NCBI RefSeq assembly: GCF_018070565.1
Contig: NZ_JAGPXL010000037.1
Location: forward strand, 1 to 64,000
Direction of reading: 5' to 3'
DNA length: 64,000 bases
Source: Streptomyces sp. B93
Lineage (GTDB): Bacteria > Actinomycetota > Actinomycetes > Streptomycetales > Streptomycetaceae
The stretch's first letter is position 1. The number at the start of each line of letters is the position of its first letter. The notes under the pieces were generated by a model. That model saw nothing but the letters and a program-made list of their open reading frames with translations. It did not search any database and was not told the DNA's origin. A program made the position numbers and the translations under genes. Shown here one piece after another: positions 1 through 64,000 of the stretch.

Positions 1-618
1 GTTCGGGTGGTGCGGTTCGGGGGCCGTCTCGGGCTTGTCCCCGGGGGCCGTGGTGAGGGCCGGGGGCGTCGCCGGGAGTGTGCGGCGGGGCTCGGGGCGC
101 GCGGTGGCGGGACCGCCGACGCCGGGGTCGGGGGCGAGCTGTACGAGGCTCAGCACGCCCGCGGCGAGGGCGAGGGCGGCGGCGACAAGCCACAGGCGGT
201 GGGGGCGGGTACGGCGGTGACGGCCCCGGAGGCGGAAGCGGGGGCGGTCGGGGTCGTGCTTGTCGGCGGGGGTGGTCGGGCCGGGCGGGCTGGTCGGGCG
301 GGGCGTGGGGGTGGCGCTGGGCGTGGGAGTGGCGCCGGGCGTGCCGGGGGCCAGGGTGGCTCTGGCGGGGTTGCCGGCTCCCGCGGTTTCGGTTGGCCCG
401 GGTGTGTGGGCTTGGGTGTCGTTCGCCTGCTTGGTTCCGGTGATCTCCGTTGGTTCGGTGACCCGTGTGGTCTCGTGGGCGTCGGCGGCGGCCTCGTTGC
501 CCTCGGCGGTCCCGTCGGCCCCGGCGGTCTCGGTCACCCCGGTTGCGTCGGCGGCGGTTCCGTCGGCCCTCTTGGCCCTGGCCGCCCCGTTCGGCTTCGT
601 CGTGCTGTCCGTGATCAC
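1..618 (-). CDS. Proline/threonine-rich single-pass membrane protein, 5' part only
   Basis: The frame starts at a GTG at 618 behind a strong purine-rich ribosome site (GGGGAGGGG) and runs off the left edge of the window, so about 206 codons are visible. The first 140 residues are Ala/Thr/Pro/Glu-rich with no hydrophobic segment. A basic stretch (RGRHRR) and one transmembrane helix follow at about residues 141-160, and then a Pro/Thr-rich linker. This is the layout of a cytoplasmic disordered tail, one membrane anchor and an outside domain that lies beyond the window. The outside domain could be enzymatic, but nothing visible identifies it. Transcription diverges from the enoyl-CoA hydratase gene. 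The call rests on the start site, codon-position GC and the single helix. Confidence 0.7.
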   Translation of the reverse strand, partial: MITDSTTKPNGAARAKRADGTAADATGVTETAGADGTAEGNEAAADAHETTRVTEPTEITGTKQANDTQAHTPGPTETAGAGNPARATLAPGTPGATPTPSATPTPRPTSPPGPTTPADKHDPDRPRFRLRGRHRRTRPHRLWLVAAALALAAGVLSLVQLAPDPGVGGPATARPEPRRTLPATPPALTTAPGDKPETAPEPHHPN

Positions 619-797
619 CGCAGCCCCTCCCCGATGCGCTCGCGCCCCCGATGCGCCGTCGCGGTGCGCACGCTACGCGCTGGTGTCGGCGTGGGGGCGT
701 GGTCGGGGTGGATGTCACTCGAACGGGTGGTCGGGCATGGGGTCGGTGTCCGGTCTTCTCCCGGCGGGGCGGGGCTGCGATGATCGAGGTGGACTTT

Positions 798-813
798 GTT
801 AACACGCGTTAAC
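798..813. promoter_or_regulatory. Inverted repeat GTTAAC-N4-GTTAAC
   Basis: Two perfect GTTAAC half-sites separated by four bases lie directly before the GGAGGG ribosome site of the enoyl-CoA hydratase gene. The symmetry and half-site size fit a TetR-family operator; the cognate regulator is not in the window. Operator function is inferred. Confidence 0.5.
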
Positions 814-824
814 CGGAGGGTGCT

Positions 825-1625
825 GTGAGCGAGGAGCGGTTCGGCGAGTTCGTGGTGGTGCGTCGGCACGGCGAGGGGTATGTCGCGGAGCTGGCCCTGG
901 ACCGGCCCAAGGCCATGAACGCCGTGTCGACCGAGATGGCGCGGTCCGTCACCGCCGCCTGCGCGGCCCTGGGGGCGGACCGGGACGTCCGGGTGGTCGT
1001 GCTGACCTCGACGCACGAGCGGGCGTTCTGTGTCGGCGCGGACCTGAAGGAGCGCAACTCCTTCAGCGACGCGGAGCTGGTACGGCAGCGGCCGGTGGCG
1101 CGGGCCGCGTACACGGCGGTGCTGGAGCTGCCCGTACCGGCGATCGCGGCGGTGCACGGCTTCGCGCTCGGGGGCGGTTTTGAGCTGGCGCTGTCCTGCG
1201 ATGTGATCGTCGCCGACCGTACGGCGGTGGTGGGGCTGCCCGAGGTGTCCGTCGGGGTCATTCCGGGCGGTGGCGGTACGCAGTTGCTGCCGCGGCGGGT
1301 GGGGGCGGCGCGTGCCGCCGAGCTGATCTTCAGCGCGCGGCGCCTGGAGGCGGCGGAGGCGCGGGAGCTGGGGCTGGTGGACGAGCTGGTCGAGGAGGGC
1401 CGGGACCGGGAGGAGGCGCTCGCGCTGGCGTCCCGGATCGCCGGGAACTCGCCGGTGGGGTTGCGCGCGGCCAAGCGGGCGCTGCGGCTGGGGCAGGGGC
1501 TTGACCTGCGGGCGGGGCTGGAGGTGGAGGACGCGGCCTGGCGGTCGGTGGCGTTCTCGGGGGACCGCGCGGAGGGCGTCGCGGCGTTCAACGAGAAGCG
1601 CAAGCCGGTGTGGCCGGGGGAGTGA
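825..1625 (+). CDS. Enoyl-CoA hydratase/isomerase family protein (crotonase)
   Basis: This is a 266-residue soluble crotonase-fold protein. Its expected role is hydration of 2-enoyl-CoA in fatty-acid or branched-chain acyl-CoA breakdown. The oxyanion-hole segment FCVGADLKE is at residues 68-76 and GFALGGGFELALSCD is near residues 112-126. Both hydratase glutamates are present, E120 in GGGFE and E140 in GLPE, so a true hydratase is more likely than an isomerase-only member. GVIPGGGGTQLLP follows as in the family. The GTG start at 825 sits 5 nt after GGAGGG. The gene stands alone, and a palindromic operator-like site overlaps its translation start region. The precise acyl-CoA substrate cannot be read from the sequence. 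Confidence 0.9.
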   Translation: MSEERFGEFVVVRRHGEGYVAELALDRPKAMNAVSTEMARSVTAACAALGADRDVRVVVLTSTHERAFCVGADLKERNSFSDAELVRQRPVARAAYTAVLELPVPAIAAVHGFALGGGFELALSCDVIVADRTAVVGLPEVSVGVIPGGGGTQLLPRRVGAARAAELIFSARRLEAAEARELGLVDELVEEGRDREEALALASRIAGNSPVGLRAAKRALRLGQGLDLRAGLEVEDAAWRSVAFSGDRAEGVAAFNEKRKPVWPGE

Positions 1626-1804
1626 GGGAAGCCACCACCAGCGGCCCCGGCCCCGGCCCCGGCGCCGCGACCGACCGGGCCCGCACCTAGCCGTCCTAGC
1701 CGTCTGAGCCGTCGGAGCCCGGGCGGTCTGAGCCGTCTGAGCCGGGGCCGTCTGGGCCGTCGGAGCCCGAGCCGTCCGGGCCGTCCGGGCTGTCTGAGCC
1801 GTCC

Positions 1805-1960
1805 GAGCCGTCCGGCCGTCCGCGGTGAGCGGCGCCCCCACGACCCCTTTCCGCAGCGGCCACTGCCCCGACCCGGAGCTACCGTGCGGCCCGGACGCGG
1901 AGCTGGGCGCAGTCGGTTGCGTGGGTGCGGCAGCTCGTCCCGGCGTGGGTGGTGCTGGCC
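1805..1960. repeat. Direct repeat, copy A
   Basis: This copy of about 156 bp runs from gagccgtccggccgtccgcg to ggtggtgctggcc. It matches the segment at 1989-2145 with only a handful of substitutions and small indels, offset about 184-185 bp. The match begins inside a run of gccgtc(t/c)gag units, which suggests slippage or unequal exchange as the origin. Confidence 0.85.
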
Positions 1961-1988
1961 GTCCGAGCCCGAGCCGTCCGGGCTGTTT

Positions 1989-2145
1989 GAGCCGTCCGGC
2001 CGTCCGCGGTGAGCGGCGCCCCACGACCGCTTTCCGCAGCGGCCAGTGAAACCCGACCCGGAGCTACCGTGCGGCCCGGACGCGGAGCTGGGCGCAGTCG
2101 GTTGCGTGGGTGCGGCAGCTCGTCCCGGCGCGGGTGGTGCTGGCC
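1989..2145. repeat. Direct repeat, copy B
   Basis: This is the second copy of the unit at 1805-1960. Its distal part (gcgtgggtgcggcagctcgt and the following bases) is echoed in diverged form near 2208 and again near 2291. The block is therefore four units of decreasing similarity, spaced about 83-185 bp. Confidence 0.85.
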
Positions 2146-2442
2146 GAGTCGTAGGCGCTGATCCCGGCTGCGGGGCGGTCCGGGCGCCGAGCGGGGCGTG
2201 GCCGGTGTGCGGGTGCGGCTGCTCGCAACGGTCCGGGTGGCGCCGGCTGACCCGTACACGTTGATCCCGGATGCCGAGCTGGGCGCAGTGCGCGGGTGCG
2301 GCGGCTCGCCCAGGTGCGGGCGGCCGTGCTGCCGTACCCGTACGCGTCCGTCCCGACGAGGTGCGCAGAGCGCGTCCGGGCCTGCCACCCCGCTCGGCCC
2401 ATCAATGTCCCGCTTTGCGTCGAACATCCCTAGCCTGGGGGG

Positions 2443-3585
2443 ATGGGTGACGACAAGCGGCTCGCGGATGTCGTGGCGTTGGCGCAGGGGATGGCCTCGG
2501 CGCGCACTCCGCGGGAGTCGTGGCGGGCGGCGGCGCTCGGGGCGTGCCGGGCGCTGGACGGGAGCTTCGCGGCGTTGTCGGTGTGGGAGCGGGAGCTGGG
2601 GCGGCTGCGGGTGCTGGTGAACGTGGGGGAGCGGGCCGCGGGCGAGCTGGAGTTCCCGGAGGACGAGGCGTACCCGGTGCACCAGTTCGCCGAGATCACC
2701 GAGTTCCTGCACGAGCAGTGGGCGGCGGGCGGTGAGCCCAACGCCTGGGTGGAGACCGCCGAGGGCACGGCGGCCGGACGGCCCGGGTACTGCCACCAGC
2801 GGGTCGCCGCGCTGCGCCGCCGGGGCCGCGGGTGCTGTGTGGTGGCGCCGGTGGTGCTGCACGGCCGGGCCTGGGGTGAGCTGTATGTCGCCCGTCCGGT
2901 CGGCGCGGCCGTCTTCGACCGGGCCGACGCCGACTTCGCGACCGTGCTGGCCGCCGTCGCCGCCGCGGGGCTGACCCAGACCGAGCTGCTGGAGGAGGCC
3001 CGGCGGCTGGCCTTCACCGACTCCCTCACCGGTCTCGCCAACCGCCGCTGCGTGGACATGCGCCTCGACGAGGCGATCGAGCGGTACCGCGAGGAGGGCG
3101 TCGTCGTCAGCTTGGTGGTCTGCGATGTGAACGGGCTGAAGCGGGTCAACGACACCTTCGGGCACGCCGTGGGCGACCGGCTGCTGGAACGGTTCGGCTC
3201 GGTGCTGTCGCTGTGCGGCGCCATGCTGCCGGGCGCGCTCGTGGCCCGGCTCGGCGGGGACGAGTTCTGCCTGCTCGCGGTCGGCCCGCCCGCCGACGAC
3301 GTGGTGAAGGTGGCCGACGAGCTGTGCCGCCGCGCCGCCGAGCTGGAGCTGGGGGACGGGGTCGCGTGCGGGGTGGCGTCCACCGAGGAGCCGATCGGGC
3401 CGGTGCGCAGCGCCCGCCGTCTGTTCCGGCTGGCGGACGCCGCCCAGTACCGGGCCAAGGCCGAGCGGTCCGCCCGGCCGGTCGTCGCGGGCCGGGAGGG
3501 GCCGGACGATCCCGTCGTACGGCTCGCCGACACCCCCGCCGACGAGGCGGGTCCGGAGCGGCGGCGGTTCCGGGGGCGTGGCTGA
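2443..3585 (+). CDS. GAF-GGDEF diguanylate cyclase
   Basis: This 380-residue cytoplasmic protein is predicted to make cyclic di-GMP from two GTP. The N-terminal residues 5-175 form a GAF-like sensor domain. A short helix (TELLEEARRLAFTDSLTGL) leads into the GGDEF domain at about 190-350. The metal-binding D228 (VCDVNG) and the intact GGDEF signature at 271-275 indicate an active cyclase. The inhibitory RxxD site expected just upstream of GGDEF is absent (PGALVARL instead), so classical product inhibition is unlikely. The ATG at 2443 follows a G-rich ribosome site. In Streptomyces c-di-GMP acts through BldD to hold vegetative growth. From memory a GAF-GGDEF gene beside hutH is conserved in the genus (called CdgE in S. 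venezuelae); I have not confirmed that identity. Confidence 0.9.
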   Translation: MGDDKRLADVVALAQGMASARTPRESWRAAALGACRALDGSFAALSVWERELGRLRVLVNVGERAAGELEFPEDEAYPVHQFAEITEFLHEQWAAGGEPNAWVETAEGTAAGRPGYCHQRVAALRRRGRGCCVVAPVVLHGRAWGELYVARPVGAAVFDRADADFATVLAAVAAAGLTQTELLEEARRLAFTDSLTGLANRRCVDMRLDEAIERYREEGVVVSLVVCDVNGLKRVNDTFGHAVGDRLLERFGSVLSLCGAMLPGALVARLGGDEFCLLAVGPPADDVVKVADELCRRAAELELGDGVACGVASTEEPIGPVRSARRLFRLADAAQYRAKAERSARPVVAGREGPDDPVVRLADTPADEAGPERRRFRGRG

Positions 3586-3657
3586 GCCGGGCCGTGTAAG
3601 GGGCGGGGACGGTCCCCACTCGTGACATCGTAGGATTCACTGCGTACGCTCCTGAAT

Positions 3658-5202
3658 ATGGATATGCACACTGTGGTGGTGGGGACCTCCGGGACGACCG
3701 CGTCCGACGTGCTCGCCGTGGCGCGCGGCGGCGCCCGGGTCGAACTGTCCGAGGAGACGCTGGCCGCCCTCGCCGCGGCCCGCGAGATCGTCGACGCGCT
3801 GGCGGCCAAGCCCGAGCCCGTCTACGGCGTCTCCACCGGCTTCGGCGCCCTCGCGACCCGGCACATCAGCCAGGAGTTGCGGGCCCGGCTCCAGCGCAAC
3901 ATCGTCCGCTCGCACGCCGCCGGGATGGGGGCGCCGGTCGAGCGCGAGGTCGTCCGCGCGCTGATGTTCCTGCGGCTGAAGACGGTCTGCTCCGGGCACA
4001 CCGGCGTGCGCCCCGAGGTCGCGCGGACCATGGCCGAGGTGCTGAACGCCGGTATCACCCCGGTCGTGCACGAGTACGGCTCACTCGGCTGCTCCGGCGA
4101 CCTCGCCCCGCTCTCGCACTGCGCCCTGACCCTGATGGGGGAGGGGGAGGCCGAGGGTCCGGACGGGGTCGTACGGCCCGCCGCCGAACTGCTTGCGGCG
4201 CACGGCATCGCCCCCGTCGAGCTGCGCGAGAAGGAGGGCCTCGCCCTCCTCAACGGCACCGACGGCATGCTCGGCATGCTGCTCATGGCCCTCGCCGACC
4301 TGGACACCCTCTACAAGTCCGCCGACGTCACCGCGGCCCTCTCCCTGGAGGCCCTGCTCGGCACGGACAAGGTCCTCGCCCCCGAGCTGCACGCCATCCG
4401 CCCGCACCCCGGGCAGGCCGCCAGCGCCGCCAACATGCTCGCCGTGCTGAAGGGTTCGGGCCTGACCGGGCACCACCAGGACGACGCGCCCCGGGTGCAG
4501 GACGCCTACTCGGTGCGGTGCGCCCCGCAGGTCGCCGGTGCCGGACGGGACACCCTCGCGCACGCCCGGCTGGTCGCGGAGCGGGAGCTGGCGTCGGCCG
4601 TCGACAATCCCGTCGTACTGCCGGACGGCAGGGTGGAGTCCAACGGGAACTTCCACGGCGCCCCGGTCGGTTACGTCCTGGACTTCCTGGCCGTCGCCGC
4701 CGCCGATCTGGCCTCCATCGCCGAGCGGCGCACCGACCGGCTGCTGGACAAGAACCGCAGTCACGGTCTGCCGCCGTTCCTCGCCGACGACCCGGGCGTC
4801 GACTCCGGGCTGATGATCGCCCAGTACACGCAGGCGGCGCTGGTCAGCGAGTTGAAGCGGCTGGCCGTACCGGCGTCGGTGGACTCGATCCCGTCCTCCG
4901 CGATGCAGGAGGACCATGTGTCGATGGGCTGGTCGGCGGCGCGCAAGCTGCGCACGGCCGTCGACAACCTCACCCGGGTCATCGCCATCGAGATGTACGC
5001 CGCCACCCGCGCCGTCGAACTGCGCGAGGGGCTGACCCCGGCCCCGGCGACCCGGGCCGTCCTGGACGCCGTACGGGAGGCGGGGGTGGGCGGGCCCGGC
5101 CCGGACCGGTTCCTGGCGCCCGACCTCGCGGCGGCGGACGCGTTCGTGCGGGGCGGGCACCTGGTCGCGGCGGTGGAGACGGTGACCGGGCCGCTGCGGT
5201 GA
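3658..5202 (+). CDS. hutH: Histidine ammonia-lyase
   Basis: The 514-residue enzyme converts L-histidine to urocanate and ammonia, the first step of histidine use. The MIO cofactor loop is GSLGCSGDLAPLSH, with Cys145-Ser146-Gly147 replacing the usual Ala-Ser-Gly. The catalytic tyrosine is Y56 in VYGVSTGFG, and the family segments SANMLAVLKGS, QDAYSVRCAPQV and SSAMQEDHVSMG are all present. Length is typical. An ATG at 3658 and another two codons later (3664) are both possible starts; neither has a strong ribosome site. The gene has its own 72-bp upstream gap and ends at a hairpin, so it is probably monocistronic. Confidence 0.95.
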   Translation: MDMHTVVVGTSGTTASDVLAVARGGARVELSEETLAALAAAREIVDALAAKPEPVYGVSTGFGALATRHISQELRARLQRNIVRSHAAGMGAPVEREVVRALMFLRLKTVCSGHTGVRPEVARTMAEVLNAGITPVVHEYGSLGCSGDLAPLSHCALTLMGEGEAEGPDGVVRPAAELLAAHGIAPVELREKEGLALLNGTDGMLGMLLMALADLDTLYKSADVTAALSLEALLGTDKVLAPELHAIRPHPGQAASAANMLAVLKGSGLTGHHQDDAPRVQDAYSVRCAPQVAGAGRDTLAHARLVAERELASAVDNPVVLPDGRVESNGNFHGAPVGYVLDFLAVAAADLASIAERRTDRLLDKNRSHGLPPFLADDPGVDSGLMIAQYTQAALVSELKRLAVPASVDSIPSSAMQEDHVSMGWSAARKLRTAVDNLTRVIAIEMYAATRAVELREGLTPAPATRAVLDAVREAGVGGPGPDRFLAPDLAAADAFVRGGHLVAAVETVTGPLR

Positions 5203-5208
5203 GGCGGA

Positions 5209-5243
5209 CGGGCGGGGCGCGATGGCACACCGGGCCCCGCCCG
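5209..5243. terminator. Hairpin between convergent hutH and lipoprotein gene
   Basis: A 9-10 bp GC stem (GGGCGGGGC paired with GCCCCGCCC) with a 15-nt loop lies in the 45 bp between two converging genes. No U-run follows on either strand, which is common for Streptomyces terminators. Confidence 0.55.
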
Positions 5244-5247
5244 CAGG

Positions 5248-6054
5248 TCACTTGAGCTTGGCGGCCTGGGCGTCGATCACCGCGGCGGGGACCTCGTAGA
5301 CCTCCTCGCCGCCGGACATCATCGCGCCGAGGTTCAGCGTGTAGTACGTCGCGATGGTGCTGCCGTGCCGGACCACCTGGGCGTGCACGGTGGCCGGTTC
5401 GCCCTCGGTCTCGTCCATCTCGGCGGTCACGGCGAACGCCACCGACTCGTCGCCGCTGCCCGAGGCGTCCTCGGACTCCACCTTGGTGATCTTGGCGTCC
5501 TCGCCGTCCGAGGCGGCGGAGAAGCCGTCCGCGCAGCCCTCGACCGCGTCGGAGACGGACTTCATCGTCTCCCCGGCGCCCTCACCGTCGTAGGAGGAGA
5601 GCGTGACGATCGTCATGTCGACGTTCAGCACGCTGGTGAAGGCGTCCTCGAACGCGGCCTCGCCCAGATCCTCCAGGGACTGGGAGGCCGCGTCGGCCGG
5701 CTCCTTGTCCTCGGTGGCCATGCGGTTGGTCTCCGCCGTCGGCTCGCCCGGCGCGAGACCGCTCATGACATGGGCGATCGGCAGGCACTTCGCGTCCGCC
5801 TGCATGTCGTCCTTGGAGCCAGCGAAGGTGTCGTCGACCGGCTCGATCTTGTAACCCTCGACATCGCCCTGAGCGAGGATCAGCTTCTTCAGCTCGGCCG
5901 CGCCGAGCGCCTTGGCGGCCTGCGTCTCCGACCCGGAGCCGGAGTCCTTGGCGTCGCCCGTCGCTCCGCTGTCCGAGCAGCCCGTGACAAGGGCGAGCGA
6001 CAGCACGCTCACGACGGCCGTGGCGCCCAGTCGCGCACCCGATGATCTCTTCAT
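5248..6054 (-). CDS. Secreted lipoprotein of unknown function
   Basis: The 268-residue protein begins MKRSSGARLG and has a hydrophobic segment ending in the lipobox LVTGC, so Cys26 should be lipidated after signal peptidase II cleavage. A Gly/Ser/Asp-rich linker follows (residues 27-45). The globular part of about 220 residues is acidic and carries two cysteines (in DAKCLP and VEGCADG) that could pair. I do not recognise a named domain. Lipoproteins of this layout are frequent in Streptomyces and sit outside the membrane as binding or cell-wall-associated proteins. It converges with hutH and lies upstream of a sortase-substrate gene on the same strand. Confidence 0.8.
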   Translation of the reverse strand: MKRSSGARLGATAVVSVLSLALVTGCSDSGATGDAKDSGSGSETQAAKALGAAELKKLILAQGDVEGYKIEPVDDTFAGSKDDMQADAKCLPIAHVMSGLAPGEPTAETNRMATEDKEPADAASQSLEDLGEAAFEDAFTSVLNVDMTIVTLSSYDGEGAGETMKSVSDAVEGCADGFSAASDGEDAKITKVESEDASGSGDESVAFAVTAEMDETEGEPATVHAQVVRHGSTIATYYTLNLGAMMSGGEEVYEVPAAVIDAQAAKLK

Positions 6055-6111
6055 GAGCGGACTATGAGGATGAGGTCAAGGGCACGTCAAATCGACCGAA
6101 TTTTCGGGCAG

Positions 6112-6426
6112 TTACAGCCCGAGCCGCTCGCGACGCACCGAATACACCACGAATCCGGCGCCCAGGGTGAGGCAGAGCGTGCCGCCGACCACGTAGGGGG
6201 TGCTGTCGAAGCTGCCGGTGTCGGCGAGCCGGGTGCCGGTCTCCGAGGTGGTCACCGAGGCGGCCCTGGCCTGTGTCGTCTGCGTGGCCGCGGGCTGCTG
6301 TCTGGCCGGGGCCTCTCCTGTCGCGTCGGCGGATCCCGTCGCGTTCGCGGAGGGGACGAACCACAGGGCTCCCAGCAGGGTGCCTGCGGCGGTGGCGGTC
6401 AGCAACGGGCGGCGAGCGGATGACAC
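6112..6426 (-). CDS. Miniature LAxTG cell-wall-anchored protein
   Basis: The protein has 104 residues from the GTG at 6426, chosen because AAGGGGA lies 10 nt upstream. A farther GTG at 6450 would add eight residues. An Arg-containing N-terminus and a hydrophobic stretch end at SANA, a good signal-peptidase I site. The C-terminus is a complete sorting signal: LADTG, a hydrophobic helix (YVVGGTLCLTLGAGFVVYSV) and a positive tail (RRERLGL). LAxTG is the motif recognised by class E sortases of Streptomyces. After both cleavages only about 40 Thr/Ala/Gln-rich residues would remain attached to peptidoglycan. No sortase gene is visible in the window. An L,D-transpeptidase gene diverges from it. Confidence 0.8.
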   Translation of the reverse strand: MSSARRPLLTATAAGTLLGALWFVPSANATGSADATGEAPARQQPAATQTTQARAASVTTSETGTRLADTGSFDSTPYVVGGTLCLTLGAGFVVYSVRRERLGL

Positions 6427-6854
6427 GGAATATCGATCCCCTTGTGGCACTGGCGAATTGGCCGTGTGGCCCGATGCTAATGAAAGGCCGGGGTCATGGG
6501 AAAGCCACGGGAGGCAAGGGCCGTACGGGCCATGGTGGAAAACGTGGGTTCGGTTGGTGTTTGTCGGGATTTCTCCCTGGGTTCGGGCGGGGCGTCACGC
6601 ATGTCACAGCGTCCGCCCGGGGGCGGATTGAGCGATGAGCCTTGGGGAAATCGTGACCATGGAGGGAACCGCGACCGGCGGTTTTGTCGTCTCATGGGAC
6701 GCAGTGACCGACCAGGCGCCGTCCCGCAGCGACGGGACGTGGCGTGCCCCACACATCGCGCGTATGTGGAACGGGACGAACCGGTCGTAGCGTTGAAAGT
6801 TCTTGACGGGGACTCCGGGGTTTTGGGGATTCGGTAACGATGGAGAAGCGTGTG
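6427..6854. other. Divergent intergenic region before the L,D-transpeptidase gene
   Basis: No gene fits this gap of about 430 bp. It holds two short inverted repeats, TCCGCCC-GG-GGGCGGA (6612-6627) and GTCCCG-N6-CGGGAC (6721-6738). A GGAAC at 6768 is followed by CGTTG at 6791, which loosely resembles Streptomyces ECF-type promoters. It must contain the promoters of both divergent envelope genes. Confidence 0.5.
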
Positions 6855-8108
6855 ATGACGAACAGTAGGCGGCGCCGGGGCCTGACGGTCGCGTCCGCCC
6901 TGCTCGGCGGGGTGCTGGTGCTCTCGGCGTGCTCCGGCGACGACGGCGGCGACGACGCCGCGGGCGGGGGCAACGAGACCTCGGCCGCCAAGGTCGACGA
7001 GGCGGCCGCCGCCAAGACCTCCGAGGCGCAGATCAAGATCACGCCGAAGGACGGTTCGGCCAACGCCTCCATCAACAACTCCGCCGCCGTCACCGTGAGC
7101 AAGGGCACGCTCACGGAGGTCACCATGCAGACCGCCGACGGCGCCGCCGTCGAGGGCGAGATATCCGCCGACAAGACGAGCTGGAAGCCCAGCGGTCAGC
7201 TGGAGCGCTCCACCACCTACAAGATCTCGGTGACCGCCGAGGACTCCGAGGGCCGCGCCGCCCACGAGAACGCCTCCTTCACCACGGTCTCCCCGGACAA
7301 CAGCTTCCTCGGCTACTTCACGCCGGAGGACGGCTCCACCGTCGGTGTCGGGATGCCCGTGTCGATCAACTTCGACAAGGCGATCACCAACAAGGCCGAG
7401 GTCCAGAAGGGCGTCACCGTCACCACCAGCAGCGGCCAGGAGGTCGCCTGCCACTGGTTCAACGCCAACCGCATGGACTGCCGCCCCGACCAGTACTGGC
7501 AGGAGGGCTCCACCGTCACGCTGGAGCTGGCGCTCGACGGCGTCGAGGGCGCCGAGGGTGTCTACGGCGTCCAGCAGAAGAAGGTCTCCTTCACCATCGG
7601 CCGCAACCAGGTCACCATCGTCGACGCCCAGACGAAGCAGATGAAGGTCACCCAGGACGGCAAGGTCGTCAAGACCATCCCGATCTCCGCGGGCGCCCCC
7701 GAGAACAAGACGTACGAAGGCCAGATGGTGATCTCCGAGAAGTTCGAGGAGACCCGGATGAACGGCGCGACGGTCGGCTTCACCGACGACGACGGCAAGG
7801 GCGAGTACGACATCAAGGACGTGCCGCACGCCATGCGCCTGACCACCTCCGGCACCTTCATCCACGGCAACTACTGGGGCGACCCGTCGGTCTTCGGCAA
7901 CGTCAACACCAGCCACGGCTGTGTCGGCCTCCAGGACAAGAAGGGCGCCGACGACCCGAACACGCCGGGTGCCTGGTTCTACAACAACTCGATGGTCGGT
8001 GACGTGGTCGTCGTCCAGAACACCGGCGACAAGACCGTCGCGCCGGACAACGGACTCAACGGCTGGAACATGAGCTGGGACCAGTGGAAGGCGGGCTCCG
8101 CCGTCTGA
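6855..8108 (+). CDS. L,D-transpeptidase lipoprotein (YkuD) with Ig-like domains
   Basis: The enzyme should form or exchange 3-3 peptide cross-links in peptidoglycan. The signal peptide RRRRGLTVASALLGGVLVLSAC ends in a lipobox (VLSAC). Two Ig-like modules of the L,D-transpeptidase type follow, from about residue 45 to 245. The YkuD catalytic domain is C-terminal, with the conserved FIHGNYW histidine and the nucleophile cysteine 356 in TSHGCVGL. The ATG at 6855 is preferred because GGAGA lies 8 nt upstream; an in-frame ATG at 6840 would add five residues. The gene ends at a textbook terminator. Several L,D-transpeptidase genes in Streptomyces belong to the SigE envelope-stress regulon, but the promoter here is not clear enough to say. 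Confidence 0.93.
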   Translation: MTNSRRRRGLTVASALLGGVLVLSACSGDDGGDDAAGGGNETSAAKVDEAAAAKTSEAQIKITPKDGSANASINNSAAVTVSKGTLTEVTMQTADGAAVEGEISADKTSWKPSGQLERSTTYKISVTAEDSEGRAAHENASFTTVSPDNSFLGYFTPEDGSTVGVGMPVSINFDKAITNKAEVQKGVTVTTSSGQEVACHWFNANRMDCRPDQYWQEGSTVTLELALDGVEGAEGVYGVQQKKVSFTIGRNQVTIVDAQTKQMKVTQDGKVVKTIPISAGAPENKTYEGQMVISEKFEETRMNGATVGFTDDDGKGEYDIKDVPHAMRLTTSGTFIHGNYWGDPSVFGNVNTSHGCVGLQDKKGADDPNTPGAWFYNNSMVGDVVVVQNTGDKTVAPDNGLNGWNMSWDQWKAGSAV

Positions 8109-8127
8109 CGCTTCTCCAGCAGCCGTC

Positions 8128-8163
8128 GTGAATGCCGCCCTTCGGGGCGGCATTCACGTTTTT
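8128..8163 (+). terminator. Strong intrinsic terminator after the L,D-transpeptidase gene
   Basis: A perfect 13-bp stem (gtgaatgccgccc paired with gggcggcattcac) with a TTCG tetraloop is followed by gttttt. This is the only textbook hairpin-plus-U-run terminator in the window. Confidence 0.95.
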
Positions 8164-8242
8164 CCGGGCCTCGCAAGCCTTCTCATCGTCCTCTTATCCC
8201 AGCCTTATCCCTTCATCAGGGTGCCTCCCTAGCTTGCGGCGC

Positions 8243-9700
8243 ATGTTCTTCACCTACCTGAGGCGCGAACTGCGCCGCCGCAGAAAGGCGGCCCTCGTCG
8301 TCGCCTCCGGACTCGCGCTGGGCATCGCGCTGGTCATCGTGGTCAACTCCGTGTCCTCCGGCATGGGCAAGGCCCAGGACAAGGTCCTCGAGTCGCTCTA
8401 CGGCCTGGGCACCGACATGACCGTCACCAAGGCGGCCAGCGCGCCCACCGAGGGGGACACCGAACGGCCCCGCTTCCGGTTCGACGCGCAGGACAGCGAC
8501 TCCGACGAGGAGCAGAGCACCGACCGTGTCATGGTCCAGGGCTTCCAGACGCTGTCCTCCTCGACCGTGGGCGAGGTCGCCGAGCAGAACGGCGTCTCCG
8601 ACGCGGTCGGCGGGCTGAGCCTCCAGGTCATCAAGGTCAGCGGCCAGTTCACCCGGGGCCAGTTCCAGCAGGACGGCAGCGGCGGCGAGCAGCAGGGCGG
8701 CGGCCCGGGTGGCGGCACCGGAGCGCCCGGCGGCGAGGTGATGGGCGGCGGCGCCGACTTCGACGTCAACAACTACTCGGTCTACGGCACCGACGTCACC
8801 GAGCCCGCGCTCGGCCCGCTGACCTCCTCCAAGATCACCAGCGGCCGTACCTTCAAGTCCTCCGAGACCAATGCCGAGGTCGCCGTCGTCGACTCGGCGT
8901 ACGCGGAGGAGAAGGAGCTGAAGGTCGGCTCCACCGTCAAGATCAAGGACGTGAAGTTCGAGGTCGTCGGCGTCGCCACCGCCGACAGCGGCGACTCGGC
9001 GGCCAACCTCTACATCCCGCTGAAGCAGGCCCAGACCCTCAGCGACTCCAAGAACAAGGTCACCACGATCTACGTCCAGGCGACCGACTCGCAGCAGATC
9101 GACAGCGTCAAGTCGGAGATCCAGAAGAACATCTCCGGTACGACGGTGACGACCTCCGCCGACCTCGCCGACACCGTCTCCGGCTCCCTCTCCACGGCCT
9201 CCTCCCTCGCCACCAGCGTCGGCAAGTGGCTGTCGGTCGTGGTGCTCGTCGCCGCGTTCCTGGTCGCCGGGCTGCTCACCTCCTCGGCGGTCTCCCGCCG
9301 GGTCCGCGAGTTCGGCACGCTCAAGGCGCTGGGCTGGCGGTCGGGCCGGGTGACCCGGCAGGTCGTCGGCGAGGCCGTGGTCAACGGGCTGGTCGGCGGT
9401 GTCCTCGGCATCGCGCTGGGCCTCGCGGGCGCCTACGCGGTGACGGCGGTGAGCCCCACGCTCCAGGCCCAGTTGGGTACCGGTGGCGGCACGGGCGGTC
9501 CCGGGGGCATGGGCGGCGGCGGGCCGATGCGGGAGGCCGCGTCCCGCACGCTGGAGGTCGCCCTGACGGCGCCGGTCAGCGTGGCGACCATCGGTCTCGC
9601 GGTGGGTCTCGCCGTGGCCGGCGGGCTCATCGCGGGGGCCTTCGGCGGCTGGCGGGCCTCGCGGCTGCGCCCGGCGGACGCGCTGCGGCGCGTCGAGTAG
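8243..9700 (+). CDS. MacB/FtsX-type ABC transporter permease
   Basis: The 485-residue permease starts at the ATG at 8243. Upstream in-frame codons lie inside the terminator of the previous gene and are discounted. The first transmembrane helix is at residues 18-38. A large extracytoplasmic MacB_PCD-like domain of about 290 residues carries a Gly/Gln-rich loop. Three further helices make up the FtsX domain (from SVVVLVAAFLVAGLLTS), including the conserved EFGTLKALGWR cytoplasmic motif. Such permeases extrude lipids, peptides or antibiotics, or act mechanically, as partners of a LolD/MacB ATPase, which is the next gene. A typical two-component system is not adjacent here. Confidence 0.9.
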   Translation: MFFTYLRRELRRRRKAALVVASGLALGIALVIVVNSVSSGMGKAQDKVLESLYGLGTDMTVTKAASAPTEGDTERPRFRFDAQDSDSDEEQSTDRVMVQGFQTLSSSTVGEVAEQNGVSDAVGGLSLQVIKVSGQFTRGQFQQDGSGGEQQGGGPGGGTGAPGGEVMGGGADFDVNNYSVYGTDVTEPALGPLTSSKITSGRTFKSSETNAEVAVVDSAYAEEKELKVGSTVKIKDVKFEVVGVATADSGDSAANLYIPLKQAQTLSDSKNKVTTIYVQATDSQQIDSVKSEIQKNISGTTVTTSADLADTVSGSLSTASSLATSVGKWLSVVVLVAAFLVAGLLTSSAVSRRVREFGTLKALGWRSGRVTRQVVGEAVVNGLVGGVLGIALGLAGAYAVTAVSPTLQAQLGTGGGTGGPGGMGGGGPMREAASRTLEVALTAPVSVATIGLAVGLAVAGGLIAGAFGGWRASRLRPADALRRVE

Positions 9701-9749
9701 CCGCAGCGCGCAGCCGACCCCCACCGCACCGACAGGAGTTGTAGTCCCC

Positions 9750-10427
<678 letters not shown>

Positions 10428-10511
10428 ACTGATGGCCTATGAGCTGACCGTGTAACAGTCATGTCATAGAAGCCGAGTTGTGGCCGAGTGTTCTATTGAG
10501 GTCGCTGATCA

Positions 10512-10540
10512 CCCCCCGGCATACTGCGTATTCCGGGGGG
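10512..10540. terminator. Possible hairpin between ABC operon and protease gene
   Basis: An 8-bp stem of CCCCCCGG and CCGGGGGG encloses a 13-nt AT-richer loop. It lies midway in the 191-bp gap and could end the ABC operon or shape the protease leader. No U-run follows. Confidence 0.4.
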
Positions 10541-10618
10541 CGGACGCTAATGCGTGCGATAACTCCCTCGGCCGGGTGAAGGGGAATTCATCCGGGACCT
10601 CATCTCCCAGGGGGAGTT

Positions 10619-13600
10619 TTGCGCACACAAGTGAAGAGAGTCGGTGTCGCCGCCGTAGCCACGGCAGCCACCGTCGCCCTCGCCGCGGGCCTGACCAGCC
10701 CGGCGTCGGCGAAGCCCACCGACGGGGCGGAGCAGCGCGCGACCGGCGCTGCCGGGATCTCGGCCAAGCAGCGCGTCACGCTGATCACCGGCGACCGGGT
10801 CACCGTGGACGCCAAGGGACGCGTCGTCGGCCTGGACCGGGCCGACGGGCGTGAGCACATACCCGTGCAGGTCCGCAAGGTGGACGGCCGCACCCTGGTG
10901 ATACCCGCCGACGCGGCCCGCCTGGTCGCCACCGGCAAGCTGGACCAGCGGCTGTTCGACGTGACCGAACTGAGCAAGGCCCAGGCCCGCAAGGGACAGA
11001 AGAACGCCCTGAAGGTCATCGTCGGCTACAAGGGCGCCGCCACCGCGGCCAAGGAGGACGTCCGCGACGCGGGCACCCTGCGCCGCACCCTGAAGTCCCT
11101 GAACGCGGACGCGGTGCAGACCCCGCACGAGGAAGCCCCGCAGCTGTGGGACGCCCTCACCAACGGGGAGAAGACCGCCTCCGGCGTCGCGCACGTCTGG
11201 CTGGACGGTGTCCGCAAGGTCACCCTCGACAAGTCCGTGCCGCAGATCGGCGCCCCCAAGGCGTGGGAGGCCGGTTACGACGGCAAGGGCGTGAAGATCG
11301 CCGTCCTGGACACCGGCGTGGACACCACCCACCCGGACCTGAAGACGCAGGTCACCGCCTCGAAGAACTTCACCACCGCTGCCAACGCCACCGACAAGTT
11401 CGGCCACGGCACCCATGTCGCGTCCATCGCGGCCGGTACGGGCGCCAAGTCGGGCGGCAAGTTCAAGGGCGTGGCGCCCGGCGCCAGCATCCTCAACGGC
11501 AAGGTGCTGGACGACGAGGGCTTCGGCGACGACTCCGGCATCCTCGCCGGGATGGAGTGGGCGGCCGCGCAGGGCGCCGACGTCATCAACATGAGCCTCG
11601 GCGGCTTCGACACCCCGGAGATCGACCCGCTGGAGGCGGCGGTCAACAAGCTGTCCGCCGAGAAGGGCGTGCTGTTCGCCATCGCGGCGGGCAACTCCGG
11701 CCCCGAGACGGTTGGTTCGCCCGGCACCGCCGACGCCGCGCTCACCGTCGGCGCCGTCAACGACAAGGACAAGCTGGCCGGCTTCTCCAGCACCGGCCCG
11801 CGCGCCGGGGACGGCGCGATCAAGCCGGACGTCACCGCGCCGGGCGTGGAGATCACCGCCGCCTCGGCCAAGGGCAGCCTCATCGCCCAGGAGGTCGGCG
11901 AGTCGCCCGCCGGTTACCTGACCATCGACGGTACGTCGATGGCGACCCCGCATGTCGCGGGCGCCGCCGCGATCCTCAAGCAGCAGCACCCGGACTGGTC
12001 GTACACCGAGCTGAAGGGCGCGCTGACCGGGTCCGCGAAGGGCGGCGCGTACACGCCGTTCCAGCAGGGCTCCGGCCGCATCCAGGTCGACAAGGCGCTC
12101 AAGCAGACCGTGATCGCCGACCCGGTGTCGGTGAGCTTCGGGGTGCAGCAGTGGCCGCACACCGACGACACGCCGGTCACCAAGGAACTGACGTACCGCA
12201 ACCTCGGCACCACCGACGTGACCCTGAACCTCGCGGTGAAGGCGACCGACCCCAAGGGTGCCGCGGCCCCGGCGGGCTTCTTCGCGCTGGGCGCGACCAC
12301 GGTGACGGTCCCGGCGGGCGGCAAGGCCTCCGTGGACATGACCGTCAACACCAAGCTGGGCGGCACGCTCGACGGGTTCTACTCGGCGTACGTGACGGCG
12401 ACGGGCGGCGGCCAGAGCGTGCGCACCGCCGCGGCCGTCAACCGTGAGGTGGAGTCGTACGACGTCAAGGTCAAGCACATCGGCCGGGACGGCCAGCCGA
12501 CCGACGCCTACAACACCGCGCTGCTGGGCTACTCGGGCCTCGGCGCGGACCGCGGCTACCAGGTGCCGCCGGTGGAGTCCGGCGTCACCACGCTGCGGGT
12601 GCCCAAGGGCACCTACCTGCTGGACGCCTGGATCGCCAAGGACTTCGTCGACCTCAAGGGCGGCCTGGACTGGGTGGTCCAGCCGAAGCTGAGCGTCACC
12701 AAGAACACCTCGGTGACCATCGACGCCCGTAAGACGAAGGCGGCGGACATCCGGGTGCCGGACACCTCGGCCAAGTCGAACTTCGCGATGATCAGCTACT
12801 ACTACGACCGGGCGGGCGGCTTCGGCTTCGGCGCGGGCTCCTTCGCCGACCTGCGCATGGCCCACCTCGGTCCGGAGATCCCGAGCGGTCTCACCCAGAC
12901 CTGGAGCGGCCAGTTCACCAAGGGGTCGGGCACCGAGTACGACGTCGCCACGACCGCCACGGTGAAGAAGATCGTCGGCAACAAGGTGCGGCACTTCAAG
13001 AAGAGCGAACTCGCCACGGTGAAGGCGGGCCTCGGCGCCGCCGCCTCCGGCAAGACCGGCGCGCTCGCCCCCTGGGGCGTCTTCCCCGAGGACTTCGTCT
13101 TCGGCGCGGAGATCGAGCGCAAGCTGCCCACCAAGCGCACCGTGTACCTGTCGACCGTCGGCGGCATCCGCTGGTCGTTCGACTTCTACCAGCTCGGCAA
13201 GAAGGACGCGCAGGGCATCCCGGTCACCGAGGCGTACTACTCGGGCGGCGACCCGAAGAAGTACACGGCGGGCAAGACGTACTCCACCAACTTCAACCGT
13301 GCGGTCTTCGGGCCCACGCTGAACACGGACTACGGCCTGTTCCGCGAGGGCAACGAGATCTACGGCCTGGTCCCGCTGTTCGCCGACAGCTCCAAGCACG
13401 CGGGCTCGTCGCTGTTCACCTCGGCGAAGACGTCCCTGTACCGCAACGGCACCAAGGTCGGCACCAACGACGACCCGCTCTTCGGCGAGGAGTCGTTCAA
13501 GGTGCCGTCCGGTGACGCCCAGTACAAGCTGACCACCTCGGTCAAGCGGAGCACCAAGCTGGCCGCCGCCTCCACGCGGATCGACGCCAGCTTCACCTTC

Positions 13601-13936
13601 CGCTCCAAGAAGTCGAGCGCCGACATCGTCCGGCTCCCGGCCTCCACGGTCCGCTTCGGCGCCAACACCACCCTCGACAGCAAGGTGACGGCCGGCCGCA
13701 CGGCCACCGTCCCGGTCACCGTCGAGGGCGCGGCCAAGGGCTCCAACCTGAAGTCGCTGGCGGTGTACGTGTCCTACGACACCGGCAAGACCTGGAAGAA
13801 GGTCACCGTCAAGAGCGGCAAGATCAAGGTGAAGAACCCGGGCAAGGGCAAGGCGATCTCGTACCGCGCCAAGGTCACCGACAAGAAGGGCAACACGTCG
13901 GCGGTCACGATCTACAACGCCTACTTCGGCAAGTGA
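10619..13936 (+). CDS. Secreted S8 subtilisin-like serine protease
   Basis: The 1,105-residue exported peptidase starts at a TTG (10619) behind CAGGGGGA. A later in-frame GTG at 10631 lacks a ribosome site. The signal peptide ends near LTSPASA (residue 31). A propeptide-like region extends to about residue 205. The subtilase domain (about 210-490) has the full triad: D231 (VLDTG), H263 (GHGTH) and S440 (DGTSMATPH), plus the oxyanion segment AAGNSG. The remaining 600 residues are Lys/Thr-rich beta domains with no transmembrane anchor, so the enzyme is probably released or wall-associated. A strong hairpin follows the stop codon. The 5' gap holds a hairpin but no clear promoter. Confidence 0.95.
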   Translation: MRTQVKRVGVAAVATAATVALAAGLTSPASAKPTDGAEQRATGAAGISAKQRVTLITGDRVTVDAKGRVVGLDRADGREHIPVQVRKVDGRTLVIPADAARLVATGKLDQRLFDVTELSKAQARKGQKNALKVIVGYKGAATAAKEDVRDAGTLRRTLKSLNADAVQTPHEEAPQLWDALTNGEKTASGVAHVWLDGVRKVTLDKSVPQIGAPKAWEAGYDGKGVKIAVLDTGVDTTHPDLKTQVTASKNFTTAANATDKFGHGTHVASIAAGTGAKSGGKFKGVAPGASILNGKVLDDEGFGDDSGILAGMEWAAAQGADVINMSLGGFDTPEIDPLEAAVNKLSAEKGVLFAIAAGNSGPETVGSPGTADAALTVGAVNDKDKLAGFSSTGPRAGDGAIKPDVTAPGVEITAASAKGSLIAQEVGESPAGYLTIDGTSMATPHVAGAAAILKQQHPDWSYTELKGALTGSAKGGAYTPFQQGSGRIQVDKALKQTVIADPVSVSFGVQQWPHTDDTPVTKELTYRNLGTTDVTLNLAVKATDPKGAAAPAGFFALGATTVTVPAGGKASVDMTVNTKLGGTLDGFYSAYVTATGGGQSVRTAAAVNREVESYDVKVKHIGRDGQPTDAYNTALLGYSGLGADRGYQVPPVESGVTTLRVPKGTYLLDAWIAKDFVDLKGGLDWVVQPKLSVTKNTSVTIDARKTKAADIRVPDTSAKSNFAMISYYYDRAGGFGFGAGSFADLRMAHLGPEIPSGLTQTWSGQFTKGSGTEYDVATTATVKKIVGNKVRHFKKSELATVKAGLGAAASGKTGALAPWGVFPEDFVFGAEIERKLPTKRTVYLSTVGGIRWSFDFYQLGKKDAQGIPVTEAYYSGGDPKKYTAGKTYSTNFNRAVFGPTLNTDYGLFREGNEIYGLVPLFADSSKHAGSSLFTSAKTSLYRNGTKVGTNDDPLFGEESFKVPSGDAQYKLTTSVKRSTKLAAASTRIDASFTFRSKKSSADIVRLPASTVRFGANTTLDSKVTAGRTATVPVTVEGAAKGSNLKSLAVYVSYDTGKTWKKVTVKSGKIKVKNPGKGKAISYRAKVTDKKGNTSAVTIYNAYFGK

Positions 13937-13970
13937 CCGGGACGTCGGCAGCACGCTGCTGACCCGCCCC

Positions 13971-14007
13971 GAGGGCCCCGCGGAGGCTGAGCTTCCGCGG
14001 GGCCCTC
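13971..14007. terminator. Bidirectional hairpin after the subtilase gene
   Basis: A perfect 14-bp stem (gagggccccgcgga and tccgcggggccctc) with a 9-nt loop lies between two convergent genes. It probably terminates both transcripts. Confidence 0.8.
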
Positions 14008-14024
14008 CGCCGTGCGCCCAGGCC

Positions 14025-14927
14025 CTAGGTGGAGGCGCCCGCCCGGGACGCGTCGGCGCTCCAACTGGCCAGCAGCCGCAGCGCCTCCGCCGACGGTGAG
14101 CCGGGTTCGGCGTGGTAGACGACCAGCGACTGCTCGGTGTCGTCGGCCAGCCGGAAGGTCTCGAAGAGGAGGTTCAGCTCCCCGACCACCGGGTGCCGCA
14201 TGGCCTTCGTGCCATGGCTCTTCTCCTTGACGTCATGGGTGGCCCACAGCCGCCGGAACTCCTCGCTCTTCACGGACAGCTCGCCCACCAGCGCCGACAG
14301 CCGCGGATCGTCCGGGTGGCAGCCCGCGTCCATCCGGAGATAGGCCACGATGTCGGTGGCCTTCTGCTCCCACGGCACGAACAGGTCCCGGTAGTCGGGC
14401 CGCAGGAACACCAGCCGTGCCCAGTTCCGCTCCTGCGCGGGCAGCCCCGACCAGTCCCCGAAGACGGCGTCGGCCATCCGGTTCCAGGCGAGGATGTCCG
14501 AGCGCCGCCCGACGACGTACGCCGGAACGTTGTCGATGGTGTCCAGCAGCTGCCGCAGCGCCACCCGCACCTGCTGGGTCCGCCCCGCCTGCCGCCGCTT
14601 GAGCTGCCCGGGCCGGACCAGATGCGTGAGGTGCGCGTGCTCGGCCTCGGTCAGCCGCAGCGCCCGCGCGATCGCGTCCAGCACCGCCGCCGACACGTTC
14701 CGCCCGGTGCCCTGTTCCAGCCGGGTGTAGTACGCCACCGACACCCCCGCCAGCTGAGCCAGCTCCTCCCGGCGCAGCCCCGGCACCCGCCGGTACCGTC
14801 CGTGGTCCGGCAGTCCTACGTCCGCCGGCTTCAGCCGGGCGCGCCGGGTGCGCAGGAACTCGCTCAGCTCGGCACGCCGGTCGAGGGCGCCGCCGCCGGA
14901 CTCGGGGGTGGAGGGCTGCTGGTCCAT
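14025..14927 (-). CDS. MmyB-type helix-turn-helix transcriptional regulator
   Basis: The 300-residue DNA-binding protein starts at the ATG at 14927 (MDQQPSTPESGGG), with AAGGG close upstream. An N-terminal extension is open but overlaps the divergent promoter. An XRE-type helix-turn-helix lies at about residues 20-85 (LRREELAQLAGVSVAYYTRL). The C-terminal half is the MmyB-like ligand-binding domain (YVVGRRSDILAWNRMADAVFGD). These proteins usually repress a divergently transcribed oxidoreductase gene and release it on binding a small ligand. The neighbouring alcohol dehydrogenase fits that arrangement exactly. Confidence 0.9.
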   Translation of the reverse strand: MDQQPSTPESGGGALDRRAELSEFLRTRRARLKPADVGLPDHGRYRRVPGLRREELAQLAGVSVAYYTRLEQGTGRNVSAAVLDAIARALRLTEAEHAHLTHLVRPGQLKRRQAGRTQQVRVALRQLLDTIDNVPAYVVGRRSDILAWNRMADAVFGDWSGLPAQERNWARLVFLRPDYRDLFVPWEQKATDIVAYLRMDAGCHPDDPRLSALVGELSVKSEEFRRLWATHDVKEKSHGTKAMRHPVVGELNLLFETFRLADDTEQSLVVYHAEPGSPSAEALRLLASWSADASRAGAST

Positions 14928-15094
14928 GCCCTTCAGTATTCCGGGCGGGCCGCTGGTCGTACGACTGTGAGCCTGACCCTGCCAGTGGTAGGCACAGCGA
15001 ACGTAGGCACAACGGTGGCCTGGGTGAATCGGGGACGGCCGAGCAGGCTGGTGGGCGGACATCCTGATCTGCCTTTCCCAAGGAGAACCTCGGC

Positions 15095-16135
15095 ATGACC
15101 TCTGTCGCCGCCTACGCCGCCCCCGCCGCCAAGGCTCCGCTGGAGCGGACCACGATCGAGCGCCGTGCGGTGGGCGAGCACGATGTGCTGATCGACATCA
15201 AGTACGCCGGAATCTGCCACTCCGACATCCACCAGGTACGGGAGGGCTGGGGCGAGGCCATCTTCCCGATGGTCCCGGGCCATGAGATCGCGGGCGTGGT
15301 CTCCGAGGTCGGCCCCGGCGTGACCCGGTTCGCCGTCGGTGACCGCGTGGGCGTCGGCTGCATGGTCGACTCCTGCCGGGAGTGCGACAACTGCCGGGCC
15401 GGTCTCGAGCAGTACTGCACCGGCGGCAACGTGATGACGTACAACGGCGTCGGCAAGGACGGGCGGCCCACCTACGGCGGCTACTCCGAGAAGATCGTCG
15501 TCGACGAGAACTTCGTCGTCCGCGTCCCCGACGGTCTCGCCCTCGACGAGGCCGCGCCGCTGCTCTGCGCGGGCATCACCACCTACTCCCCGCTGCGCCA
15601 CTGGCAGGCGGGACCCGGCAAGAAGGTCGCGGTCGTCGGTCTGGGCGGTCTCGGCCACATGGCCGTGAAGCTGGCGCACGCGCTGGGCGCGGAGGTGACG
15701 GTGCTGTCGCAGTCCCTGCGCAAGAAGGACGACGGGCTGCGGCTGGGCGCCGACCACTACCACGCGACCAGCGACCCCGAGACGTTCCGGGCGCTCGCGG
15801 GCCGTTTCGACCTGATCGTCTCCACCGTCTCGGCCCCGCTCGACTTCGGCGCCTACCTCTCGCTGCTGCGGACGGACGGTGCCCTGGTGAACGTGGGCGC
15901 CCCGGAGGAGCCGGTCTCGCTCAACCTCTTCTCCGTGATCGGCGGCCGCAAGACCCTCGCCGGGTCCAGCATCGGCGGCATCCGGGAGACCCAGGAGATG
16001 CTCGACTTCTGCGCGGCGCACGGCATCGGCGCCGACATCGAGGTGATCCGCGCGGACCAGGTCAACGACGCGTACGAGCGGGTGCTGGCGAGCGATGTGC
16101 GGTACCGGTTCGTGATCGACGCGGCGACGATCTGA
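15095..16135 (+). CDS. Zinc-dependent NAD(P) alcohol dehydrogenase (YahK/CAD type)
   Basis: The 346-residue medium-chain dehydrogenase interconverts alcohols and aldehydes. The catalytic zinc ligands are C41 (GICHSD), H63-E64 (PGHE) and C158. The structural zinc cysteines are C94, C97, C100 and C108. The Rossmann motif GLGGLG is at 182-187. The ATG at 15095 follows AAGGAGAACCTCGGC. The divergent MmyB-type regulator across a 167-bp gap suggests ligand-induced control. The fold and active-site spacing fit the broad aldehyde-reductase branch; the natural substrate is not readable from the sequence. Confidence 0.93.
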
Positions 16136-16165
16136 CGCACGCTGCCGTACCCTCACTTGCCGAGC

Positions 16166-16182
16166 CTATCGACTTTCGATAG
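16166..16182. promoter_or_regulatory. Palindrome CTATCGA-N3-TCGATAG upstream of the DUF2975/HTH operon
   Basis: A perfect 7-bp inverted repeat with a 3-nt centre lies 44 bp before the start of the membrane-protein gene. It is AT-richer than its surroundings. A partial echo (ATCG...CGAT) lies at 16189-16201. This is a likely autoregulatory operator for the small HTH protein encoded second in the operon. Confidence 0.6.
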
Positions 16183-16225
16183 ATTTCCATCGTAGGGCGA
16201 TTGGTGACATGGAGGGTGAGGGGCG

Positions 16226-16723
16226 ATGGGAAGACTGACGGTGCTCGCGTTGCGTGCCGTACTGGTGGCGCTGCTGGCCGGGTCGCTGTTCGTGCAGACG
16301 GTGATGGTGCCGCTGCTGGCCATCGACATGGAGGGGCTCGACGAGGACGTGGCGCATCTGCGCGTCCCCGTCCTGGTCATCGTCGTCCTCGGGGTCATGA
16401 CCGCGCAGGCCGTCCTGATCGCCGTATGGCGGCTGGTGACGATGGTGCGACGCGGGACCGTCTTCTCCCACCAGGCCTTCCGCTACGTCCATGTCGTCAT
16501 CGGCGCCTTCGTGGCCGCCGCGCTCGTGGTGTTCTCCCTCGCCGTCGTCCTCGCGCCCGGTGAGGGGGTCGCGCCCGGCGTGGTCCTGCTGGTCTGCGGG
16601 CTCTCCCTGGGACCGTTCGGCGTCGCGCTGATCGTCCTGGTGCTGCGGATGCTGCTCGCCCAGGCCGTCGACCGCGACCTCGAGGCGGCGCGGATGCGGG
16701 CCGAGCTGGCGGAGGTCATCTGA
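16226..16723 (+). CDS. DUF2975 family membrane protein
   Basis: The 165-residue protein has four predicted transmembrane helices (ALRAVLVALLAGSLFVQ, LVIVVLGVMTAQAVLIAVW, VVIGAFVAAALVVFSLAVVL, VVLLVCGLSLGPFGVALIVLV) and a charged C-terminal tail (QAVDRDLEAARMRAELAEVI). The layout matches DUF2975, a family almost always encoded with a YozG-type HTH protein. The ATG lies just after GAGGGTGAGGGGCG. The stop codon overlaps the next start, so translation is coupled. Its role is unknown. A membrane sensor or sequestering partner of the regulator is a reasonable guess. Confidence 0.88.
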   Translation: MGRLTVLALRAVLVALLAGSLFVQTVMVPLLAIDMEGLDEDVAHLRVPVLVIVVLGVMTAQAVLIAVWRLVTMVRRGTVFSHQAFRYVHVVIGAFVAAALVVFSLAVVLAPGEGVAPGVVLLVCGLSLGPFGVALIVLVLRMLLAQAVDRDLEAARMRAELAEVI

Positions 16724-16932
16724 TGGCGATCGTCGTCGACATCGACGTGATGATGGCCAAGCGCAAGATCTCCGTCGGGGAACTCGCCGAACGCGTCGGC
16801 ATCACCCCCGCCAACCTGGCCGTCCTGAAGAACGGCCGCGCCAAGGCGGTCCGCTTCACCACGCTGGCCGCGCTGTGCGAGGTGCTGGAGTGCCAGCCGG
16901 GGGACCTGCTGCGGTGGGAGGCGGAGGAGTAG
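16723..16932 (+). CDS. YozG-like XRE-family HTH regulator
   Basis: This 69-residue protein is essentially one helix-turn-helix domain (VGELAERVGITPANLAVLKN, ending in CQPGDLLRW). The length and the PGDLL ending are characteristic of the small Cro/YozG-like regulators paired with DUF2975 proteins. Its ATG shares a base with the TGA of the upstream gene. It probably binds the palindrome at 16166-16182 and regulates its own operon. Confidence 0.88.
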   Translation: MAIVVDIDVMMAKRKISVGELAERVGITPANLAVLKNGRAKAVRFTTLAALCEVLECQPGDLLRWEAEE

Positions 16933-17031
16933 GGCGGGCGTGCGGACGCGGGGCCCGGCCGCGGTGCGGGGGCGGGACCCGGACGCGACCGCCGCACCCG
17001 GGCCCCGTCGCTCGGAGGCCGCCTCAGCCCG

Positions 17032-17706
17032 TCACCCGGTCCGGCGCTGGAAGGCGCGGGCCGCGCTGCGGCGCTTGGCGTCGAAGGCGTCGACCGCCCC
17101 GGCGCCCTCGTTGCCCGGCCCCGCCTCCCAGCCGCGGATCTTGCGGGCGACGCCCTTGAGACGCGGGTGGCCGGGCGGGACGGCGATCTCGAAGTGCGAC
17201 TCCTTCGGCGTGGCGAAGTCGCCGCCCCAGACGACCACGCCGTCCATTTCGGTGAGGATGTCCCGGACCACGACCAGCTCGTTGGGGTACAGGTTCCCCC
17301 GCGAGCCGACCGGGTAGGCCAGCGGGCGGATCGCGACGGCGGTGCCGGACAGGTGGTTGGACTCGTAGTCCGCCGCGACCTCGCGGTCGTCGGACCAGCC
17401 GTGGACGTCCCCGGAACGCAGCTGGTCGATCTCGTAGTTGAAACGTCTCGCCACGTGCAGCAGGACGGTCGCGGCATCCCCTTCCGCGAGCTGGACGCGG
17501 TAGCCGCTGCCCTCGATGCGGAACGACGTGGCGGTCGCAAGGACCTCCCAGCCGTTCGCGGACCGGTCCTTGGTCCAGCTGCGGCCGGCCGCGGGGGCCG
17601 AGGCGGGGGCTGCCGCGGCCTCGCCGACCGTGGTGAGACTGAGCGCGCCGACCACGCCGGCGGAGGCACCGACGAAGCTGCGCCGGGACAGAGCGGTCCT
17701 GATCAT
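17032..17706 (-). CDS. Tat-exported M15-like (D-Ala-D-Ala carboxypeptidase-fold) protein
   Basis: The 224-residue protein begins MIRTALSRRSFVGASAG, a twin-arginine signal followed by an Ala-rich cleavage region near residue 35. The folded part resembles the M15 peptidase core: SNHLSGTAVAIRP corresponds to SxHxxGxAxD and VVWGGDFATPKESHFEI to the WGGxF...HFEI block. The second zinc ligand (Asp of AxD) appears to be Ala here, so activity on wall peptides is doubtful. Binding without cleavage is an alternative. The gene lies 38 bp downstream of the DUF1906 gene on the same strand and is probably co-transcribed. The start follows AAAGGAACCCCGGTC. Confidence 0.75.
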   Translation of the reverse strand: MIRTALSRRSFVGASAGVVGALSLTTVGEAAAAPASAPAAGRSWTKDRSANGWEVLATATSFRIEGSGYRVQLAEGDAATVLLHVARRFNYEIDQLRSGDVHGWSDDREVAADYESNHLSGTAVAIRPLAYPVGSRGNLYPNELVVVRDILTEMDGVVVWGGDFATPKESHFEIAVPPGHPRLKGVARKIRGWEAGPGNEGAGAVDAFDAKRRSAARAFQRRTG

Positions 17707-17744
17707 GACCGGGGTTCCTTTCGTTTCGAGGTCGGGCCTGGCCG

Positions 17745-20153
17745 TCAACGGCGCTGGGCGCGCGCACGCGCGTCGCGCAGGAACCGCTCGTGGTTGGTCT
17801 TGTACTGGGTGGCCATACGGCTCTCCATGCCGCGCCGGGCGTTGAGCGCGTCGACGAAGCCCTGGCAGAAGTTGTTGACCTTGTCCGTGCCGCCCGGGAG
17901 GAGCTTGTAGTCGTTCGGGAGCACGGCGCCGCTCTTGGTGATCAGGCCGAGCTGGGCCGCCATGATCTTCGCCTCGGTGCCGCACAGGGCGTAGTTGGCC
18001 GAGTTCTTGCAGGTGGTGGAGGTGCCCCAGCGCTTGGTGAAGTAGTCGTTGAAGCGGCGCAGGCCACCGCCGCCCTGGTAGTGGTTGCGGACCGCGTCGA
18101 GGATGTTGGTGCCGCCGCGGACCGCGCGGGCGAGGAGGTAGCCGTCGGCGTCCTCGATGAGGTCGGTGAAGCCGAAGGAGGAGGAGACGCCCGGGACGGC
18201 GAGCTTGGCGTGGCAGAAGTCGAGCGGGTTGGCGTACTCCTCCTCGGAGTGGCGCCAGTCGGACCAGAAGGTCATGAAGTCGCCCGCCCAGCCGCCGACG
18301 TCGCCGCCGTTGGCCTCGCCGAGGTCGCCGGGGTGGTCGATGAGGACGTGGGCGTTGGCCGTGGCCATCATGTGCTCGGCGCCGAGCGAGTATCCGGTGA
18401 ACGGGTCGGTGAAGGACTTCTTCACCGACATGCCGTTGGAGTTGGCGTACTCGACGAAGTCCTCGTCGTAGCCGCCGATCAGGATCTTCCACTGCCAGTC
18501 GCCGTAGGCCCGGTGGCGGATGTACTCCATGACGAGCTGGCTGCGCCGGGTCCCGGTGGCGCCGTACGAACCGGCGAGGCTGTACAGCCTGCTGACGTAG
18601 TTGATGAAGTCGTCCGCCGGGCCCGCCTGGTCGTCGACCGAGGAGACGCCGGGGTCGGAGCCGGAGACGACGTCGCGGTCCAGGTCGAAGGTGTCCGAGC
18701 CGTTGACGACCTGGAACTCCTTGATCTGGTTGAACGACCAGTTCCCCGGCAGCGGGAAGCCGAGGTTGCCGGAGAAGCCCCAGGACATGCCGGAGACGAA
18801 GGAGTGCCGGGCGAACGTCTTCTCCGTGACGTTGATGCAGACGTTGCGGGACCCGTAGACGCCGTGGTTGTACTTCTTGCCCTGGCTGGCGAGCCCGGCC
18901 TGTACGCCGTGGAAGTAGGTGACGATGCCGTAGGGGTGGCCGTCGATCTCGTCCTGGGTGGCGTCGTAGTCGACCGCGAAGTAGATGGTGGTGCCGCGGT
19001 TGAACTTGTAGTTGGAGGCCAGCTGGTGGGCGTTGAGGGCGTGCTGGTAGCCCTGTGAGTAGGTGAAGTCGGACAGCTGGCGGGCGTTGTCCTGGTAGAT
19101 CGGGAAGACCTTCAGACCGGCGCCGAAGATGGTGGCCAGCTCGCCCGGCTTGATCTCCTTGTCGAGGGTGGAGCCGGGCGGGTCGTAGATGTAGCGGCCG
19201 ACGACGCGGTAGCCGTTGTCGTACAGCCACTTGGCGCGGGAGGCGGTGATCTCGAAGCGGGTGTCGCTGCCGGTCGCGGGGCGGTCCGGGTCGCCCATGG
19301 AGACCAGGAGCTGGGCCCAGGTCTGGTAGTCGCCGCGTTCGGTGACGGTCAGCTTGCTGAAGGCCTGGAAGTCCTTCACCCAGTTCTGGATGTCGCTGTT
19401 CCAGGAGCTGGTGAAGCTGGCGCGCGGGGTACCGGCACCGGGCGTCGGCTCGTTGAAGACGCAGCCCGCGGAGAAGAACTGCATGAAGATGCCGGAGGAG
19501 CCGGGGCCGACCGTGTTGGCCTTCAGCCCGGCCTGGGTGCCGGGGCCGAAGTTGCCGGTCGGGGTGAGGCCCAGCTCGTACTGGATGCCGTACATCAGCG
19601 ACTTCTGGACGTCGCGGGAGTAGATGCCGTCGCAGGGGCCGATGTTGAACTCGCTGCGGGTCCAGTAGCGGCCGTTGAGCCACCGCTGGATGCTGCGGAT
19701 CTTGTCGCTGCCGCCCGCGACGACGACGTACGCGTCCATGTTGAGGATCGCCTTGGCGATCTTGGCGTTGATGACGCCCTCGCCGCCGATGCCCATGTTG
19801 TCGCGCAGCTGTTCGACGGCGGCGCGGGTGACACCGGTGTACCAGCCCTCACTGCCGGGCTCGACGGCCCAGTAGCCCTTGCACCACAGGCCGTACTCCA
19901 GGACGGCGACGATGTTCCGGTTGGCGTCCCAGCCGAAGCCTATGTCGCCGAGCGCGGCGAACCTGGAGGCGGTGGTGGGGCCGAAGGAGGCGACGACCGG
20001 GCTGATGCCCAGCTCGTGCTGGAGCCCCATGATCAGCGAGTTCATGGTGGACCAGCCGGTCCGGCCGTCCTCGGGGCAGCGCACGTACCCGGAGACGTTG
20101 CCGTAAGTGGAGTTCACCCATTTCTGGGCTCTGAGGACCTGCTCATCCGCCAC
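17745..20153 (-). CDS. DUF1906 glycoside-hydrolase-like protein with peptidoglycan-binding repeats
   Basis: The protein has 802 residues from the GTG at 20153, which follows GGAAGGTGA; upstream in-frame codons lack a ribosome site. Two tandem modules resembling peptidoglycan-binding domains occupy about 7-115 and 150-270. A DUF1906 (Rv2525c-like, GH25-like barrel) domain spans about 296-500, starting at FEITASRAKWLYDNGYRVVG and containing IYFAVDYDA. The last 300 residues are an unidentified domain with several cysteines. No Sec or Tat signal peptide is present, although all recognised modules act on cell wall. The downstream gene encodes a Tat-exported M15-like protein. A role in wall remodelling is inferred from domains only. 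Confidence 0.8.
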   Translation of the reverse strand: MADEQVLRAQKWVNSTYGNVSGYVRCPEDGRTGWSTMNSLIMGLQHELGISPVVASFGPTTASRFAALGDIGFGWDANRNIVAVLEYGLWCKGYWAVEPGSEGWYTGVTRAAVEQLRDNMGIGGEGVINAKIAKAILNMDAYVVVAGGSDKIRSIQRWLNGRYWTRSEFNIGPCDGIYSRDVQKSLMYGIQYELGLTPTGNFGPGTQAGLKANTVGPGSSGIFMQFFSAGCVFNEPTPGAGTPRASFTSSWNSDIQNWVKDFQAFSKLTVTERGDYQTWAQLLVSMGDPDRPATGSDTRFEITASRAKWLYDNGYRVVGRYIYDPPGSTLDKEIKPGELATIFGAGLKVFPIYQDNARQLSDFTYSQGYQHALNAHQLASNYKFNRGTTIYFAVDYDATQDEIDGHPYGIVTYFHGVQAGLASQGKKYNHGVYGSRNVCINVTEKTFARHSFVSGMSWGFSGNLGFPLPGNWSFNQIKEFQVVNGSDTFDLDRDVVSGSDPGVSSVDDQAGPADDFINYVSRLYSLAGSYGATGTRRSQLVMEYIRHRAYGDWQWKILIGGYDEDFVEYANSNGMSVKKSFTDPFTGYSLGAEHMMATANAHVLIDHPGDLGEANGGDVGGWAGDFMTFWSDWRHSEEEYANPLDFCHAKLAVPGVSSSFGFTDLIEDADGYLLARAVRGGTNILDAVRNHYQGGGGLRRFNDYFTKRWGTSTTCKNSANYALCGTEAKIMAAQLGLITKSGAVLPNDYKLLPGGTDKVNNFCQGFVDALNARRGMESRMATQYKTNHERFLRDARARAQRR

Positions 20154-20445
20154 AGCTGTCACCTTCCGCTCAAGAACATGGCACAGCGCCGGAGACACCT
20201 CGGCTCCGGCACCGTGGCGGGAAGTGTATGAACCGGAACTCTTCGTTCCGTCCCTTGGCGCAAGGGAGTTGCTCACGCGGACGACGGCCGCCGCGGGTGC
20301 GGCTCGCCCGGCCGGACCACCCCGGTTGCCCCGCACATCACCTCAGGTGACCGCGTGTATACCAAGAGTGCTTGCGTTGGGCGGAGCGCACCGACGACGG
20401 GGCGGGCCGCGCCTCACGGCACCGTGTTGACTGGGAGAGACGCTC

Positions 20446-22077
20446 GTGGGCCGTATCGCGCCGAGAATGTGGTGGTCGTTGACAAGCGTGATGCTCGTCG
20501 CCGTGGCCGGGTGCGGTGAGCACCGTGCCGGCGCCCGGTCGGAGCCGACCGGCGGCACGATCACCGCCGGGCTCGTCGCTGACCTGCGCAAGGACGGGTT
20601 CGAGGTCAGCCCCGGATACCCGAAGCTCTACACCGAGCAGGACTGCGAGGACTACACCTACCCGAAACTGAGGAACTGCTACGCCAACAACCCCGCCGCC
20701 CCGTACGTGGTCCCCGTGGTGAAGAGCTGGCCGGACGAGTACGTCGATCCGGCCCTGACCAACGCCTTCGGGCGGACGAAACCCGGCTACACCTCGACGT
20801 ACCGGCTCGACCCCCGGGACGCGCTCGTGATCTACGGCAAGATGCCGCCTCCGGGCCGCTACATGGGCCTGCAGACCTGGGAGTTCAGCCAGCACGGCCG
20901 CTGGCGGACCAGTGACTACCTCAAGTGGGAGCGCGAACTCGACGTGCCCATGCACTTCCTCTTCGACACCGTCCCACCCGGCGACAAGCGGTCGGAGCGG
21001 ACCCAGAGCGTCTCGGCGCTCGGGGACATCGTGAACAACGTGGTCATGGAACGGCAGTCGGGCTACTCCTTCGAGAAGAGCCGGTACTTCATCGTCACCC
21101 CGAGCGCCACCACCGACCGCGCCGTGCGCAGGGCCCTACAGGCCCAGGGCGTTCCGGGCCGGGACATCTTCACCGAGCAGATCCCCGACCGCGACAGCAG
21201 CGGCCAGATCGGGCCGCTGGGCATGGGCAGGAACACCCCCGACTTCCTGACGGCGTTCCGCTACGCCCTTCCCGACGCCGGCCAGGAGGAGGCGGCGGCC
21301 GAGTGGCGGCGCGACCCCCCGCTGACGGTGATGCGCGTGCGCGCCCCCGCCTCGGCGGGTCCCGTCCAGCGTTACGGTCCGCTCACCTTCGCCGAGCGGA
21401 CGGCCGACAGCGAGACCCACCTGGCGGGCGACCTGGGGAACCTGGTCAGCGCCGTGTGCGACCGGATCCGCACCACGACGCACCTGAAGGCCAAGGACTG
21501 CACGCGGCCACTGCCGGACTCCACGCGGTTGGTCGACCCGGTGGAGGAGTACGGGTGGACCGGGCCGTACTGCCGGGAGGTCAACATGGACTGCCTGGGC
21601 GACCAGCAGGATGCCGCGTACTACCTGTCGCAGCGACCGCTCCCGCTCGACTCGGGGGAGGTCTACGCCGTGGTCAACACGCTCGCCACCGAGACCGGGA
21701 ACGCGACCTACAGCGCGCTGTCCGTCAACGACGCCTCGATGCTGGCCGGGGTGGCGAACGTGCTGGACACGACCCTCAAGGGTTCCGCCGACGGCTACGC
21801 GAAGACGGTCAGGAACACCGGCAAGTTCTTCGTGCACTACTTCACCCGGGACTGCGGGGTGCTGCGGGGCATGCCCGGCTGGCCCAGGAACTGCACCGAC
21901 ATCACCACCGAGATGCTGCCTTCGAGCAGCGACCCCTCCGCGGTGGGCGACCCCGCCCTGCGCGGCACGCTCGTGGCCGGGCCGCGCAACTACATCAAGC
22001 CGGGCACCGAACGCGGCCCGGACAGCAGCAAGCTGCTGACGCCGAGGGTGCTCACGTTCACCCAGCCCGGGAAGTAG
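20446..22077 (+). CDS. Large secreted lipoprotein of unknown function
   Basis: The 543-residue protein starts at a GTG at 20446 behind GGGAGAG. The hydrophobic N-terminus ends in the lipobox VAVAGC, so Cys23 should be lipid-modified. The body contains recurring paired cysteines (QDCEDYTYPKLRNC, YCREVNMDC, DCGVLRGMPGWPRNC), which points to an oxidised extracytoplasmic fold. I recognise no enzyme motif. It diverges from the DUF1906 gene across about 290 bp, which carries AT-richer promoter-like sequence near 20350-20370 but nothing diagnostic. A surface-exposed binding or scaffold protein is possible. Confidence 0.8.
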   Translation: MGRIAPRMWWSLTSVMLVAVAGCGEHRAGARSEPTGGTITAGLVADLRKDGFEVSPGYPKLYTEQDCEDYTYPKLRNCYANNPAAPYVVPVVKSWPDEYVDPALTNAFGRTKPGYTSTYRLDPRDALVIYGKMPPPGRYMGLQTWEFSQHGRWRTSDYLKWERELDVPMHFLFDTVPPGDKRSERTQSVSALGDIVNNVVMERQSGYSFEKSRYFIVTPSATTDRAVRRALQAQGVPGRDIFTEQIPDRDSSGQIGPLGMGRNTPDFLTAFRYALPDAGQEEAAAEWRRDPPLTVMRVRAPASAGPVQRYGPLTFAERTADSETHLAGDLGNLVSAVCDRIRTTTHLKAKDCTRPLPDSTRLVDPVEEYGWTGPYCREVNMDCLGDQQDAAYYLSQRPLPLDSGEVYAVVNTLATETGNATYSALSVNDASMLAGVANVLDTTLKGSADGYAKTVRNTGKFFVHYFTRDCGVLRGMPGWPRNCTDITTEMLPSSSDPSAVGDPALRGTLVAGPRNYIKPGTERGPDSSKLLTPRVLTFTQPGK

Positions 22078-22101
22078 CCGGACGCTGCCGGGGGCCGGTG
22101 C

Positions 22102-23220
22102 TCAGCTTCGCAGTGTCGCCGGGCTGCCGCCGTTCGCCTCGTAGCCCGCGACCGCCAGGGCGCGGTACACCGCGAACTCGGCGGCCGGGTCGGGGGAGTG
22201 CGTCCACGGGAGGGCGCCGACGTGGCCGTCGACGTGGACGAGCTGGGTCATGGCCTCCGCCCAGCGCTCGGCGCGGACCAGGAAGAAGATCAGCAGATGG
22301 CGGACGTGCGCCAGCATCGGGTCGTCGGAGCGGGCCGAGTGCACCGCGTGCAGGGCGCCGTGGATCGCCTTGGTGACGACCTCGCCCTGGTAGAAGCCCC
22401 GGACCAGGTTCAGCTCGGGGAGGTGCTCGAAGACCGAGAACAGCGGCATCGCCGCGAGCAGCGAACCCTGCGGCGCCCGGGCCGCCGCGGCCTCCGCGAA
22501 CGACGTCGCCAGCTCACGCGAGCCGTGCCACTTCTCGCACCAGTAGTGCAGGGCCGCCAGATGGGCGCCCATGTGGTTCGGCGCGCGGTCCAGGATCTTC
22601 AGCCACACCTGCTCGAACTCCGGGCGGGGATACGCCAGGCCGCGCGCCACGGACAGCTCGACGATGTACGGGATCGGGTCGCCGGGCGCCAGCAGCGCCG
22701 CGTCGGAACAGGCCGACCTCGCCTCCTCCATGATGATCCGGAACTCGTCCGTGCCGGGCGTCGCCGTCCGCCACGCCTGCTGCACCAGGAACTCGGCGTG
22801 CACCGCGGCGCCGCCCGCGTCCTTCGGGTGCTCGGTCCGCCAGTTCCGCAGCCACTGCCCGCCCGGCAGCTCGCTCACTCCGCCCGGACGCTGCGCCAGC
22901 TCCAGGGACGCGGCGCCCGCGAAGGCCTGCACGCGCTGCCAGCGCAGCTCGCCCTCCGCCTCGGTGCCGGCCAGCAGCTGCGCCGCCGCGCGGTAGTCCT
23001 GGGAGCGCTGCACCAGGTCCAGCACGTCCAGCAGGTCCTGGTCGGGGCCGGGCATGCGCACGTCCAGCTCCTCCTGCCGCACGAAGCCGTAGTCCGCGGG
23101 GTCGGCGGCGTCCGGGTGGCCCGCCGGGACCTGCTCGATCACGCCCCGCCTGCGCCGTACGAGGGGCAGCACCACGAAGCCCAGCATGACCAGCGCGATC
23201 AGGACCCAGAGAATCTCCAT
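22102..23220 (-). CDS. Membrane-anchored TPR-like (DUF4034-type) protein
   Basis: The 372-residue protein has one N-terminal helix (residues 3-20, ILWVLIALVMLGFVVLPLV) followed by a basic stop-transfer RRRRG. The cytoplasmic part is alpha-helical and repetitive. It includes segments such as AYPRPEFEQVWLKILDRAPNH that resemble tetratricopeptide helices. Similar proteins without known function occur in many Streptomyces next to cystathionine gamma-synthase, from memory. It diverges from metB across 132 bp. Confidence 0.8.
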   Translation of the reverse strand: MEILWVLIALVMLGFVVLPLVRRRRGVIEQVPAGHPDAADPADYGFVRQEELDVRMPGPDQDLLDVLDLVQRSQDYRAAAQLLAGTEAEGELRWQRVQAFAGAASLELAQRPGGVSELPGGQWLRNWRTEHPKDAGGAAVHAEFLVQQAWRTATPGTDEFRIIMEEARSACSDAALLAPGDPIPYIVELSVARGLAYPRPEFEQVWLKILDRAPNHMGAHLAALHYWCEKWHGSRELATSFAEAAAARAPQGSLLAAMPLFSVFEHLPELNLVRGFYQGEVVTKAIHGALHAVHSARSDDPMLAHVRHLLIFFLVRAERWAEAMTQLVHVDGHVGALPWTHSPDPAAEFAVYRALAVAGYEANGGSPATLRS

Positions 23221-23352
23221 GCCTCAAGCGAACCAGACGCCGGTGACAATTGGCCAACCCGTGCGAGCGGCCCTGTGGAAAACTCCGGCGGCCGGTGTCC
23301 GATGTGTCCGCCGGGCGCCGTTCGCGCCCCGGGCGCACTACGCTCGGTGCCC

Positions 23353-24507
23353 ATGAGCGACAGGCACATCAGTCAGCACTTCGAGACCCTCGCGATCCAC
23401 GCGGGCAACACCGCCGACCCCCTCACCGGCGCCGTCGTCCCCCCGATCTACCAGGTCTCGACCTACAAGCAGGACGGCGTCGGCGGCCTGCGCGGCGGCT
23501 ACGAGTACAGCCGCAGCGCCAACCCGACCAGGACCGCGCTGGAGGAGAACCTCGCCGCCGTCGAGGGCGGCCGCCGCGGTCTCGCGTTCGCGTCCGGACT
23601 GGCGGCCGAGGACTGCCTGTTGCGTACGCTGCTCAGCCCCGGTGACCACGTGGTCATCCCCAACGACGCCTACGGCGGCACCTTCCGGCTGTTCGCCAAG
23701 GTCGTCTCGCGCTGGGGCGTGGAGTGGTCGGTCGCCGACAGCTCCGACCCGGCCGCCGTACGGGCCGCGATCACCCCGAAGACCAAGGCGGTCTGGGTGG
23801 AGACCCCCTCCAACCCGCTGCTCGGCATCACCGACATCGCCGCGCTCGCGCAGGTCAGCCGGGACGCGGGCGCCCGCCTCGTCGTCGACAACACCTTCGC
23901 CACGCCCTACCTCCAGCAGCCGCTGGCGCTCGGCGCGGACGTCGTCGTGCACTCCCTCACCAAGTACATGGGCGGCCACTCGGACGTCGTGGGCGGCGCG
24001 CTGGTCGTCGCCGACGAGGGGCTCGGCGAGGAGCTGGCGTACCACCAGAACGCGATGGGCGCGGTGGCCGGACCGTTCGACTCGTGGCTGGTGCTGCGCG
24101 GCGTCAAGACGCTCCCGGTGCGCATGGACCGGCACAGCGAGAACGCCGCCAAGGTCGCCGACATGCTCACCCGGCACGCGCGCGTGACGCGGGTGCTGTA
24201 CCCGGGGCTGCCGGACCACCCCGGTCACGAGGTCGCCGCGAAGCAGATGCGGTCGTACGGCGGCATGGTCTCCTTCCGGGTCGAGGGCGGCGAGGAGGCG
24301 GCCGTCGAGGTCTGCAACCGGGCGAAGGTGTTCACGCTCGGCGAGTCCCTGGGCGGTGTCGAGTCGCTGATCGAGCACCCGGGACGCATGACGCACGCGT
24401 CGGCGGCCGGATCGGCCCTCGAGGTCCCCGCGGACCTGGTGCGGCTCTCCGTGGGCATCGAGAACGTCGACGACCTGCTGGCCGACCTCCAGCAGGCGCT
24501 GGGCTGA
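23353..24507 (+). CDS. metB: Cystathionine gamma-synthase (PLP, Cys/Met metabolism family)
   Basis: The 384-residue PLP enzyme condenses an activated homoserine with cysteine to form cystathionine. The PLP lysine is K204 in HSLTKYMGGHSDVVGG. The cofactor-stacking and phosphate motifs (YEYSRSANPTR, SGLAAEDCLL, VDNTFATPYLQQP) are complete. The C-terminal block SLGGVESLIEHPGRMTH is the usual family end. Cystathionine gamma-lyase is hard to separate by sequence alone and is the main alternative. The ATG at 23353 aligns with the usual family N-terminus. A 13-bp hairpin follows the gene. Confidence 0.92.
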   Translation: MSDRHISQHFETLAIHAGNTADPLTGAVVPPIYQVSTYKQDGVGGLRGGYEYSRSANPTRTALEENLAAVEGGRRGLAFASGLAAEDCLLRTLLSPGDHVVIPNDAYGGTFRLFAKVVSRWGVEWSVADSSDPAAVRAAITPKTKAVWVETPSNPLLGITDIAALAQVSRDAGARLVVDNTFATPYLQQPLALGADVVVHSLTKYMGGHSDVVGGALVVADEGLGEELAYHQNAMGAVAGPFDSWLVLRGVKTLPVRMDRHSENAAKVADMLTRHARVTRVLYPGLPDHPGHEVAAKQMRSYGGMVSFRVEGGEEAAVEVCNRAKVFTLGESLGGVESLIEHPGRMTHASAAGSALEVPADLVRLSVGIENVDDLLADLQQALG

Positions 24508-24514
24508 GCAGCCG

Positions 24515-24552
24515 GTGGGCCGTGGTCGCCGACGAAGATGACCACGGCCCAC
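24515..24552. terminator. Bidirectional hairpin after metB
   Basis: A perfect 13-bp stem (gtgggccgtggtc and gaccacggcccac) with a 12-nt loop lies in the 69-bp gap between two convergent genes. Confidence 0.8.
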
Positions 24553-24576
24553 TCGCTCGGACGAGGGCGGTCCGTG

Positions 24577-24825
24577 TCACCAGTCCGTCAGCGTCGGTGT
24601 CGTCTCCGAGGGCTGTCGTGTCCAGGGTTCGGCCACCAGCGCCCACACGGTGAACGCCAGCACCGCCGCGCACAGCAGCAGCCACAGCAGACGCCGGGTG
24701 GTACGGCGGCGGCGCAGGATGCGGGTGCCGCGGCGCACGGCGTCGGGGTACAGCTCGGGCGCCGTCCTCGGCGGCGTGCCGACCATGATCCGGCGGGCGG
24801 CCGCCTCGCGGTCGGCGCGGCTCAT
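24577..24825 (-). CDS. Small single-pass membrane protein coupled to the sigma-like gene
   Basis: The 82-residue protein has a 45-residue basic cytoplasmic N-terminus, one transmembrane helix (LLWLLLCAAVLAFTVWALV) and a 17-residue tail. Its ATG overlaps the stop codon of the sigma-like gene (ATGA), so the two are translationally coupled. Size, topology and coupling would fit a minimal membrane partner or anti-sigma factor. It lacks a zinc-binding HxxxCxxC motif and has no recognisable anti-sigma domain. The functional link is inference. Confidence 0.75.
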   Translation of the reverse strand: MSRADREAAARRIMVGTPPRTAPELYPDAVRRGTRILRRRRTTRRLLWLLLCAAVLAFTVWALVAEPWTRQPSETTPTLTDW

Positions 24826-25331
24826 GACGCCGCCACCTTCGCGCCGCCGACCACGGCCGGTGCCGGGTCCCGGGGCGGGTGCAGCAGCAGGGCCGTCGCC
24901 CGGTCGCAGAGCGTGCGGACGCGTTCGAGGGGCAGCCCGAGCAGGGCCGCCGTCTGCTTCTCGGCGACGGCCTCGTACAACCTGAGGACGACGACCAGCC
25001 GCTCCTGCGGCGAGAGGTGGACCAGCGGGCGGCGCGGGTCGGGCCGGGCCCGCCGCAGTCCGCCGTGGTGGTGCCAGGCCGCGTGCGCGAACCGGGTGAC
25101 CAGGAGGCTGCGGGTGCGTTCGTAGGGATCCTCGCAGCGCACCCCGTCCCAGCGGGCGTAGGTGTGGGCGAGGGCCAGGGTCAGCAGGCGCCGCGCGCGC
25201 GGGTTGTCGTCCGGGGGCTCGGCGGTGAGCAGGGTGGCGGCATGCAGCAGCCGGCCCGCCGCACCGGCGACGAAGGCCTCGAACTCGCCGTCCCGGCGGT
25301 TGGCTCCCCGGGACGCTCGCCGTTCTCGCAC
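24822..25331 (-). CDS. Sigma-70-like (ECF/SigE-type) protein
   Basis: The protein has 169 residues from the GTG at 25331, chosen because GGGGGAGG lies 4 nt upstream. An earlier ATG at 25448 has no such site. The N-terminal part (FEAFVAGAAGRLLHAATLLT) resembles sigma region 2.1-2.2. A conserved helix around DPYERTRSLLVTRFAHAAW follows. The C-terminal LSPQERLVVVLRLYEAVAEK plus the TAALLGLPLERVRTLCDRA helix-turn-helix is region 4. Region 2 is shorter than in canonical ECF sigma factors, so it may be a divergent sigma or sigma-like regulator. Its stop overlaps the start of a small membrane protein gene. Confidence 0.75.
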   Translation of the reverse strand: MRERRASRGANRRDGEFEAFVAGAAGRLLHAATLLTAEPPDDNPRARRLLTLALAHTYARWDGVRCEDPYERTRSLLVTRFAHAAWHHHGGLRRARPDPRRPLVHLSPQERLVVVLRLYEAVAEKQTAALLGLPLERVRTLCDRATALLLHPPRDPAPAVVGGAKVAAS

Positions 25332-25504
25332 CGTGCCTCCCCCATGAGGACACGGGCCCCGGCCAGGACGACGACACGGCGTACGAACCCGCGTACGAGG
25401 GGACCAGGACCCGGTCTCATCTGAGGGCAGGGGTGCCCTTTCGGTCAAGAGCCGCGCACCACCGGCGTGCGGGCACCGGGCCCCGCGTCACCCGGCCGGA
25501 GGCG

Positions 25505-26029
25505 TCAGGACGGCGTCGACTGCTCCGCCACCGGCATGCCCTGGGCACTCATCCGGGCGGAGAGGGACTGGTTGAAGCGGGTGAGGAGGGTGCAGAACGC
25601 CTCGCGCTCCTCCGGCGCCCACTCGTGGGTCAGCTCGGCCATCAACTGACGCCGCGAGGAGCGCACTTCCTCCAGCCGGGAGTGCCCGCGCGGGGACAGC
25701 TGGAGGACGACCGCGCGCCCGTCCTCGGGGTGCGAGGTGCGCTTGACCAGGCCGGTGTCGACGAGTGGAGCCACCTGCCGGGTGACCGTCGAGGAGTCGA
25801 TGCCCATGCTCGCGGCGAGCGCCTTGACACCCATCGGCCCCTCCTTGTCGAGCCGGTTGAGCAGCAGGTACGCGGCGCGGTCCATGGAGTTGCGCACCTG
25901 TCCGACGCCGCCGAGCCGGGTCTGCTCGGCACGGCGGGCGAACACCGCCACCTCGTGCTGGAGCGTGTCGAGAAGACCGGTGTCACCGACGGTCGTCATG
26001 TCCATCGACATTTCAGGTGTTGTGGGCAT
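25505..26029 (-). CDS. MarR-family transcriptional regulator
   Basis: The 174-residue winged-helix protein contains the MarR core: DRAAYLLLNRLDKEGPMGVK, the recognition region ASMGIDSSTVTRQVAPLVDTG, and the wing LVKRTSHPEDGRAVVLQLSPRG. The dimerisation helices flank this core. The N-terminus could start at ATG 26029 or at one of the next in-frame ATGs (MSMDM); ribosome sites are weak for all. It diverges from ilvA. A drug-type ABC exporter lies two genes further, with an operator-like palindrome in its promoter, a possible target. Confidence 0.9.
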   Translation of the reverse strand: MPTTPEMSMDMTTVGDTGLLDTLQHEVAVFARRAEQTRLGGVGQVRNSMDRAAYLLLNRLDKEGPMGVKALAASMGIDSSTVTRQVAPLVDTGLVKRTSHPEDGRAVVLQLSPRGHSRLEEVRSSRRQLMAELTHEWAPEEREAFCTLLTRFNQSLSARMSAQGMPVAEQSTPS

Positions 26030-26174
26030 GGCGGGGGGCTCACTTCATTGCCGGGTGCTTGGGTTGGGGGACAGGTTACGCGGCTGGAAGGCGGCCCGTA
26101 GCTGCGCCGCCAAAACCGGTCTCGGTGGTTGGTCACAGCGGTCGTCGGCGCGTGTGAACTGCGAGACTTGAGGC

Positions 26175-27404
26175 ATGAACTACCGCAAGTCCACTCCCGT
26201 GCCGCCCGTCACCCTGGACGACGTGCGGGGCGCGCAGAAGATGCTCACGGGTGTGGCGCGGGTGACCGCGATGGAGGGCAGCAGGCATCTGACGCAGCTG
26301 GTCGGCGCGCCGGTGCACTTCAAGTGCGAGAACCTCCAGCGGACGGGTTCGTTCAAGCTGCGCGGCGCGTACGTGCGGATCGCGGGGCTGCTGCCGGAGG
26401 AGCGGGCCGCCGGGGTGGTCGCGGCGAGCGCGGGCAACCACGCGCAGGGCGTGGCCCTGGCGTCCGCGCTGCTCGGGGTGCGGTCGACGGTGTTCATGCC
26501 GAAGGGCGCCCCGCTGCCGAAGATCAGCGCCACCCGGGAGTACGGCGCCGAGGTGCGGCTGCACGGCCAGGTGGTCGACGAGACGCTGGCGGCGGCGCAG
26601 GAGTACGCGGCGCGGACGGGTGCGGTGTTCATCCACCCCTTCGACCACCCGGACATCATCGCGGGGCAGGGCACGGTCGGCCTGGAGATCCTGGAGCAGT
26701 GCCCGGAGGTGCGCACGATCCTGGTGGGGGTCGGCGGCGGTGGTCTGGCGGCGGGGATCGCGGTGGCGGTGAAGGCGCTGCGGCCGGACGTGCGGATCGT
26801 CGGGGTGCAGGCGGAGGGCGCGGCGGCGTACCCGCCCTCGCTGGCCGCGGGGCGGCCGGTGGCCATCGAGCGCCCGGCGACGATGGCCGACGGGATCAAG
26901 GTGGGGCGGCCGGGCGACGTGCCGTTCCGTATCGTCGGCGAGCTGGTGGACGAGGTCCGCACGGTCACCGAGGACGAACTGTCGACGGCGCTGCTGCTCT
27001 GTCTGGAGCGGGCCAAGCTGGTGGTGGAACCGGCGGGGGCGAGCCCGGTGGCGGCGCTGCTGAGCGAGCCGGCCGCGTTCGAGGGTCCGGTGGTGGCGGT
27101 GCTGTCCGGCGGCAACGTCGATCCGGTGCTGATGCAGCGGGTGCTGCGGCACGGCATGGCGGCGCAGGGCCGCTACCTGGCCGTACGGCTGCGGCTGACG
27201 GACCGGCCGGGTGCCCTCGCGACGCTTCTCGGGGTGTTGTCAGTGGTGGACGCTAACGTCCTCGATGTGAGTCACGTACGGACCGATCCACGGCTCGGGC
27301 TCACGGAGGCGGAGGTGGAACTGCACCTGGAGACGAAGGGTCCGGCCCACTGCGCCGAGGTCGGTGCCGCCCTGCGCGACGCGGGTTACCTGGTCATCGA
27401 CTGA
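26175..27404 (+). CDS. ilvA: Threonine ammonia-lyase (threonine dehydratase) with ACT domain
   Basis: The 409-residue PLP enzyme deaminates L-threonine to 2-oxobutanoate. The PLP lysine is K61 in GSFKLRGAY. The serine/glycine phosphate loop is SAGNHAQGVA, and the glycine-rich cofactor loop is GVGGGGLAAGI. Residues from about 330 form a short ACT-like domain (RLTDRPGALATLLGVLSVV). Length and a single ACT module match the shorter threonine dehydratases rather than the E. coli biosynthetic type with two ACT-like modules. The exact regulation (isoleucine-inhibited or catabolic) is therefore open. GAGG lies just before the ATG at 26175. Confidence 0.93.
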   Translation: MNYRKSTPVPPVTLDDVRGAQKMLTGVARVTAMEGSRHLTQLVGAPVHFKCENLQRTGSFKLRGAYVRIAGLLPEERAAGVVAASAGNHAQGVALASALLGVRSTVFMPKGAPLPKISATREYGAEVRLHGQVVDETLAAAQEYAARTGAVFIHPFDHPDIIAGQGTVGLEILEQCPEVRTILVGVGGGGLAAGIAVAVKALRPDVRIVGVQAEGAAAYPPSLAAGRPVAIERPATMADGIKVGRPGDVPFRIVGELVDEVRTVTEDELSTALLLCLERAKLVVEPAGASPVAALLSEPAAFEGPVVAVLSGGNVDPVLMQRVLRHGMAAQGRYLAVRLRLTDRPGALATLLGVLSVVDANVLDVSHVRTDPRLGLTEAEVELHLETKGPAHCAEVGAALRDAGYLVID

Positions 27405-27442
27405 TCCTCAAGCTCTGGTCCACCCGTTCGAGCTAATTGCAT

Positions 27443-27470
27443 TGAGAGACGCGATACATCGCGATACGGT
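27443..27470 (+). promoter_or_regulatory. Putative regulated promoter of the DrrAB-type exporter
   Basis: TTGAGA at 27443 and TACGGT at 27465 form a plausible -35/-10 pair with a 16-nt spacer. A perfect CGCGAT-AC-ATCGCG inverted repeat (27450-27463) sits between them, followed by another GATAC. An operator in that position would block RNA polymerase directly. The nearby MarR protein is a candidate regulator, though PadR or TetR types are equally possible. Confidence 0.55.
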
Positions 27471-27621
27471 GGTGGTCGCGCACACCGCTTGGCGCACCAC
27501 TGGACCGCCCTTTCCGCCGGGCGGATCGAAGCACAGATCCCCAGGCTTTTCGAATCAATTTCGAAGCCACCCCCTCGAACACGACCGAACACGACAACAA
27601 CCCAATGACGTGGAGACCTAT

Positions 27622-28596
27622 ATGCCAGGCGCCATCTACGCCGAAGGCCTGGTCAAGACCTTCGGCGACGTAAGGGCTCTCGACGGCGTCGACCTCGACG
27701 TCCCGGAGGGCACGGTCCTCGGCCTGCTCGGACCGAACGGCGCGGGCAAGACCACCACGGTCCGCTGCCTGACCACGCTGCTACGCCCCGACAGCGGCCG
27801 AGCCGTGGTCGCCGGACTCGACGTGCTGAAGCACCCCAACGAGGTGCGGCGCTCGATCGGCCTGTCCGGCCAGTTCGCCGCGGTGGACGAGTACCTGACC
27901 GGCCGGGAGAACCTCCAGATGGTCGGGCAGCTCTACCAGATGCGGCCCAAGGACGCGAAGGCCCGCGCCGCCGAGCTGCTGGAGCAGTTCAACCTCGCGG
28001 ACGCCGCCGACCGTCCGGCCAAGACCTACTCCGGGGGCATGCGCCGCCGCCTCGACCTGGCGGCGGCGCTGGTCGTCTCCCCGCCGGTGATGTTCATGGA
28101 CGAGCCGACGACCGGCCTCGACCCGCGCAACCGCCAGCAGCTGTGGGAGGTCATCAAGCAACTGGTCTCCGGCGGTACGACGCTGCTGCTGACCACGCAG
28201 TACCTGGAGGAGGCCGACCACCTCGCGCACGACATCGCGGTCGTCGATCACGGAAAGGTGATCGCCCGCGGCACCTCCGACCAGCTCAAGGCCCGCACCG
28301 GCGGCGAGCGCGTGGAGGTCGTGGTGCACGAGCGCGAACACATCGCGACCGCGGAGGAGGTGTTGCGCGGCTTCGGCAAGGGGGACACCAGCGTCGAGGA
28401 GCACACCCGCAAGCTCACCGTGCCCGTCACCGGCGGCGCCAAGCTGCTCGCCGAGGTCATCCGCGAGCTGGACTCCCGGGGCATCGAGATCGACGACATC
28501 GGCCTGCGCCGCCCCACCCTCGACGACGTGTTCCTGTCGCTGACGGGCCATGTGGCCGAGGCCAAAGATGAGAACGAGAAGGAGGCCGTCAGGTGA
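27622..28596 (+). CDS. DrrA-type ABC exporter ATPase
   Basis: The 324-residue ATPase starts at the ATG at 27622 (MPGAIYAEGLVKTFGDVRAL). Walker A is GPNGAGKTT (37-45), the signature YSGGM is at 136-140, and Walker B VMFMDEP is near 157. The C-terminal extension of about 90 residues with the LRRPTLDDVFLSLTGH motif is typical of daunorubicin-resistance (DrrA) proteins. It should energise the permease encoded immediately downstream, whose start overlaps its stop (GTGA). The upstream 217-bp gap carries a promoter with an embedded palindrome. The substrate is unknown; drug, lipid or glycan export are all seen in this family. Confidence 0.93.
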   Translation: MPGAIYAEGLVKTFGDVRALDGVDLDVPEGTVLGLLGPNGAGKTTTVRCLTTLLRPDSGRAVVAGLDVLKHPNEVRRSIGLSGQFAAVDEYLTGRENLQMVGQLYQMRPKDAKARAAELLEQFNLADAADRPAKTYSGGMRRRLDLAAALVVSPPVMFMDEPTTGLDPRNRQQLWEVIKQLVSGGTTLLLTTQYLEEADHLAHDIAVVDHGKVIARGTSDQLKARTGGERVEVVVHEREHIATAEEVLRGFGKGDTSVEEHTRKLTVPVTGGAKLLAEVIRELDSRGIEIDDIGLRRPTLDDVFLSLTGHVAEAKDENEKEAVR

Positions 28597-29447
28597 GTGC
28601 CGTCACCGACACCGTGCGGGTCGCCGCGCCGTCGAACCCGCTCAGCCAGTCCGTGCGCGACTCACTGGTCGTCGCCAAGCGCAATCTGATCCGGATGTCC
28701 CGGATCCCGGAGATGGTCATCTTCGGGCTCATCCAGCCCATCATGTTCGTGGTGCTGTTCAGCTATGTGTTCGGCGGCTCGATCAACGTCCCGGGCGCCG
28801 GCCTCAGCGCCTCCGGCTACCGCGAGTTCCTGATGGCGGGCATCTTCGCCCAGACCGTCACCTTCGCCACCGCCGGAGCGGGCGCGGGCATCGCCGACGA
28901 CATGCACAAGGGCCTGATCGACCGGTTCCGTTCCCTGCCCATGGCGCGCGGCGCGGTCCTTACCGGCCGTACCCTCGCCGACCTGGTGCAGACGGCGCTG
29001 ACCCTGATAGTCCTCGCGGTGGTCGCCGTCCTGGTCGGCTGGCGCACCCATGAGAACTTCGGCAAGGTGCTCGCCGGGTTCGGTCTGCTGCTCCTGCTCG
29101 GGTACGCGTTCTCCTGGATCGGCGCCCTGATCGGCCTGTCCGTGCGCACACCCGAGGCGGCCACCTCCGGCGGTCTGATCTGGCTGTTCCCGCTGACGTT
29201 CATCTCGAACGCCTTCGTGCCGGCGGAGAACATGCCGACGTTCCTCCAGACCATCGCCAACTGGAACCCGTTCAGCGCCACGGTGCAGGCCTGTCGTGAG
29301 CTGTTCGGCAACCTCCCGGCGGGCTATCCGGTGCCGGACGCCTGGCCCATGCAGCACCCGGTGCTGGCGTCCTTCCTGTGGTCGCTGCTGATCCTCGCGG
29401 TCTTCCGGACGCTGGCGGTGCGCAAGTACCGCTCGGCGACCGCCTGA
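28593..29447 (+). CDS. DrrB-type ABC-2 transporter permease
   Basis: The 284-residue membrane protein has six predicted helices and the ABC-2 core. This includes IPEMVIFGLIQPIMFVVLFS, the coupling segment GLIDRFRSLPMARGAVLTGR, and the C-terminal FVPAENMPTFLQTIANWNP motif conserved in DrrB/ABC2-type exporters. The GTG start overlaps the ATPase stop by four bases, indicating a translationally coupled exporter. A long bidirectional hairpin follows the gene. Confidence 0.92.
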   Translation: MSAVTDTVRVAAPSNPLSQSVRDSLVVAKRNLIRMSRIPEMVIFGLIQPIMFVVLFSYVFGGSINVPGAGLSASGYREFLMAGIFAQTVTFATAGAGAGIADDMHKGLIDRFRSLPMARGAVLTGRTLADLVQTALTLIVLAVVAVLVGWRTHENFGKVLAGFGLLLLLGYAFSWIGALIGLSVRTPEAATSGGLIWLFPLTFISNAFVPAENMPTFLQTIANWNPFSATVQACRELFGNLPAGYPVPDAWPMQHPVLASFLWSLLILAVFRTLAVRKYRSATA

Positions 29448-29486
29448 CCCGGCCCGGCCTCCGGATCCCGCACTCCGGACACGGCG

Positions 29487-29518
29487 ACGCCCCCGGCATC
29501 CAGGGATGCCGGGGGCGT
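29487..29518. terminator. Bidirectional hairpin between exporter and greA
   Basis: A 14-15 bp self-complementary stem (acgcccccggcatcc and ggatgccgggggcgt) lies between the convergent permease and greA genes. It is one of the strongest stems in the window. Confidence 0.85.
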
Positions 29519-29542
29519 GCCGAGGTCCTGCGGGATCGGCGG

Positions 29543-30043
29543 TCAGGCGCTGTAGGGCTCCGCCTTCAGGATGCGCACCGAGGCCTTCTTGCCGTTCGGC
29601 AGCTCGTACTCCGCGTCCTCGCCGACCTTGTGGCCGATGACGCCGGTGCCGAGCGGGGACTGCGGCGAGTAGGTCTCGATGTCGCCGCTGGCGTACTCGC
29701 GCGAGGCGAGCAGGAAGGTCAGCGTGTCGTCCTCGTCACCGTCGAAGGCGATCGTGACGACCATGCCCGGCGCGACGGCGCCGTCAGCGGAGGCGGGTGC
29801 CTCGCCGACCTGCGCGTTCTCAAGGAGCTGGGTCAGCTGGCGCACGCGGAGCTCCTGCTTGCCCTGCTCCTCCTTGGCCGCGTGGTACCCGCCGTTCTCA
29901 CGCAGGTCGCCCTCCTCGCGCGCGGCCGCGATCTTGGCGGCGATCTCCGTGCGCGCAGGACCAGTAAGGTACTCAAGCTCGTCCTTGAGCTTGTTGTACG
30001 CCTCCTGGGTCAGCCAGGTGACGTTCTCGCTGGTCTGGGTCAC
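29543..30043 (-). CDS. greA: Transcription elongation factor GreA
   Basis: The 166-residue factor rescues backtracked RNA polymerase by stimulating transcript cleavage. The start is the GTG at 30043 behind GACGAGGAG; an upstream in-frame ATG is not supported. The N-terminal coiled coil carries the acidic tip (AREEGDLRENGGYHAAKEEQ). The C-terminal FKBP-like domain contains YSPQSPLGTGVIGHKVGED. It lies beside DUF4307 and mca, an arrangement typical of actinomycetes. Confidence 0.96.
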   Translation of the reverse strand: MTQTSENVTWLTQEAYNKLKDELEYLTGPARTEIAAKIAAAREEGDLRENGGYHAAKEEQGKQELRVRQLTQLLENAQVGEAPASADGAVAPGMVVTIAFDGDEDDTLTFLLASREYASGDIETYSPQSPLGTGVIGHKVGEDAEYELPNGKKASVRILKAEPYSA

Positions 30044-30231
30044 AGGGTGCTCCTCGTCGGTACTGGGAATACAAAGCATCGCCCTACCCAGAAGAATGTT
30101 CCTTCAGGAGTGGGCGAAACCACGAGCCTAACAATTCGGGGGCGGAAGGGGGAGGACATAACTCACTAAAGTCATGTCAACGCAGGTCAGCGCCTACGTA
30201 TTCCGGATGACACCCGGAGCGGCCCGGAGGC

Positions 30232-30630
30232 TCAGTCGGCGTGGCAGCCGACCAGCTCGGCCGTGGAGCCCGGCGCCGTGGTGCGGAGGGTGACCACCTG
30301 GGTGACGGTGGTGGCGTCACCGCCGAAGCGGAAGTCGGCCCGGCCCACCTCGGCCCCGTCCTCGGCCTGGGAGCGGACGGTGCAGTAGCCGGAGACGTCG
30401 GCGTCCTTCTCGATCTGGAGGCGCACCTTCACGGCGTCGTCCGCCAGATCGAAGCTGATGACCTGGCCGCTGACCCTGTTCCCGCCGATGTAGTGGTAGG
30501 CGAAGTAGCCGATCACGGCGACGAGTACGGCGCCCAGGACGGCGCCGACGACCTTGAGCGTGCGGTTGGCACGTTCGTCCGAGGAACGGCCGTAGCGGCC
30601 CTCGGGCAGGCGCGTGCTCGCCGTGCTCAT
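30232..30630 (-). CDS. DUF4307 membrane protein
   Basis: The 132-residue protein has a 25-residue cytoplasmic N-terminus (RLPEGRYGRSSDERANRTLK), one transmembrane helix (VVGAVLGAVLVAVIGYFAYHY) and an outside beta-rich domain containing two cysteines (GYCTV and VGCHAD) that probably form a disulphide. This matches DUF4307, an actinobacterial family regularly found divergent from mca. The function is unknown. Close conserved linkage with mycothiol detoxification is suggestive only. Confidence 0.9.
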   Translation of the reverse strand: MSTASTRLPEGRYGRSSDERANRTLKVVGAVLGAVLVAVIGYFAYHYIGGNRVSGQVISFDLADDAVKVRLQIEKDADVSGYCTVRSQAEDGAEVGRADFRFGGDATTVTQVVTLRTTAPGSTAELVGCHAD

Positions 30631-30826
30631 GATCGTCGTCCTCCCGGTCGTCTCCGAGACCGTTCAACGGGCCCGGGGGCGGAATTATTCACACTCCGAT
30701 TCCGTCACTATAGAAGGCCCGCCCGTCACCCGACCGCCGCCCCTCAAGGACGCCCCTGCGGGGCGGCACCTATTGGATTCCGTTGCGCCGCCGCACACAG
30801 GGCGCCGACCGACTGAGGATTGAGTC

Positions 30827-31708
30827 TTGACTGACCAGCTGCGACTGATGGCCGTGCACGCCCACCCCGACGACGAGTCGAGCAAGGGCGCGGCCACCAT
30901 GGCGAAGTACGTGTCCGAGGGGGTGGACGTGCTGGTCGTGACCTGCACGGGCGGGGAACGCGGATCCATCCTCAACCCCAAGCTCCAGGGCGACAAGTAC
31001 ATCGAGGAGCACATCCACGAGGTCCGCAAGAAGGAGATGGACGAGGCCCGGGAGATCCTCGGGGTGAAGCAGGAGTGGCTCGGCTTCGTCGACTCGGGCC
31101 TTCCCGAGGGCGACCCGCTGCCGCCGTTGCCGGAGGGCTGCTTCGCCCTGGAGGACGTCGACCACGCGGCCGGGGAACTGGTGCGCAAGATCCGCGCCTT
31201 CCGCCCCCAGGTGATCACCACTTACGACGAGAACGGCGGGTACCCGCACCCCGACCACATCATGACCCACAAGATCACGATGGTGGCGTTCGAGGGCGCG
31301 GCGGACACGGAGAAGTACCCGGAGGACGAGTACGGACCGGCGTACCAGCCGCTGAAGGTCTACTACAACCAGGGCTTCAACCGTCCGCGCACCGAGGCGC
31401 TGCACCAGGCGATGCTGGACCGCGGGCTGGAGTCGCCGTACGGGGACTGGCTCAAGCGCTGGGACGAGTTCCAGCGGGCCGAGCGGACGCTGACCACGCA
31501 CGTCCCGTGCGCCGACTTCTTCGAGATCCGTGACAAGGCGCTGATCGCGCACCGTACGCAGATCGACCCGGACGGTGGCTGGTTCCGCGTGCCGATGGAG
31601 CTCCAGAAGGAGGTCTGGCCGACGGAGGAGTACGAGCTGGCGAAGTCGCTCGTGGAGACCTCCCTCCCCGAGGACGACCTCTTCGCGGGCATCCGCGACA
31701 ATGCCTGA
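30827..31708 (+). CDS. mca: Mycothiol S-conjugate amidase
   Basis: The 293-residue zinc hydrolase cleaves mycothiol-toxin conjugates to release mercapturic acids for export and recover the pseudodisaccharide. The zinc motif AHPDDESSKG places H13, D15/D16 and E17 at the active site. The second motif PHPDHIMTH (from P140) supplies the third ligand, H144. Length and the ESSKG variant distinguish Mca from the related deacetylase MshB. Translation starts at a TTG (30827) after GAGGATTGAG. The next small gene begins one base after its stop. Confidence 0.95.
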   Translation: MTDQLRLMAVHAHPDDESSKGAATMAKYVSEGVDVLVVTCTGGERGSILNPKLQGDKYIEEHIHEVRKKEMDEAREILGVKQEWLGFVDSGLPEGDPLPPLPEGCFALEDVDHAAGELVRKIRAFRPQVITTYDENGGYPHPDHIMTHKITMVAFEGAADTEKYPEDEYGPAYQPLKVYYNQGFNRPRTEALHQAMLDRGLESPYGDWLKRWDEFQRAERTLTTHVPCADFFEIRDKALIAHRTQIDPDGGWFRVPMELQKEVWPTEEYELAKSLVETSLPEDDLFAGIRDNA

Positions 31709-31709
31709 C

Positions 31710-31940
31710 ATGAGCGCAAGCCTGGCACTGACACACGTCGCGACCCTCGCCAAGGAACTCGACGAGGACAAGGTGACGCCCGGCGTCCTCGGCTTCATCG
31801 TGTTCGCGGTGATGGCCCTGGCCGTGTGGGCCCTGATGAAGTCCATGAACCGGCACATGGGCAGGGTCGACTTCAAGGAGGCCCCGGAGCCGGACGGCGC
31901 CGCGTCCGACTCCGGAGCCCCGCGGCCCGGCAAGGGCTGA
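31710..31940 (+). CDS. Small membrane protein downstream of mca
   Basis: The 76-residue protein has one transmembrane helix (VLGFIVFAVMALAVWALMKSM), a short N-terminal segment (ALTHVATLAKELDEDKVTPG) and an acidic Pro/Ser-rich tail. The ATG is one base from the mca stop, so the genes form one transcript. A similar small protein follows mca in other Streptomyces, from memory. No function can be assigned. Confidence 0.8.
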   Translation: MSASLALTHVATLAKELDEDKVTPGVLGFIVFAVMALAVWALMKSMNRHMGRVDFKEAPEPDGAASDSGAPRPGKG

Positions 31941-31942
31941 CC

Positions 31943-34900
31943 TCACGGCGTCGCCGGTACCGCGACCCCCATCACCTCGCGGGCGTGGCGGCTGGGCACC
32001 ATGCCGAGCCGCCATGCCTGCCATCCCGCCTCCAGGCTGATGCCCCGCTCCAGCAGCAGCTCGTAGGCGCCGACGAAGTCGTCGAGCTTCTCGTCCCGCG
32101 CCGGGTGCCCCGCCCGGGACAGCTGGGCCAGCTCCTCCTGCGCCACCGCCGTGCCGACCTCCACCCCGCCGGGGGCGGCGTACGGCAGCAGGGTGCAGCG
32201 CAGGAAGCGCGCCCAGTCCTCCCCGCGCCGGTCGCCGTAGGAGGCGAACAGTCCGGCCGCCTCGTCGCACAGGGTGAGGGCCTGCTGGGCGCGGGCGTTG
32301 CCCGCGTCGACGACGGCCAGCTCCAGGCAGGTCCAGGCCTCGCCGTGGGCGACGCCGATGCGCTGGAAGTCGGCGCGGGCGTCGACGAGGAGCTGCCGGG
32401 CGAACCCTGAGTTGCGCAGCGAGCCGGTCTGGGCGGCGCGCTGGTCGCGGGTGACCCGGGCCGAGTGGTGCCGGGCGCAGGCCAGACCGTAGACGTCCCG
32501 CATCCGGGAGAACATCGTGCGGGCCCGCTCCAGGTCCCGGACGGCCTGCTCCAGATCGCCGGTCTCCTCCAGCGCCTGCCCGAGGTAGTACAGGGTCCAG
32601 GCCTCGCCGCGGGCGTCCTCGTTGTCGCGGTGCCGGGCGGCGGCGCGGCGCAGTTCGCTCACCGCGTCGGTGGCGTCCCCGGCGACCAGGCGGGCCCGCG
32701 CCAGCTGGGTCAGGGCCCAGGCCTCGCCGCGGGCGTCGCGGGTGCGGCCGTAGCGGTCAAGGGCGCTGCGCAGCTCCGCCTCGGCGCGCGGCACGTCGCC
32801 GAGGCGCAGGCAGAGCTGGCCGAGCTGGAAGTGGGCCCAGGCCTGGCCGTGCAGGGACTCGCCCGCGCGGTGCAGTTCCAGGGAGCGGGTGAGCAGGTCG
32901 AGGGCTTCGGCGAGGTGGGCGCGGTCGCGTTCGACGGCGGCGAGGGCGTGCATGGTCCAGGCCCGGTCGGTGGCGAGGGCGGGGGAGGCCTGGAGGTCGA
33001 GGGCCTCGCGGAGCTTGGCGGCGGCCTCGGTGAGGTTGCCCTGGTGGTGCAGGGTGATGCCGAGGGAGCACAGGGCGCGGGCGGCGCCCGCGTCGTGGTG
33101 GGCCTCCCGGTAGAGGTCGACGACCGAGGTCAGCGTGGTGCGGGCCTTGTCGAGTTCGCCGAGCTGGCGGGCGGCGATGCCGGTGCGCCACTGCACGGAG
33201 CGGATCAGGAGCCCCTGGTCGACGGCCTGGGCGAGTTCGCTGATCTCGCCGAGCCGGTAGAGGTCGCCGCGCAGCAGGCAGTAGTCGCACAGCGCGCCCA
33301 GCAGGTTGAGCACCGCGCCCTGGTCGACGCCCTCGGCGTGCCGCAGGGTGGCGGTGATGAAGCTGGACTCGTCGTCGAGCCAGCGCAGGGCCTCGTCGAG
33401 GGAGGTGAAGCCGTGCGGGCCGAAGCGGTCGGAGCGGGTGGACATGTTGCCGTCGACGAGCCGGAGCACGGAGTCGGCGAGGTCGGCGTAGTTGACGATG
33501 AGGCGTTCCTGCGCGGCGGCGCGTTCGGCGGGGTCCTCCTCGTCGAGGAGGCGGGCGTGGGCGAAGGCGCGCACCAGGTCGTGGAGGCGGTAGCGGTCGC
33601 CGCGGACGTGGTCGATGAGCCCGGCGCGGGAGAGGGCGACGAGGTGCCGGGTGGCGTCGGCCTCGTCGGTGGCGAGGAGGGAGGCGGCGGCCGCCGCGCC
33701 CAGCGAGGCGCGTCCGGCGAGGGCCAGGCGCCGCAGCAGCCGCCGGGCGGGCTCGGGCTGGTCGGTGTAGCGCAGCCACAGGGCCCGTTCGACGGGCTGG
33801 ACGGGGCCGTAGGCGCCGAGGTCGGTGGCGAGCTGCCGGGGTGAGCGGGGGCCGAGGGAGGACCCGGCGACGCGCAGCGCCAGCGGCAGCCCGCCGCACA
33901 GCTCCCGGACGTGGTCGGCGGATTCGGCGTCGTAGGGCCCGGCGGTGTCCTGCGCTGCGGCGTCCAGCAGTTCCTCGGCGCCCGCCGCGTCCAGCGGCTC
34001 CACGGGCAGGTGGTGCACCCAGGCGGGCAGGTCGGCGGGGAGTTCCAGGGGCTCGCGGGCGGTCACCAGGACGAGGCTGTCGGAGCGCTCCGGGACGAGG
34101 GTGCGGATCTGCTCGGGGTCGGCGGCGTCGTCGAGGACGACGGTGACGGGTACGCCGGTCAGGTGCTGGTGGTACAGCTCGCTGAGGCGTTTGACCTGCT
34201 GGTCGGGGGACGACCGCTCCCGGAACAGGAGTTGTTCGCGGGAGGCGCCGAGCCGGTTCAGCAGGTGCAGCAGGGCGTCGCGGGTGGGCAGCGGCGGCTC
34301 CTGGGGGCTGTCGCCGCGCAGGTCGACGACGCAGGCGCCGCGGAACTGGTCGCGCAGATCATGGGCGGCCCGTACGGCGAGGGTCGTACGGCCGCTGCCG
34401 GGCGCCCCGTGCAGGACGACCACGGTGGGCCGGGTCCGGGTGCTGGCGCGGGCGGCCTGCACCCACTGCCGGATGCGGCCCAGTTCGGCGCGCCGCCCCG
34501 CGAACGGGCCGACGGGGTCGGGGAGTTGGGCGAACGACTGCTCCAGTACGCTCCGGCCGCGGGCCTTGGCGCTCTTGTCGGCGCCGCGCAGCTGCGGCCC
34601 CGACTTCTTCCCGACCGGCCCGGTGGACGCGGCCAGCACCCGCTGCTGGTCGAGGAACGGCCGGATGCCGCGTACCTCCAGCGCGGTCAGCCACTGGAGC
34701 CGCAGCTGCTCGGGCCCGCCCGGCTGTCCGGCGGCCCCGGCGCGGTGGTGGGCGGCGGGCAGGTGCGCCCCGGCGACCTTGACGACCGTCGCCGCGGCCC
34801 CGGCGACGCCGACGGTCACCCCGGCGCCGAGGGCGGTGCCGGCGCCGGTACCGAGCGCCAGGTCGGCGACGACGGCGGCGAGCCCCGCCACGCCCGCCAC

Positions 34901-35149
34901 CAGCAGCGGGGTCCCGGCGCCCTCACGGGCGTACCGCTGGGCGAAGGTGAGCCGTCCGGCCTCGGACTCGTCGAGGGCGTGGGTGTAGGCGGCGTACTCC
35001 TCCGCCGCGGTCTCGGCCATCGCGTCCAGCGCGCCGCGCGCCCGGGTCAGCAGCACCTGTCCGTCGGTACGGCCGCCCGAGCGCCGCACCTCCTCCTCCA
35101 CGGCCCGCCGCAGCAGCCGCTCGGCCTCCGCCCGGTGCGCGTCCCGCAT
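31943..35149 (-). CDS. Membrane-associated NB-ARC/TPR signalling ATPase
   Basis: The 1,068-residue protein starts at the ATG at 35149 with GGAGGGGGA eight bases upstream. Residues 1-75 are helical. A hydrophobic hairpin at about 81-125 suggests membrane insertion. An NB-ARC ATPase domain covers about 215-500, with Walker A GAPGSGRT (248-255; Arg replaces the usual Lys) and Walker B VTVVLDDAADP. The distal half (about 600-1000) consists of tetratricopeptide repeats (LCSLGITLHHQGNLTEAAAK and similar). The plan resembles SARP/AfsR relatives without the DNA-binding domain. It probably acts as a scaffold or sensor. No effector domain is recognisable. Confidence 0.88.
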   Translation of the reverse strand: MRDAHRAEAERLLRRAVEEEVRRSGGRTDGQVLLTRARGALDAMAETAAEEYAAYTHALDESEAGRLTFAQRYAREGAGTPLLVAGVAGLAAVVADLALGTGAGTALGAGVTVGVAGAAATVVKVAGAHLPAAHHRAGAAGQPGGPEQLRLQWLTALEVRGIRPFLDQQRVLAASTGPVGKKSGPQLRGADKSAKARGRSVLEQSFAQLPDPVGPFAGRRAELGRIRQWVQAARASTRTRPTVVVLHGAPGSGRTTLAVRAAHDLRDQFRGACVVDLRGDSPQEPPLPTRDALLHLLNRLGASREQLLFRERSSPDQQVKRLSELYHQHLTGVPVTVVLDDAADPEQIRTLVPERSDSLVLVTAREPLELPADLPAWVHHLPVEPLDAAGAEELLDAAAQDTAGPYDAESADHVRELCGGLPLALRVAGSSLGPRSPRQLATDLGAYGPVQPVERALWLRYTDQPEPARRLLRRLALAGRASLGAAAAASLLATDEADATRHLVALSRAGLIDHVRGDRYRLHDLVRAFAHARLLDEEDPAERAAAQERLIVNYADLADSVLRLVDGNMSTRSDRFGPHGFTSLDEALRWLDDESSFITATLRHAEGVDQGAVLNLLGALCDYCLLRGDLYRLGEISELAQAVDQGLLIRSVQWRTGIAARQLGELDKARTTLTSVVDLYREAHHDAGAARALCSLGITLHHQGNLTEAAAKLREALDLQASPALATDRAWTMHALAAVERDRAHLAEALDLLTRSLELHRAGESLHGQAWAHFQLGQLCLRLGDVPRAEAELRSALDRYGRTRDARGEAWALTQLARARLVAGDATDAVSELRRAAARHRDNEDARGEAWTLYYLGQALEETGDLEQAVRDLERARTMFSRMRDVYGLACARHHSARVTRDQRAAQTGSLRNSGFARQLLVDARADFQRIGVAHGEAWTCLELAVVDAGNARAQQALTLCDEAAGLFASYGDRRGEDWARFLRCTLLPYAAPGGVEVGTAVAQEELAQLSRAGHPARDEKLDDFVGAYELLLERGISLEAGWQAWRLGMVPSRHAREVMGVAVPATP

Positions 35150-35170
35150 GTCGTGTCCCCCTCCGGCGGA

Positions 35171-35446
35171 TCACTGTCCTTGGTCATCAAGTGTGCTGCG
35201 GAGGGGCCGACATGGGGAGGGGGCCGGATCATCCGGCTGTGTTGCGTGTGAGGTTCCCGGCCGGCACGGGCCCGGCGTCCGGTCGAGTCCGGCCCGGGTG
35301 GACGGCAGCGGTTCGGCTCGGCCGTCGGACACGTCGCCGTCGCGGACCGGGACGGTCAGGAGTATCCGGGCGTCCTCGCAGGGGGTGACCGTGGGGAAGG
35401 GGCCCGTGCCGGGGGTGATCTCCCAGGGAGCCCGCCGACGTGCCAC
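35171..35446 (-). CDS. Possible small open frame, 91 residues (doubtful)
   Basis: A GTG at 35446 opens a 91-codon frame ([20 protein letters not shown]...) that fits between two certain genes. Its first half has the codon-position GC bias expected here; its second half does not. There is no ribosome site, and the start lies inside a perfect CCACCGG-CGT-CCGGTGG repeat. It may be a real small protein, or the 5' leader of the neighbouring thioredoxin-fold gene read backwards. Confidence 0.3.
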
Positions 35447-35459
35447 CGGCGTCCGGTGG
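35443..35459. promoter_or_regulatory. Inverted repeat CCACCGG-CGT-CCGGTGG
   Basis: A perfect 7-bp inverted repeat ends 24 bp before the start codon of the DUF255 thioredoxin-fold gene. It could be an operator or an mRNA hairpin near the ribosome site. Confidence 0.4.
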
Positions 35460-35482
35460 GGTACTGCGGCAGGATGGACCCC

Positions 35483-37519
<2,037 letters not shown>

Positions 37520-37726
37520 TCAGACGGCTGGAGCGATTCGTTCCGGATGTCCGGATCGGGCGGGCGTCCGGATAGATGCCGTTTGCAGTCATCCTGTTGC
37601 GAAACATGGTTTTCATCGAGATACCTCCCGCGTTTCACACTTCCCCCCTAATCTCTGCACAGTGGCGCGACAGGTTGGGGCCTTTCGTCGCGCTTGGGGG
37701 GATTGTGAAGATCTGGGGGGATCTTT

Positions 37727-38989
37727 TTGCTGACGTCCGTCTTCGTCGCTGCCGTTTCGCTCGCCCTGTTCTGGATGGCGGCCTTCACCCTGTGGTGGCA
37801 GATGCACGCGTGGCGCACGCCCGAGGTGCTGGCCTCCACCCGGTTCAGCAGTCCGGACGGCGCCGCACACGTGTCGTTCTCGCTGCTGCTCCCGGCACGG
37901 CACGAACAGGCCGTGCTGGACCACACCATCCAGCGGCTGCTGGAGTCCAGCCACACCGACTTCGAGATCATCGTCATCGTCGGCCACGACGACCCGGAGA
38001 CGACCGCGGTCGCCGAACGGGCCGCCGGCCGTGACCCGCGGGTGCGGGTCGTCGTCGACACCCACGAGAAGAAGAACAAGCCCAGGGCCATGAACACGGC
38101 GCTGCCGCACTGCCGCGGCGACGTCGTCGGGGTCTTCGACGCCGAGGACCAGGTCCACCCCGAACTGCTCGCCCATGTCGACCACGCCTTCCGCACCACC
38201 GGCGCGGACGTGGTCCAGGGCGGCGTCCAGCTGATCAACTTCCACTCCAGCTGGTACAGCCTGCGCAACTGCCTGGAGTACTTCTTCTGGTTCCGCTCCC
38301 GGCTGCACCTGCACGCGCAGAAAGGGTTCATCCCGCTCGGCGGCAACACCGTCTTCGTCCGCACCGACGTCCTCAGGGCGGCGGACGGCTGGGACCCCGA
38401 CTGCCTCGCCGAGGACTGCGACCTGGGCGTCCGCCTGTCCAGTACCGGCAAGAAGGTCGTCGTCGCCTACGACTCCGACATGGTCACCCGCGAGGAGACC
38501 CCGGGCTCGCTGCTGTCGCTGCTCAAGCAGCGCACCCGCTGGAACCAGGGCTTCCTCCAGGTCTACCGGAAGAAGGACTGGCGCCAACTGCCCACCCTCG
38601 GGCAGCGACTGCTCGCCCGCTACACCCTGATGACCCCGTTCATGCAGGCCTTCACCGGTGTCGTCATCCCGCTCAACGTGGTGATCGCGCTCTTCCTCGA
38701 CGTCCCCGTCGGCATCGCCTTCATCACCTTCCTGCCGGCCGTCACCGCCCTGGTCACCTTCGTCTTCGAGGTGGTCGGGCTCCATGACTTCGGCCGGCAG
38801 TACGGCCTGCGCGTCCGCTTCGTCCACTACCTCAAGCTCGTCGTCGGCGGCCCGTTCTACCAGGTGCTGCTCGCCGGAGCCGCGGTCCGCGCGGTCTGGC
38901 GCGAGCAGCGCGGCCGCAACGACTGGGAGCTGACCAGCCACGTCGGCGCACACCTCGCCCATGTGACCCGAGAGGACGTTCCCGCGTGA
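37727..38989 (+). CDS. Processive-type family 2 glycosyltransferase, membrane-bound
   Basis: The 420-residue first gene of the glycan operon starts at a TTG (37727) six bases after GGGGGG. An N-terminal helix (VFVAAVSLALFWMAAFTLWW) is followed by the GT2 catalytic domain with FDAEDQ, the acceptor motif AEDCDLG and KQRTRWNQG, the Q-x-x-R-W signature of processive synthases. Helices near 300-360 close the protein. It should polymerise or transfer a nucleotide-sugar on the inner membrane face. A PilZ domain is absent. The next gene overlaps by four bases. An alternative is a single-addition transferase; the QRTRW motif argues against it. Confidence 0.9.
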   Translation: MLTSVFVAAVSLALFWMAAFTLWWQMHAWRTPEVLASTRFSSPDGAAHVSFSLLLPARHEQAVLDHTIQRLLESSHTDFEIIVIVGHDDPETTAVAERAAGRDPRVRVVVDTHEKKNKPRAMNTALPHCRGDVVGVFDAEDQVHPELLAHVDHAFRTTGADVVQGGVQLINFHSSWYSLRNCLEYFFWFRSRLHLHAQKGFIPLGGNTVFVRTDVLRAADGWDPDCLAEDCDLGVRLSSTGKKVVVAYDSDMVTREETPGSLLSLLKQRTRWNQGFLQVYRKKDWRQLPTLGQRLLARYTLMTPFMQAFTGVVIPLNVVIALFLDVPVGIAFITFLPAVTALVTFVFEVVGLHDFGRQYGLRVRFVHYLKLVVGGPFYQVLLAGAAVRAVWREQRGRNDWELTSHVGAHLAHVTREDVPA

Positions 38990-40635
38990 CCTCCACCCTT
39001 CCCGCGGCGACCGGTGTCAAGGTCCCCGCGTGGCGGACAGCCGCGCCCGAAACACGCCCGGCCGAGCGCCCGACACCGCCCCGACGGCTGCGTTCCTCCC
39101 GCCCCGACCTGCTCCTGTGCGGCCTGCTGCTCGTGGCGGTCATGCTCGTACAGGGCTGGAACATCGCCGCCTACCCCACCCTCAGCGACGACGAGGGCAC
39201 CTACCTCGCCCAGGCCTGGGCCGTCCAGCGGGGCGCGGGCCTCGCCCACTACACCTACTGGTACGACCACCCGCCGCTCGGCTGGATCCAGCTGGCCCTG
39301 CTCACCTGGATACCCGCCTGGCTCAGCCCCGAGTCGATGACCGTCGGCACCATGCGCGTGGTGATGCTGCTGGTCAGCGCCGTCAGCGCGGTCCTCCTCT
39401 ACGTCCTCGCCCGCCGACTAGCACTGCCCCGCTGGGCCGCCGGCCTCGCCATGGCCCTGTTCGGGCTCTCCCCGCTCTCCGTCGTCCTCCAGCGGGAGAT
39501 CTTCCTCGACAACCTCGCCGTGATGTGGACGCTGCTGGCGTTCTGCCTGGCCGCCTCGCCCAGCCGCCATCTGTGGCACCACTTCGGCGCGGGCGTCGCC
39601 GCCGCGACCGCCGTGCTCACCAAGGAGACCATGCTGGTCGTCCTCCCGGCGCTGCTGGTCACCATGTGGCGGCACAGCCACCGCGACACCCGCAAGTTCG
39701 CCGTCACCGGCGCCGTCACCGCCTGCGCCCTGATCGGCCTGTCGTACCCCCTCTTCGCCCTGCTCAAGGGCGAACTCCTCCCGGGCAGCGGGCACGTCTC
39801 CCTCTGGGAGGGCGTCAGGTACCAGATGACCAGACCCGGTTCGGGCTTCATCCTCGACGAGGGCTCCGGCTCCCACGGCGTCTTCCAGTCGTGGCTCTAC
39901 TACGACCGTGTCCTGCCGCTCGGCGGACTCGCCGGAGCCCTGCTGCTGCTCGCCGTGTGGCGCTGGTCGGTCACCGCCCGCGCCCTCGCCGGACCCGCCC
40001 TCGCCGTCGCGGTCTTCGCCGCGCTGGCACTCCGGCCCGACGGCTACCTGCCCGCCATGTACGTCATCCAGGCGCTGCCGTTCCTCGCCCTCGTCCTCGC
40101 GGGCGGCACCGCCTCCGTGGCCCACGCCGTGCTGCGCCGGGGCCGCCGCCCCGGCGAACGGCGCTGGACGGTCGGCGGCCGGTACGCCCTCGCCGCTGTG
40201 CTCGCGATCGGCGCGGGCGCCTACGTCGTACCGCGCTGGTACGAGGGTGACCGCACCGCCGTCACCGCCGACGCCAACGCGCCCTACCGGGCCGCCGCGA
40301 AGTGGCTCGGCAGCGAGGTGGCCGAGCCGCGGGAGGCCCGGGTCCTCGTCGACGACGCGCTCTGGCTGGACCTGGTGCACTCCGGGTACCGGGCCGGGGA
40401 CGGCGTCATCTGGTTCTACAAGGCCGACCTCGACCCGTCGGTGAAGGAGACCATGCCGCGCGGCTGGCGGGACCTGGACTACGTGGTCGCCTCGCCGACG
40501 GTCCGCCGGGACGCGGCCGACCTGCCGATCGTCCGGGCCGCCATGGAGCACTCGACGCCGGTCGCCGTCTTCGGCACGGGCGAGGACCGTATCGAGATCC
40601 GGCGGCTCGACACCGCCGCGGGAGGCGCCCGATGA
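38986..40635 (+). CDS. GT-C type polyprenyl-phosphate-sugar glycosyltransferase (GT39-like)
   Basis: The 549-residue integral membrane protein starts at a GTG overlapping the previous stop (GTGA). A Pro/Arg-rich cytoplasmic tail of about 40 residues precedes about ten helices. The first outside loop holds the acidic DDEGTYLAQAW motif, followed by YWYDHPPLGWIQLA, diagnostic of the PMT/ArnT superfamily. Such enzymes take sugar from a polyprenyl-phosphate carrier on the outer face. The donor would come from the Dpm1-GtrA fusion encoded next. Confidence 0.9.
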   Translation: MTSTLPAATGVKVPAWRTAAPETRPAERPTPPRRLRSSRPDLLLCGLLLVAVMLVQGWNIAAYPTLSDDEGTYLAQAWAVQRGAGLAHYTYWYDHPPLGWIQLALLTWIPAWLSPESMTVGTMRVVMLLVSAVSAVLLYVLARRLALPRWAAGLAMALFGLSPLSVVLQREIFLDNLAVMWTLLAFCLAASPSRHLWHHFGAGVAAATAVLTKETMLVVLPALLVTMWRHSHRDTRKFAVTGAVTACALIGLSYPLFALLKGELLPGSGHVSLWEGVRYQMTRPGSGFILDEGSGSHGVFQSWLYYDRVLPLGGLAGALLLLAVWRWSVTARALAGPALAVAVFAALALRPDGYLPAMYVIQALPFLALVLAGGTASVAHAVLRRGRRPGERRWTVGGRYALAAVLAIGAGAYVVPRWYEGDRTAVTADANAPYRAAAKWLGSEVAEPREARVLVDDALWLDLVHSGYRAGDGVIWFYKADLDPSVKETMPRGWRDLDYVVASPTVRRDAADLPIVRAAMEHSTPVAVFGTGEDRIEIRRLDTAAGGAR

Positions 40636-41816
40636 GCCAGGAGTCCACCGTCCCCGGCGAGTTGGGCGACCCGGCCGCCATCGCGGCCGAGGTGGCCGAA
40701 CCCGGCGCCGTCACCATCGTCGTACCGACGTTCAACGAGTCCGCCAACGTACGGCGGCTGCTCCACCAGATCACCGAGTCGGTGCCCTCCCGGCTGCCCT
40801 GCGAGGTCCTCTTCGTCGACGACTCCACCGACGACACCCCGCACGTCATCGAGGAGGCGGCGAAGGACTGCCCCTTCCCGGTGGCCGTGCTGCACCGGGA
40901 GGAACCCGTCGGGGGCCTCGGCGGCGCGGTCGTCGAGGGGATGGCGGTCGCCGGGTCGGAGTGGATCGTCGTCATGGACGGCGACTGCCAGCACCCGCCC
41001 TCCCTCGTCCCCGACCTCGTCGCCACCGGCGAGCGGGCGGGCGCCGGGCTCGTCGTCGCCTCCCGCTACATCACGGGCGGCAGCCGCGCCGGGCTCGCGG
41101 GCAGCTACCGCGTGGCCGTGTCCCGGGCGGCGACCTGGCTCACCAAGTCCCTCTTCCCGCGTAGGCTGCACGGCATCAGCGACCCGATGAGCGGCTTCTT
41201 CGCCATCCGCCGCAGCGCCGTCACCGCGGAGGTCCTCAAGCCCCTCGGCTACAAGATCCTCCTCGAACTCGCGGTGCGCAGCCGGCCCCGGCAGGTCAGC
41301 GAGGTCCCCTTCGTCTTCCAGGAACGGTTCGCCGGGGAGTCCAAGTCGAGCGCGCGGGAGGGCCTGAGGTTCCTGCGCCACCTGGTCGGACTGCGCACCG
41401 CCTCGCCGCTCGCGCGGATGGCCGTCTTCGGGCTGATCGGCGTCAGCGGGTTCGTGCCCAACCTGCTCGCCCTGTGGGCGCTGACCCACGCCGGGATGCA
41501 CTACGTGCCCGCCGAGATCCTCGCCAACCAGCTCGGCGTCGCCTGGAACTTCCTGCTCATCGAGCACCTGCTGTTCCGCGACCGACGGCTGTTCCGCCGC
41601 TGGTGGGACCGGCTCGGCCGGTTCGCGCTGCTCGCCAACGCCGATCTGCTGCTGCGCATCCCGCTGATCGCGCTGCTGGTCGGCCGGTCCGGCATGGACG
41701 CGCTGTCCGCCACCGCGCTCGCGCTGGTGATGACCTTCGTCCTGCGCTTCGTCGGGACCGAGGCGCTCGTCTACCTGCCGCGCAGACCGCTACGCAAGAA
41801 AGGGAGAGCCGCATGA
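40632..41816 (+). CDS. Polyprenyl-phosphate glycosyltransferase fused to GtrA flippase domain
   Basis: The 394-residue fusion begins at ATG 40632, overlapping the preceding stop. Residues 30-270 are a Dpm1-type GT2 domain (VVPTFNESANVRRLL, FVDDSTDDT, MDGDCQHPP, DPMSGFFAIRR) that loads sugar onto polyprenyl phosphate. Residues 280-385 are a four-helix GtrA domain (AVFGLIGVSGFVPNLLALWA onward) proposed to flip the lipid-linked sugar. Together they supply the outside-facing GT39-like enzyme. The stop overlaps the start of the copper-radical oxidase gene (ATGA). Confidence 0.92.
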   Translation: MSQESTVPGELGDPAAIAAEVAEPGAVTIVVPTFNESANVRRLLHQITESVPSRLPCEVLFVDDSTDDTPHVIEEAAKDCPFPVAVLHREEPVGGLGGAVVEGMAVAGSEWIVVMDGDCQHPPSLVPDLVATGERAGAGLVVASRYITGGSRAGLAGSYRVAVSRAATWLTKSLFPRRLHGISDPMSGFFAIRRSAVTAEVLKPLGYKILLELAVRSRPRQVSEVPFVFQERFAGESKSSAREGLRFLRHLVGLRTASPLARMAVFGLIGVSGFVPNLLALWALTHAGMHYVPAEILANQLGVAWNFLLIEHLLFRDRRLFRRWWDRLGRFALLANADLLLRIPLIALLVGRSGMDALSATALALVMTFVLRFVGTEALVYLPRRPLRKKGRAA

Positions 41817-44197
41817 GGCACAGGAAGAGAACAGCGCTGCTGGGGGTGGGCGCGCTCACCGCCGGCCTCCTCCTGACCGCACCCCACCCCGCGTCCGCGG
41901 CCAACCTCATCGCCAACCCCGGCTTCGAGACCGCCGGGACCGGCGACATGCCGTACTGCTGGTCCAAGTCGGGCTGGGGCGACAACGACTTCGGCTTCGA
42001 GACGGTCGCCGACGCGCACTCCGGCTCCAAGGCCATGAAGGTCACGCTGACCCGGCGCGTCGACGGCGACCGCAAGGCGCTGATCACCGAGTCCGCGCAG
42101 TGCGCGCCGCCGGTGAGCACGGGCAGGCAGTACGACCTCTCGCTCTGGTACAAGACGACCACCCCGGACGCCAACATCACGCTCTTCCGGCACGACACCA
42201 CCGCGGGCTGGCAGTACTGGACCGACCTGAAGACCCTCGACATGGCCGCCGACTGGACCGAGGCGACCGTGCGCACCCCCGAGGTCCCGGCGGGCACCGA
42301 CCGGATCTCCTGGGGCGTGTCGGTGTACGGCACCGGCTCGGCGACCACCGACGACTACACGATGGAGCAGGTCCCCGACGTCACCCCGCCGCCCGACTGC
42401 ACCGGCACCGCCGTCCAGTGCGCCGACGGGTCGTGGGACGTGCTGCCGGTGCGGAACCCGGTCCGCTCCATGCACTCCGTCGTGCTGCACAACGGCAAGG
42501 TGCTGCTGATCGCGGGTTCCGGCAACAGCGAGGAGATGTTCGAGGCCGGTACCTTCACCTCGGCGGTCTACGACCCGGCCGACGGCTCCTACCGGGTCAT
42601 CCCCACGCCCGACGACATGTTCTGCGCCGGGCACGTCCAGCTCCAGGACGGGCGGGTGCTGGTGATGAGCGGCAACAAGGGCTATCCGTCGGCGGACGGC
42701 ACCATCGGCTACCAGGGGTACAAGGACTCCTACGTCTTCGACCCGGAGACCGAGACGTACACCAGGACCAACGACATGAACGACGGCCACTGGTACCCGT
42801 CGGCGACCATCCTCGGCAACGGTGACGTGATCTCCTTCGGCGGACTGAAGGAGGACTCCACCGGCTCGGTCACCGCGGAGGTGTTCTCCGAGGCCGAGCA
42901 GCAGTGGCAGCCGCTGTGGAAGGTCAACCAGACCTGGTCCTACTGGGGCCTGTACCCGTCGATGATCCTGATGCAGGACGGCCGCCTCTTCTACTCCGGC
43001 AGCCATGTCTTCGGCAACAACATCCCCGGCACCGGATCGGCGATCTACGACTACGACGCCAACACGGTCACCGAGGTGCCCGGACTGCGGAACAAGGACG
43101 AGCGGGACCAGTCCGCGTCCGTGCTGCTGCCCCCGGCGCAGGACCAGAGGGTCCTCACCCTCGGCGGCGGCAACATCGACTCCAACCCGGACGCGAACCG
43201 CCTCACCGACATCATCGACCTGAAGGCGGCCAGCCCGCAGTACGTGGCGGGACCGCCGATCCCGCAGGGCACCGTCGACCTCGGCAACGGGCCCGTCCCG
43301 CAGACCGGTGACCAGGGCAAGATGTACGTCTCCGCGGTGCTGCTGCCCGACGGCAAGGTGCTGGAGACCGGCGGCGCGCTGCACAACCGGGCCGACCCGG
43401 TGTACGAGACGTCGATCTTCGACCCCGGCACGGAGACCTTCGACCCCGTCGCCGCCGACCCCGAGGCCCGCGGCTACCACTCCTCGGCGTTCCTGCTCCC
43501 CGACGGCCGGGTCATGGCCACCGGCGACAACCCGGGCAACGGCAGCTGGAACCACGACGTGTCCGTCTACACCCCGCCCTACCTCTACAGGGGCGACCGG
43601 CCGACGATCACCTCGGTCATCGACACCGAGTGGACCTACGGCGACACCCAGCGCATCACCGTCGACCGCCCGATCGCCAAGGCCGAGCTGATCCGCCCGG
43701 CCGCCGTCACCCACTCCTCCGACCCCAACCAGCGCTTCGTCGACCTGCCCCTGTCGGTGGACGGCAACAACGTCGACCTCAACGTGACGAGCAACCCCAA
43801 CCTGGCGCCGCCCGGCTGGTACATGCTCTTCGCGGTCGACGCCAACGGGGTGCCGTCGGTGGCCGAGTGGGTGCACCTCCAGGGGCCGCGGGCGCTCGCC
43901 TCCGCCCACGTCCACGCCTTCGCGGACGCGCCCGAGGGGAAGGTCACTGGACCCGGCAGGAAACGCGCCGCACACCCGGTCGCCCCGACGATCTCCGGCT
44001 GCGACCGCCACTACGGCTCCGCCAACGTCTGCGTCCCGACGGCCTTCCCACCCACGGTGAAGGCGACGGCCAAGGCCCGCTGCGCATGGCTGCGGGCGAA
44101 CGACTACGGCCCCTTGAAGCTCAACGGCACGGACGACCCCCTAGAACTGGACCGCAACGGCGACGGAACGGCGTGCGGCAAGCAAGACGCCCTGTAG
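41813..44197 (+). CDS. Secreted copper-radical oxidase (galactose-oxidase/GlxA type)
   Basis: The 794-residue exported enzyme ends a four-gene operon and its ATG overlaps the stop of the GT2-GtrA gene. A Sec signal peptide ends at ASAA (about residue 29). A carbohydrate-binding module-like domain spans about 30-185. The seven-bladed oxidase domain follows, with every copper site residue: C271 (DMFC, thioether partner), radical Y328 (HWYPSAT), axial Y555 and H556 (GYHSSA), and H634 (VTHSSDPNQR). The C-terminus is an Excalibur-like calcium motif (LDRNGDGTACGK). It should oxidise a primary alcohol of a glycan to the aldehyde with release of hydrogen peroxide. Copper delivery genes are not adjacent. 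Confidence 0.92.
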   Translation: MRHRKRTALLGVGALTAGLLLTAPHPASAANLIANPGFETAGTGDMPYCWSKSGWGDNDFGFETVADAHSGSKAMKVTLTRRVDGDRKALITESAQCAPPVSTGRQYDLSLWYKTTTPDANITLFRHDTTAGWQYWTDLKTLDMAADWTEATVRTPEVPAGTDRISWGVSVYGTGSATTDDYTMEQVPDVTPPPDCTGTAVQCADGSWDVLPVRNPVRSMHSVVLHNGKVLLIAGSGNSEEMFEAGTFTSAVYDPADGSYRVIPTPDDMFCAGHVQLQDGRVLVMSGNKGYPSADGTIGYQGYKDSYVFDPETETYTRTNDMNDGHWYPSATILGNGDVISFGGLKEDSTGSVTAEVFSEAEQQWQPLWKVNQTWSYWGLYPSMILMQDGRLFYSGSHVFGNNIPGTGSAIYDYDANTVTEVPGLRNKDERDQSASVLLPPAQDQRVLTLGGGNIDSNPDANRLTDIIDLKAASPQYVAGPPIPQGTVDLGNGPVPQTGDQGKMYVSAVLLPDGKVLETGGALHNRADPVYETSIFDPGTETFDPVAADPEARGYHSSAFLLPDGRVMATGDNPGNGSWNHDVSVYTPPYLYRGDRPTITSVIDTEWTYGDTQRITVDRPIAKAELIRPAAVTHSSDPNQRFVDLPLSVDGNNVDLNVTSNPNLAPPGWYMLFAVDANGVPSVAEWVHLQGPRALASAHVHAFADAPEGKVTGPGRKRAAHPVAPTISGCDRHYGSANVCVPTAFPPTVKATAKARCAWLRANDYGPLKLNGTDDPLELDRNGDGTACGKQDAL

Positions 44198-44262
44198 GGG
44201 CGCGGGGAACTGCGCGACAAGCCACAACGGCCCCGCAGTCGCCCACAAACCGCAACCCTCAA
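44194..44262. repeat. Probable Streptomyces dispersed intergenic repeat
   Basis: This element (ggggcgcggggaactgcgcg... ccccgcagtc) fills the 61-bp space between two convergent genes. I recognise it as a sequence that recurs after many genes in Streptomyces genomes; that is memory, since only one copy is visible here. It has internal dyad symmetry (CGCGGGG and CCCCG) and may serve as terminator. Confidence 0.55.
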
Positions 44263-44990
44263 CGGCGCTCCGAACGCAACGCAAGGGCGCGCTCCACGAT
44301 CGCTTCCAGCTGATCGTGGTGCGCGCCCTTCCAGTACGCCCGCCCACACTCACCACACCGCGCGAACACGTCGTACGACCGCCGCGTCCCGCCCTTCAAC
44401 TGGTCCGCGACCTCGTCCTTCGTCGCCGTACGCAGCACCCCGTTGCAGGCCGTGCACCGCGTCCACGGCCGCAGCTCGGGCGCGAACCGGTCCAGCACGT
44501 CCTGGAGCTGTTCGTCGGGCCGCGTGCTGTACACGAACGCCCCCGCCCACAGCTCACGGCGGCGCAGCAGCCCCCGGTCGCGGCTGAGCATCACCCGTTT
44601 CTCGGCCGCGGAGCGGGTGGCCAGCGCCGGATCGCCGATGTCCGTCGACTCGTACGCCGTGTCCACGCCGAGCAGCCGCAGCCGCCGCGCCAACGTGCCG
44701 AGGTGGACGTCGAGCAGGAACCGCAGCGGGGCCCCCGCGACCACCTGTGGCCGGGGCACGGCCCGCACGCTCACGGCCTCCCCGCCCACCGGGACGTGCC
44801 CGGTGGCCACCGCCTCCCCGTCCACCAGCAGCTCACCGACCTCGGTGAGCGGCACGCCCAGGGACTCCACGACGTGCCCGAGCGTGGACACGCCGTCGGT
44901 GACGACCGGGGTGCGTCCGGCCCGCCGGGCGGCGGGCAGGAAGACATGGAGTTCGGCGGCGAAGTCGACGTGGATCTCGGGTCCGTTCAC
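44259..44990 (-). CDS. Mut7-C RNase-domain protein with ubiquitin-like N-terminus
   Basis: The 243-residue protein starts at GTG 44990. Residues 1-85 resemble the Mut7-C ubiquitin/ThiS-like beta-grasp domain (RAGRTPVVTDGVSTLGHVVE). Residues 90-240 are the Mut7-C PIN-like RNase domain with FLLDVHLGTLARRLRLLGVD, the catalytic acidic residues in SRDRGLL, and a zinc ribbon (CTACNG...CGECGRAYW). Members are predicted RNA nucleases in prokaryotes. It lies 35 bp downstream of the hemolysin III gene on the same strand. Confidence 0.9.
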   Translation of the reverse strand: MNGPEIHVDFAAELHVFLPAARRAGRTPVVTDGVSTLGHVVESLGVPLTEVGELLVDGEAVATGHVPVGGEAVSVRAVPRPQVVAGAPLRFLLDVHLGTLARRLRLLGVDTAYESTDIGDPALATRSAAEKRVMLSRDRGLLRRRELWAGAFVYSTRPDEQLQDVLDRFAPELRPWTRCTACNGVLRTATKDEVADQLKGGTRRSYDVFARCGECGRAYWKGAHHDQLEAIVERALALRSERR

Positions 44991-45025
44991 GAGGCCCAGG
45001 ATGTCAGGTCGCCCGCCGCCCGGTC

Positions 45026-45748
45026 CTACGCGTGCTGGTACGCGACCAGCGAGATCCCCACGTAGTGCGCGATGAACGCCGCCAGCGTGAAGGAGTGGAA
45101 GACCTCGTGGAAGCCGAACCAGCGGGGGGAGGGGTTGGGGCGCTTGATGCCGTAGATGACCCCGCCCGCGCTGTAGAGGACGCCGCCGACGATGACGAGG
45201 ACGAGGACGGCGATGCCGCCCGCGCGCATGAAGTCGGGGAGGTAGAAGACGGCCGCCCAGCCCATGGCGATGTAGCAGGGGGTGTAGAGCCAGCGGGGGG
45301 CGCCGACCCAGAAGACGCGGAACAGTATCCCGGCGAGGGCGGCGGCCCAGATGCCCCACAGCAGCCACTGCCCCTTGGCTTCGGGCAGCAGCAGGATCGT
45401 CAGGGGCGTGTAGGTGCCCGCGATGATCAGGAAGATGTTGGCGTGGTCCAGCCTGCGCAGGAGGCCGTCCATGCGCGGGGACCAGTTGCCCCGGTGGTAG
45501 AGCGCGCTGACGCCGAACAGCAGGCAGGCGGTCAGGGCGTAGATCCCGCAGGCCACTCGGCCGCGCGGGGAGTCGGCGAGGGCGGTGAGCACCAGGCCCG
45601 CGACGAGGACGGCGGGGAACATGCCCAGGTGCAGCCAGCCCCGGAGCTTGGGCTTGATCGGGTGCGGCAGGGAGAGCGCCGCGGAGACGCGGCCGGCGGC
45701 CGGCGTGTCCACGGGCGCGTCGGGGACGGACGCAGTCATGGGTCGCAT
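45026..45748 (-). CDS. Hemolysin III / PAQR-family membrane protein
   Basis: The 240-residue protein has seven predicted helices and all PAQR landmarks: FGVSALYHRGNW with an SxxxH start (motif A), DHANIFLIIAGTYTP, and the C-terminal HEVFHSFTLAAFIAHY histidines that bind zinc in this family. Bacterial members are linked to membrane lipid or fluidity control, although the old name suggests haemolysis. The ATG at 45748 or the one at 45739 may be used. A TACGG-AA-CCGTA palindrome lies 7 bp upstream. Confidence 0.92.
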   Translation of the reverse strand: MRPMTASVPDAPVDTPAAGRVSAALSLPHPIKPKLRGWLHLGMFPAVLVAGLVLTALADSPRGRVACGIYALTACLLFGVSALYHRGNWSPRMDGLLRRLDHANIFLIIAGTYTPLTILLLPEAKGQWLLWGIWAAALAGILFRVFWVGAPRWLYTPCYIAMGWAAVFYLPDFMRAGGIAVLVLVIVGGVLYSAGGVIYGIKRPNPSPRWFGFHEVFHSFTLAAFIAHYVGISLVAYQHA

Positions 45749-45754
45749 CGTACC

Positions 45755-45766
45755 TACGGAACCGTA
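45755..45766. promoter_or_regulatory. Palindrome TACGG-AA-CCGTA upstream of hemolysin III gene
   Basis: A 5-2-5 inverted repeat lies directly 5' of the hemolysin III start, followed by a further GTTACGG half-site. This spacing is common in TetR-type operators. Confidence 0.45.
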
Positions 45767-46089
45767 AGTTACGGATCAGTCCGTGGCCGGTAGTGGCCAT
45801 CGTCTCATGCCAGTTGGGGTCCGGGGAGCGCCCCCCGGGTGGCGTAAAGAATCAGTTGGCTGAACGCAATGTGCACGTAAAGTGACATTTCATACGTGGT
45901 GATGGTCACGTCGCTCAGTTGTGAGGCCCTCTGGACAGATGGGCACTCGCATCGCATGATCATATGAGTGCGGTCGGCACCGGATGAGCGCACGCACGGG
46001 AATCCCGCCCCGCGCAGCGTCCGGGTCGCGGCCCCTACGGGGCAGACAACGACATATCCCTCACGACAAACCCTCACCTAGGAGCGATC
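45767..46089. other. Long leader/promoter region of pckG
   Basis: This divergent gap is markedly AT-richer than the rest of the window around 45845-45965. TTGGCT at 45856 and TAAAGT at 45878 form a possible promoter, which would give an mRNA leader of about 200 nt. I see no gene and no recognisable riboswitch. Confidence 0.5.
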
Positions 46090-47928
46090 GTGGCGCGCGA
46101 TATCGCGGCTCCCCCCGTCATCCCCACCAACCACCAGGAACTGATCTCGTGGGTCAACGAGATCGCCGAACTGACCCAGCCGGACGACGTGGTCTGGTGT
46201 GACGGATCCGAGGCCGAGTACGAGCGGCTGTGCGGGCAGCTCGTCGAGGCGGGCACCTTCCGCGAACTCGACCCGATCAAGCGCCCCAACTCCTACTACG
46301 CGGCCTCCGACCCCACGGACGTGGCCCGCGTGGAGGACCGGACCTTCATCTGCTCCGAGAAGGAGGCCGACGCCGGTCCCACCAACCACTGGAAGGACCC
46401 CGCCGAGATGCGGGAGATCTTCAGCGGGAACAAGGGCCTGTTCCGCGGCTCGATGCGGGGCCGCACCATGTACGTCGTGCCCTTCTGCATGGGCCCGCTC
46501 GGCTCGCCGCTGTCCGCGATCGGCGTCGAGATCACCGACTCCGCCTACGTCGCCGTCTCCATGCGCACCATGACCCGCATGGGGCGGCCCGTCCTGGACG
46601 AGCTGGGAGACCAGGGCTTCTTCGTGCGCGCCGTGCACTCCCTCGGCGCCCCCCTGGAGCCCGGCCAGCAGGACGTCCCCTGGCCCTGCAACCAGACCAA
46701 GTACATCTCCCACTTCCCGGAGACCCGCGAGATCTGGTCCTACGGCTCCGGTTACGGCGGCAACGCCCTGCTCGGCAAGAAGTGCTACGCCCTGCGCATC
46801 GCCTCCGTCATGGCCCGCGACGAGGGCTGGCTCGCCGAGCACATGCTGATCCTCAAGCTCACCCCGCCCCCCTTTGCTTCCAGCCGGGTTGAGCCCAAGT
46901 ACGTCGCCGCCGCCTTCCCCTCCGCCTGCGGGAAGACCAACCTCGCCATGCTGGAGCCCACGATCTCCGGCTGGACCGTGGAGACCATCGGCGACGACAT
47001 CGCCTGGATGCGCTTCGGCGAGGACGGCCGCCTGTACGCCATCAACCCCGAGGCCGGTTTCTTCGGCGTCGCGCCCGGCACCGGTGAGCACACCAACGCC
47101 AACGCGATGAAGACGCTGTGGGGCAACGCCGTCTTCACCAACGTCGCCCTCACCGACGACGGCGACGTGTGGTGGGAGGGCATGACCGAGGAGCCCCCGG
47201 CCCACCTCACCGACTGGAAGGGCAACGACTGGACCCCCGAGTCCGGGACGCCCGCCGCGCACCCCAACGCCCGCTTCACCGTCCCCGCCGCGCAGTGCCC
47301 GATCATCGCGCCGGAGTGGGAGGACCCGAGGGGCGTGCCGATCTCGGCGATCCTCTTCGGCGGGCGCCGCGCCACCGCCGTACCCCTCGTCACGGAGTCC
47401 TTCGACTGGAACCACGGCGTCTTCCTCGGCGCCAACGTGGCCTCCGAGAAGACCGCCGCCGCCGAGGGCAAGGTCGGTGAGCTGCGCCGCGACCCCTTCG
47501 CCATGCTGCCGTTCTGCGGCTACAACATGGGCGACTACATGGGCCACTGGGTCGACGTGGCCAAGGGCAAGGACCAGTCCAAGCTGCCGAAGATCTACTA
47601 CGTCAACTGGTTCCGCAAGAACGACGAGGGCAAGTTCGTCTGGCCCGGCTTCGGTGAGAACGGCCGCGTCCTGAAGTGGATCGTGGAGCGACTGGAGGGC
47701 AGGGCCGAGGGCGTGGAGACGCCGATCGGCGTCCTGCCCGCCAAGGGCGCCCTGGACACCGACGGCCTCGAACTGTCCGACAGCGACCTGGACTTCCTGC
47801 TCACCGTCGACAAGGACGTGTGGCGCGAGGAGGCCGCCCTGGTCCCCGAGCACCTCAACACCTTCGGCGACCACACGCCCAAGGAGCTGTGGGACGAGTA
47901 CCGCGCCCTGGTCCAGCGCCTGGGCTGA
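46090..47928 (+). CDS. pckG: Phosphoenolpyruvate carboxykinase (GTP)
   Basis: The 612-residue enzyme converts oxaloacetate and GTP to phosphoenolpyruvate, GDP and CO2, the entry to gluconeogenesis. The P-loop [11 protein letters not shown] contains the hyper-reactive C280 and K282. GDDIAWM and [14 protein letters not shown] supply metal and guanine-site residues, and [12 protein letters not shown] follows. Length is standard for the GTP type. The GTG start at 46090 follows AGGAGCGATC. The gene is monocistronic with a long AT-richer leader. Confidence 0.97.
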
Positions 47929-48048
47929 GGCCCCACGCGGGCTGACGCCCACCCCCGAGAACCCCCGCGGCCGGCCCCTCGATGGGAGCCCTGACCAGCG
48001 ATCGTCACGGTCGGCCGCGGGCGGCGGCACACATGTCACGAACCGATG

Positions 48049-48070
48049 CCCCGCACAACGGCGTGCGGGG
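48049..48070 (+). terminator. Possible pckG terminator
   Basis: An 8-bp stem (CCCCGCAC and GTGCGGGG) with a 6-nt loop lies 120 bp after the pckG stop. No U-run is present. Confidence 0.4.
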
Positions 48071-48159
48071 CGTGCTGCCGCCGCCCCCGACGGTGTGCCC
48101 CCTTGATCACAGGATCTTCACCCCTGTTGCATGGGTGACACACGGGTCTCGTCGCGTCC

Positions 48160-48707
48160 TACGGGGCCCAACACAGCTGGAGTCCGACGGGCCCGTCCCC
48201 GCCGGGACGCTGAAGGTGACGGCGACCCGGACGGACGCGGGCGGCAGCCACGACCTGGGCCCCGCCACCGTCAGGTCCGACGGCACCTTCACCGTCCTCG
48301 ACGAGCCAGACCTGGTCGGCGAGGCCACCTACACGGTGTCCTTCCTCGGCGACCTCACGCACCGACCCGCCACCGACCTCACCCACACGGTGACCGTCGG
48401 CAAGGCGCCCACCTCGATCGCGCTCACCGCCCCGGCGGAGGCGTCCCTGTCGGGCGGCGTGCACGCACATCACCGGCACGTTCACCGCGCAGGGCAAGGC
48501 GCTCCCCGAGCGGGCGACGCTGAGGTGGAGCGGACCGACCGGCTCGGCTCGGGCACGCTGTCGTCGGTGACGGTCGCCGCGGACGGCACCTTCACCATCG
48601 ACGACCTGCCGCGCACCCGCCGCGACACCACCTACACGGTCAGCTGGCCCGGCGACGACCCGCACCAGCCGTCCACCGCGGCGGCGACGGTGTACGTCAC
48701 CCGCTGA
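48160..48707 (+). pseudogene. Decayed fragment of an Ig-like-repeat secreted protein
   Basis: The translation resembles the C-terminal Ig-like repeats of large Streptomyces surface proteins (GTLKVTATRTDAGGSHDLG, then ATYTVSFLGDLTHRPATD, then TTYTVSWPGDDPHQPS). The repeat pattern is broken in the middle. Between about 48467 and 48527 the matching residues (ITGTFTAQGKALPERATL) are found in another frame, and the original frame returns at VERTDRLG. That means one insertion and one compensating deletion. No start codon, ribosome site or N-terminal domain is present. The stop at 48705 is probably the original one. It is a relic, not an active gene. Confidence 0.75.
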
Positions 48708-48714
48708 GCCCGCC

Positions 48715-49182
48715 ACGGTCCTCCAGGTACCGCGTGTGCGACTCCTGGCGAACGCGTCGACGGCCTCGGGAACGTCCTGCCGTACCGTGCGGGACACCGC
48801 GTGCACCCCCTCCGGGTCGGTGGAGAGGAGCCGGCCGACGGTGCGGCCGTCCTCGGTGAGCGGTACGACGGTGTGGTCGCTGTTGACGGTGGTGTCCGGG
48901 TAGCGGACGGTCAGGTCGTCGGTGCCGTCGACGCCGTCCGCCATGAGCAGGGAAGTCCGCCTTCTCCGAGCCGATCACCGCGCGCACGGTCTTCGTTGCC
49001 GTGCCCTGGTCCCCGTTGTCCCGGCCCGCTACGACGGCTGCCACCACTCCGCCGATCAGCACGACCGCGAGGACGATGCCTGCGATTCTTCTACCGGGGC
49101 CGGTACGCAACGGGCGCCGGGCGGGTGCGCCCGGCGCGCCGGTGGTGTGTGGCGCCCGGTCCGCGCGTCGCTGCGGGTGCAC
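48715..49182 (-). pseudogene. Decayed secreted or membrane-anchored protein gene
   Basis: The 5' part reads a basic N-terminus, one transmembrane helix (RRIAGIVLAVVLIGGVVAAVVAG) and an outside segment TVRAVIGSEKADF. Then the frame shifts and the match continues in another frame as VDGTDDLTVRYPDTTVNSDH and a further 40 residues, which then run without a proper stop. VIGSEK followed by a short linker resembles the start of extracellular solute-binding proteins, so most of the domain appears deleted. It converges with another relic. Confidence 0.6.
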
Positions 49183-49219
49183 GCGGACCGGGGCCGTCAG
49201 GGGGAGGAGCCCGGTGGGC

Positions 49220-49642
49220 TCAGCGGGACGCCAGCACGCGGGGTTCGAGGGCGGCGGCGTGGGCGTCCATGCGCTCGGCGGAGAGGATGGCGGCGGCGGT
49301 GTCGGCGCGGGACGCGGCGACGACCAGGGCGCGTCCGGCGAGGGTGTGCGCCCGCCGGTGCAGGGCGGCGAGGTGCTGCTCGCCGGTGGCGGCGGTCAGC
49401 GGCAGCCGGGCCGGTGCACCACCTCCGCGCAGCCGGGTGACCTGCTCGGCGAGCCGTTCGGCCGCGGTGTCCAGGTCGGCGGAGGGGGCCAGGGCGCGCA
49501 GCTCGTCGGTGACGCCGAGCAGGGCGGCGAGGTGGCCCGCGAGCTGGATGTCCAGCTCTTCCTCGCGGGAGCGGTGGGGGAAGTCGGTGGTGCGGCCGGC
49601 CATCGTGCTGTGGACCGACTTGTCGCGGATCGGTTCGTACAT
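49220..49642 (-). CDS. Small helical protein behind a Fur-like box
   Basis: The 140-residue soluble protein is entirely helical by composition (long Ala/Leu/Glu/Arg runs). It contains two His-bearing segments (GEQHLAALHRRAHTLAG, AERMDAHAAAL) and no cysteines. I do not recognise its family. The start at 49642 has an excellent ribosome site (CAGGAGG). The promoter region contains TTAGATCTCGTCTAA, similar to Fur/PerR operators, so expression may respond to iron or peroxide. A four-helix bundle that binds metal or a partner is speculation based on the box and the histidines. Confidence 0.75.
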   Translation of the reverse strand: MYEPIRDKSVHSTMAGRTTDFPHRSREEELDIQLAGHLAALLGVTDELRALAPSADLDTAAERLAEQVTRLRGGGAPARLPLTAATGEQHLAALHRRAHTLAGRALVVAASRADTAAAILSAERMDAHAAALEPRVLASR

Positions 49643-49680
49643 GGGATGGCCTCCTGTGCAGTGACAGAAGCCATCCTACA

Positions 49681-49695
49681 TTAGATCTCGTCTAA
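49681..49695. promoter_or_regulatory. Fur/PerR-like box TTAGATCTCGTCTAA
   Basis: A 15-bp 7-1-7 imperfect inverted repeat (TTAGA and TCTAA outer arms perfect) stands in the AT-richest 60 bp of this neighbourhood, 38 bp before the small helical gene's start. The pattern matches PerR/FurA-type boxes in shape; the regulator is not in the window. Confidence 0.55.
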
Positions 49696-49720
49696 AGTTG
49701 TGTCGTTCAAAAAGAACCGC

Positions 49721-50932
49721 TCAAGGCTGGCTGTAGCCGTCCAGGAAGTTCCCGATCCGCCCCATCGCGTCCCGCAGGTCCCCGGCCGACGGCAGGGTCA
49801 CCACCCGGAAGTGGTCGGGCTCCGGCCAGTTGAAGCCGGTGCCGTGCACCACCATGATCTTCTCGCGGCGGAGCAGGTCGAGGACCATCCGCCGGTCGTC
49901 CTTGATCTTGAAGACCTTGGGGTCGAGGCGCGGGAAGAGGTACAGGGCCCCCTTCGGCCGTACGCAGGACACGCCGGGAATCCGCGTCAGCAGCTCGTAC
50001 GCCACGTCCAGCTGTTCCTTCAGCCGCCCGCCCGGCAGCACCAGGTCGTTGATCGACTGCCGTCCGCTGAGCGCGGCGGCCACCCCGTGCTGGCCCGGCA
50101 TGTTGGCGCACAGCCGCATGTTCGCCAGGATCGTCAGACCCTCGATGTAGGAGTCGGCGTGCGCGCGCGGCCCGGAGACCGCCATCCAGCCGACCCGGTA
50201 ACCGGCGACCCGGTACGCCTTCGACATGCCGTTGAAGGTGAGCGTCAGCAGATCGGGTGCCACGGACGCGGTCGGGATGTGCACGGCGTCGTCGTAGAGG
50301 ATCTTGTCGTAGATCTCGTCCGAGCAGACCAGCAGGTTGTGGCGGCGGGCGATGTCGGTCAGCCCCTTGAGCACCGCCTCGTCGTACACCGCGCCCGTCG
50401 GGTTGTTCGGGTTGATGATGACGATCGCCTTGGTGCGGTCGGTGACCTTGCGCTCCACGTCCGCGAGGTCCGGCGTCCAGTCCGCCTGCTCGTCGCAGCG
50501 GTAGTGCACCGCCGTACCGCCGGACAGGGACACCGCCGCGGTCCACAGCGGGTAGTCCGGGGCCGGGACCAGCACCTCGTCGCCGTCGTCCAGCAGGCCC
50601 TGCATCGCCATCGTGATCAGCTCGGAGACGCCGTTGCCGATGAAGACGTGCTCGACGTCCGTCTCGATGCCGAGGGTCTGGTTGTGCATCACCACCGCCC
50701 GGCGCGCGGCCAGCAGGCCCTTCGCGTCGCCGTAGCCGTGGGCCGTGGAGACGTTGCGGAGGATGTCCTCCAGGATCTCCGGCGGGCACTCGAAACCGAA
50801 CGCGGCCGGGTTGCCCGTGTTCAGCTTGAGGATGCGGTGACCGGCAGCCTCCAGCCGCATCGCCTCCTCGAGCACCGGGCCCCGGATCTCGTAACAGACG
50901 TTGGCGAGCTTGGTCGACTGGATCACCTGCAT
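49721..50932 (-). CDS. AlaA-type alanine/aminotransferase, PLP fold I
   Basis: The 403-residue transaminase starts at ATG 50932 because MQVIQSTKLANVCYEIRGPV aligns with the N-terminus of E. coli AlaA. An upstream in-frame GTG (50983) would add 17 residues. The PLP lysine is K238 (NGMSKAYRVAGYR). INPNNPTGAVY and SDEIYDKILY are the substrate and cofactor-binding segments. AlaA converts glutamate and pyruvate to alanine and 2-oxoglutarate and also acts on some aromatic acids. The promoter lies in the gap toward the divergent disordered membrane protein gene. Confidence 0.9.
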   Translation of the reverse strand: MQVIQSTKLANVCYEIRGPVLEEAMRLEAAGHRILKLNTGNPAAFGFECPPEILEDILRNVSTAHGYGDAKGLLAARRAVVMHNQTLGIETDVEHVFIGNGVSELITMAMQGLLDDGDEVLVPAPDYPLWTAAVSLSGGTAVHYRCDEQADWTPDLADVERKVTDRTKAIVIINPNNPTGAVYDEAVLKGLTDIARRHNLLVCSDEIYDKILYDDAVHIPTASVAPDLLTLTFNGMSKAYRVAGYRVGWMAVSGPRAHADSYIEGLTILANMRLCANMPGQHGVAAALSGRQSINDLVLPGGRLKEQLDVAYELLTRIPGVSCVRPKGALYLFPRLDPKVFKIKDDRRMVLDLLRREKIMVVHGTGFNWPEPDHFRVVTLPSAGDLRDAMGRIGNFLDGYSQP

Positions 50933-51068
50933 GTCTGGGAGCTTACGGCCCGGTAACGCTCCATGGGTGGTGTTGTCCGCCACGTGGAACCCTGCGGGAC
51001 CCGGAAGTATGTCCCGTTATCGCCGTCCGCTGTCTCAGGAGTCCCTTCGGTCCCTACAATGCCCGGCC

Positions 51069-51749
51069 ATGTCCGAGCACCCCCAGCAGCCGCACCCGGA
51101 GGACGGCGAGCCGAAGGTCTACCACCCGCAGGCCGCCGAGACCCCCGCCTACGAGGAGTACGCCGACCCCGCCGCCGCACACGGCTGGCAGAACGCGTAC
51201 GACGAGACACGCGAGCTGCCCACGGTCGCGGACGGGGAGCACCCGGCGCCGCCCACGGCACCTCGCGTTCCCGATGTCGCACCCGGGTTCGCCGCCACCG
51301 GGCGCCCCCGCGGCGGCCGGGGCGCGCGCCGCAAGCCCAGCGCCTGGCGCTCGCGCCGCACGGCCGTCGCCGCCGGTGCCGTGGGCGCAGTCTCGGCCGC
51401 CGCGCTGATCGCCGGGTTCACCTTCTCCGGCTCCTCCTCGGGCGGCTCCGACGACCAGCGCGACCGTACGGGCGTGCCGTCCGCCGGGGACACCGACCCC
51501 ACCCCGACCCCCGGCACCAGCGGCCCGGACGCCTCGGACGCCTCGGACGGCGCGGGCGGCGGCAAGCCGTCCGGCTCCGCCTCCCCGTCCCCGAGCACCA
51601 GCAGCGGCGCGGGCGACGACACCGACGGCAAGGACGACAAGCCGTCGTCCACCGCCCCCACCACCACCGCGCCCGCGGGCGGCGGCGGTCCCGGCAACTC
51701 CGATCACAAGCCCGGCAACGGCCAGGGCACCACCAAGGGCCCGAAGTAG
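51069..51749 (+). CDS. Disordered membrane-anchored protein
   Basis: The 226-residue protein starts at ATG 51069. It has an acidic, His/Pro-rich N-terminal region of about 90 residues, a basic patch (GGRGARRKPSAWRSRR), and one transmembrane helix (AVAAGAVGAVSAAALIAGFTF). The outside tail of about 110 residues is made of Ser/Pro/Thr/Gly/Asp repeats. Nothing resembles an enzyme. It may present a flexible surface tail or dock onto an intracellular partner. It converges with the D-aminoacylase gene, 4 bp apart. Confidence 0.75.
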   Translation: MSEHPQQPHPEDGEPKVYHPQAAETPAYEEYADPAAAHGWQNAYDETRELPTVADGEHPAPPTAPRVPDVAPGFAATGRPRGGRGARRKPSAWRSRRTAVAAGAVGAVSAAALIAGFTFSGSSSGGSDDQRDRTGVPSAGDTDPTPTPGTSGPDASDASDGAGGGKPSGSASPSPSTSSGAGDDTDGKDDKPSSTAPTTTAPAGGGGPGNSDHKPGNGQGTTKGPK

Positions 51750-51753
51750 CGGC

Positions 51754-53367
51754 TCACACCGGCGTACGCCGCACCGACCGGCCCGCCAGCACGTCCGTGC
51801 GCCGCCCGTCCTCGATGACGAACCGGCCGTCGACCAGCACGTGCGGTATGCCGGTCGGCAGGGCGCGCGGCTGCTCGAACGTCGAGCCCGCCGCCACCGT
51901 CTCCGGGTCGAACAGCACCAGGTCGGCCCGGTGGCCCTCGCGCACCAGCCCCCGGTCCGGCAGCCGCAGCCGGGCCGCCGGGCGCGAGGTGAGGTGGGCC
52001 ACGCACTCCTCCAGCGACAGCACGCCCAGCTGCCGCACGTACCGGCCGAGGTAGTGCGGGAAGGTGCCGTGGGCGCGCGGATGTGGCCGGGCGCCCTGGA
52101 GGATGCCGTCCGAGCCGCCGGTGTGGACGCGGTGGCGCATGATGGCCCGCACGTTCTCCTCGTGCCCCACGTGCTGGAGGACCGTCGTCCCCAGCCGGTC
52201 CGCCAGCAGCAGCAGCCGCGCGGTCACCCAGGGCGCCTCGCCGCGCGCCTTCGCCGACTCCTCGACCGTCCGGCCCACGTACTCGGCGAGCGCCGGGTCC
52301 GCCACCCCGGAGATCTCGACGGTGTCCCACTCCACCGGCACCCCGTGGCAGCCGTCCGACCCGGCCACCTCCAGGTCGTACCGGATCCGCCCGGCCGTCT
52401 CCTCGTCCGCCAGCCGCCGCAGGACCTCCCCCGGGCCGCCCGCGTTCGCCCAGCCGGGCAGCAGCGCGACCAGGGTGGTGCAGCCGGGGGTGTACGGGTA
52501 GGTGTCGAGGCTGAGGTCGGCACCGGCCGCCAGCGCCTCGTCCAGGAGCGCCAGCAGCTCCGGGGCCCGGCCCTCGTTCACGCCGAAGTTCATCGTCGCG
52601 TGCGCCAGGTGCAGGGCGCAGCCCGCCTCCCGGGCCAGGGCGACCATCTCCTGGTAGGCCTGGAGCGCCCCGGCGCCGTAGGAGCGGTGGTGCGGGCAGT
52701 AGTAGCCGCCGTACCCGGCCACCACCCGGCACAGCTCGGTCAGCTCCGCGTCCCCCGCGTACATCCCCGGCGTGTACGTCAGCCCCGACGACATCCCGAC
52801 CGCGCCCTGCGCCAGTCCCTCGGCGACCAGCCGCCGCATCCGGTCCAGCTCGGCCGGGGTCGCCGGGCGGTCCTCCCAGCCGACCACGAGCGCGCGGACC
52901 GTGCCCTGCGGGACCAGGTACGCGGCGTTCACCGCGACGCCCCGGTCCAGGCGGTCCAGGTACTCGCCGACCGACCGCCAGTCGAAGTCGATGTCGTCGC
53001 CGGGGCCGTTCCAGCCGGTGACCGCCCGGCGCACCGCCTCCAGGGTGCGGTCGTCGACCGGCGCGTACGACAGCCCGTCCTGGCCGATCACCTCCAGCGT
53101 GACGCCCTGCGCGGCCTTCGCGCTGTGGTCGGGGTCGCGCAGCAGCGCCAGGTCGCTGTGGGCGTGCATGTCGATGAAGCCGGGGGAGAGGACCAGGCCC
53201 TCCGCGTCCAGCTCCCGGGTGGCGGTGGGGCGCTGACAGCCCGCAGCCGCCGCCTCCTTGACGATCGAGACGATCCGGCCGTCGTCGATCGCGACATCGG
53301 CGCGGTACGAGGGCGCGCCGGAGCCGTCGACGACGTCGGCGTCCCGGATGACGAGGTCCGCTGCCAT
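51754..53367 (-). CDS. N-acyl-D-amino-acid deacylase
   Basis: The 537-residue amidohydrolase releases D-amino acids from N-acyl derivatives. The fold's metal motif is DMHAHSD (H68 and H70). The D-aminoacylase-specific blocks GLSYAPVDD and SSGLTYTPGMYA are present, as is the zinc cysteine-region YYCPHHRSYG. The C-terminal barrel-capping strand carries GLVREGHRADLVLFDPETV. It ends 4 bp from the convergent gene and is encoded 13 bp after a D-amino-acid lyase gene, supporting D-amino-acid salvage. Confidence 0.93.
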   Translation of the reverse strand: MAADLVIRDADVVDGSGAPSYRADVAIDDGRIVSIVKEAAAAGCQRPTATRELDAEGLVLSPGFIDMHAHSDLALLRDPDHSAKAAQGVTLEVIGQDGLSYAPVDDRTLEAVRRAVTGWNGPGDDIDFDWRSVGEYLDRLDRGVAVNAAYLVPQGTVRALVVGWEDRPATPAELDRMRRLVAEGLAQGAVGMSSGLTYTPGMYAGDAELTELCRVVAGYGGYYCPHHRSYGAGALQAYQEMVALAREAGCALHLAHATMNFGVNEGRAPELLALLDEALAAGADLSLDTYPYTPGCTTLVALLPGWANAGGPGEVLRRLADEETAGRIRYDLEVAGSDGCHGVPVEWDTVEISGVADPALAEYVGRTVEESAKARGEAPWVTARLLLLADRLGTTVLQHVGHEENVRAIMRHRVHTGGSDGILQGARPHPRAHGTFPHYLGRYVRQLGVLSLEECVAHLTSRPAARLRLPDRGLVREGHRADLVLFDPETVAAGSTFEQPRALPTGIPHVLVDGRFVIEDGRRTDVLAGRSVRRTPV

Positions 53368-53380
53368 GCTGCCGGTCCTC

Positions 53381-54649
53381 CTAGAAGAAGGTGCGGACGT
53401 AGTCGACGACGGTGCCGTCCGCCTCGGCCACCGGGATCAGCTGCCACTTGTCGAACGCCGTGCACGGATGCGACAGGCCGAGGCCCACCCAGTCCCCGAC
53501 CTCGAGGTCCGCCTCCGGGCCGGTGCGCAGCCAGGCGTGCTGGTCGGACAGGGCGGTCACCTCCACACCGGCCGCCGGGCGCTCGGCGCCGTCCCGGCGG
53601 ACCACCTGGGCGACCGGCAGGTCGAGGTCGTGGGCGGCGTCCCGCTTGCCCGCGTTGACGAACGCCTGCTCCGCCGACGGACGGGAGACCACCTGCGCCC
53701 ACAGCCGGAACGCGGGCTCCAGGGCGCCCTCCTCGGGGACCCGGTTGAACGGGGTGAGCCTGCGGTAGTGCACGTCGTCGTGGGAGACGTACGCGCCCGA
53801 ACGCAGCAGCTTCAGCACCGGCCGGGACAGCTCGGGGATCTCCGCGAAGACCTCGGCGACCGCGTCGAACCAGGCGCTGCCGCCCGCGCTGACGACGATC
53901 TCGTCCACCCCCGTGAACCGGCCCGCCTTGTCGAAGTCGACGGCCAGCGCCACCAGGGCGCGCAGCCAGGCCGTCACCCGCTCCGGACTCGCCCGCGGCA
54001 CCTCGCCCTCGTACCCGGCGACACCGACCAGCCTGAGCGCCCCCGGCACGGCCGCCACCGCGTCGGCGACCGCGGCGCACTCCGCCTCGGTGCGCACACC
54101 GGTCCGGGCGCCTTCCCCCGCGGCCAGCTCCACCACCACGTCCACCGGGCGGGCGGACCCGCGCAGCGCCTCGGCCATCAGCTGGACACCGCGCACCGAG
54201 TCCACGTAGGCGACGAGGCGGAAGTCCGGGTCGGCGGCGAGTTCGGCGGCGATCCAGCGCAGGGCGGCCGGGTCGACGACCTCGTTGGCGAGGAACACCC
54301 GCCGCACGCCGAACGCCCTGGCCACCCGTACCTGGTGGGGGACGGCCAGGGTGATGCCCCAGGCGCCGTGGTCGAGCTGGCGCTGGAACAGCCGCGGGGC
54401 CATCGACGTCTTGCCGTGCGGTGCGAAGGCGAGGCCGTGGCGGGCCGCGTACGTCTCCATGAGCCGCAGATTGTGTTCCAGGCGCTCGGCGGAGAGGGCG
54501 AGGACGGGCGTGGTGAAGCCGTCGGTGAACAGGTTGCGGCGCTGGGCGGTCAGCTCGCCGACGGTCAGGCCGTCCGCGTCCGGCGGGAGGCCCTTGAAGC
54601 GGTGGTCGACGCGTTCCGCGGCGAGTCGGGCGAGCGCCTCGTGGCTCAT
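53381..54649 (-). CDS. D-serine dehydratase / D-threonine aldolase-like PLP enzyme
   Basis: The 422-residue fold-III PLP enzyme has the alanine-racemase-type barrel with the Schiff-base lysine K80 in PHGKTSM. The C-terminal beta domain ends with a His-Cys pair (GLGLSHPCTAFDKW) that binds a catalytic metal in the DSD1/D-threonine aldolase family. It should cleave or deaminate D-serine, D-threonine or 3-hydroxy D-amino acids. It precedes the D-aminoacylase on one transcript and diverges from the sugar kinase across an operator-rich region. Confidence 0.9.
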   Translation of the reverse strand: MSHEALARLAAERVDHRFKGLPPDADGLTVGELTAQRRNLFTDGFTTPVLALSAERLEHNLRLMETYAARHGLAFAPHGKTSMAPRLFQRQLDHGAWGITLAVPHQVRVARAFGVRRVFLANEVVDPAALRWIAAELAADPDFRLVAYVDSVRGVQLMAEALRGSARPVDVVVELAAGEGARTGVRTEAECAAVADAVAAVPGALRLVGVAGYEGEVPRASPERVTAWLRALVALAVDFDKAGRFTGVDEIVVSAGGSAWFDAVAEVFAEIPELSRPVLKLLRSGAYVSHDDVHYRRLTPFNRVPEEGALEPAFRLWAQVVSRPSAEQAFVNAGKRDAAHDLDLPVAQVVRRDGAERPAAGVEVTALSDQHAWLRTGPEADLEVGDWVGLGLSHPCTAFDKWQLIPVAEADGTVVDYVRTFF

Positions 54650-54670
54650 GGAACCTCCCTGATCAGGTGC

Positions 54671-54707
54671 GTTGCGGTGAACGCAACGACCATTGCGTAT
54701 ATCGCTT
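54671..54707. promoter_or_regulatory. Two spaced IclR-type operator-like repeats
   Basis: GTTGCG-GTGAA-CGCAAC (54671-54687) is a perfect 6-5-6 inverted repeat. A second site TTGCG-TATAT-CGCTT (54693-54707) has the same five-base spacing and one mismatch. Their centres are 21 bp apart, two helical turns. They sit in the shared control region of the two divergent D-amino-acid transcripts, one of which encodes an IclR regulator. Confidence 0.7.
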
Positions 54708-54787
54708 GCCGCTGTCTAACATCTCGGCCATGCGGGGTCAACGGATCCGTACCCCGTGCGGCCCGCCGCAGAGGAGACCCGACGATC

Positions 54788-55807
54788 GTGACCGACCACG
54801 GACCCTTCGACGTCGTCGCCCTCGGCGAGTCCATGGTCACGTTCCTGCCCACCCGACCCGGCCGCCTCGCCGACGTCCCCTCCTTCGACCGCGGCATCGG
54901 CGGCGCCGAGTCCAACGTGGCCTGCGCGCTGGCCGCCGCCGGACACCGCACCCGGTGGGTGAGCCGGGTCGGCGCCGACGGGTTCGGCGACCACCTGGTC
55001 GCGGCCGTCGCCTCCTACGGCGTCGACGTGTCCCAGGTGGCCCGCGACCCCGGCCGCCCCACCGGTGTCTACTTCCGCACCGCCGGGGACCGGGCCACCG
55101 ACGCCCACGAGGTGGCCTACTACCGCGCCGGGTCGGCGGCCTCCGCGATGACACCGGGGAACGTGGACCTCACGGCGGTGCGCCACGCACGCATCCTGCA
55201 CCTGTCCGGCATCACCGCCGCGCTCTCCGACGGCTGCCTGGAACTGGTCCGGGAACTGACGGCCCCCCGACGGGGCCGCCCGCTCGTCTCCTTCGACGTC
55301 AACCACCGGCCCGGACTGTGGCGGGACGCGGACGGCTCCGCCCTGCTGCGGGACCTCGCGCGCCGCGCCGACCTCGTCTTCGTCGGCGAGGACGAGGCCT
55401 GGGGACTCGACGGCCCCCGCGCCGTGCGCGCCGCTCTCCCCGAACCCGAGGTGCTGGTCGTCAAGCAGGGCCCCGCCGGAGCCACCGCCTTCCACGGGCC
55501 GCACGCCACCTTCGTACCGGCCCTCGACGTGGACGTCGTCGCCGAGGTCGGCGCCGGGGACGCCTTCGCCGCCGGGTTCCTCTCCGCCACCCTGCGCGCC
55601 CTCGCCGTCCGCGACCGCCTCCGCCACGGCCACCTCTGGGCCGCCGCCGCCCTCACCGCCCCCGGCGACCTCGTCGCACCCCCGGCCCGCGACCACGCCG
55701 ACCGCCTCGCCGCCCTCGACGACGAGACGTGGGGGAGACTTCGACTCGGCCCCGGCTGGACCGACGACACCAGGCAGCCGGGCGAGGAGGAGGTACCCAC
55801 CCCATGA
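54788..55807 (+). CDS. PfkB-family sugar kinase (2-keto-3-deoxygluconate kinase-like)
   Basis: The 339-residue ribokinase-type kinase starts at GTG 54788 after GAGGAGA. GGAESNVACALA is the substrate lid motif and EVGAGDAFAAGF carries catalytic D258. The N-terminal FDVVALGESMVTFLPTRPGR resembles 2-keto-3-deoxygluconate kinases. It is unusual beside D-amino-acid enzymes. It shares a transcript with IclR and RidA (stop overlaps next start by four bases) and perhaps handles a keto-acid or sugar acid made from the same substrate. Confidence 0.9.
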   Translation: MTDHGPFDVVALGESMVTFLPTRPGRLADVPSFDRGIGGAESNVACALAAAGHRTRWVSRVGADGFGDHLVAAVASYGVDVSQVARDPGRPTGVYFRTAGDRATDAHEVAYYRAGSAASAMTPGNVDLTAVRHARILHLSGITAALSDGCLELVRELTAPRRGRPLVSFDVNHRPGLWRDADGSALLRDLARRADLVFVGEDEAWGLDGPRAVRAALPEPEVLVVKQGPAGATAFHGPHATFVPALDVDVVAEVGAGDAFAAGFLSATLRALAVRDRLRHGHLWAAAALTAPGDLVAPPARDHADRLAALDDETWGRLRLGPGWTDDTRQPGEEEVPTP

Positions 55808-56565
55808 GCCAGACCGTCGACCGCGCGCTGACCATCCTGCCGCTGCTCGCCGAGGGCCCCGCCGATCTCGGACAGGTCGCCGACCGTCTCGGCGTCCACA
55901 AGTCCACCGCCCTGCGGCTGCTGCGCACCCTGCACGACCACGGCTTCGTCTACCGCCAGTCCGACCAGCGCTACCGGCTCGGCGCCCGGCTCTTCGCCCT
56001 CGCCCAGGAGGCCATGGAGAACCTCGACATCCGCGAGATCGCCCACCCCCACCTCGTACGGCTGAACGAACAGTGCGGACACACCGTGCACCTCGCCGTC
56101 CACGAGGAGAACGAGGTGCTCTACATCGACAAGGTCGACAGCCGCTACCCGGTGCGGATGTACTCACGCATCGGCAAACCGGTCGCCATCACCGTCGCGG
56201 CCGTCGCCAAACTCCTCCTCGCCGATCTCCCCGAGCCCGAGCGCCGCGCCCTCGCGGAGAAGCTCGACTACCCCCTCTACACGGCCCGTTCGACACCCAG
56301 CGCCCCCGCGTTCCTGCGGGAGCTGGAGAAGGTGCGCGAACAGGGCTGGGCCACCGACCTCGGCGGCCACGAGGAGTCCATCAACTGCGTCGCGGCCCCC
56401 ATCCGGGGCGCCGACGGCCGGGTCGTCGCCGCGATGTCGGTCTCGGCGCCCAACGTCGTCGTCACCGCCGACGAACTCCTCACCCTGCTCCCGCTGGTGC
56501 GCCGTACGGCGGACGCGATCAGCGGGGAGTACTCCGGCAGGACACCAGGACTCGCAACCCCGTAA
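55804..56565 (+). CDS. IclR-family transcriptional regulator
   Basis: The 253-residue regulator has an N-terminal winged helix (SQTVDRALTILPLLAEGPAD, HKSTALRLLRTLHDHGFV) and a C-terminal effector domain (EVLYIDKVDSRYPVRMYSRI, GHEESINCVAAPI). Its start overlaps the kinase stop (ATGA). The two inverted repeats upstream of the operon are its likely binding sites. The ligand could be a D-amino acid or the kinase substrate. Confidence 0.93.
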   Translation: MSQTVDRALTILPLLAEGPADLGQVADRLGVHKSTALRLLRTLHDHGFVYRQSDQRYRLGARLFALAQEAMENLDIREIAHPHLVRLNEQCGHTVHLAVHEENEVLYIDKVDSRYPVRMYSRIGKPVAITVAAVAKLLLADLPEPERRALAEKLDYPLYTARSTPSAPAFLRELEKVREQGWATDLGGHEESINCVAAPIRGADGRVVAAMSVSAPNVVVTADELLTLLPLVRRTADAISGEYSGRTPGLATP

Positions 56566-56574
56566 GGACCCCCC

Positions 56575-56985
56575 GTGACAGAGAAGACCGCCCTCACCCC
56601 CAAGACCCACACCACCCCGCCCGCGAAGTTCTCCCACGGCGTCCGCAAGGGCAACATCCTCCAGGTCGCGGGCCAGGTCGGCTTCCTCCCCGCCGAGGAG
56701 GGCAGGCCGCCCACGCCCGCCGGACCCACCCTGCGCGAACAGACCCTCCAGACCCTCGCCAACGTCAAGGCGATCCTCGAGGCGGGCGGCGCGTCCTGGG
56801 ACGACGTGATGATGATCCGCGTCTACCTCACGGACGTCGACCACTTCGCCGAGATGAACGAGATCTACGACGCCTACTTCGAGGCCCAGGGCCTGACCCA
56901 GCCGCCCGCCGCCCGCACGACCGTGTACGTCGGCCTGCCCGCGGGGCTGCTCATCGAGATCGACGCGCTGGCCGTGCTCGGCTGA
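56575..56985 (+). CDS. RidA/YjgF-family reactive-intermediate deaminase
   Basis: The 136-residue trimeric-type protein starts at GTG 56575. The catalytic arginine is R114 (PPAARTTVYVGLPAGLL). RidA proteins hydrolyse reactive enamine and imine products released by PLP dehydratases. That links it to the D-serine dehydratase-like enzyme encoded in the divergent transcript of the same cluster, whose dehydration of D-Ser or D-Thr would release aminoacrylate or 2-aminocrotonate. Confidence 0.93.
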   Translation: MTEKTALTPKTHTTPPAKFSHGVRKGNILQVAGQVGFLPAEEGRPPTPAGPTLREQTLQTLANVKAILEAGGASWDDVMMIRVYLTDVDHFAEMNEIYDAYFEAQGLTQPPAARTTVYVGLPAGLLIEIDALAVLG

Positions 56986-57055
56986 CGGGCATGTTCGTGT
57001 AACGATGCCGGGGCTGGCTGTGTCCGGCACAGGTTCGTGGACCATACTGCCCGCT

Positions 57056-57598
57056 GTGGAGCAGCGCATAGGTTCGAGCAGCCAGCCCCTGGAAGGCGCC
57101 GGATTCGACCCGGCCTTCGTCCCCGGGCTCACCTCACCCGCGTCCGGGAAGTCCGGGAAGTCCGGGAAGGACGACGCCCCCGAGGTCACCGACGAGGTCG
57201 AGCCGGAGTCGGAGGAGGCGGAGGAGGCGGTCGAGGCCGAGGCCGAGGTCGAGGAAGAGGCTTCGGAAGACGCCGCCTCGGAGGTGGAAGACGCCGTCGA
57301 TGGCCCCGTCTTCGAGGCCGCCGACCGCCGGGCCCGTATCGTCGCCGACCGCAGGGGCGTACGACTCTCCCTGGACGACCAGGCGTGCGAGTTCCGCTGG
57401 GACGAGATCGGGGCGGTGGAGACGGAGACCGGGCGCTTCGGCAAGCGGTACACCATCACCGTGCACACCCCTGACCGGCGCTGGTACCCGATCGAGATCG
57501 AGGCGCCGGCCAGGAGCCGCTTCAAGGAGTGGGACGAGAAGCTGGACGCCGTCCTCGACGCGTACTTCGAGGACGACGCCGAGCAACCGGCCGACTAG
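57056..57598 (+). CDS. Acidic hypothetical protein, probably leaderless
   Basis: The 180-residue protein starts at GTG 57056 (VEQRIGSSSQPLEG). CATACT at 57042-57047 would place the transcription start on or near that codon, so the mRNA may be leaderless. The middle holds a SGKSGKSGK tandem and then about 50 residues that are mostly Glu/Ala/Val. The C-terminal 75 residues form a compact beta-rich domain (ADRRGVRLSLDDQACEFRW, RYTITVHTPDRRWYPIEIE). I do not recognise the family. The acidic tract is likely disordered. Confidence 0.8.
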   Translation: MEQRIGSSSQPLEGAGFDPAFVPGLTSPASGKSGKSGKDDAPEVTDEVEPESEEAEEAVEAEAEVEEEASEDAASEVEDAVDGPVFEAADRRARIVADRRGVRLSLDDQACEFRWDEIGAVETETGRFGKRYTITVHTPDRRWYPIEIEAPARSRFKEWDEKLDAVLDAYFEDDAEQPAD

Positions 57599-57610
57599 GG
57601 TCTGCCCTGG

Positions 57611-58966
57611 TCAGCAGTACTGGGCCTGCTTGCCGATCGAGCGGTACATGCAGTCCGAGTTCTCCAGGAGCTGGAGCACGGCGTCCCGGTTCCGGGACGT
57701 CTCCCGCTCGATGACCTCGTCGGGCGGGTAGAAGCCGCCGCCGGAGCTGCTGCGCGGATACATCTCGAAGGTGTAGCCGAAGATCTTGTGCACGCCCCAG
57801 AGGTAGTCGTCGATCGACCCGTCGGTGATGTAGAGGTCGCTGGACTGCTCCGGCGTGTAGCCGTTGCTGGCGGCCATCTTCTGACCCACCGTCGCGAACG
57901 CGTTGCGGTCGTCGGCGGTCATGCCGGGGGCGGTGTCGGCGTAGGTGTAGCCGTACGGCCACAGGATCAGCTCGCTGTACGTGTGGAAGTCGACGCCCGT
58001 CTTGATCTGCTGCACCCCGCCGACGACGCGGCTGCGCACGAAGTTGGCGACCACCCGGACCTCGGGGGCGGACTCGGGCGCCGCGCCGCGGTAGGTCTCG
58101 GAGGACGTGGAGCCGGAGGAGCCGCCGCAGCAGCCCCACTGGTAGTTCCAGTTCCGGTTGAGGTCCGTACCGACGTACGAGGAGCCGGAGTTGGGCTGGC
58201 GGTTCTTGCGCCAGGAGCGGTAGGAGCCGGTGGCGATGTCGTACTCGCCGCCGTCCGGGTTGAGGTCGGGGATGATCCAGATCTCGCGGTTGTTCACCAT
58301 GTTGGTGACGCGGGAGTCGCTGCCGTAGTCGCTGGTCAGCTCGCGCAGCAGATAGAGCGCCATTTCCACGGTGAGGTGCTCGCGGGCGTGCTGGTGGTGG
58401 GTGAACAGCACCTCGGGCTCGGACTCGTCGGTGTTGACGTTGTCGCTGATCTTGATGGCGACGATGTTGCGGCCCTGGTAGGAGGTGCCGATGACGCGCT
58501 GGCTGGCGATGGAGGGGTTGGCCGAGACGATGGAGTTGATCTCGCTCGTCATCTCCGCGTAGTTGTGGTAGCGCGAGTCGGCCGACGGGAAGTCGTAGAG
58601 GCGGATGTCGTCGGCGGCCGACGACCGGTCCGGGACCTCGCCGAGCGCGGTGACGTCGTAGCCGAGGCCACGCAGGGCGCGGATCTGGTCGGCGCGGCCG
58701 GAGACGACCACGCCGTGGCCGTGGACCTCGTCGACGGTGACGCCGGTGCGCATCAGCACCGTACGGGACTTGGCGTCCGAGTGCATGTGGACCTCGTACT
58801 GGCGGATGTCGTCCGCCGAGGCCACCGTCTTGCGTTCGCCGCCGCTCGCGGTGGCGTCGGTCGTGGTGACGGCGAGGGGGGCGGCGAGTGCGAAGGCCGC
58901 GAGGGCGGCCAGTGCGGCGGTGCGTCTGCCGGGTCGCGCGCCTGCGCCGCGTATGCGAAGTCGCAT
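57611..58966 (-). CDS. Secreted M14 zinc carboxypeptidase
   Basis: The 451-residue exported enzyme starts at ATG 58966 behind AAGGAGACTTC. A signal peptide ends near residue 40, and a propeptide-like region extends to about 125. The M14 domain contains zinc ligands H193 and E196 (HQHAREH), the substrate arginine in [15 protein letters not shown] and [12 protein letters not shown], and the catalytic glutamate in YTFEMYP. An odd Cys/Gly/Ser-rich insert ([13 protein letters not shown]) follows. It should remove C-terminal residues from extracellular peptides. Confidence 0.95.
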
Positions 58967-59303
58967 GAAGTCTCCTTGTACTCCAGGAATTCCGGGGTCG
59001 CCGGAAGTGGGGAGGGAGTGGAGCGGGGGGTGGTGCTTTCGTGCGACGTGCTGGTGGTGCGGCGCTCATGGTTGAGGGAGTGGCATGAGCAGGTCAAGAG
59101 CGGAACGTGGTCTGGTGGCCTGAACCGCTCGAAAATCAGCCGCGCAGTGTACGCGGATGCCGGGCGCCCGGCGGAGCGTGCGGCGAAGAGCACCCGTGGG
59201 TGTGATGGGGGCGTGCATATATGTGAGGCGCGGCGAGAGGGTGAGGGGGAAGAGCCACAACGAACCGGGGGAAATCCCCCACCCTGAAGAGGACTGGCTG
59301 ATC
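58967..59303. other. Divergent intergenic region, carboxypeptidase / LuxR regulator
   Basis: No gene is visible in this 337-bp gap. A CATATATG palindrome at 59216-59223 is the AT-richest spot and may be part of the regulator's promoter. Nothing else stands out. Confidence 0.4.
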
Positions 59304-61898
59304 ATGGGCGGATCAGCGCCGCGACGGGAGAGCCCGCTGCCGGTCGAGACGACGAGCTTCGTCGACCGGCGTGCCGAACTCGCCGAGGGCCGCGAACTCC
59401 TCGCCCGGGCCCGCCTGGTGACCCTCACCGGACCCGGCGGCGTCGGCAAGACCCGCCTCGCCGTCCGCATCGCGGCCCGCGTCGCCCGCGCCTTCCCGGA
59501 CGGCGTCCGCTTCGTGACCCTGTCCGGGCTGCACGACCCCCACCTCGTCCCGCACGCCGTCGCCGACGCGCTCGGCCTCCACGACCACTCCAGCCGCCCA
59601 CCGCTGGACGCCCTCGTGGAACGGGTACGCGACCGGCGGCTGCTGCTCGTCGTCGACAACTGCGAGCACCTGCCGGACGCCTGCGCCGGCCTCGCCGCCG
59701 CCCTGCTGCACGGCACCACCGGCATCCGGCTCCTCGCCACCAGCAGACACCGGCTCGGGCTCACCGAGGAACACCTCATGGACGTACGGCCGCTGCGGGT
59801 GCCCGACCCGGACGCCGGGCTCACCCCCGCCGACGACACCAGCCCCGCGCTGGCCCTCTTCGCCGACCGGGCCGCCGCCGTCGTCCCCGGCTTCCGGCTC
59901 ACCGACGGCAACCGGGCCGCCGTCGCCCGGCTCTGCGCCCGCCTCGACGGACTGCCGCTCGCCATCGAACTCGCCGCGGTGCGCATGCGCGTCCTCGGCG
60001 TCGAACAGCTCCTCGCCCGCCTCGACGACCGCTACCGCCTGCTGACCACCGGCAGCCGCGCCGTCCTGCCGCGCCACCAGACGCTGCGCGCGGCGGTCGA
60101 CTGGAGCCACGACCTGTGCACCGAGACGGAGCGCGTGGTGTGGGCCCGGCTCTCCGTCCTCGCCGGAACCTTCGACCTGGAGGCCGCCGAGGCGGTGGCC
60201 GCGGACGGCGAACACATCCGGCCCCACGACGTCCTGGAGGCGGTCGCGGGCCTCATGGACAAGTCCGTCCTGACCCGCCAGCCACCGGAGGAGGCCGGGA
60301 CGGGGCCGCTCGGGGCGGGGACGGACGGGGGTGTGGTGGCTGGTTGTGGAGCGGGCGAGGACCCGGGGGCCGATTGCTGGGCGGGCGAGGGCCCGGGGGG
60401 CTGTCGTGGCGACGGTCCGGTGGCCGGTTGCGGGGCGGGCGGAGACCCCGGGGACCGTGTCGGACGGCCCGGTGCCGGGGTGCCTCGGCGTTGTGGGGGT
60501 CGGGTCGGTGCCCGCGTGGCGGGCGGGGGCGCGGGTGCCCAGGGGGTGTCGGCCGCGGCCGTGCGGTACCGGCTTCTCGACACGCTGCGGCACTACGGCC
60601 TCGAGAAGCTGCGGGAGCGGCCCGGCGAGGAGGCGGCCGCGCGGCGGCGGGGGCGGGACTGGGTCGTGGGGCGGGTGGCCGGGTGCGAAGGGGCGTGGTT
60701 CGGGCCGGGACAGCGGGGGATCGTGGCGCGGCTGCGGGCCGACCGGGACAGCCTGCGGGCCGCCCTCGACTTCAGCCTGCGCACCCCCGGCGAGGCGCTC
60801 ACCGGGCTGCGGCTCGCCGGGGACCTGTGGTTCTACTGGCACGCCTGCGGAGCCCCCCGCGAGGGCCGCCACTGGATCGAACGCGCCCTCGACGCCAACC
60901 CGGAGGACACCCGCGAACGCGCCCGCGGCCTGTGGGTCTCCGGGCTGCTCGCCGCCGTCACCCAGGACCTCGCCCTCGGCCGCCGCCGCGCCGAGCACGC
61001 CCGCGCCCTCGCCCTGCGCCTCGGCGACGAGGCCGAGGCCGCGCACGCCGGGTACGTCGTCGGGGTCATCCAGCTGTTCGGCGACGACCTCACCGGCGCC
61101 CTCGACCACTTCCGCTCCGGCGTCGCCCGCGGCCCCCTCCCGGGGCAGCACCTCAGCCTCGTGGCGCTCGACCGGGTCGAACTGGCCTGCGCCCTGTCGT
61201 TCCTGGGGCGGCCCGACGAGGCCATCGCCGTGTGCGAGGAGACCCGCGAGCTGTGCGAGGCGCACGGCGAGGAGTGGGTGCTGTCGTACGTGCTGCGCAT
61301 GCTCGCGCTGGCCCGCAAGGTCAAGGGGGAGCGGGGCCCGGCCGAGCGGCACGCCCGCGACGCCCTGCGGCTGAAACTCGCCGTGCACGACGTCATCGGC
61401 ATCGGCCTCACCCTGGACCTGCTCGCCGAGATCGCCTCGTACGGCACCCGCGCCGAACTCGAACGCGCCGCCGTCCTGCTCGGCGCCGCCGACCGCGTCT
61501 GGGCCGACATCGACCGCGGCCGCTGGGGCTCCGCGGCCCTCGCCGGCGCCCGCCAGGGCAGCGAGGGCCGGTCCCGCGGCGCCCTCGGCGACGACACCTA
61601 CCGCCGCCGCTACGACCACGGCGCCGGACTCACCCTCACCGAGGCCGCCGGTTACGCGCTGGAACGGCCCGACCCGCCCCGCCGCGACGACGGCGGGGGA
61701 GAAACCACCGGCACCCCGCTCACCCGACGCGAACGCCAGGTCGCCGAACTCGTCGCCGAGGGCCTGGGCAACCAGCAGATCGCCGACCGGCTCGTCATCG
61801 CCCGCCGCACCGCCGAGGGCCACGTCGAACGCATCCTCAGCAAGCTCGGCTTCAGCAACCGCAGCCAGATCGCCGCCTGGGTGACAGCCAGGCGCTGA
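59304..61898 (+). CDS. LAL-type LuxR-family regulator with ATPase domain
   Basis: The protein has 864 residues from ATG 59304 (GAGGAC upstream); an earlier start cannot be excluded. The N-terminal P-loop ATPase has GPGGVGKT at 43-50 and LLLVVDNCEHL as Walker B. A helical region and then TPR-like repeats (about 470-770) lead to a C-terminal LuxR helix-turn-helix (LTRRERQVAELVAEGLGNQQ). Residues 329-419 are an abnormal Gly/Ala/Pro/Cys-rich insert, described separately. It probably activates nearby or distant genes in response to a signal. Confidence 0.88.
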   Translation: MGGSAPRRESPLPVETTSFVDRRAELAEGRELLARARLVTLTGPGGVGKTRLAVRIAARVARAFPDGVRFVTLSGLHDPHLVPHAVADALGLHDHSSRPPLDALVERVRDRRLLLVVDNCEHLPDACAGLAAALLHGTTGIRLLATSRHRLGLTEEHLMDVRPLRVPDPDAGLTPADDTSPALALFADRAAAVVPGFRLTDGNRAAVARLCARLDGLPLAIELAAVRMRVLGVEQLLARLDDRYRLLTTGSRAVLPRHQTLRAAVDWSHDLCTETERVVWARLSVLAGTFDLEAAEAVAADGEHIRPHDVLEAVAGLMDKSVLTRQPPEEAGTGPLGAGTDGGVVAGCGAGEDPGADCWAGEGPGGCRGDGPVAGCGAGGDPGDRVGRPGAGVPRRCGGRVGARVAGGGAGAQGVSAAAVRYRLLDTLRHYGLEKLRERPGEEAAARRRGRDWVVGRVAGCEGAWFGPGQRGIVARLRADRDSLRAALDFSLRTPGEALTGLRLAGDLWFYWHACGAPREGRHWIERALDANPEDTRERARGLWVSGLLAAVTQDLALGRRRAEHARALALRLGDEAEAAHAGYVVGVIQLFGDDLTGALDHFRSGVARGPLPGQHLSLVALDRVELACALSFLGRPDEAIAVCEETRELCEAHGEEWVLSYVLRMLALARKVKGERGPAERHARDALRLKLAVHDVIGIGLTLDLLAEIASYGTRAELERAAVLLGAADRVWADIDRGRWGSAALAGARQGSEGRSRGALGDDTYRRRYDHGAGLTLTEAAGYALERPDPPRRDDGGGETTGTPLTRRERQVAELVAEGLGNQQIADRLVIARRTAEGHVERILSKLGFSNRSQIAAWVTARR
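60290..60560 (+). repeat. Repeat-rich insert within the LuxR-family gene
   Basis: The coding DNA here departs from the gene's normal codon pattern, with many GGT, GCT, TGT and GGA codons. It contains three imperfect copies of a 32-35-bp G-rich unit near 60335, 60370 and 60419. The reading frame stays open across it. Homologous regulators of this class usually pass directly from the ATPase/winged-helix region to the TPR part. Confidence 0.7.
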
Positions 61899-61951
61899 CG
61901 GAATCGCCACCCCCCGCCCCTCCGTCCCTCCGACCTACAGACAGGAACCCC

Positions 61952-62866
61952 ATGCCCCGACCAGCAGCCCCCGCCGCCCAGGGCACCTTCGACCACCGCA
62001 TGGCCGCCTTCGGCAGCGACGACGCGTTCCTCGCCGCCGCCCTGCCCTTCCTCACCGAGGGCCTCGCCGCCCCCGGCGAACCCGCGCCCGTCGCCATCGC
62101 CGCCCCCGCCAGGCTCGACCTGCTGTACGACGCCCTCGGGCCGGATGCCGAGCGGATCGGCCGCGTCCCGCACACCGACTGGTACACCGGCTCCGCCGCC
62201 AACGCCGTCGCCCGGGCCGCCGGTCACCTCGCCACCGACGCCGGGCCCGGTGGCCGCGTCCACCTCCTCATGGAGCCCGACTGGGGCGGCCGGGCCGGAC
62301 GCTCCGCCCGCGAGAGCGCCGAGTGGCTGCGCTACGAGGCGCTCGCCAACCTGCTCTTCGCCCCGTTCGCCACCACCGCCCTGTGCGTCTACGACACCCG
62401 CACCGCGGGCGCCGCCGTGGTCGCCGCCGCCCGCCGCGCCCACCCCCACACCGGCGACTACACCGACCCGGCCGTCCTCGCCGCCGAACTGGACGCCGTA
62501 CCCCTGCCGGAGGCCCCGGCGCACGCGCTGCGGCTGACCGGTGCCCCGGAACCGGCCGCCGTGCGCGCCTGGGCGGCCGGGCAGGGGCTAGCCCCCGCGG
62601 ACGCGGAGCTGTTCGGCGCCGCCGTCGACGAGGCCGCCGCCGCCGTGGGCCCGGTCTCCGGCGCCCTGCTGTGGGGCGCCGCCCCGGAGTGCGTCTGCGA
62701 ACTGCGCGCGACCCGCCCGGTCGCCGACCCGCTCGCCGGTTTCGTACCCCCGCCCGCCCCGCGCCCGGAGCGCGGACAGGGACTGTGGTTCGCGCGCCAG
62801 GTGTGCGCGTACGTCGACGTACGGGACGACGCCGGGGGCAGCTCGGTGCGCCTCCAGTTCACGTAG
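61952..62866 (+). CDS. MEDS-domain anti-sigma/histidine-kinase-like regulator
   Basis: The 304-residue protein starts at ATG 61952 behind ACAGGAACC. Residues 10-180 match the MEDS (methanogen/methylotroph sensor) fold found in Streptomyces regulatory proteins. Residues 195-300 resemble a degenerate GHKL ATP-binding domain (FGAAVDEAAAAVGPVSGALL, RGQGLWFARQVCAYVDV). The architecture fits anti-sigma-factor-like regulators that carry a sensor and an ATPase domain. It is 54 bp after the LuxR gene. Confidence 0.8.
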   Translation: MPRPAAPAAQGTFDHRMAAFGSDDAFLAAALPFLTEGLAAPGEPAPVAIAAPARLDLLYDALGPDAERIGRVPHTDWYTGSAANAVARAAGHLATDAGPGGRVHLLMEPDWGGRAGRSARESAEWLRYEALANLLFAPFATTALCVYDTRTAGAAVVAAARRAHPHTGDYTDPAVLAAELDAVPLPEAPAHALRLTGAPEPAAVRAWAAGQGLAPADAELFGAAVDEAAAAVGPVSGALLWGAAPECVCELRATRPVADPLAGFVPPPAPRPERGQGLWFARQVCAYVDVRDDAGGSSVRLQFT

Positions 62867-62988
62867 GGGGTGGGGTTCAGGTGGGGAAGCAAGGGGAGCC
62901 GGGGAAACCTGTGCGGACAGGGAACCGGGTAGGGAAACGGGTAGTCCTCCCCGTGTGCGCCGGCGCCACACCGGTCACCCTGGGGAGC

Positions 62989-63474
62989 ATGCTGGAACTC
63001 TCCGGGCGGCGCCTCCCGGACGACCGCGATCCCCGGTACGGCGCGTATCCGCAGCCCCCGCTGGGGGCCGGGCACGCGTGCGTCGAGTACGACCCCCGTC
63101 CCTCCGCCGTCCGTGAGGCCCGCGCCGAGGTCCGCAGACGGCTGGAGGAGTGGGGGCTCGCCGACCGGGACGACACGGTCGACACGGCGGAACTGCTGGT
63201 CAGCGAGCTGGCCACCAACGCCCTGCTGCACTCCGCCAGCCGGTTCCAGCTGACGCTGACCGCCGCGCACGGCGTCCTGCGCTGCGAGGTCGCCGACGCG
63301 GGCCGCCGCACCCCGCAGGTGCTCGACGCGGGCGCCTCGGAGAGCGGTCGGGGCATGTTCCTGGTGTCGGCGCTCGCCCTGCGCTGGGGCTGCCACCAGG
63401 ACGGGCCGGGCAAGACCGTGTGGTTCGAACTCGGCACCTGCGCGTGCGACGGCTGTGGACGGCGACAGCCGTAA
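62989..63474 (+). CDS. RsbW-like ATP-binding protein (anti-sigma kinase family)
   Basis: The 161-residue GHKL ATPase starts at ATG 62989; a GTG at 62953 is possible. The N-box reads LLVSELATNALLHSASRF, and the G1/G2 regions are EVADAGRRTP and GASESGRGMFLVSALALRWG. These are the hallmarks of the many RsbW/SpoIIAB-like proteins of Streptomyces, which bind or phosphorylate anti-sigma antagonists. It follows the MEDS-type gene and precedes an Nramp transporter. Confidence 0.88.
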   Translation: MLELSGRRLPDDRDPRYGAYPQPPLGAGHACVEYDPRPSAVREARAEVRRRLEEWGLADRDDTVDTAELLVSELATNALLHSASRFQLTLTAAHGVLRCEVADAGRRTPQVLDAGASESGRGMFLVSALALRWGCHQDGPGKTVWFELGTCACDGCGRRQP

Positions 63475-63495
63475 CCCGCGCACCGCACAAAGGTG

Positions 63496-63534
63496 GAGGG
63501 CGTGCGGAGATCCCCGTGATCCACGCACGCCCTC
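63496..63534. terminator. Hairpin after the RsbW-like gene
   Basis: An 11-bp stem (GAGGGCGTGCG and CGCACGCCCTC) with a 17-nt loop lies 21 bp after the stop codon and 36 bp before the Nramp start. Confidence 0.7.
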
Positions 63535-63569
63535 TTGCCCGCTCCCCGTCCTTCCGCTTTCTTGACCAC

Positions 63570-64000
63570 ATGGCGGACACCACGGGAAAGCCCCAGGCGA
63601 CCGGAGCGGCAACCGACCCCGACCCCGCACCCCGCAAGTCCAGTTGGCGCTACATCGGCCCCGGCATCGTCGTCGCCGCGACCGGCGTCGGCGCCGGAGA
63701 CCTCGTCGCCACCCTCATCGCGGGCAGCCACTTCGGCTACACCCTCCTGTGGGCCGCCGTCCTCGGCTGCCTGGTGAAGATCTCCCTCGCCGAGGCGGCG
63801 GGCCGCTGGCACCTGTCCACCGGCCGCACCCTCTTCGACGGCTGGGCCAGCCTCGGCCGCTGGACGACGTACTTCTTCGTCGTCTACGCCGTCGTCTGGG
63901 GTTTCGTCTACGGCGCCGCCGCGATGTCGTCGAGCGCGCTGCCGCTCCAGGCGCTCTTCCCCGACGTGATGGACTTCGAGTGGTGGGGCATCGCCTGCGG
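63570..64000 (+). CDS. Nramp-family divalent metal transporter, N-terminal part
   Basis: The gene starts at ATG 63570 and is cut by the window end after about 143 codons. After a 20-residue Pro/Asp-rich tail, the conserved SWRYIGPGIVVAATGVGAGD appears, followed by DLVATLIAGSHFGYTLLWAA and KISLAEAAGRWHLSTG. This is the signature first part of Nramp transporters (DPGN-like region and early helices). The protein should import manganese, iron or a related metal by proton symport. Confidence 0.9.
   Translation, partial: MADTTGKPQATGAATDPDPAPRKSSWRYIGPGIVVAATGVGAGDLVATLIAGSHFGYTLLWAAVLGCLVKISLAEAAGRWHLSTGRTLFDGWASLGRWTTYFFVVYAVVWGFVYGAAAMSSSALPLQALFPDVMDFEWWGIAC

What the first reader, a model, noticed from the sequence alone, without database searches (positions are those of the whole stretch)
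17745..20153. Cell-wall-type domains in an 802-residue protein with no signal peptide
Peptidoglycan-binding-like modules and a DUF1906 hydrolase-like barrel are expected outside the cell, yet the supported GTG start leaves a soluble N-terminus (VADEQVLRAQKW). Export by another route, release by lysis, loading into a contractile injection device, or action during sporulation from inside are all possible. The last 300 residues belong to no family I can name.
Basis: partly seen in the sequence, partly recalled or inferred. Interest (0 to 1): 0.65.

Follow-up and report, generated by a model that had tools for sequence, protein, structure and literature searches.

The report
Leaderless cell-wall toxin with TelC-type warhead
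This Streptomyces protein looks like an antibacterial toxin built to grip a rival's cell wall and destroy the lipid carrier of wall building; it is made without any export signal, as are all its close relatives examined, and its neighbour gene suggests, but does not prove, how it gets out.

Summary
The 802-residue minus-strand protein has peptidoglycan-binding modules, an Rv2525c-like barrel and no signal peptide, and its GTG start is conserved. The "nameless" last 300 residues fold like TelC, a lipid II phosphatase toxin (PDB 5UKH, Z 9.9; next match 4.9). This architecture was described in 2025 (PMC12419801).

What I add:
(1) Residues 3-511 are 38% identical to a leaderless protein of the Enterococcus Bac41 bacteriocin operon, assigned as BacA.
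(2) The same leaderless chassis carries at least three C-terminal domain types, or an N-terminal amidase-like domain, like a polymorphic toxin.
(3) Nearly every complete Streptomyces locus pairs it with an M15/VanY-fold protein. All 53 readable copies have twin-arginine signals, but the zinc ligands are mostly lost.
(4) A three-helix membrane gene normally lies between the two. It also occurs as orphans, as immunity genes do. This window has lost it.

Most likely it is an antibacterial bacteriolysin. Its export is open: Tat co-export with the M15-fold partner is my leading guess, release by lysis close behind. The injection-device idea found no sheath gene (inconclusive); sporulation is unsupported. 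Nothing has been tested at the bench.

The parts
17745..20153 (-). Leaderless bacteriolysin-like effector gene, 802 aa, GTG start
   Evidence: orthologues start at the same residue
20162..20167 (-). Ribosome-binding site GGAAGG, 8 nt before the GTG
   Evidence: a GGAAGG/GAAAGG/GAGAGG-type site lies at the same place in most relatives
19299..20147 (-). Peptidoglycan-binding-like modules, residues 3-285
   Evidence: PF01471 E 7.8e-9, two stretches; residues 202-286 align with part of SleC, VIA Z 7.3
18642..19280 (-). Rv2525c-like (DUF1906, PF08924) barrel, residues 292-504
   Evidence: E 3e-48; VIA-align Z 16.3 to 4PMQ Rv2525c over 189 residues; profile hit E 0.0035
17748..18632 (-). TelC-fold (lipocone) domain, residues 508-802
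   Evidence: AF2 pLDDT 92.9, pTM 0.89; VIA-align Z 9.9 to 5UKH TelC, 203 residues, next row 4.9
18144..18164 (-). Aspartate-rich motif D664-x3-D668-x-D670, invariant in 23 relatives; H594 and D625 also invariant
   Evidence: alignment A1; an Asp six residues after the helix-4 Asp is the TelC-specific mark given in PMC12419801
17032..17706 (-). Partner gene, 224 aa: Tat-type signal (LSRRSFVGA...) plus M15/VanY-fold domain with degraded zinc ligands
   Evidence: (PF13539 E 1.7e-4, 22.5 bits, just under its cut-off; 25.4 bits, just over it)
17707..17744 (-). Junction where relatives carry the ~145-aa 3TM gene; here only 38 nt remain (loss of about 465 nt)

Best explanation
The gene encodes a secreted antibacterial bacteriolysin of the BacA (Bac41) type. 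The N-terminal modules bind peptidoglycan of a target cell and the Rv2525c-like barrel probably binds or cuts glycan strands. The C-terminal TelC-fold domain then reaches the membrane surface and cleaves lipid II or related undecaprenyl carriers, stopping wall synthesis. Because TelC domains are not toxic in the cytoplasm, the protein can be made leaderless and folded without harming its maker. I think it most likely leaves the cell folded, carried through the Tat translocase by the Tat-signal-bearing M15-fold protein encoded just downstream (hitchhiker export); release by lysis of part of the mycelium is the close alternative. Shown by computation: domains, fold, leaderless conservation, gene pairing, Tat-type signal, loss of zinc ligands, interchangeable C-termini, orphan 3TM genes. 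Inferred: antibacterial action, lipid II as substrate, co-export, 3TM as immunity. The confidence given is for the antibacterial bacteriolysin; I give the Tat co-export step about 0.35 on its own.
For: TelC fold with invariant His, Asp-rich motif and +6 Asp (with PMC12419801); TelC cuts lipid II, needs an Asp-rich Ca site, and is toxic only when exported (PMC5555719). 37.6% identity over residues 3-511 to the leaderless protein assigned as BacA in the Bac41 operon of pMG2200; Bac41 kills through secreted BacL1 and BacA (PMC9951850). One leaderless chassis carries TelC, a second actinobacterial C-terminus (A2), C-termini ending in a hydrophobic segment (BacA, Terrisporobacter, Lactococcus), or an N-terminal amidase-like domain. 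The M15-fold partner lies beside 54 of 58 surveyed loci and all 53 with a readable N-terminus have RR signals, against 2-4 of 9 ordinary M15_3 proteins. Rv2525c itself is a Tat-secreted protein (PDB titles). Streptomyces MelC1 and tyrosinase are cited among hitchhiker-type cases (PMC4273604). Orphan 3TM genes: 21 sampled loci without chassis or partner nearby.
Against: No activity, location or interaction has been measured. Sequence profiles alone do not connect the domain to TelC and Foldseek ranks 5UKH only 11th with E 2. Leaderless relatives without the Tat partner exist: an S. clavuligerus plasmid copy, Curtobacterium, Propionibacteriaceae and all six Bacillota loci examined, so co-export cannot be universal. 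RR conservation may be inheritance, since the 53 partners are related. No bacL1-like co-effector was found in this genome (no positive control). This strain lacks the adjacent 3TM gene yet carries an intact effector gene.
Confidence: 0.6

Rival explanations
1. Same toxin, but released by cell lysis, colicin-M style: stored harmlessly in the cytoplasm and freed when some hyphae die; the Tat-exported M15-fold partner works on or binds the wall independently.
For: TelC is harmless in the cytoplasm (PMC5555719). Leaderless relatives without any Tat partner exist. Bacillota loci carry holin genes: 'phage holin family protein' in pMG2200 and BhlA/UviB in Terrisporobacter.
Against: No holin or lysis gene was recognised beside the Streptomyces loci; nearly every complete Streptomyces locus has a Tat-signal neighbour.
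Confidence: 0.3
2. The 3TM protein is a holin-like pore that exports the leaderless enzyme (type-10-secretion-like), not an immunity protein.
For: Small membrane protein encoded next to a leaderless wall enzyme and an M15-fold protein; holin-linked relatives in Bacillota (PMC9527704).
Against: It is missing here and in several class-B and amidase loci that keep the effector, and is found alone in many genomes without any effector nearby. Invariant Cys/Cys/Asn sit in a loop predicted outside, unlike a typical holin (topology inferred).
Confidence: 0.08
3. A producer-side enzyme that remodels the strain's own wall or recycles lipid carriers, for example during sporulation or autolysis, not a weapon.
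For: Wall-binding and hydrolase-like domains; the C-terminal fold is shared by many lipid head-group enzymes (PMC12419801).
Against: Patchy presence (26 of 101 genomes), plasmid carriage, interchangeable C-termini, orphan 3TM genes, and homology to a protein of the Bac41 bacteriocin operon.
Confidence: 0.12
4. Cargo of a contractile injection particle.
Against: No PF04984 sheath match in this genome; the gene neighbours are the M15-fold partner and, in relatives, 3TM. A divergent sheath family could be missed.
Confidence: 0.03

Closest known systems
prok-TelC + PGBD + Rv2525c-like TIM-barrel proteins with 3TM-CCDN and VanY genes in Actinomycetota (eLife 2025, PMC12419801)
   Same: Same domain architecture and same neighbour genes; this window belongs to that described group.
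   Different: The window lacks the 3TM gene. The paper calls the neighbour a VanY peptidase, but the metal ligands are mostly lost. The paper does not mention Bac41/BacA, and its passage on this group does not discuss the missing signal peptide or Tat. Here 3TM is seen to follow another C-terminus too and to occur as orphans.
Bac41 bacteriocin BacA, Enterococcus faecalis pMG2200 (assigned by operon order and length)
   Same: Leaderless; 37.6% identical over residues 3-511; part of an operon for a secreted bacteriolysin; a multi-helix membrane protein, assigned as BacI immunity, is encoded next to it.
   Different: Different C-terminus (ends in a hydrophobic segment); partners BacL1, BacL2 and a holin, none of which matched this window.
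TelC, Streptococcus intermedius LXG toxin (PDB 5UKH, PMC5555719)
   Same: C-terminal fold and Asp-rich motif.
   Different: TelC has an LXG N-terminus and leaves by type VII secretion; here there is no LXG domain and the N-terminus is wall-binding. Identity in the structural alignment is 16%.
Rv2525c, Mycobacterium tuberculosis (PF08924)
   Same: Barrel fold (Z 16.3).
   Different: Rv2525c is a small Tat-secreted protein with its own signal; here the barrel is one part of a larger leaderless protein.

Membership tests
prok-TelC (lipocone superfamily) | TelC fold | tested here: met
   VIA-align Z 9.9 to 5UKH over 203 of 295 residues, next 4.9; Foldseek alone weak, E 2
prok-TelC (lipocone superfamily) | Conserved Asp-rich motif with an Asp six positions after the helix-4 active-site Asp, plus conserved Arg downstream | tested here: met
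   D664/D668/D670, R700 and R708 invariant in 23 sequences; definition from PMC12419801. Spatial contact not measured.
prok-TelC (lipocone superfamily) | Ca-dependent lipid II phosphatase activity | not testable with these tools
   needs purified protein
LXG / type VII secreted toxins | N-terminal LXG domain | tested here: not met
   Pfam scan shows no LXG; the N-terminus is PG_binding_1-like
Rv2525c_GlyHyd-like PF08924 | Profile score over the curated cut-off and barrel fold | tested here: met
   164.9 bits against cut-off 27.2; Z 16.3 to 4PMQ
Bac41 BacA family | Homologous leaderless N-terminal chassis | tested here: met
   37.6% over residues 3-511, E 1.9e-100
Bac41 BacA family | Operon with bacL1, bacL2 and holin | tested here: not met
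   none match in the window; BacL1 search of the genome empty, without a positive control
Polymorphic toxin | Constant N-terminus with interchangeable C-terminal domains | tested here: met
Polymorphic toxin | Adjacent immunity gene | tested here: not met
   3TM gene present in most relatives but lost in the window; a divergent orphan 3TM lies elsewhere in the genome
Active M15/VanY peptidase (partner gene) | Zinc ligands HxxGxAxD and final His | tested here: not met
   window reads NHLSGTAVAIRP: first His kept, Asp replaced by Ala; across 53 partners the first His and the Asp are mostly lost and the final His often; 9 canonical M15_3 proteins keep the motif (the listing script required it)
Tat hitchhiker pair | Signal-less protein plus partner with twin-arginine signal | tested here: met
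Tat hitchhiker pair | Physical complex and Tat-dependent co-export | not testable with these tools
   needs pull-down and a tatC mutant
Contractile injection cargo | Sheath-type particle in the genome | tested here: inconclusive
   no PF04984 match

The most novel reading that the evidence does not exclude
A family of folded, leaderless bacteriolysins with exchangeable envelope-attacking domains uses two different exits: holins in Bacillota, and in Streptomyces an enzymatically dead, Tat-targeted M15-fold escort that carries the large toxin out by hitchhiking. This would be a new type of dedicated toxin export.
Probability: 0.3. Interest if true: 0.8.

Novelty: new variant of a known kind. Interest (0 to 1): 0.57.

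Why it matters
It turns an 'orphan' 802-residue Streptomyces protein into a testable antibacterial system and links a 2025 computational toxin class to an experimentally known bacteriocin, Bac41. It also poses a concrete question that one mutant can answer: how large leaderless wall-active toxins leave Gram-positive cells. The 3TM gene, if it is immunity, would explain why many Streptomyces keep it without any toxin.

Tried and rejected
Profile search of the C-terminus against PDB sequences: no relevant hit. Pfam on the C-termini: nothing. I first read 3TM as a possible holin; its absence from several effector loci and its orphan copies made immunity more likely. I first took the partner for an active VanY peptidase; the metal ligands are not kept. 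Upstream signal peptide: none. Kurushima 2016 on Bac41 immunity is not held. Literature on DUF1906 in Streptomyces: none held.

Full report
What is there. The ORF at 17745-20153 (minus strand) encodes 802 residues from a GTG preceded by GGAAGG at 8 nt. Pfam finds PG_binding_1 and an Rv2525c-like barrel. The full-length model is moderate (pLDDT 78, pTM 0.57), but its barrel matches Rv2525c at Z 16.3.

No signal peptide. The first 45 residues hold no hydrophobic stretch. In relatives the start aligns to the same residue, and in L010, L011, L024, L035, L038 and L040 an in-frame stop lies within about 5-10 codons upstream. Leaderlessness is therefore a family trait, not a mis-called start. A different DUF1906 protein in the same genome has an ordinary signal peptide (L104).

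The last 300 residues. Modelled alone with 14 sequences, residues 508-802 give pLDDT 92.9 and pTM 0.89. Among the chains Foldseek ranked, VIA-align puts TelC (5UKH) first with Z 9.9 over 203 residues; the next row has 4.9. Foldseek itself ranks TelC only 11th with E 2, and a sequence profile does not reach it. Residues invariant in 23 relatives include H594, D625, D664, D668, D670, R700 and R708. D664 and D670 are six apart, the mark given for TelC domains in PMC12419801. TelC cleaves lipid II, uses an Asp-rich Ca site, and harms cells only from outside (PMC5555719). PMC12419801 already describes TelC fused to PGBD and an Rv2525c-like barrel in Actinomycetota, next to a 3TM protein and a VanY-like gene.

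Link to Bac41. Plasmid relatives are common in Enterococcus and Lactiplantibacillus. In pMG2200, which carries Bac41 (PMC8532689), the homologue is a leaderless 726-residue protein; a holin-family gene and a small hypothetical gene lie upstream and a multi-helix membrane protein gene downstream. By order and length it should be BacA; only bacL2 is named in the record, so this assignment is inference, partly from memory of the Bac41 papers. It matches the window protein at 37.6% over residues 3-511. Bac41 acts through secreted BacL1 and BacA (PMC9951850). PMC12419801 does not mention Bac41.

A modular toxin. The chassis (residues 1-507) carries: a TelC domain in the window, in most of the full-length Streptomyces relatives, and in E. 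faecium, L. plantarum and Curtobacterium (by sequence similarity along the C-terminus); a different 230-270-residue domain in 14 aligned loci, two of them in this genome (A2); C-termini ending in a hydrophobic segment in BacA, Terrisporobacter and Lactococcus; or no C-terminus but an N-terminal amidase-like domain (L055, L056; the amidase reading is from motifs only).

The partner gene. An M15/VanY-fold gene was found at 54 of 58 surveyed actinobacterial loci (a few are duplicate records); one copy is broken, and all 53 with a readable N-terminus have a twin-arginine signal. The four without it are two records of one broken chassis copy, a chassis fragment, and a Propionibacteriaceae contig. 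Outside that set, S. clavuligerus and Curtobacterium copies also lack it. Of 9 ordinary M15_3 proteins only 2-4 have an RR motif. The zinc site HxxGxAxD is mostly lost in the partners; the window keeps the first His and lacks the Asp. The partner is therefore more likely a binding protein than a peptidase.

The 3TM gene. Most relatives have a ~145-residue three-helix protein between effector and partner, with invariant Cys, Pro-Leu, Cys and Asn (A5). It follows both TelC and A2-type effectors. In the genus sample 41 of 101 genomes match 3TM and 26 match the chassis; 21 have 3TM without a chassis match. Twenty-one sampled orphan loci, two of them in this genome, have no chassis or partner nearby. 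The weaker matches may be other membrane proteins. Orphans fit an immunity gene better than an export part. In the window the gene is gone: the partner starts 39 nt after the effector, against about 430-600 nt where 3TM is present, and comparison with the 90%-identical locus L032 shows a clean loss. An orphan 3TM elsewhere in this genome, 68% identical to another system's 3TM, might substitute.

Mechanism. Most likely this is a secreted antibacterial bacteriolysin. Export is unproven. Tat co-export by the partner is suggested by the paired genes, the constant RR signals, the degraded active site, and the Tat export of Rv2525c; Streptomyces MelC1 with tyrosinase is cited among hitchhiker-type cases (PMC4273604). 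Two of the Bacillota relatives sit beside holin genes instead, and holins have been proposed as exit routes where Tat is absent (PMC9527704). Lysis remains a strong alternative.

Verdict. The class was described in 2025; the Bac41 link, the C-terminal exchange, the Tat partner with a lost zinc site, the orphan 3TM genes and the 3TM loss here are additions that I did not find in the papers held.

Noticed in passing
window 17707-17744: The 3TM gene present in nearly all TelC-type relatives is cleanly missing between effector and partner.
   Followed up: yes
L073 3334-4029 (own genome C55): Orphan 3TM gene, 68% identical to the 3TM of another system, with no chassis or partner nearby.
   Followed up: yes
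L054 (own genome C47): Class-B paralogue whose N-terminal PG-binding half is not in the same frame as barrel and C-terminus; probably a frameshifted copy.
   Followed up: partly
L104 (own genome C34): Another DUF1906 protein with an ordinary signal peptide and C-terminal PG-binding repeats, beside a canonical M15 peptidase with intact metal ligands.
   Followed up: partly
L051, L049, L099 (Enterococcus and Lactiplantibacillus plasmids): Leaderless chassis with TelC-type C-terminus on plasmids; in E. faecium followed by a single-helix protein with an ectodomain, a candidate immunity protein.
   Followed up: partly
L098 4928-8229 (Terrisporobacter plasmid): Leaderless chassis gene beside a BhlA/UviB holin and a sigma-like gene, similar to the sigma factor plus holin set of Bcn5 bacteriocin loci.
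   Followed up: partly
A2 alignment (L002, L017-L028, L003): Second actinobacterial C-terminal domain with a DSSTGxGQI motif reminiscent of lytic transglycosylases, but no family hit; the Glu after the invariant Trp is not fully conserved.
   Followed up: partly
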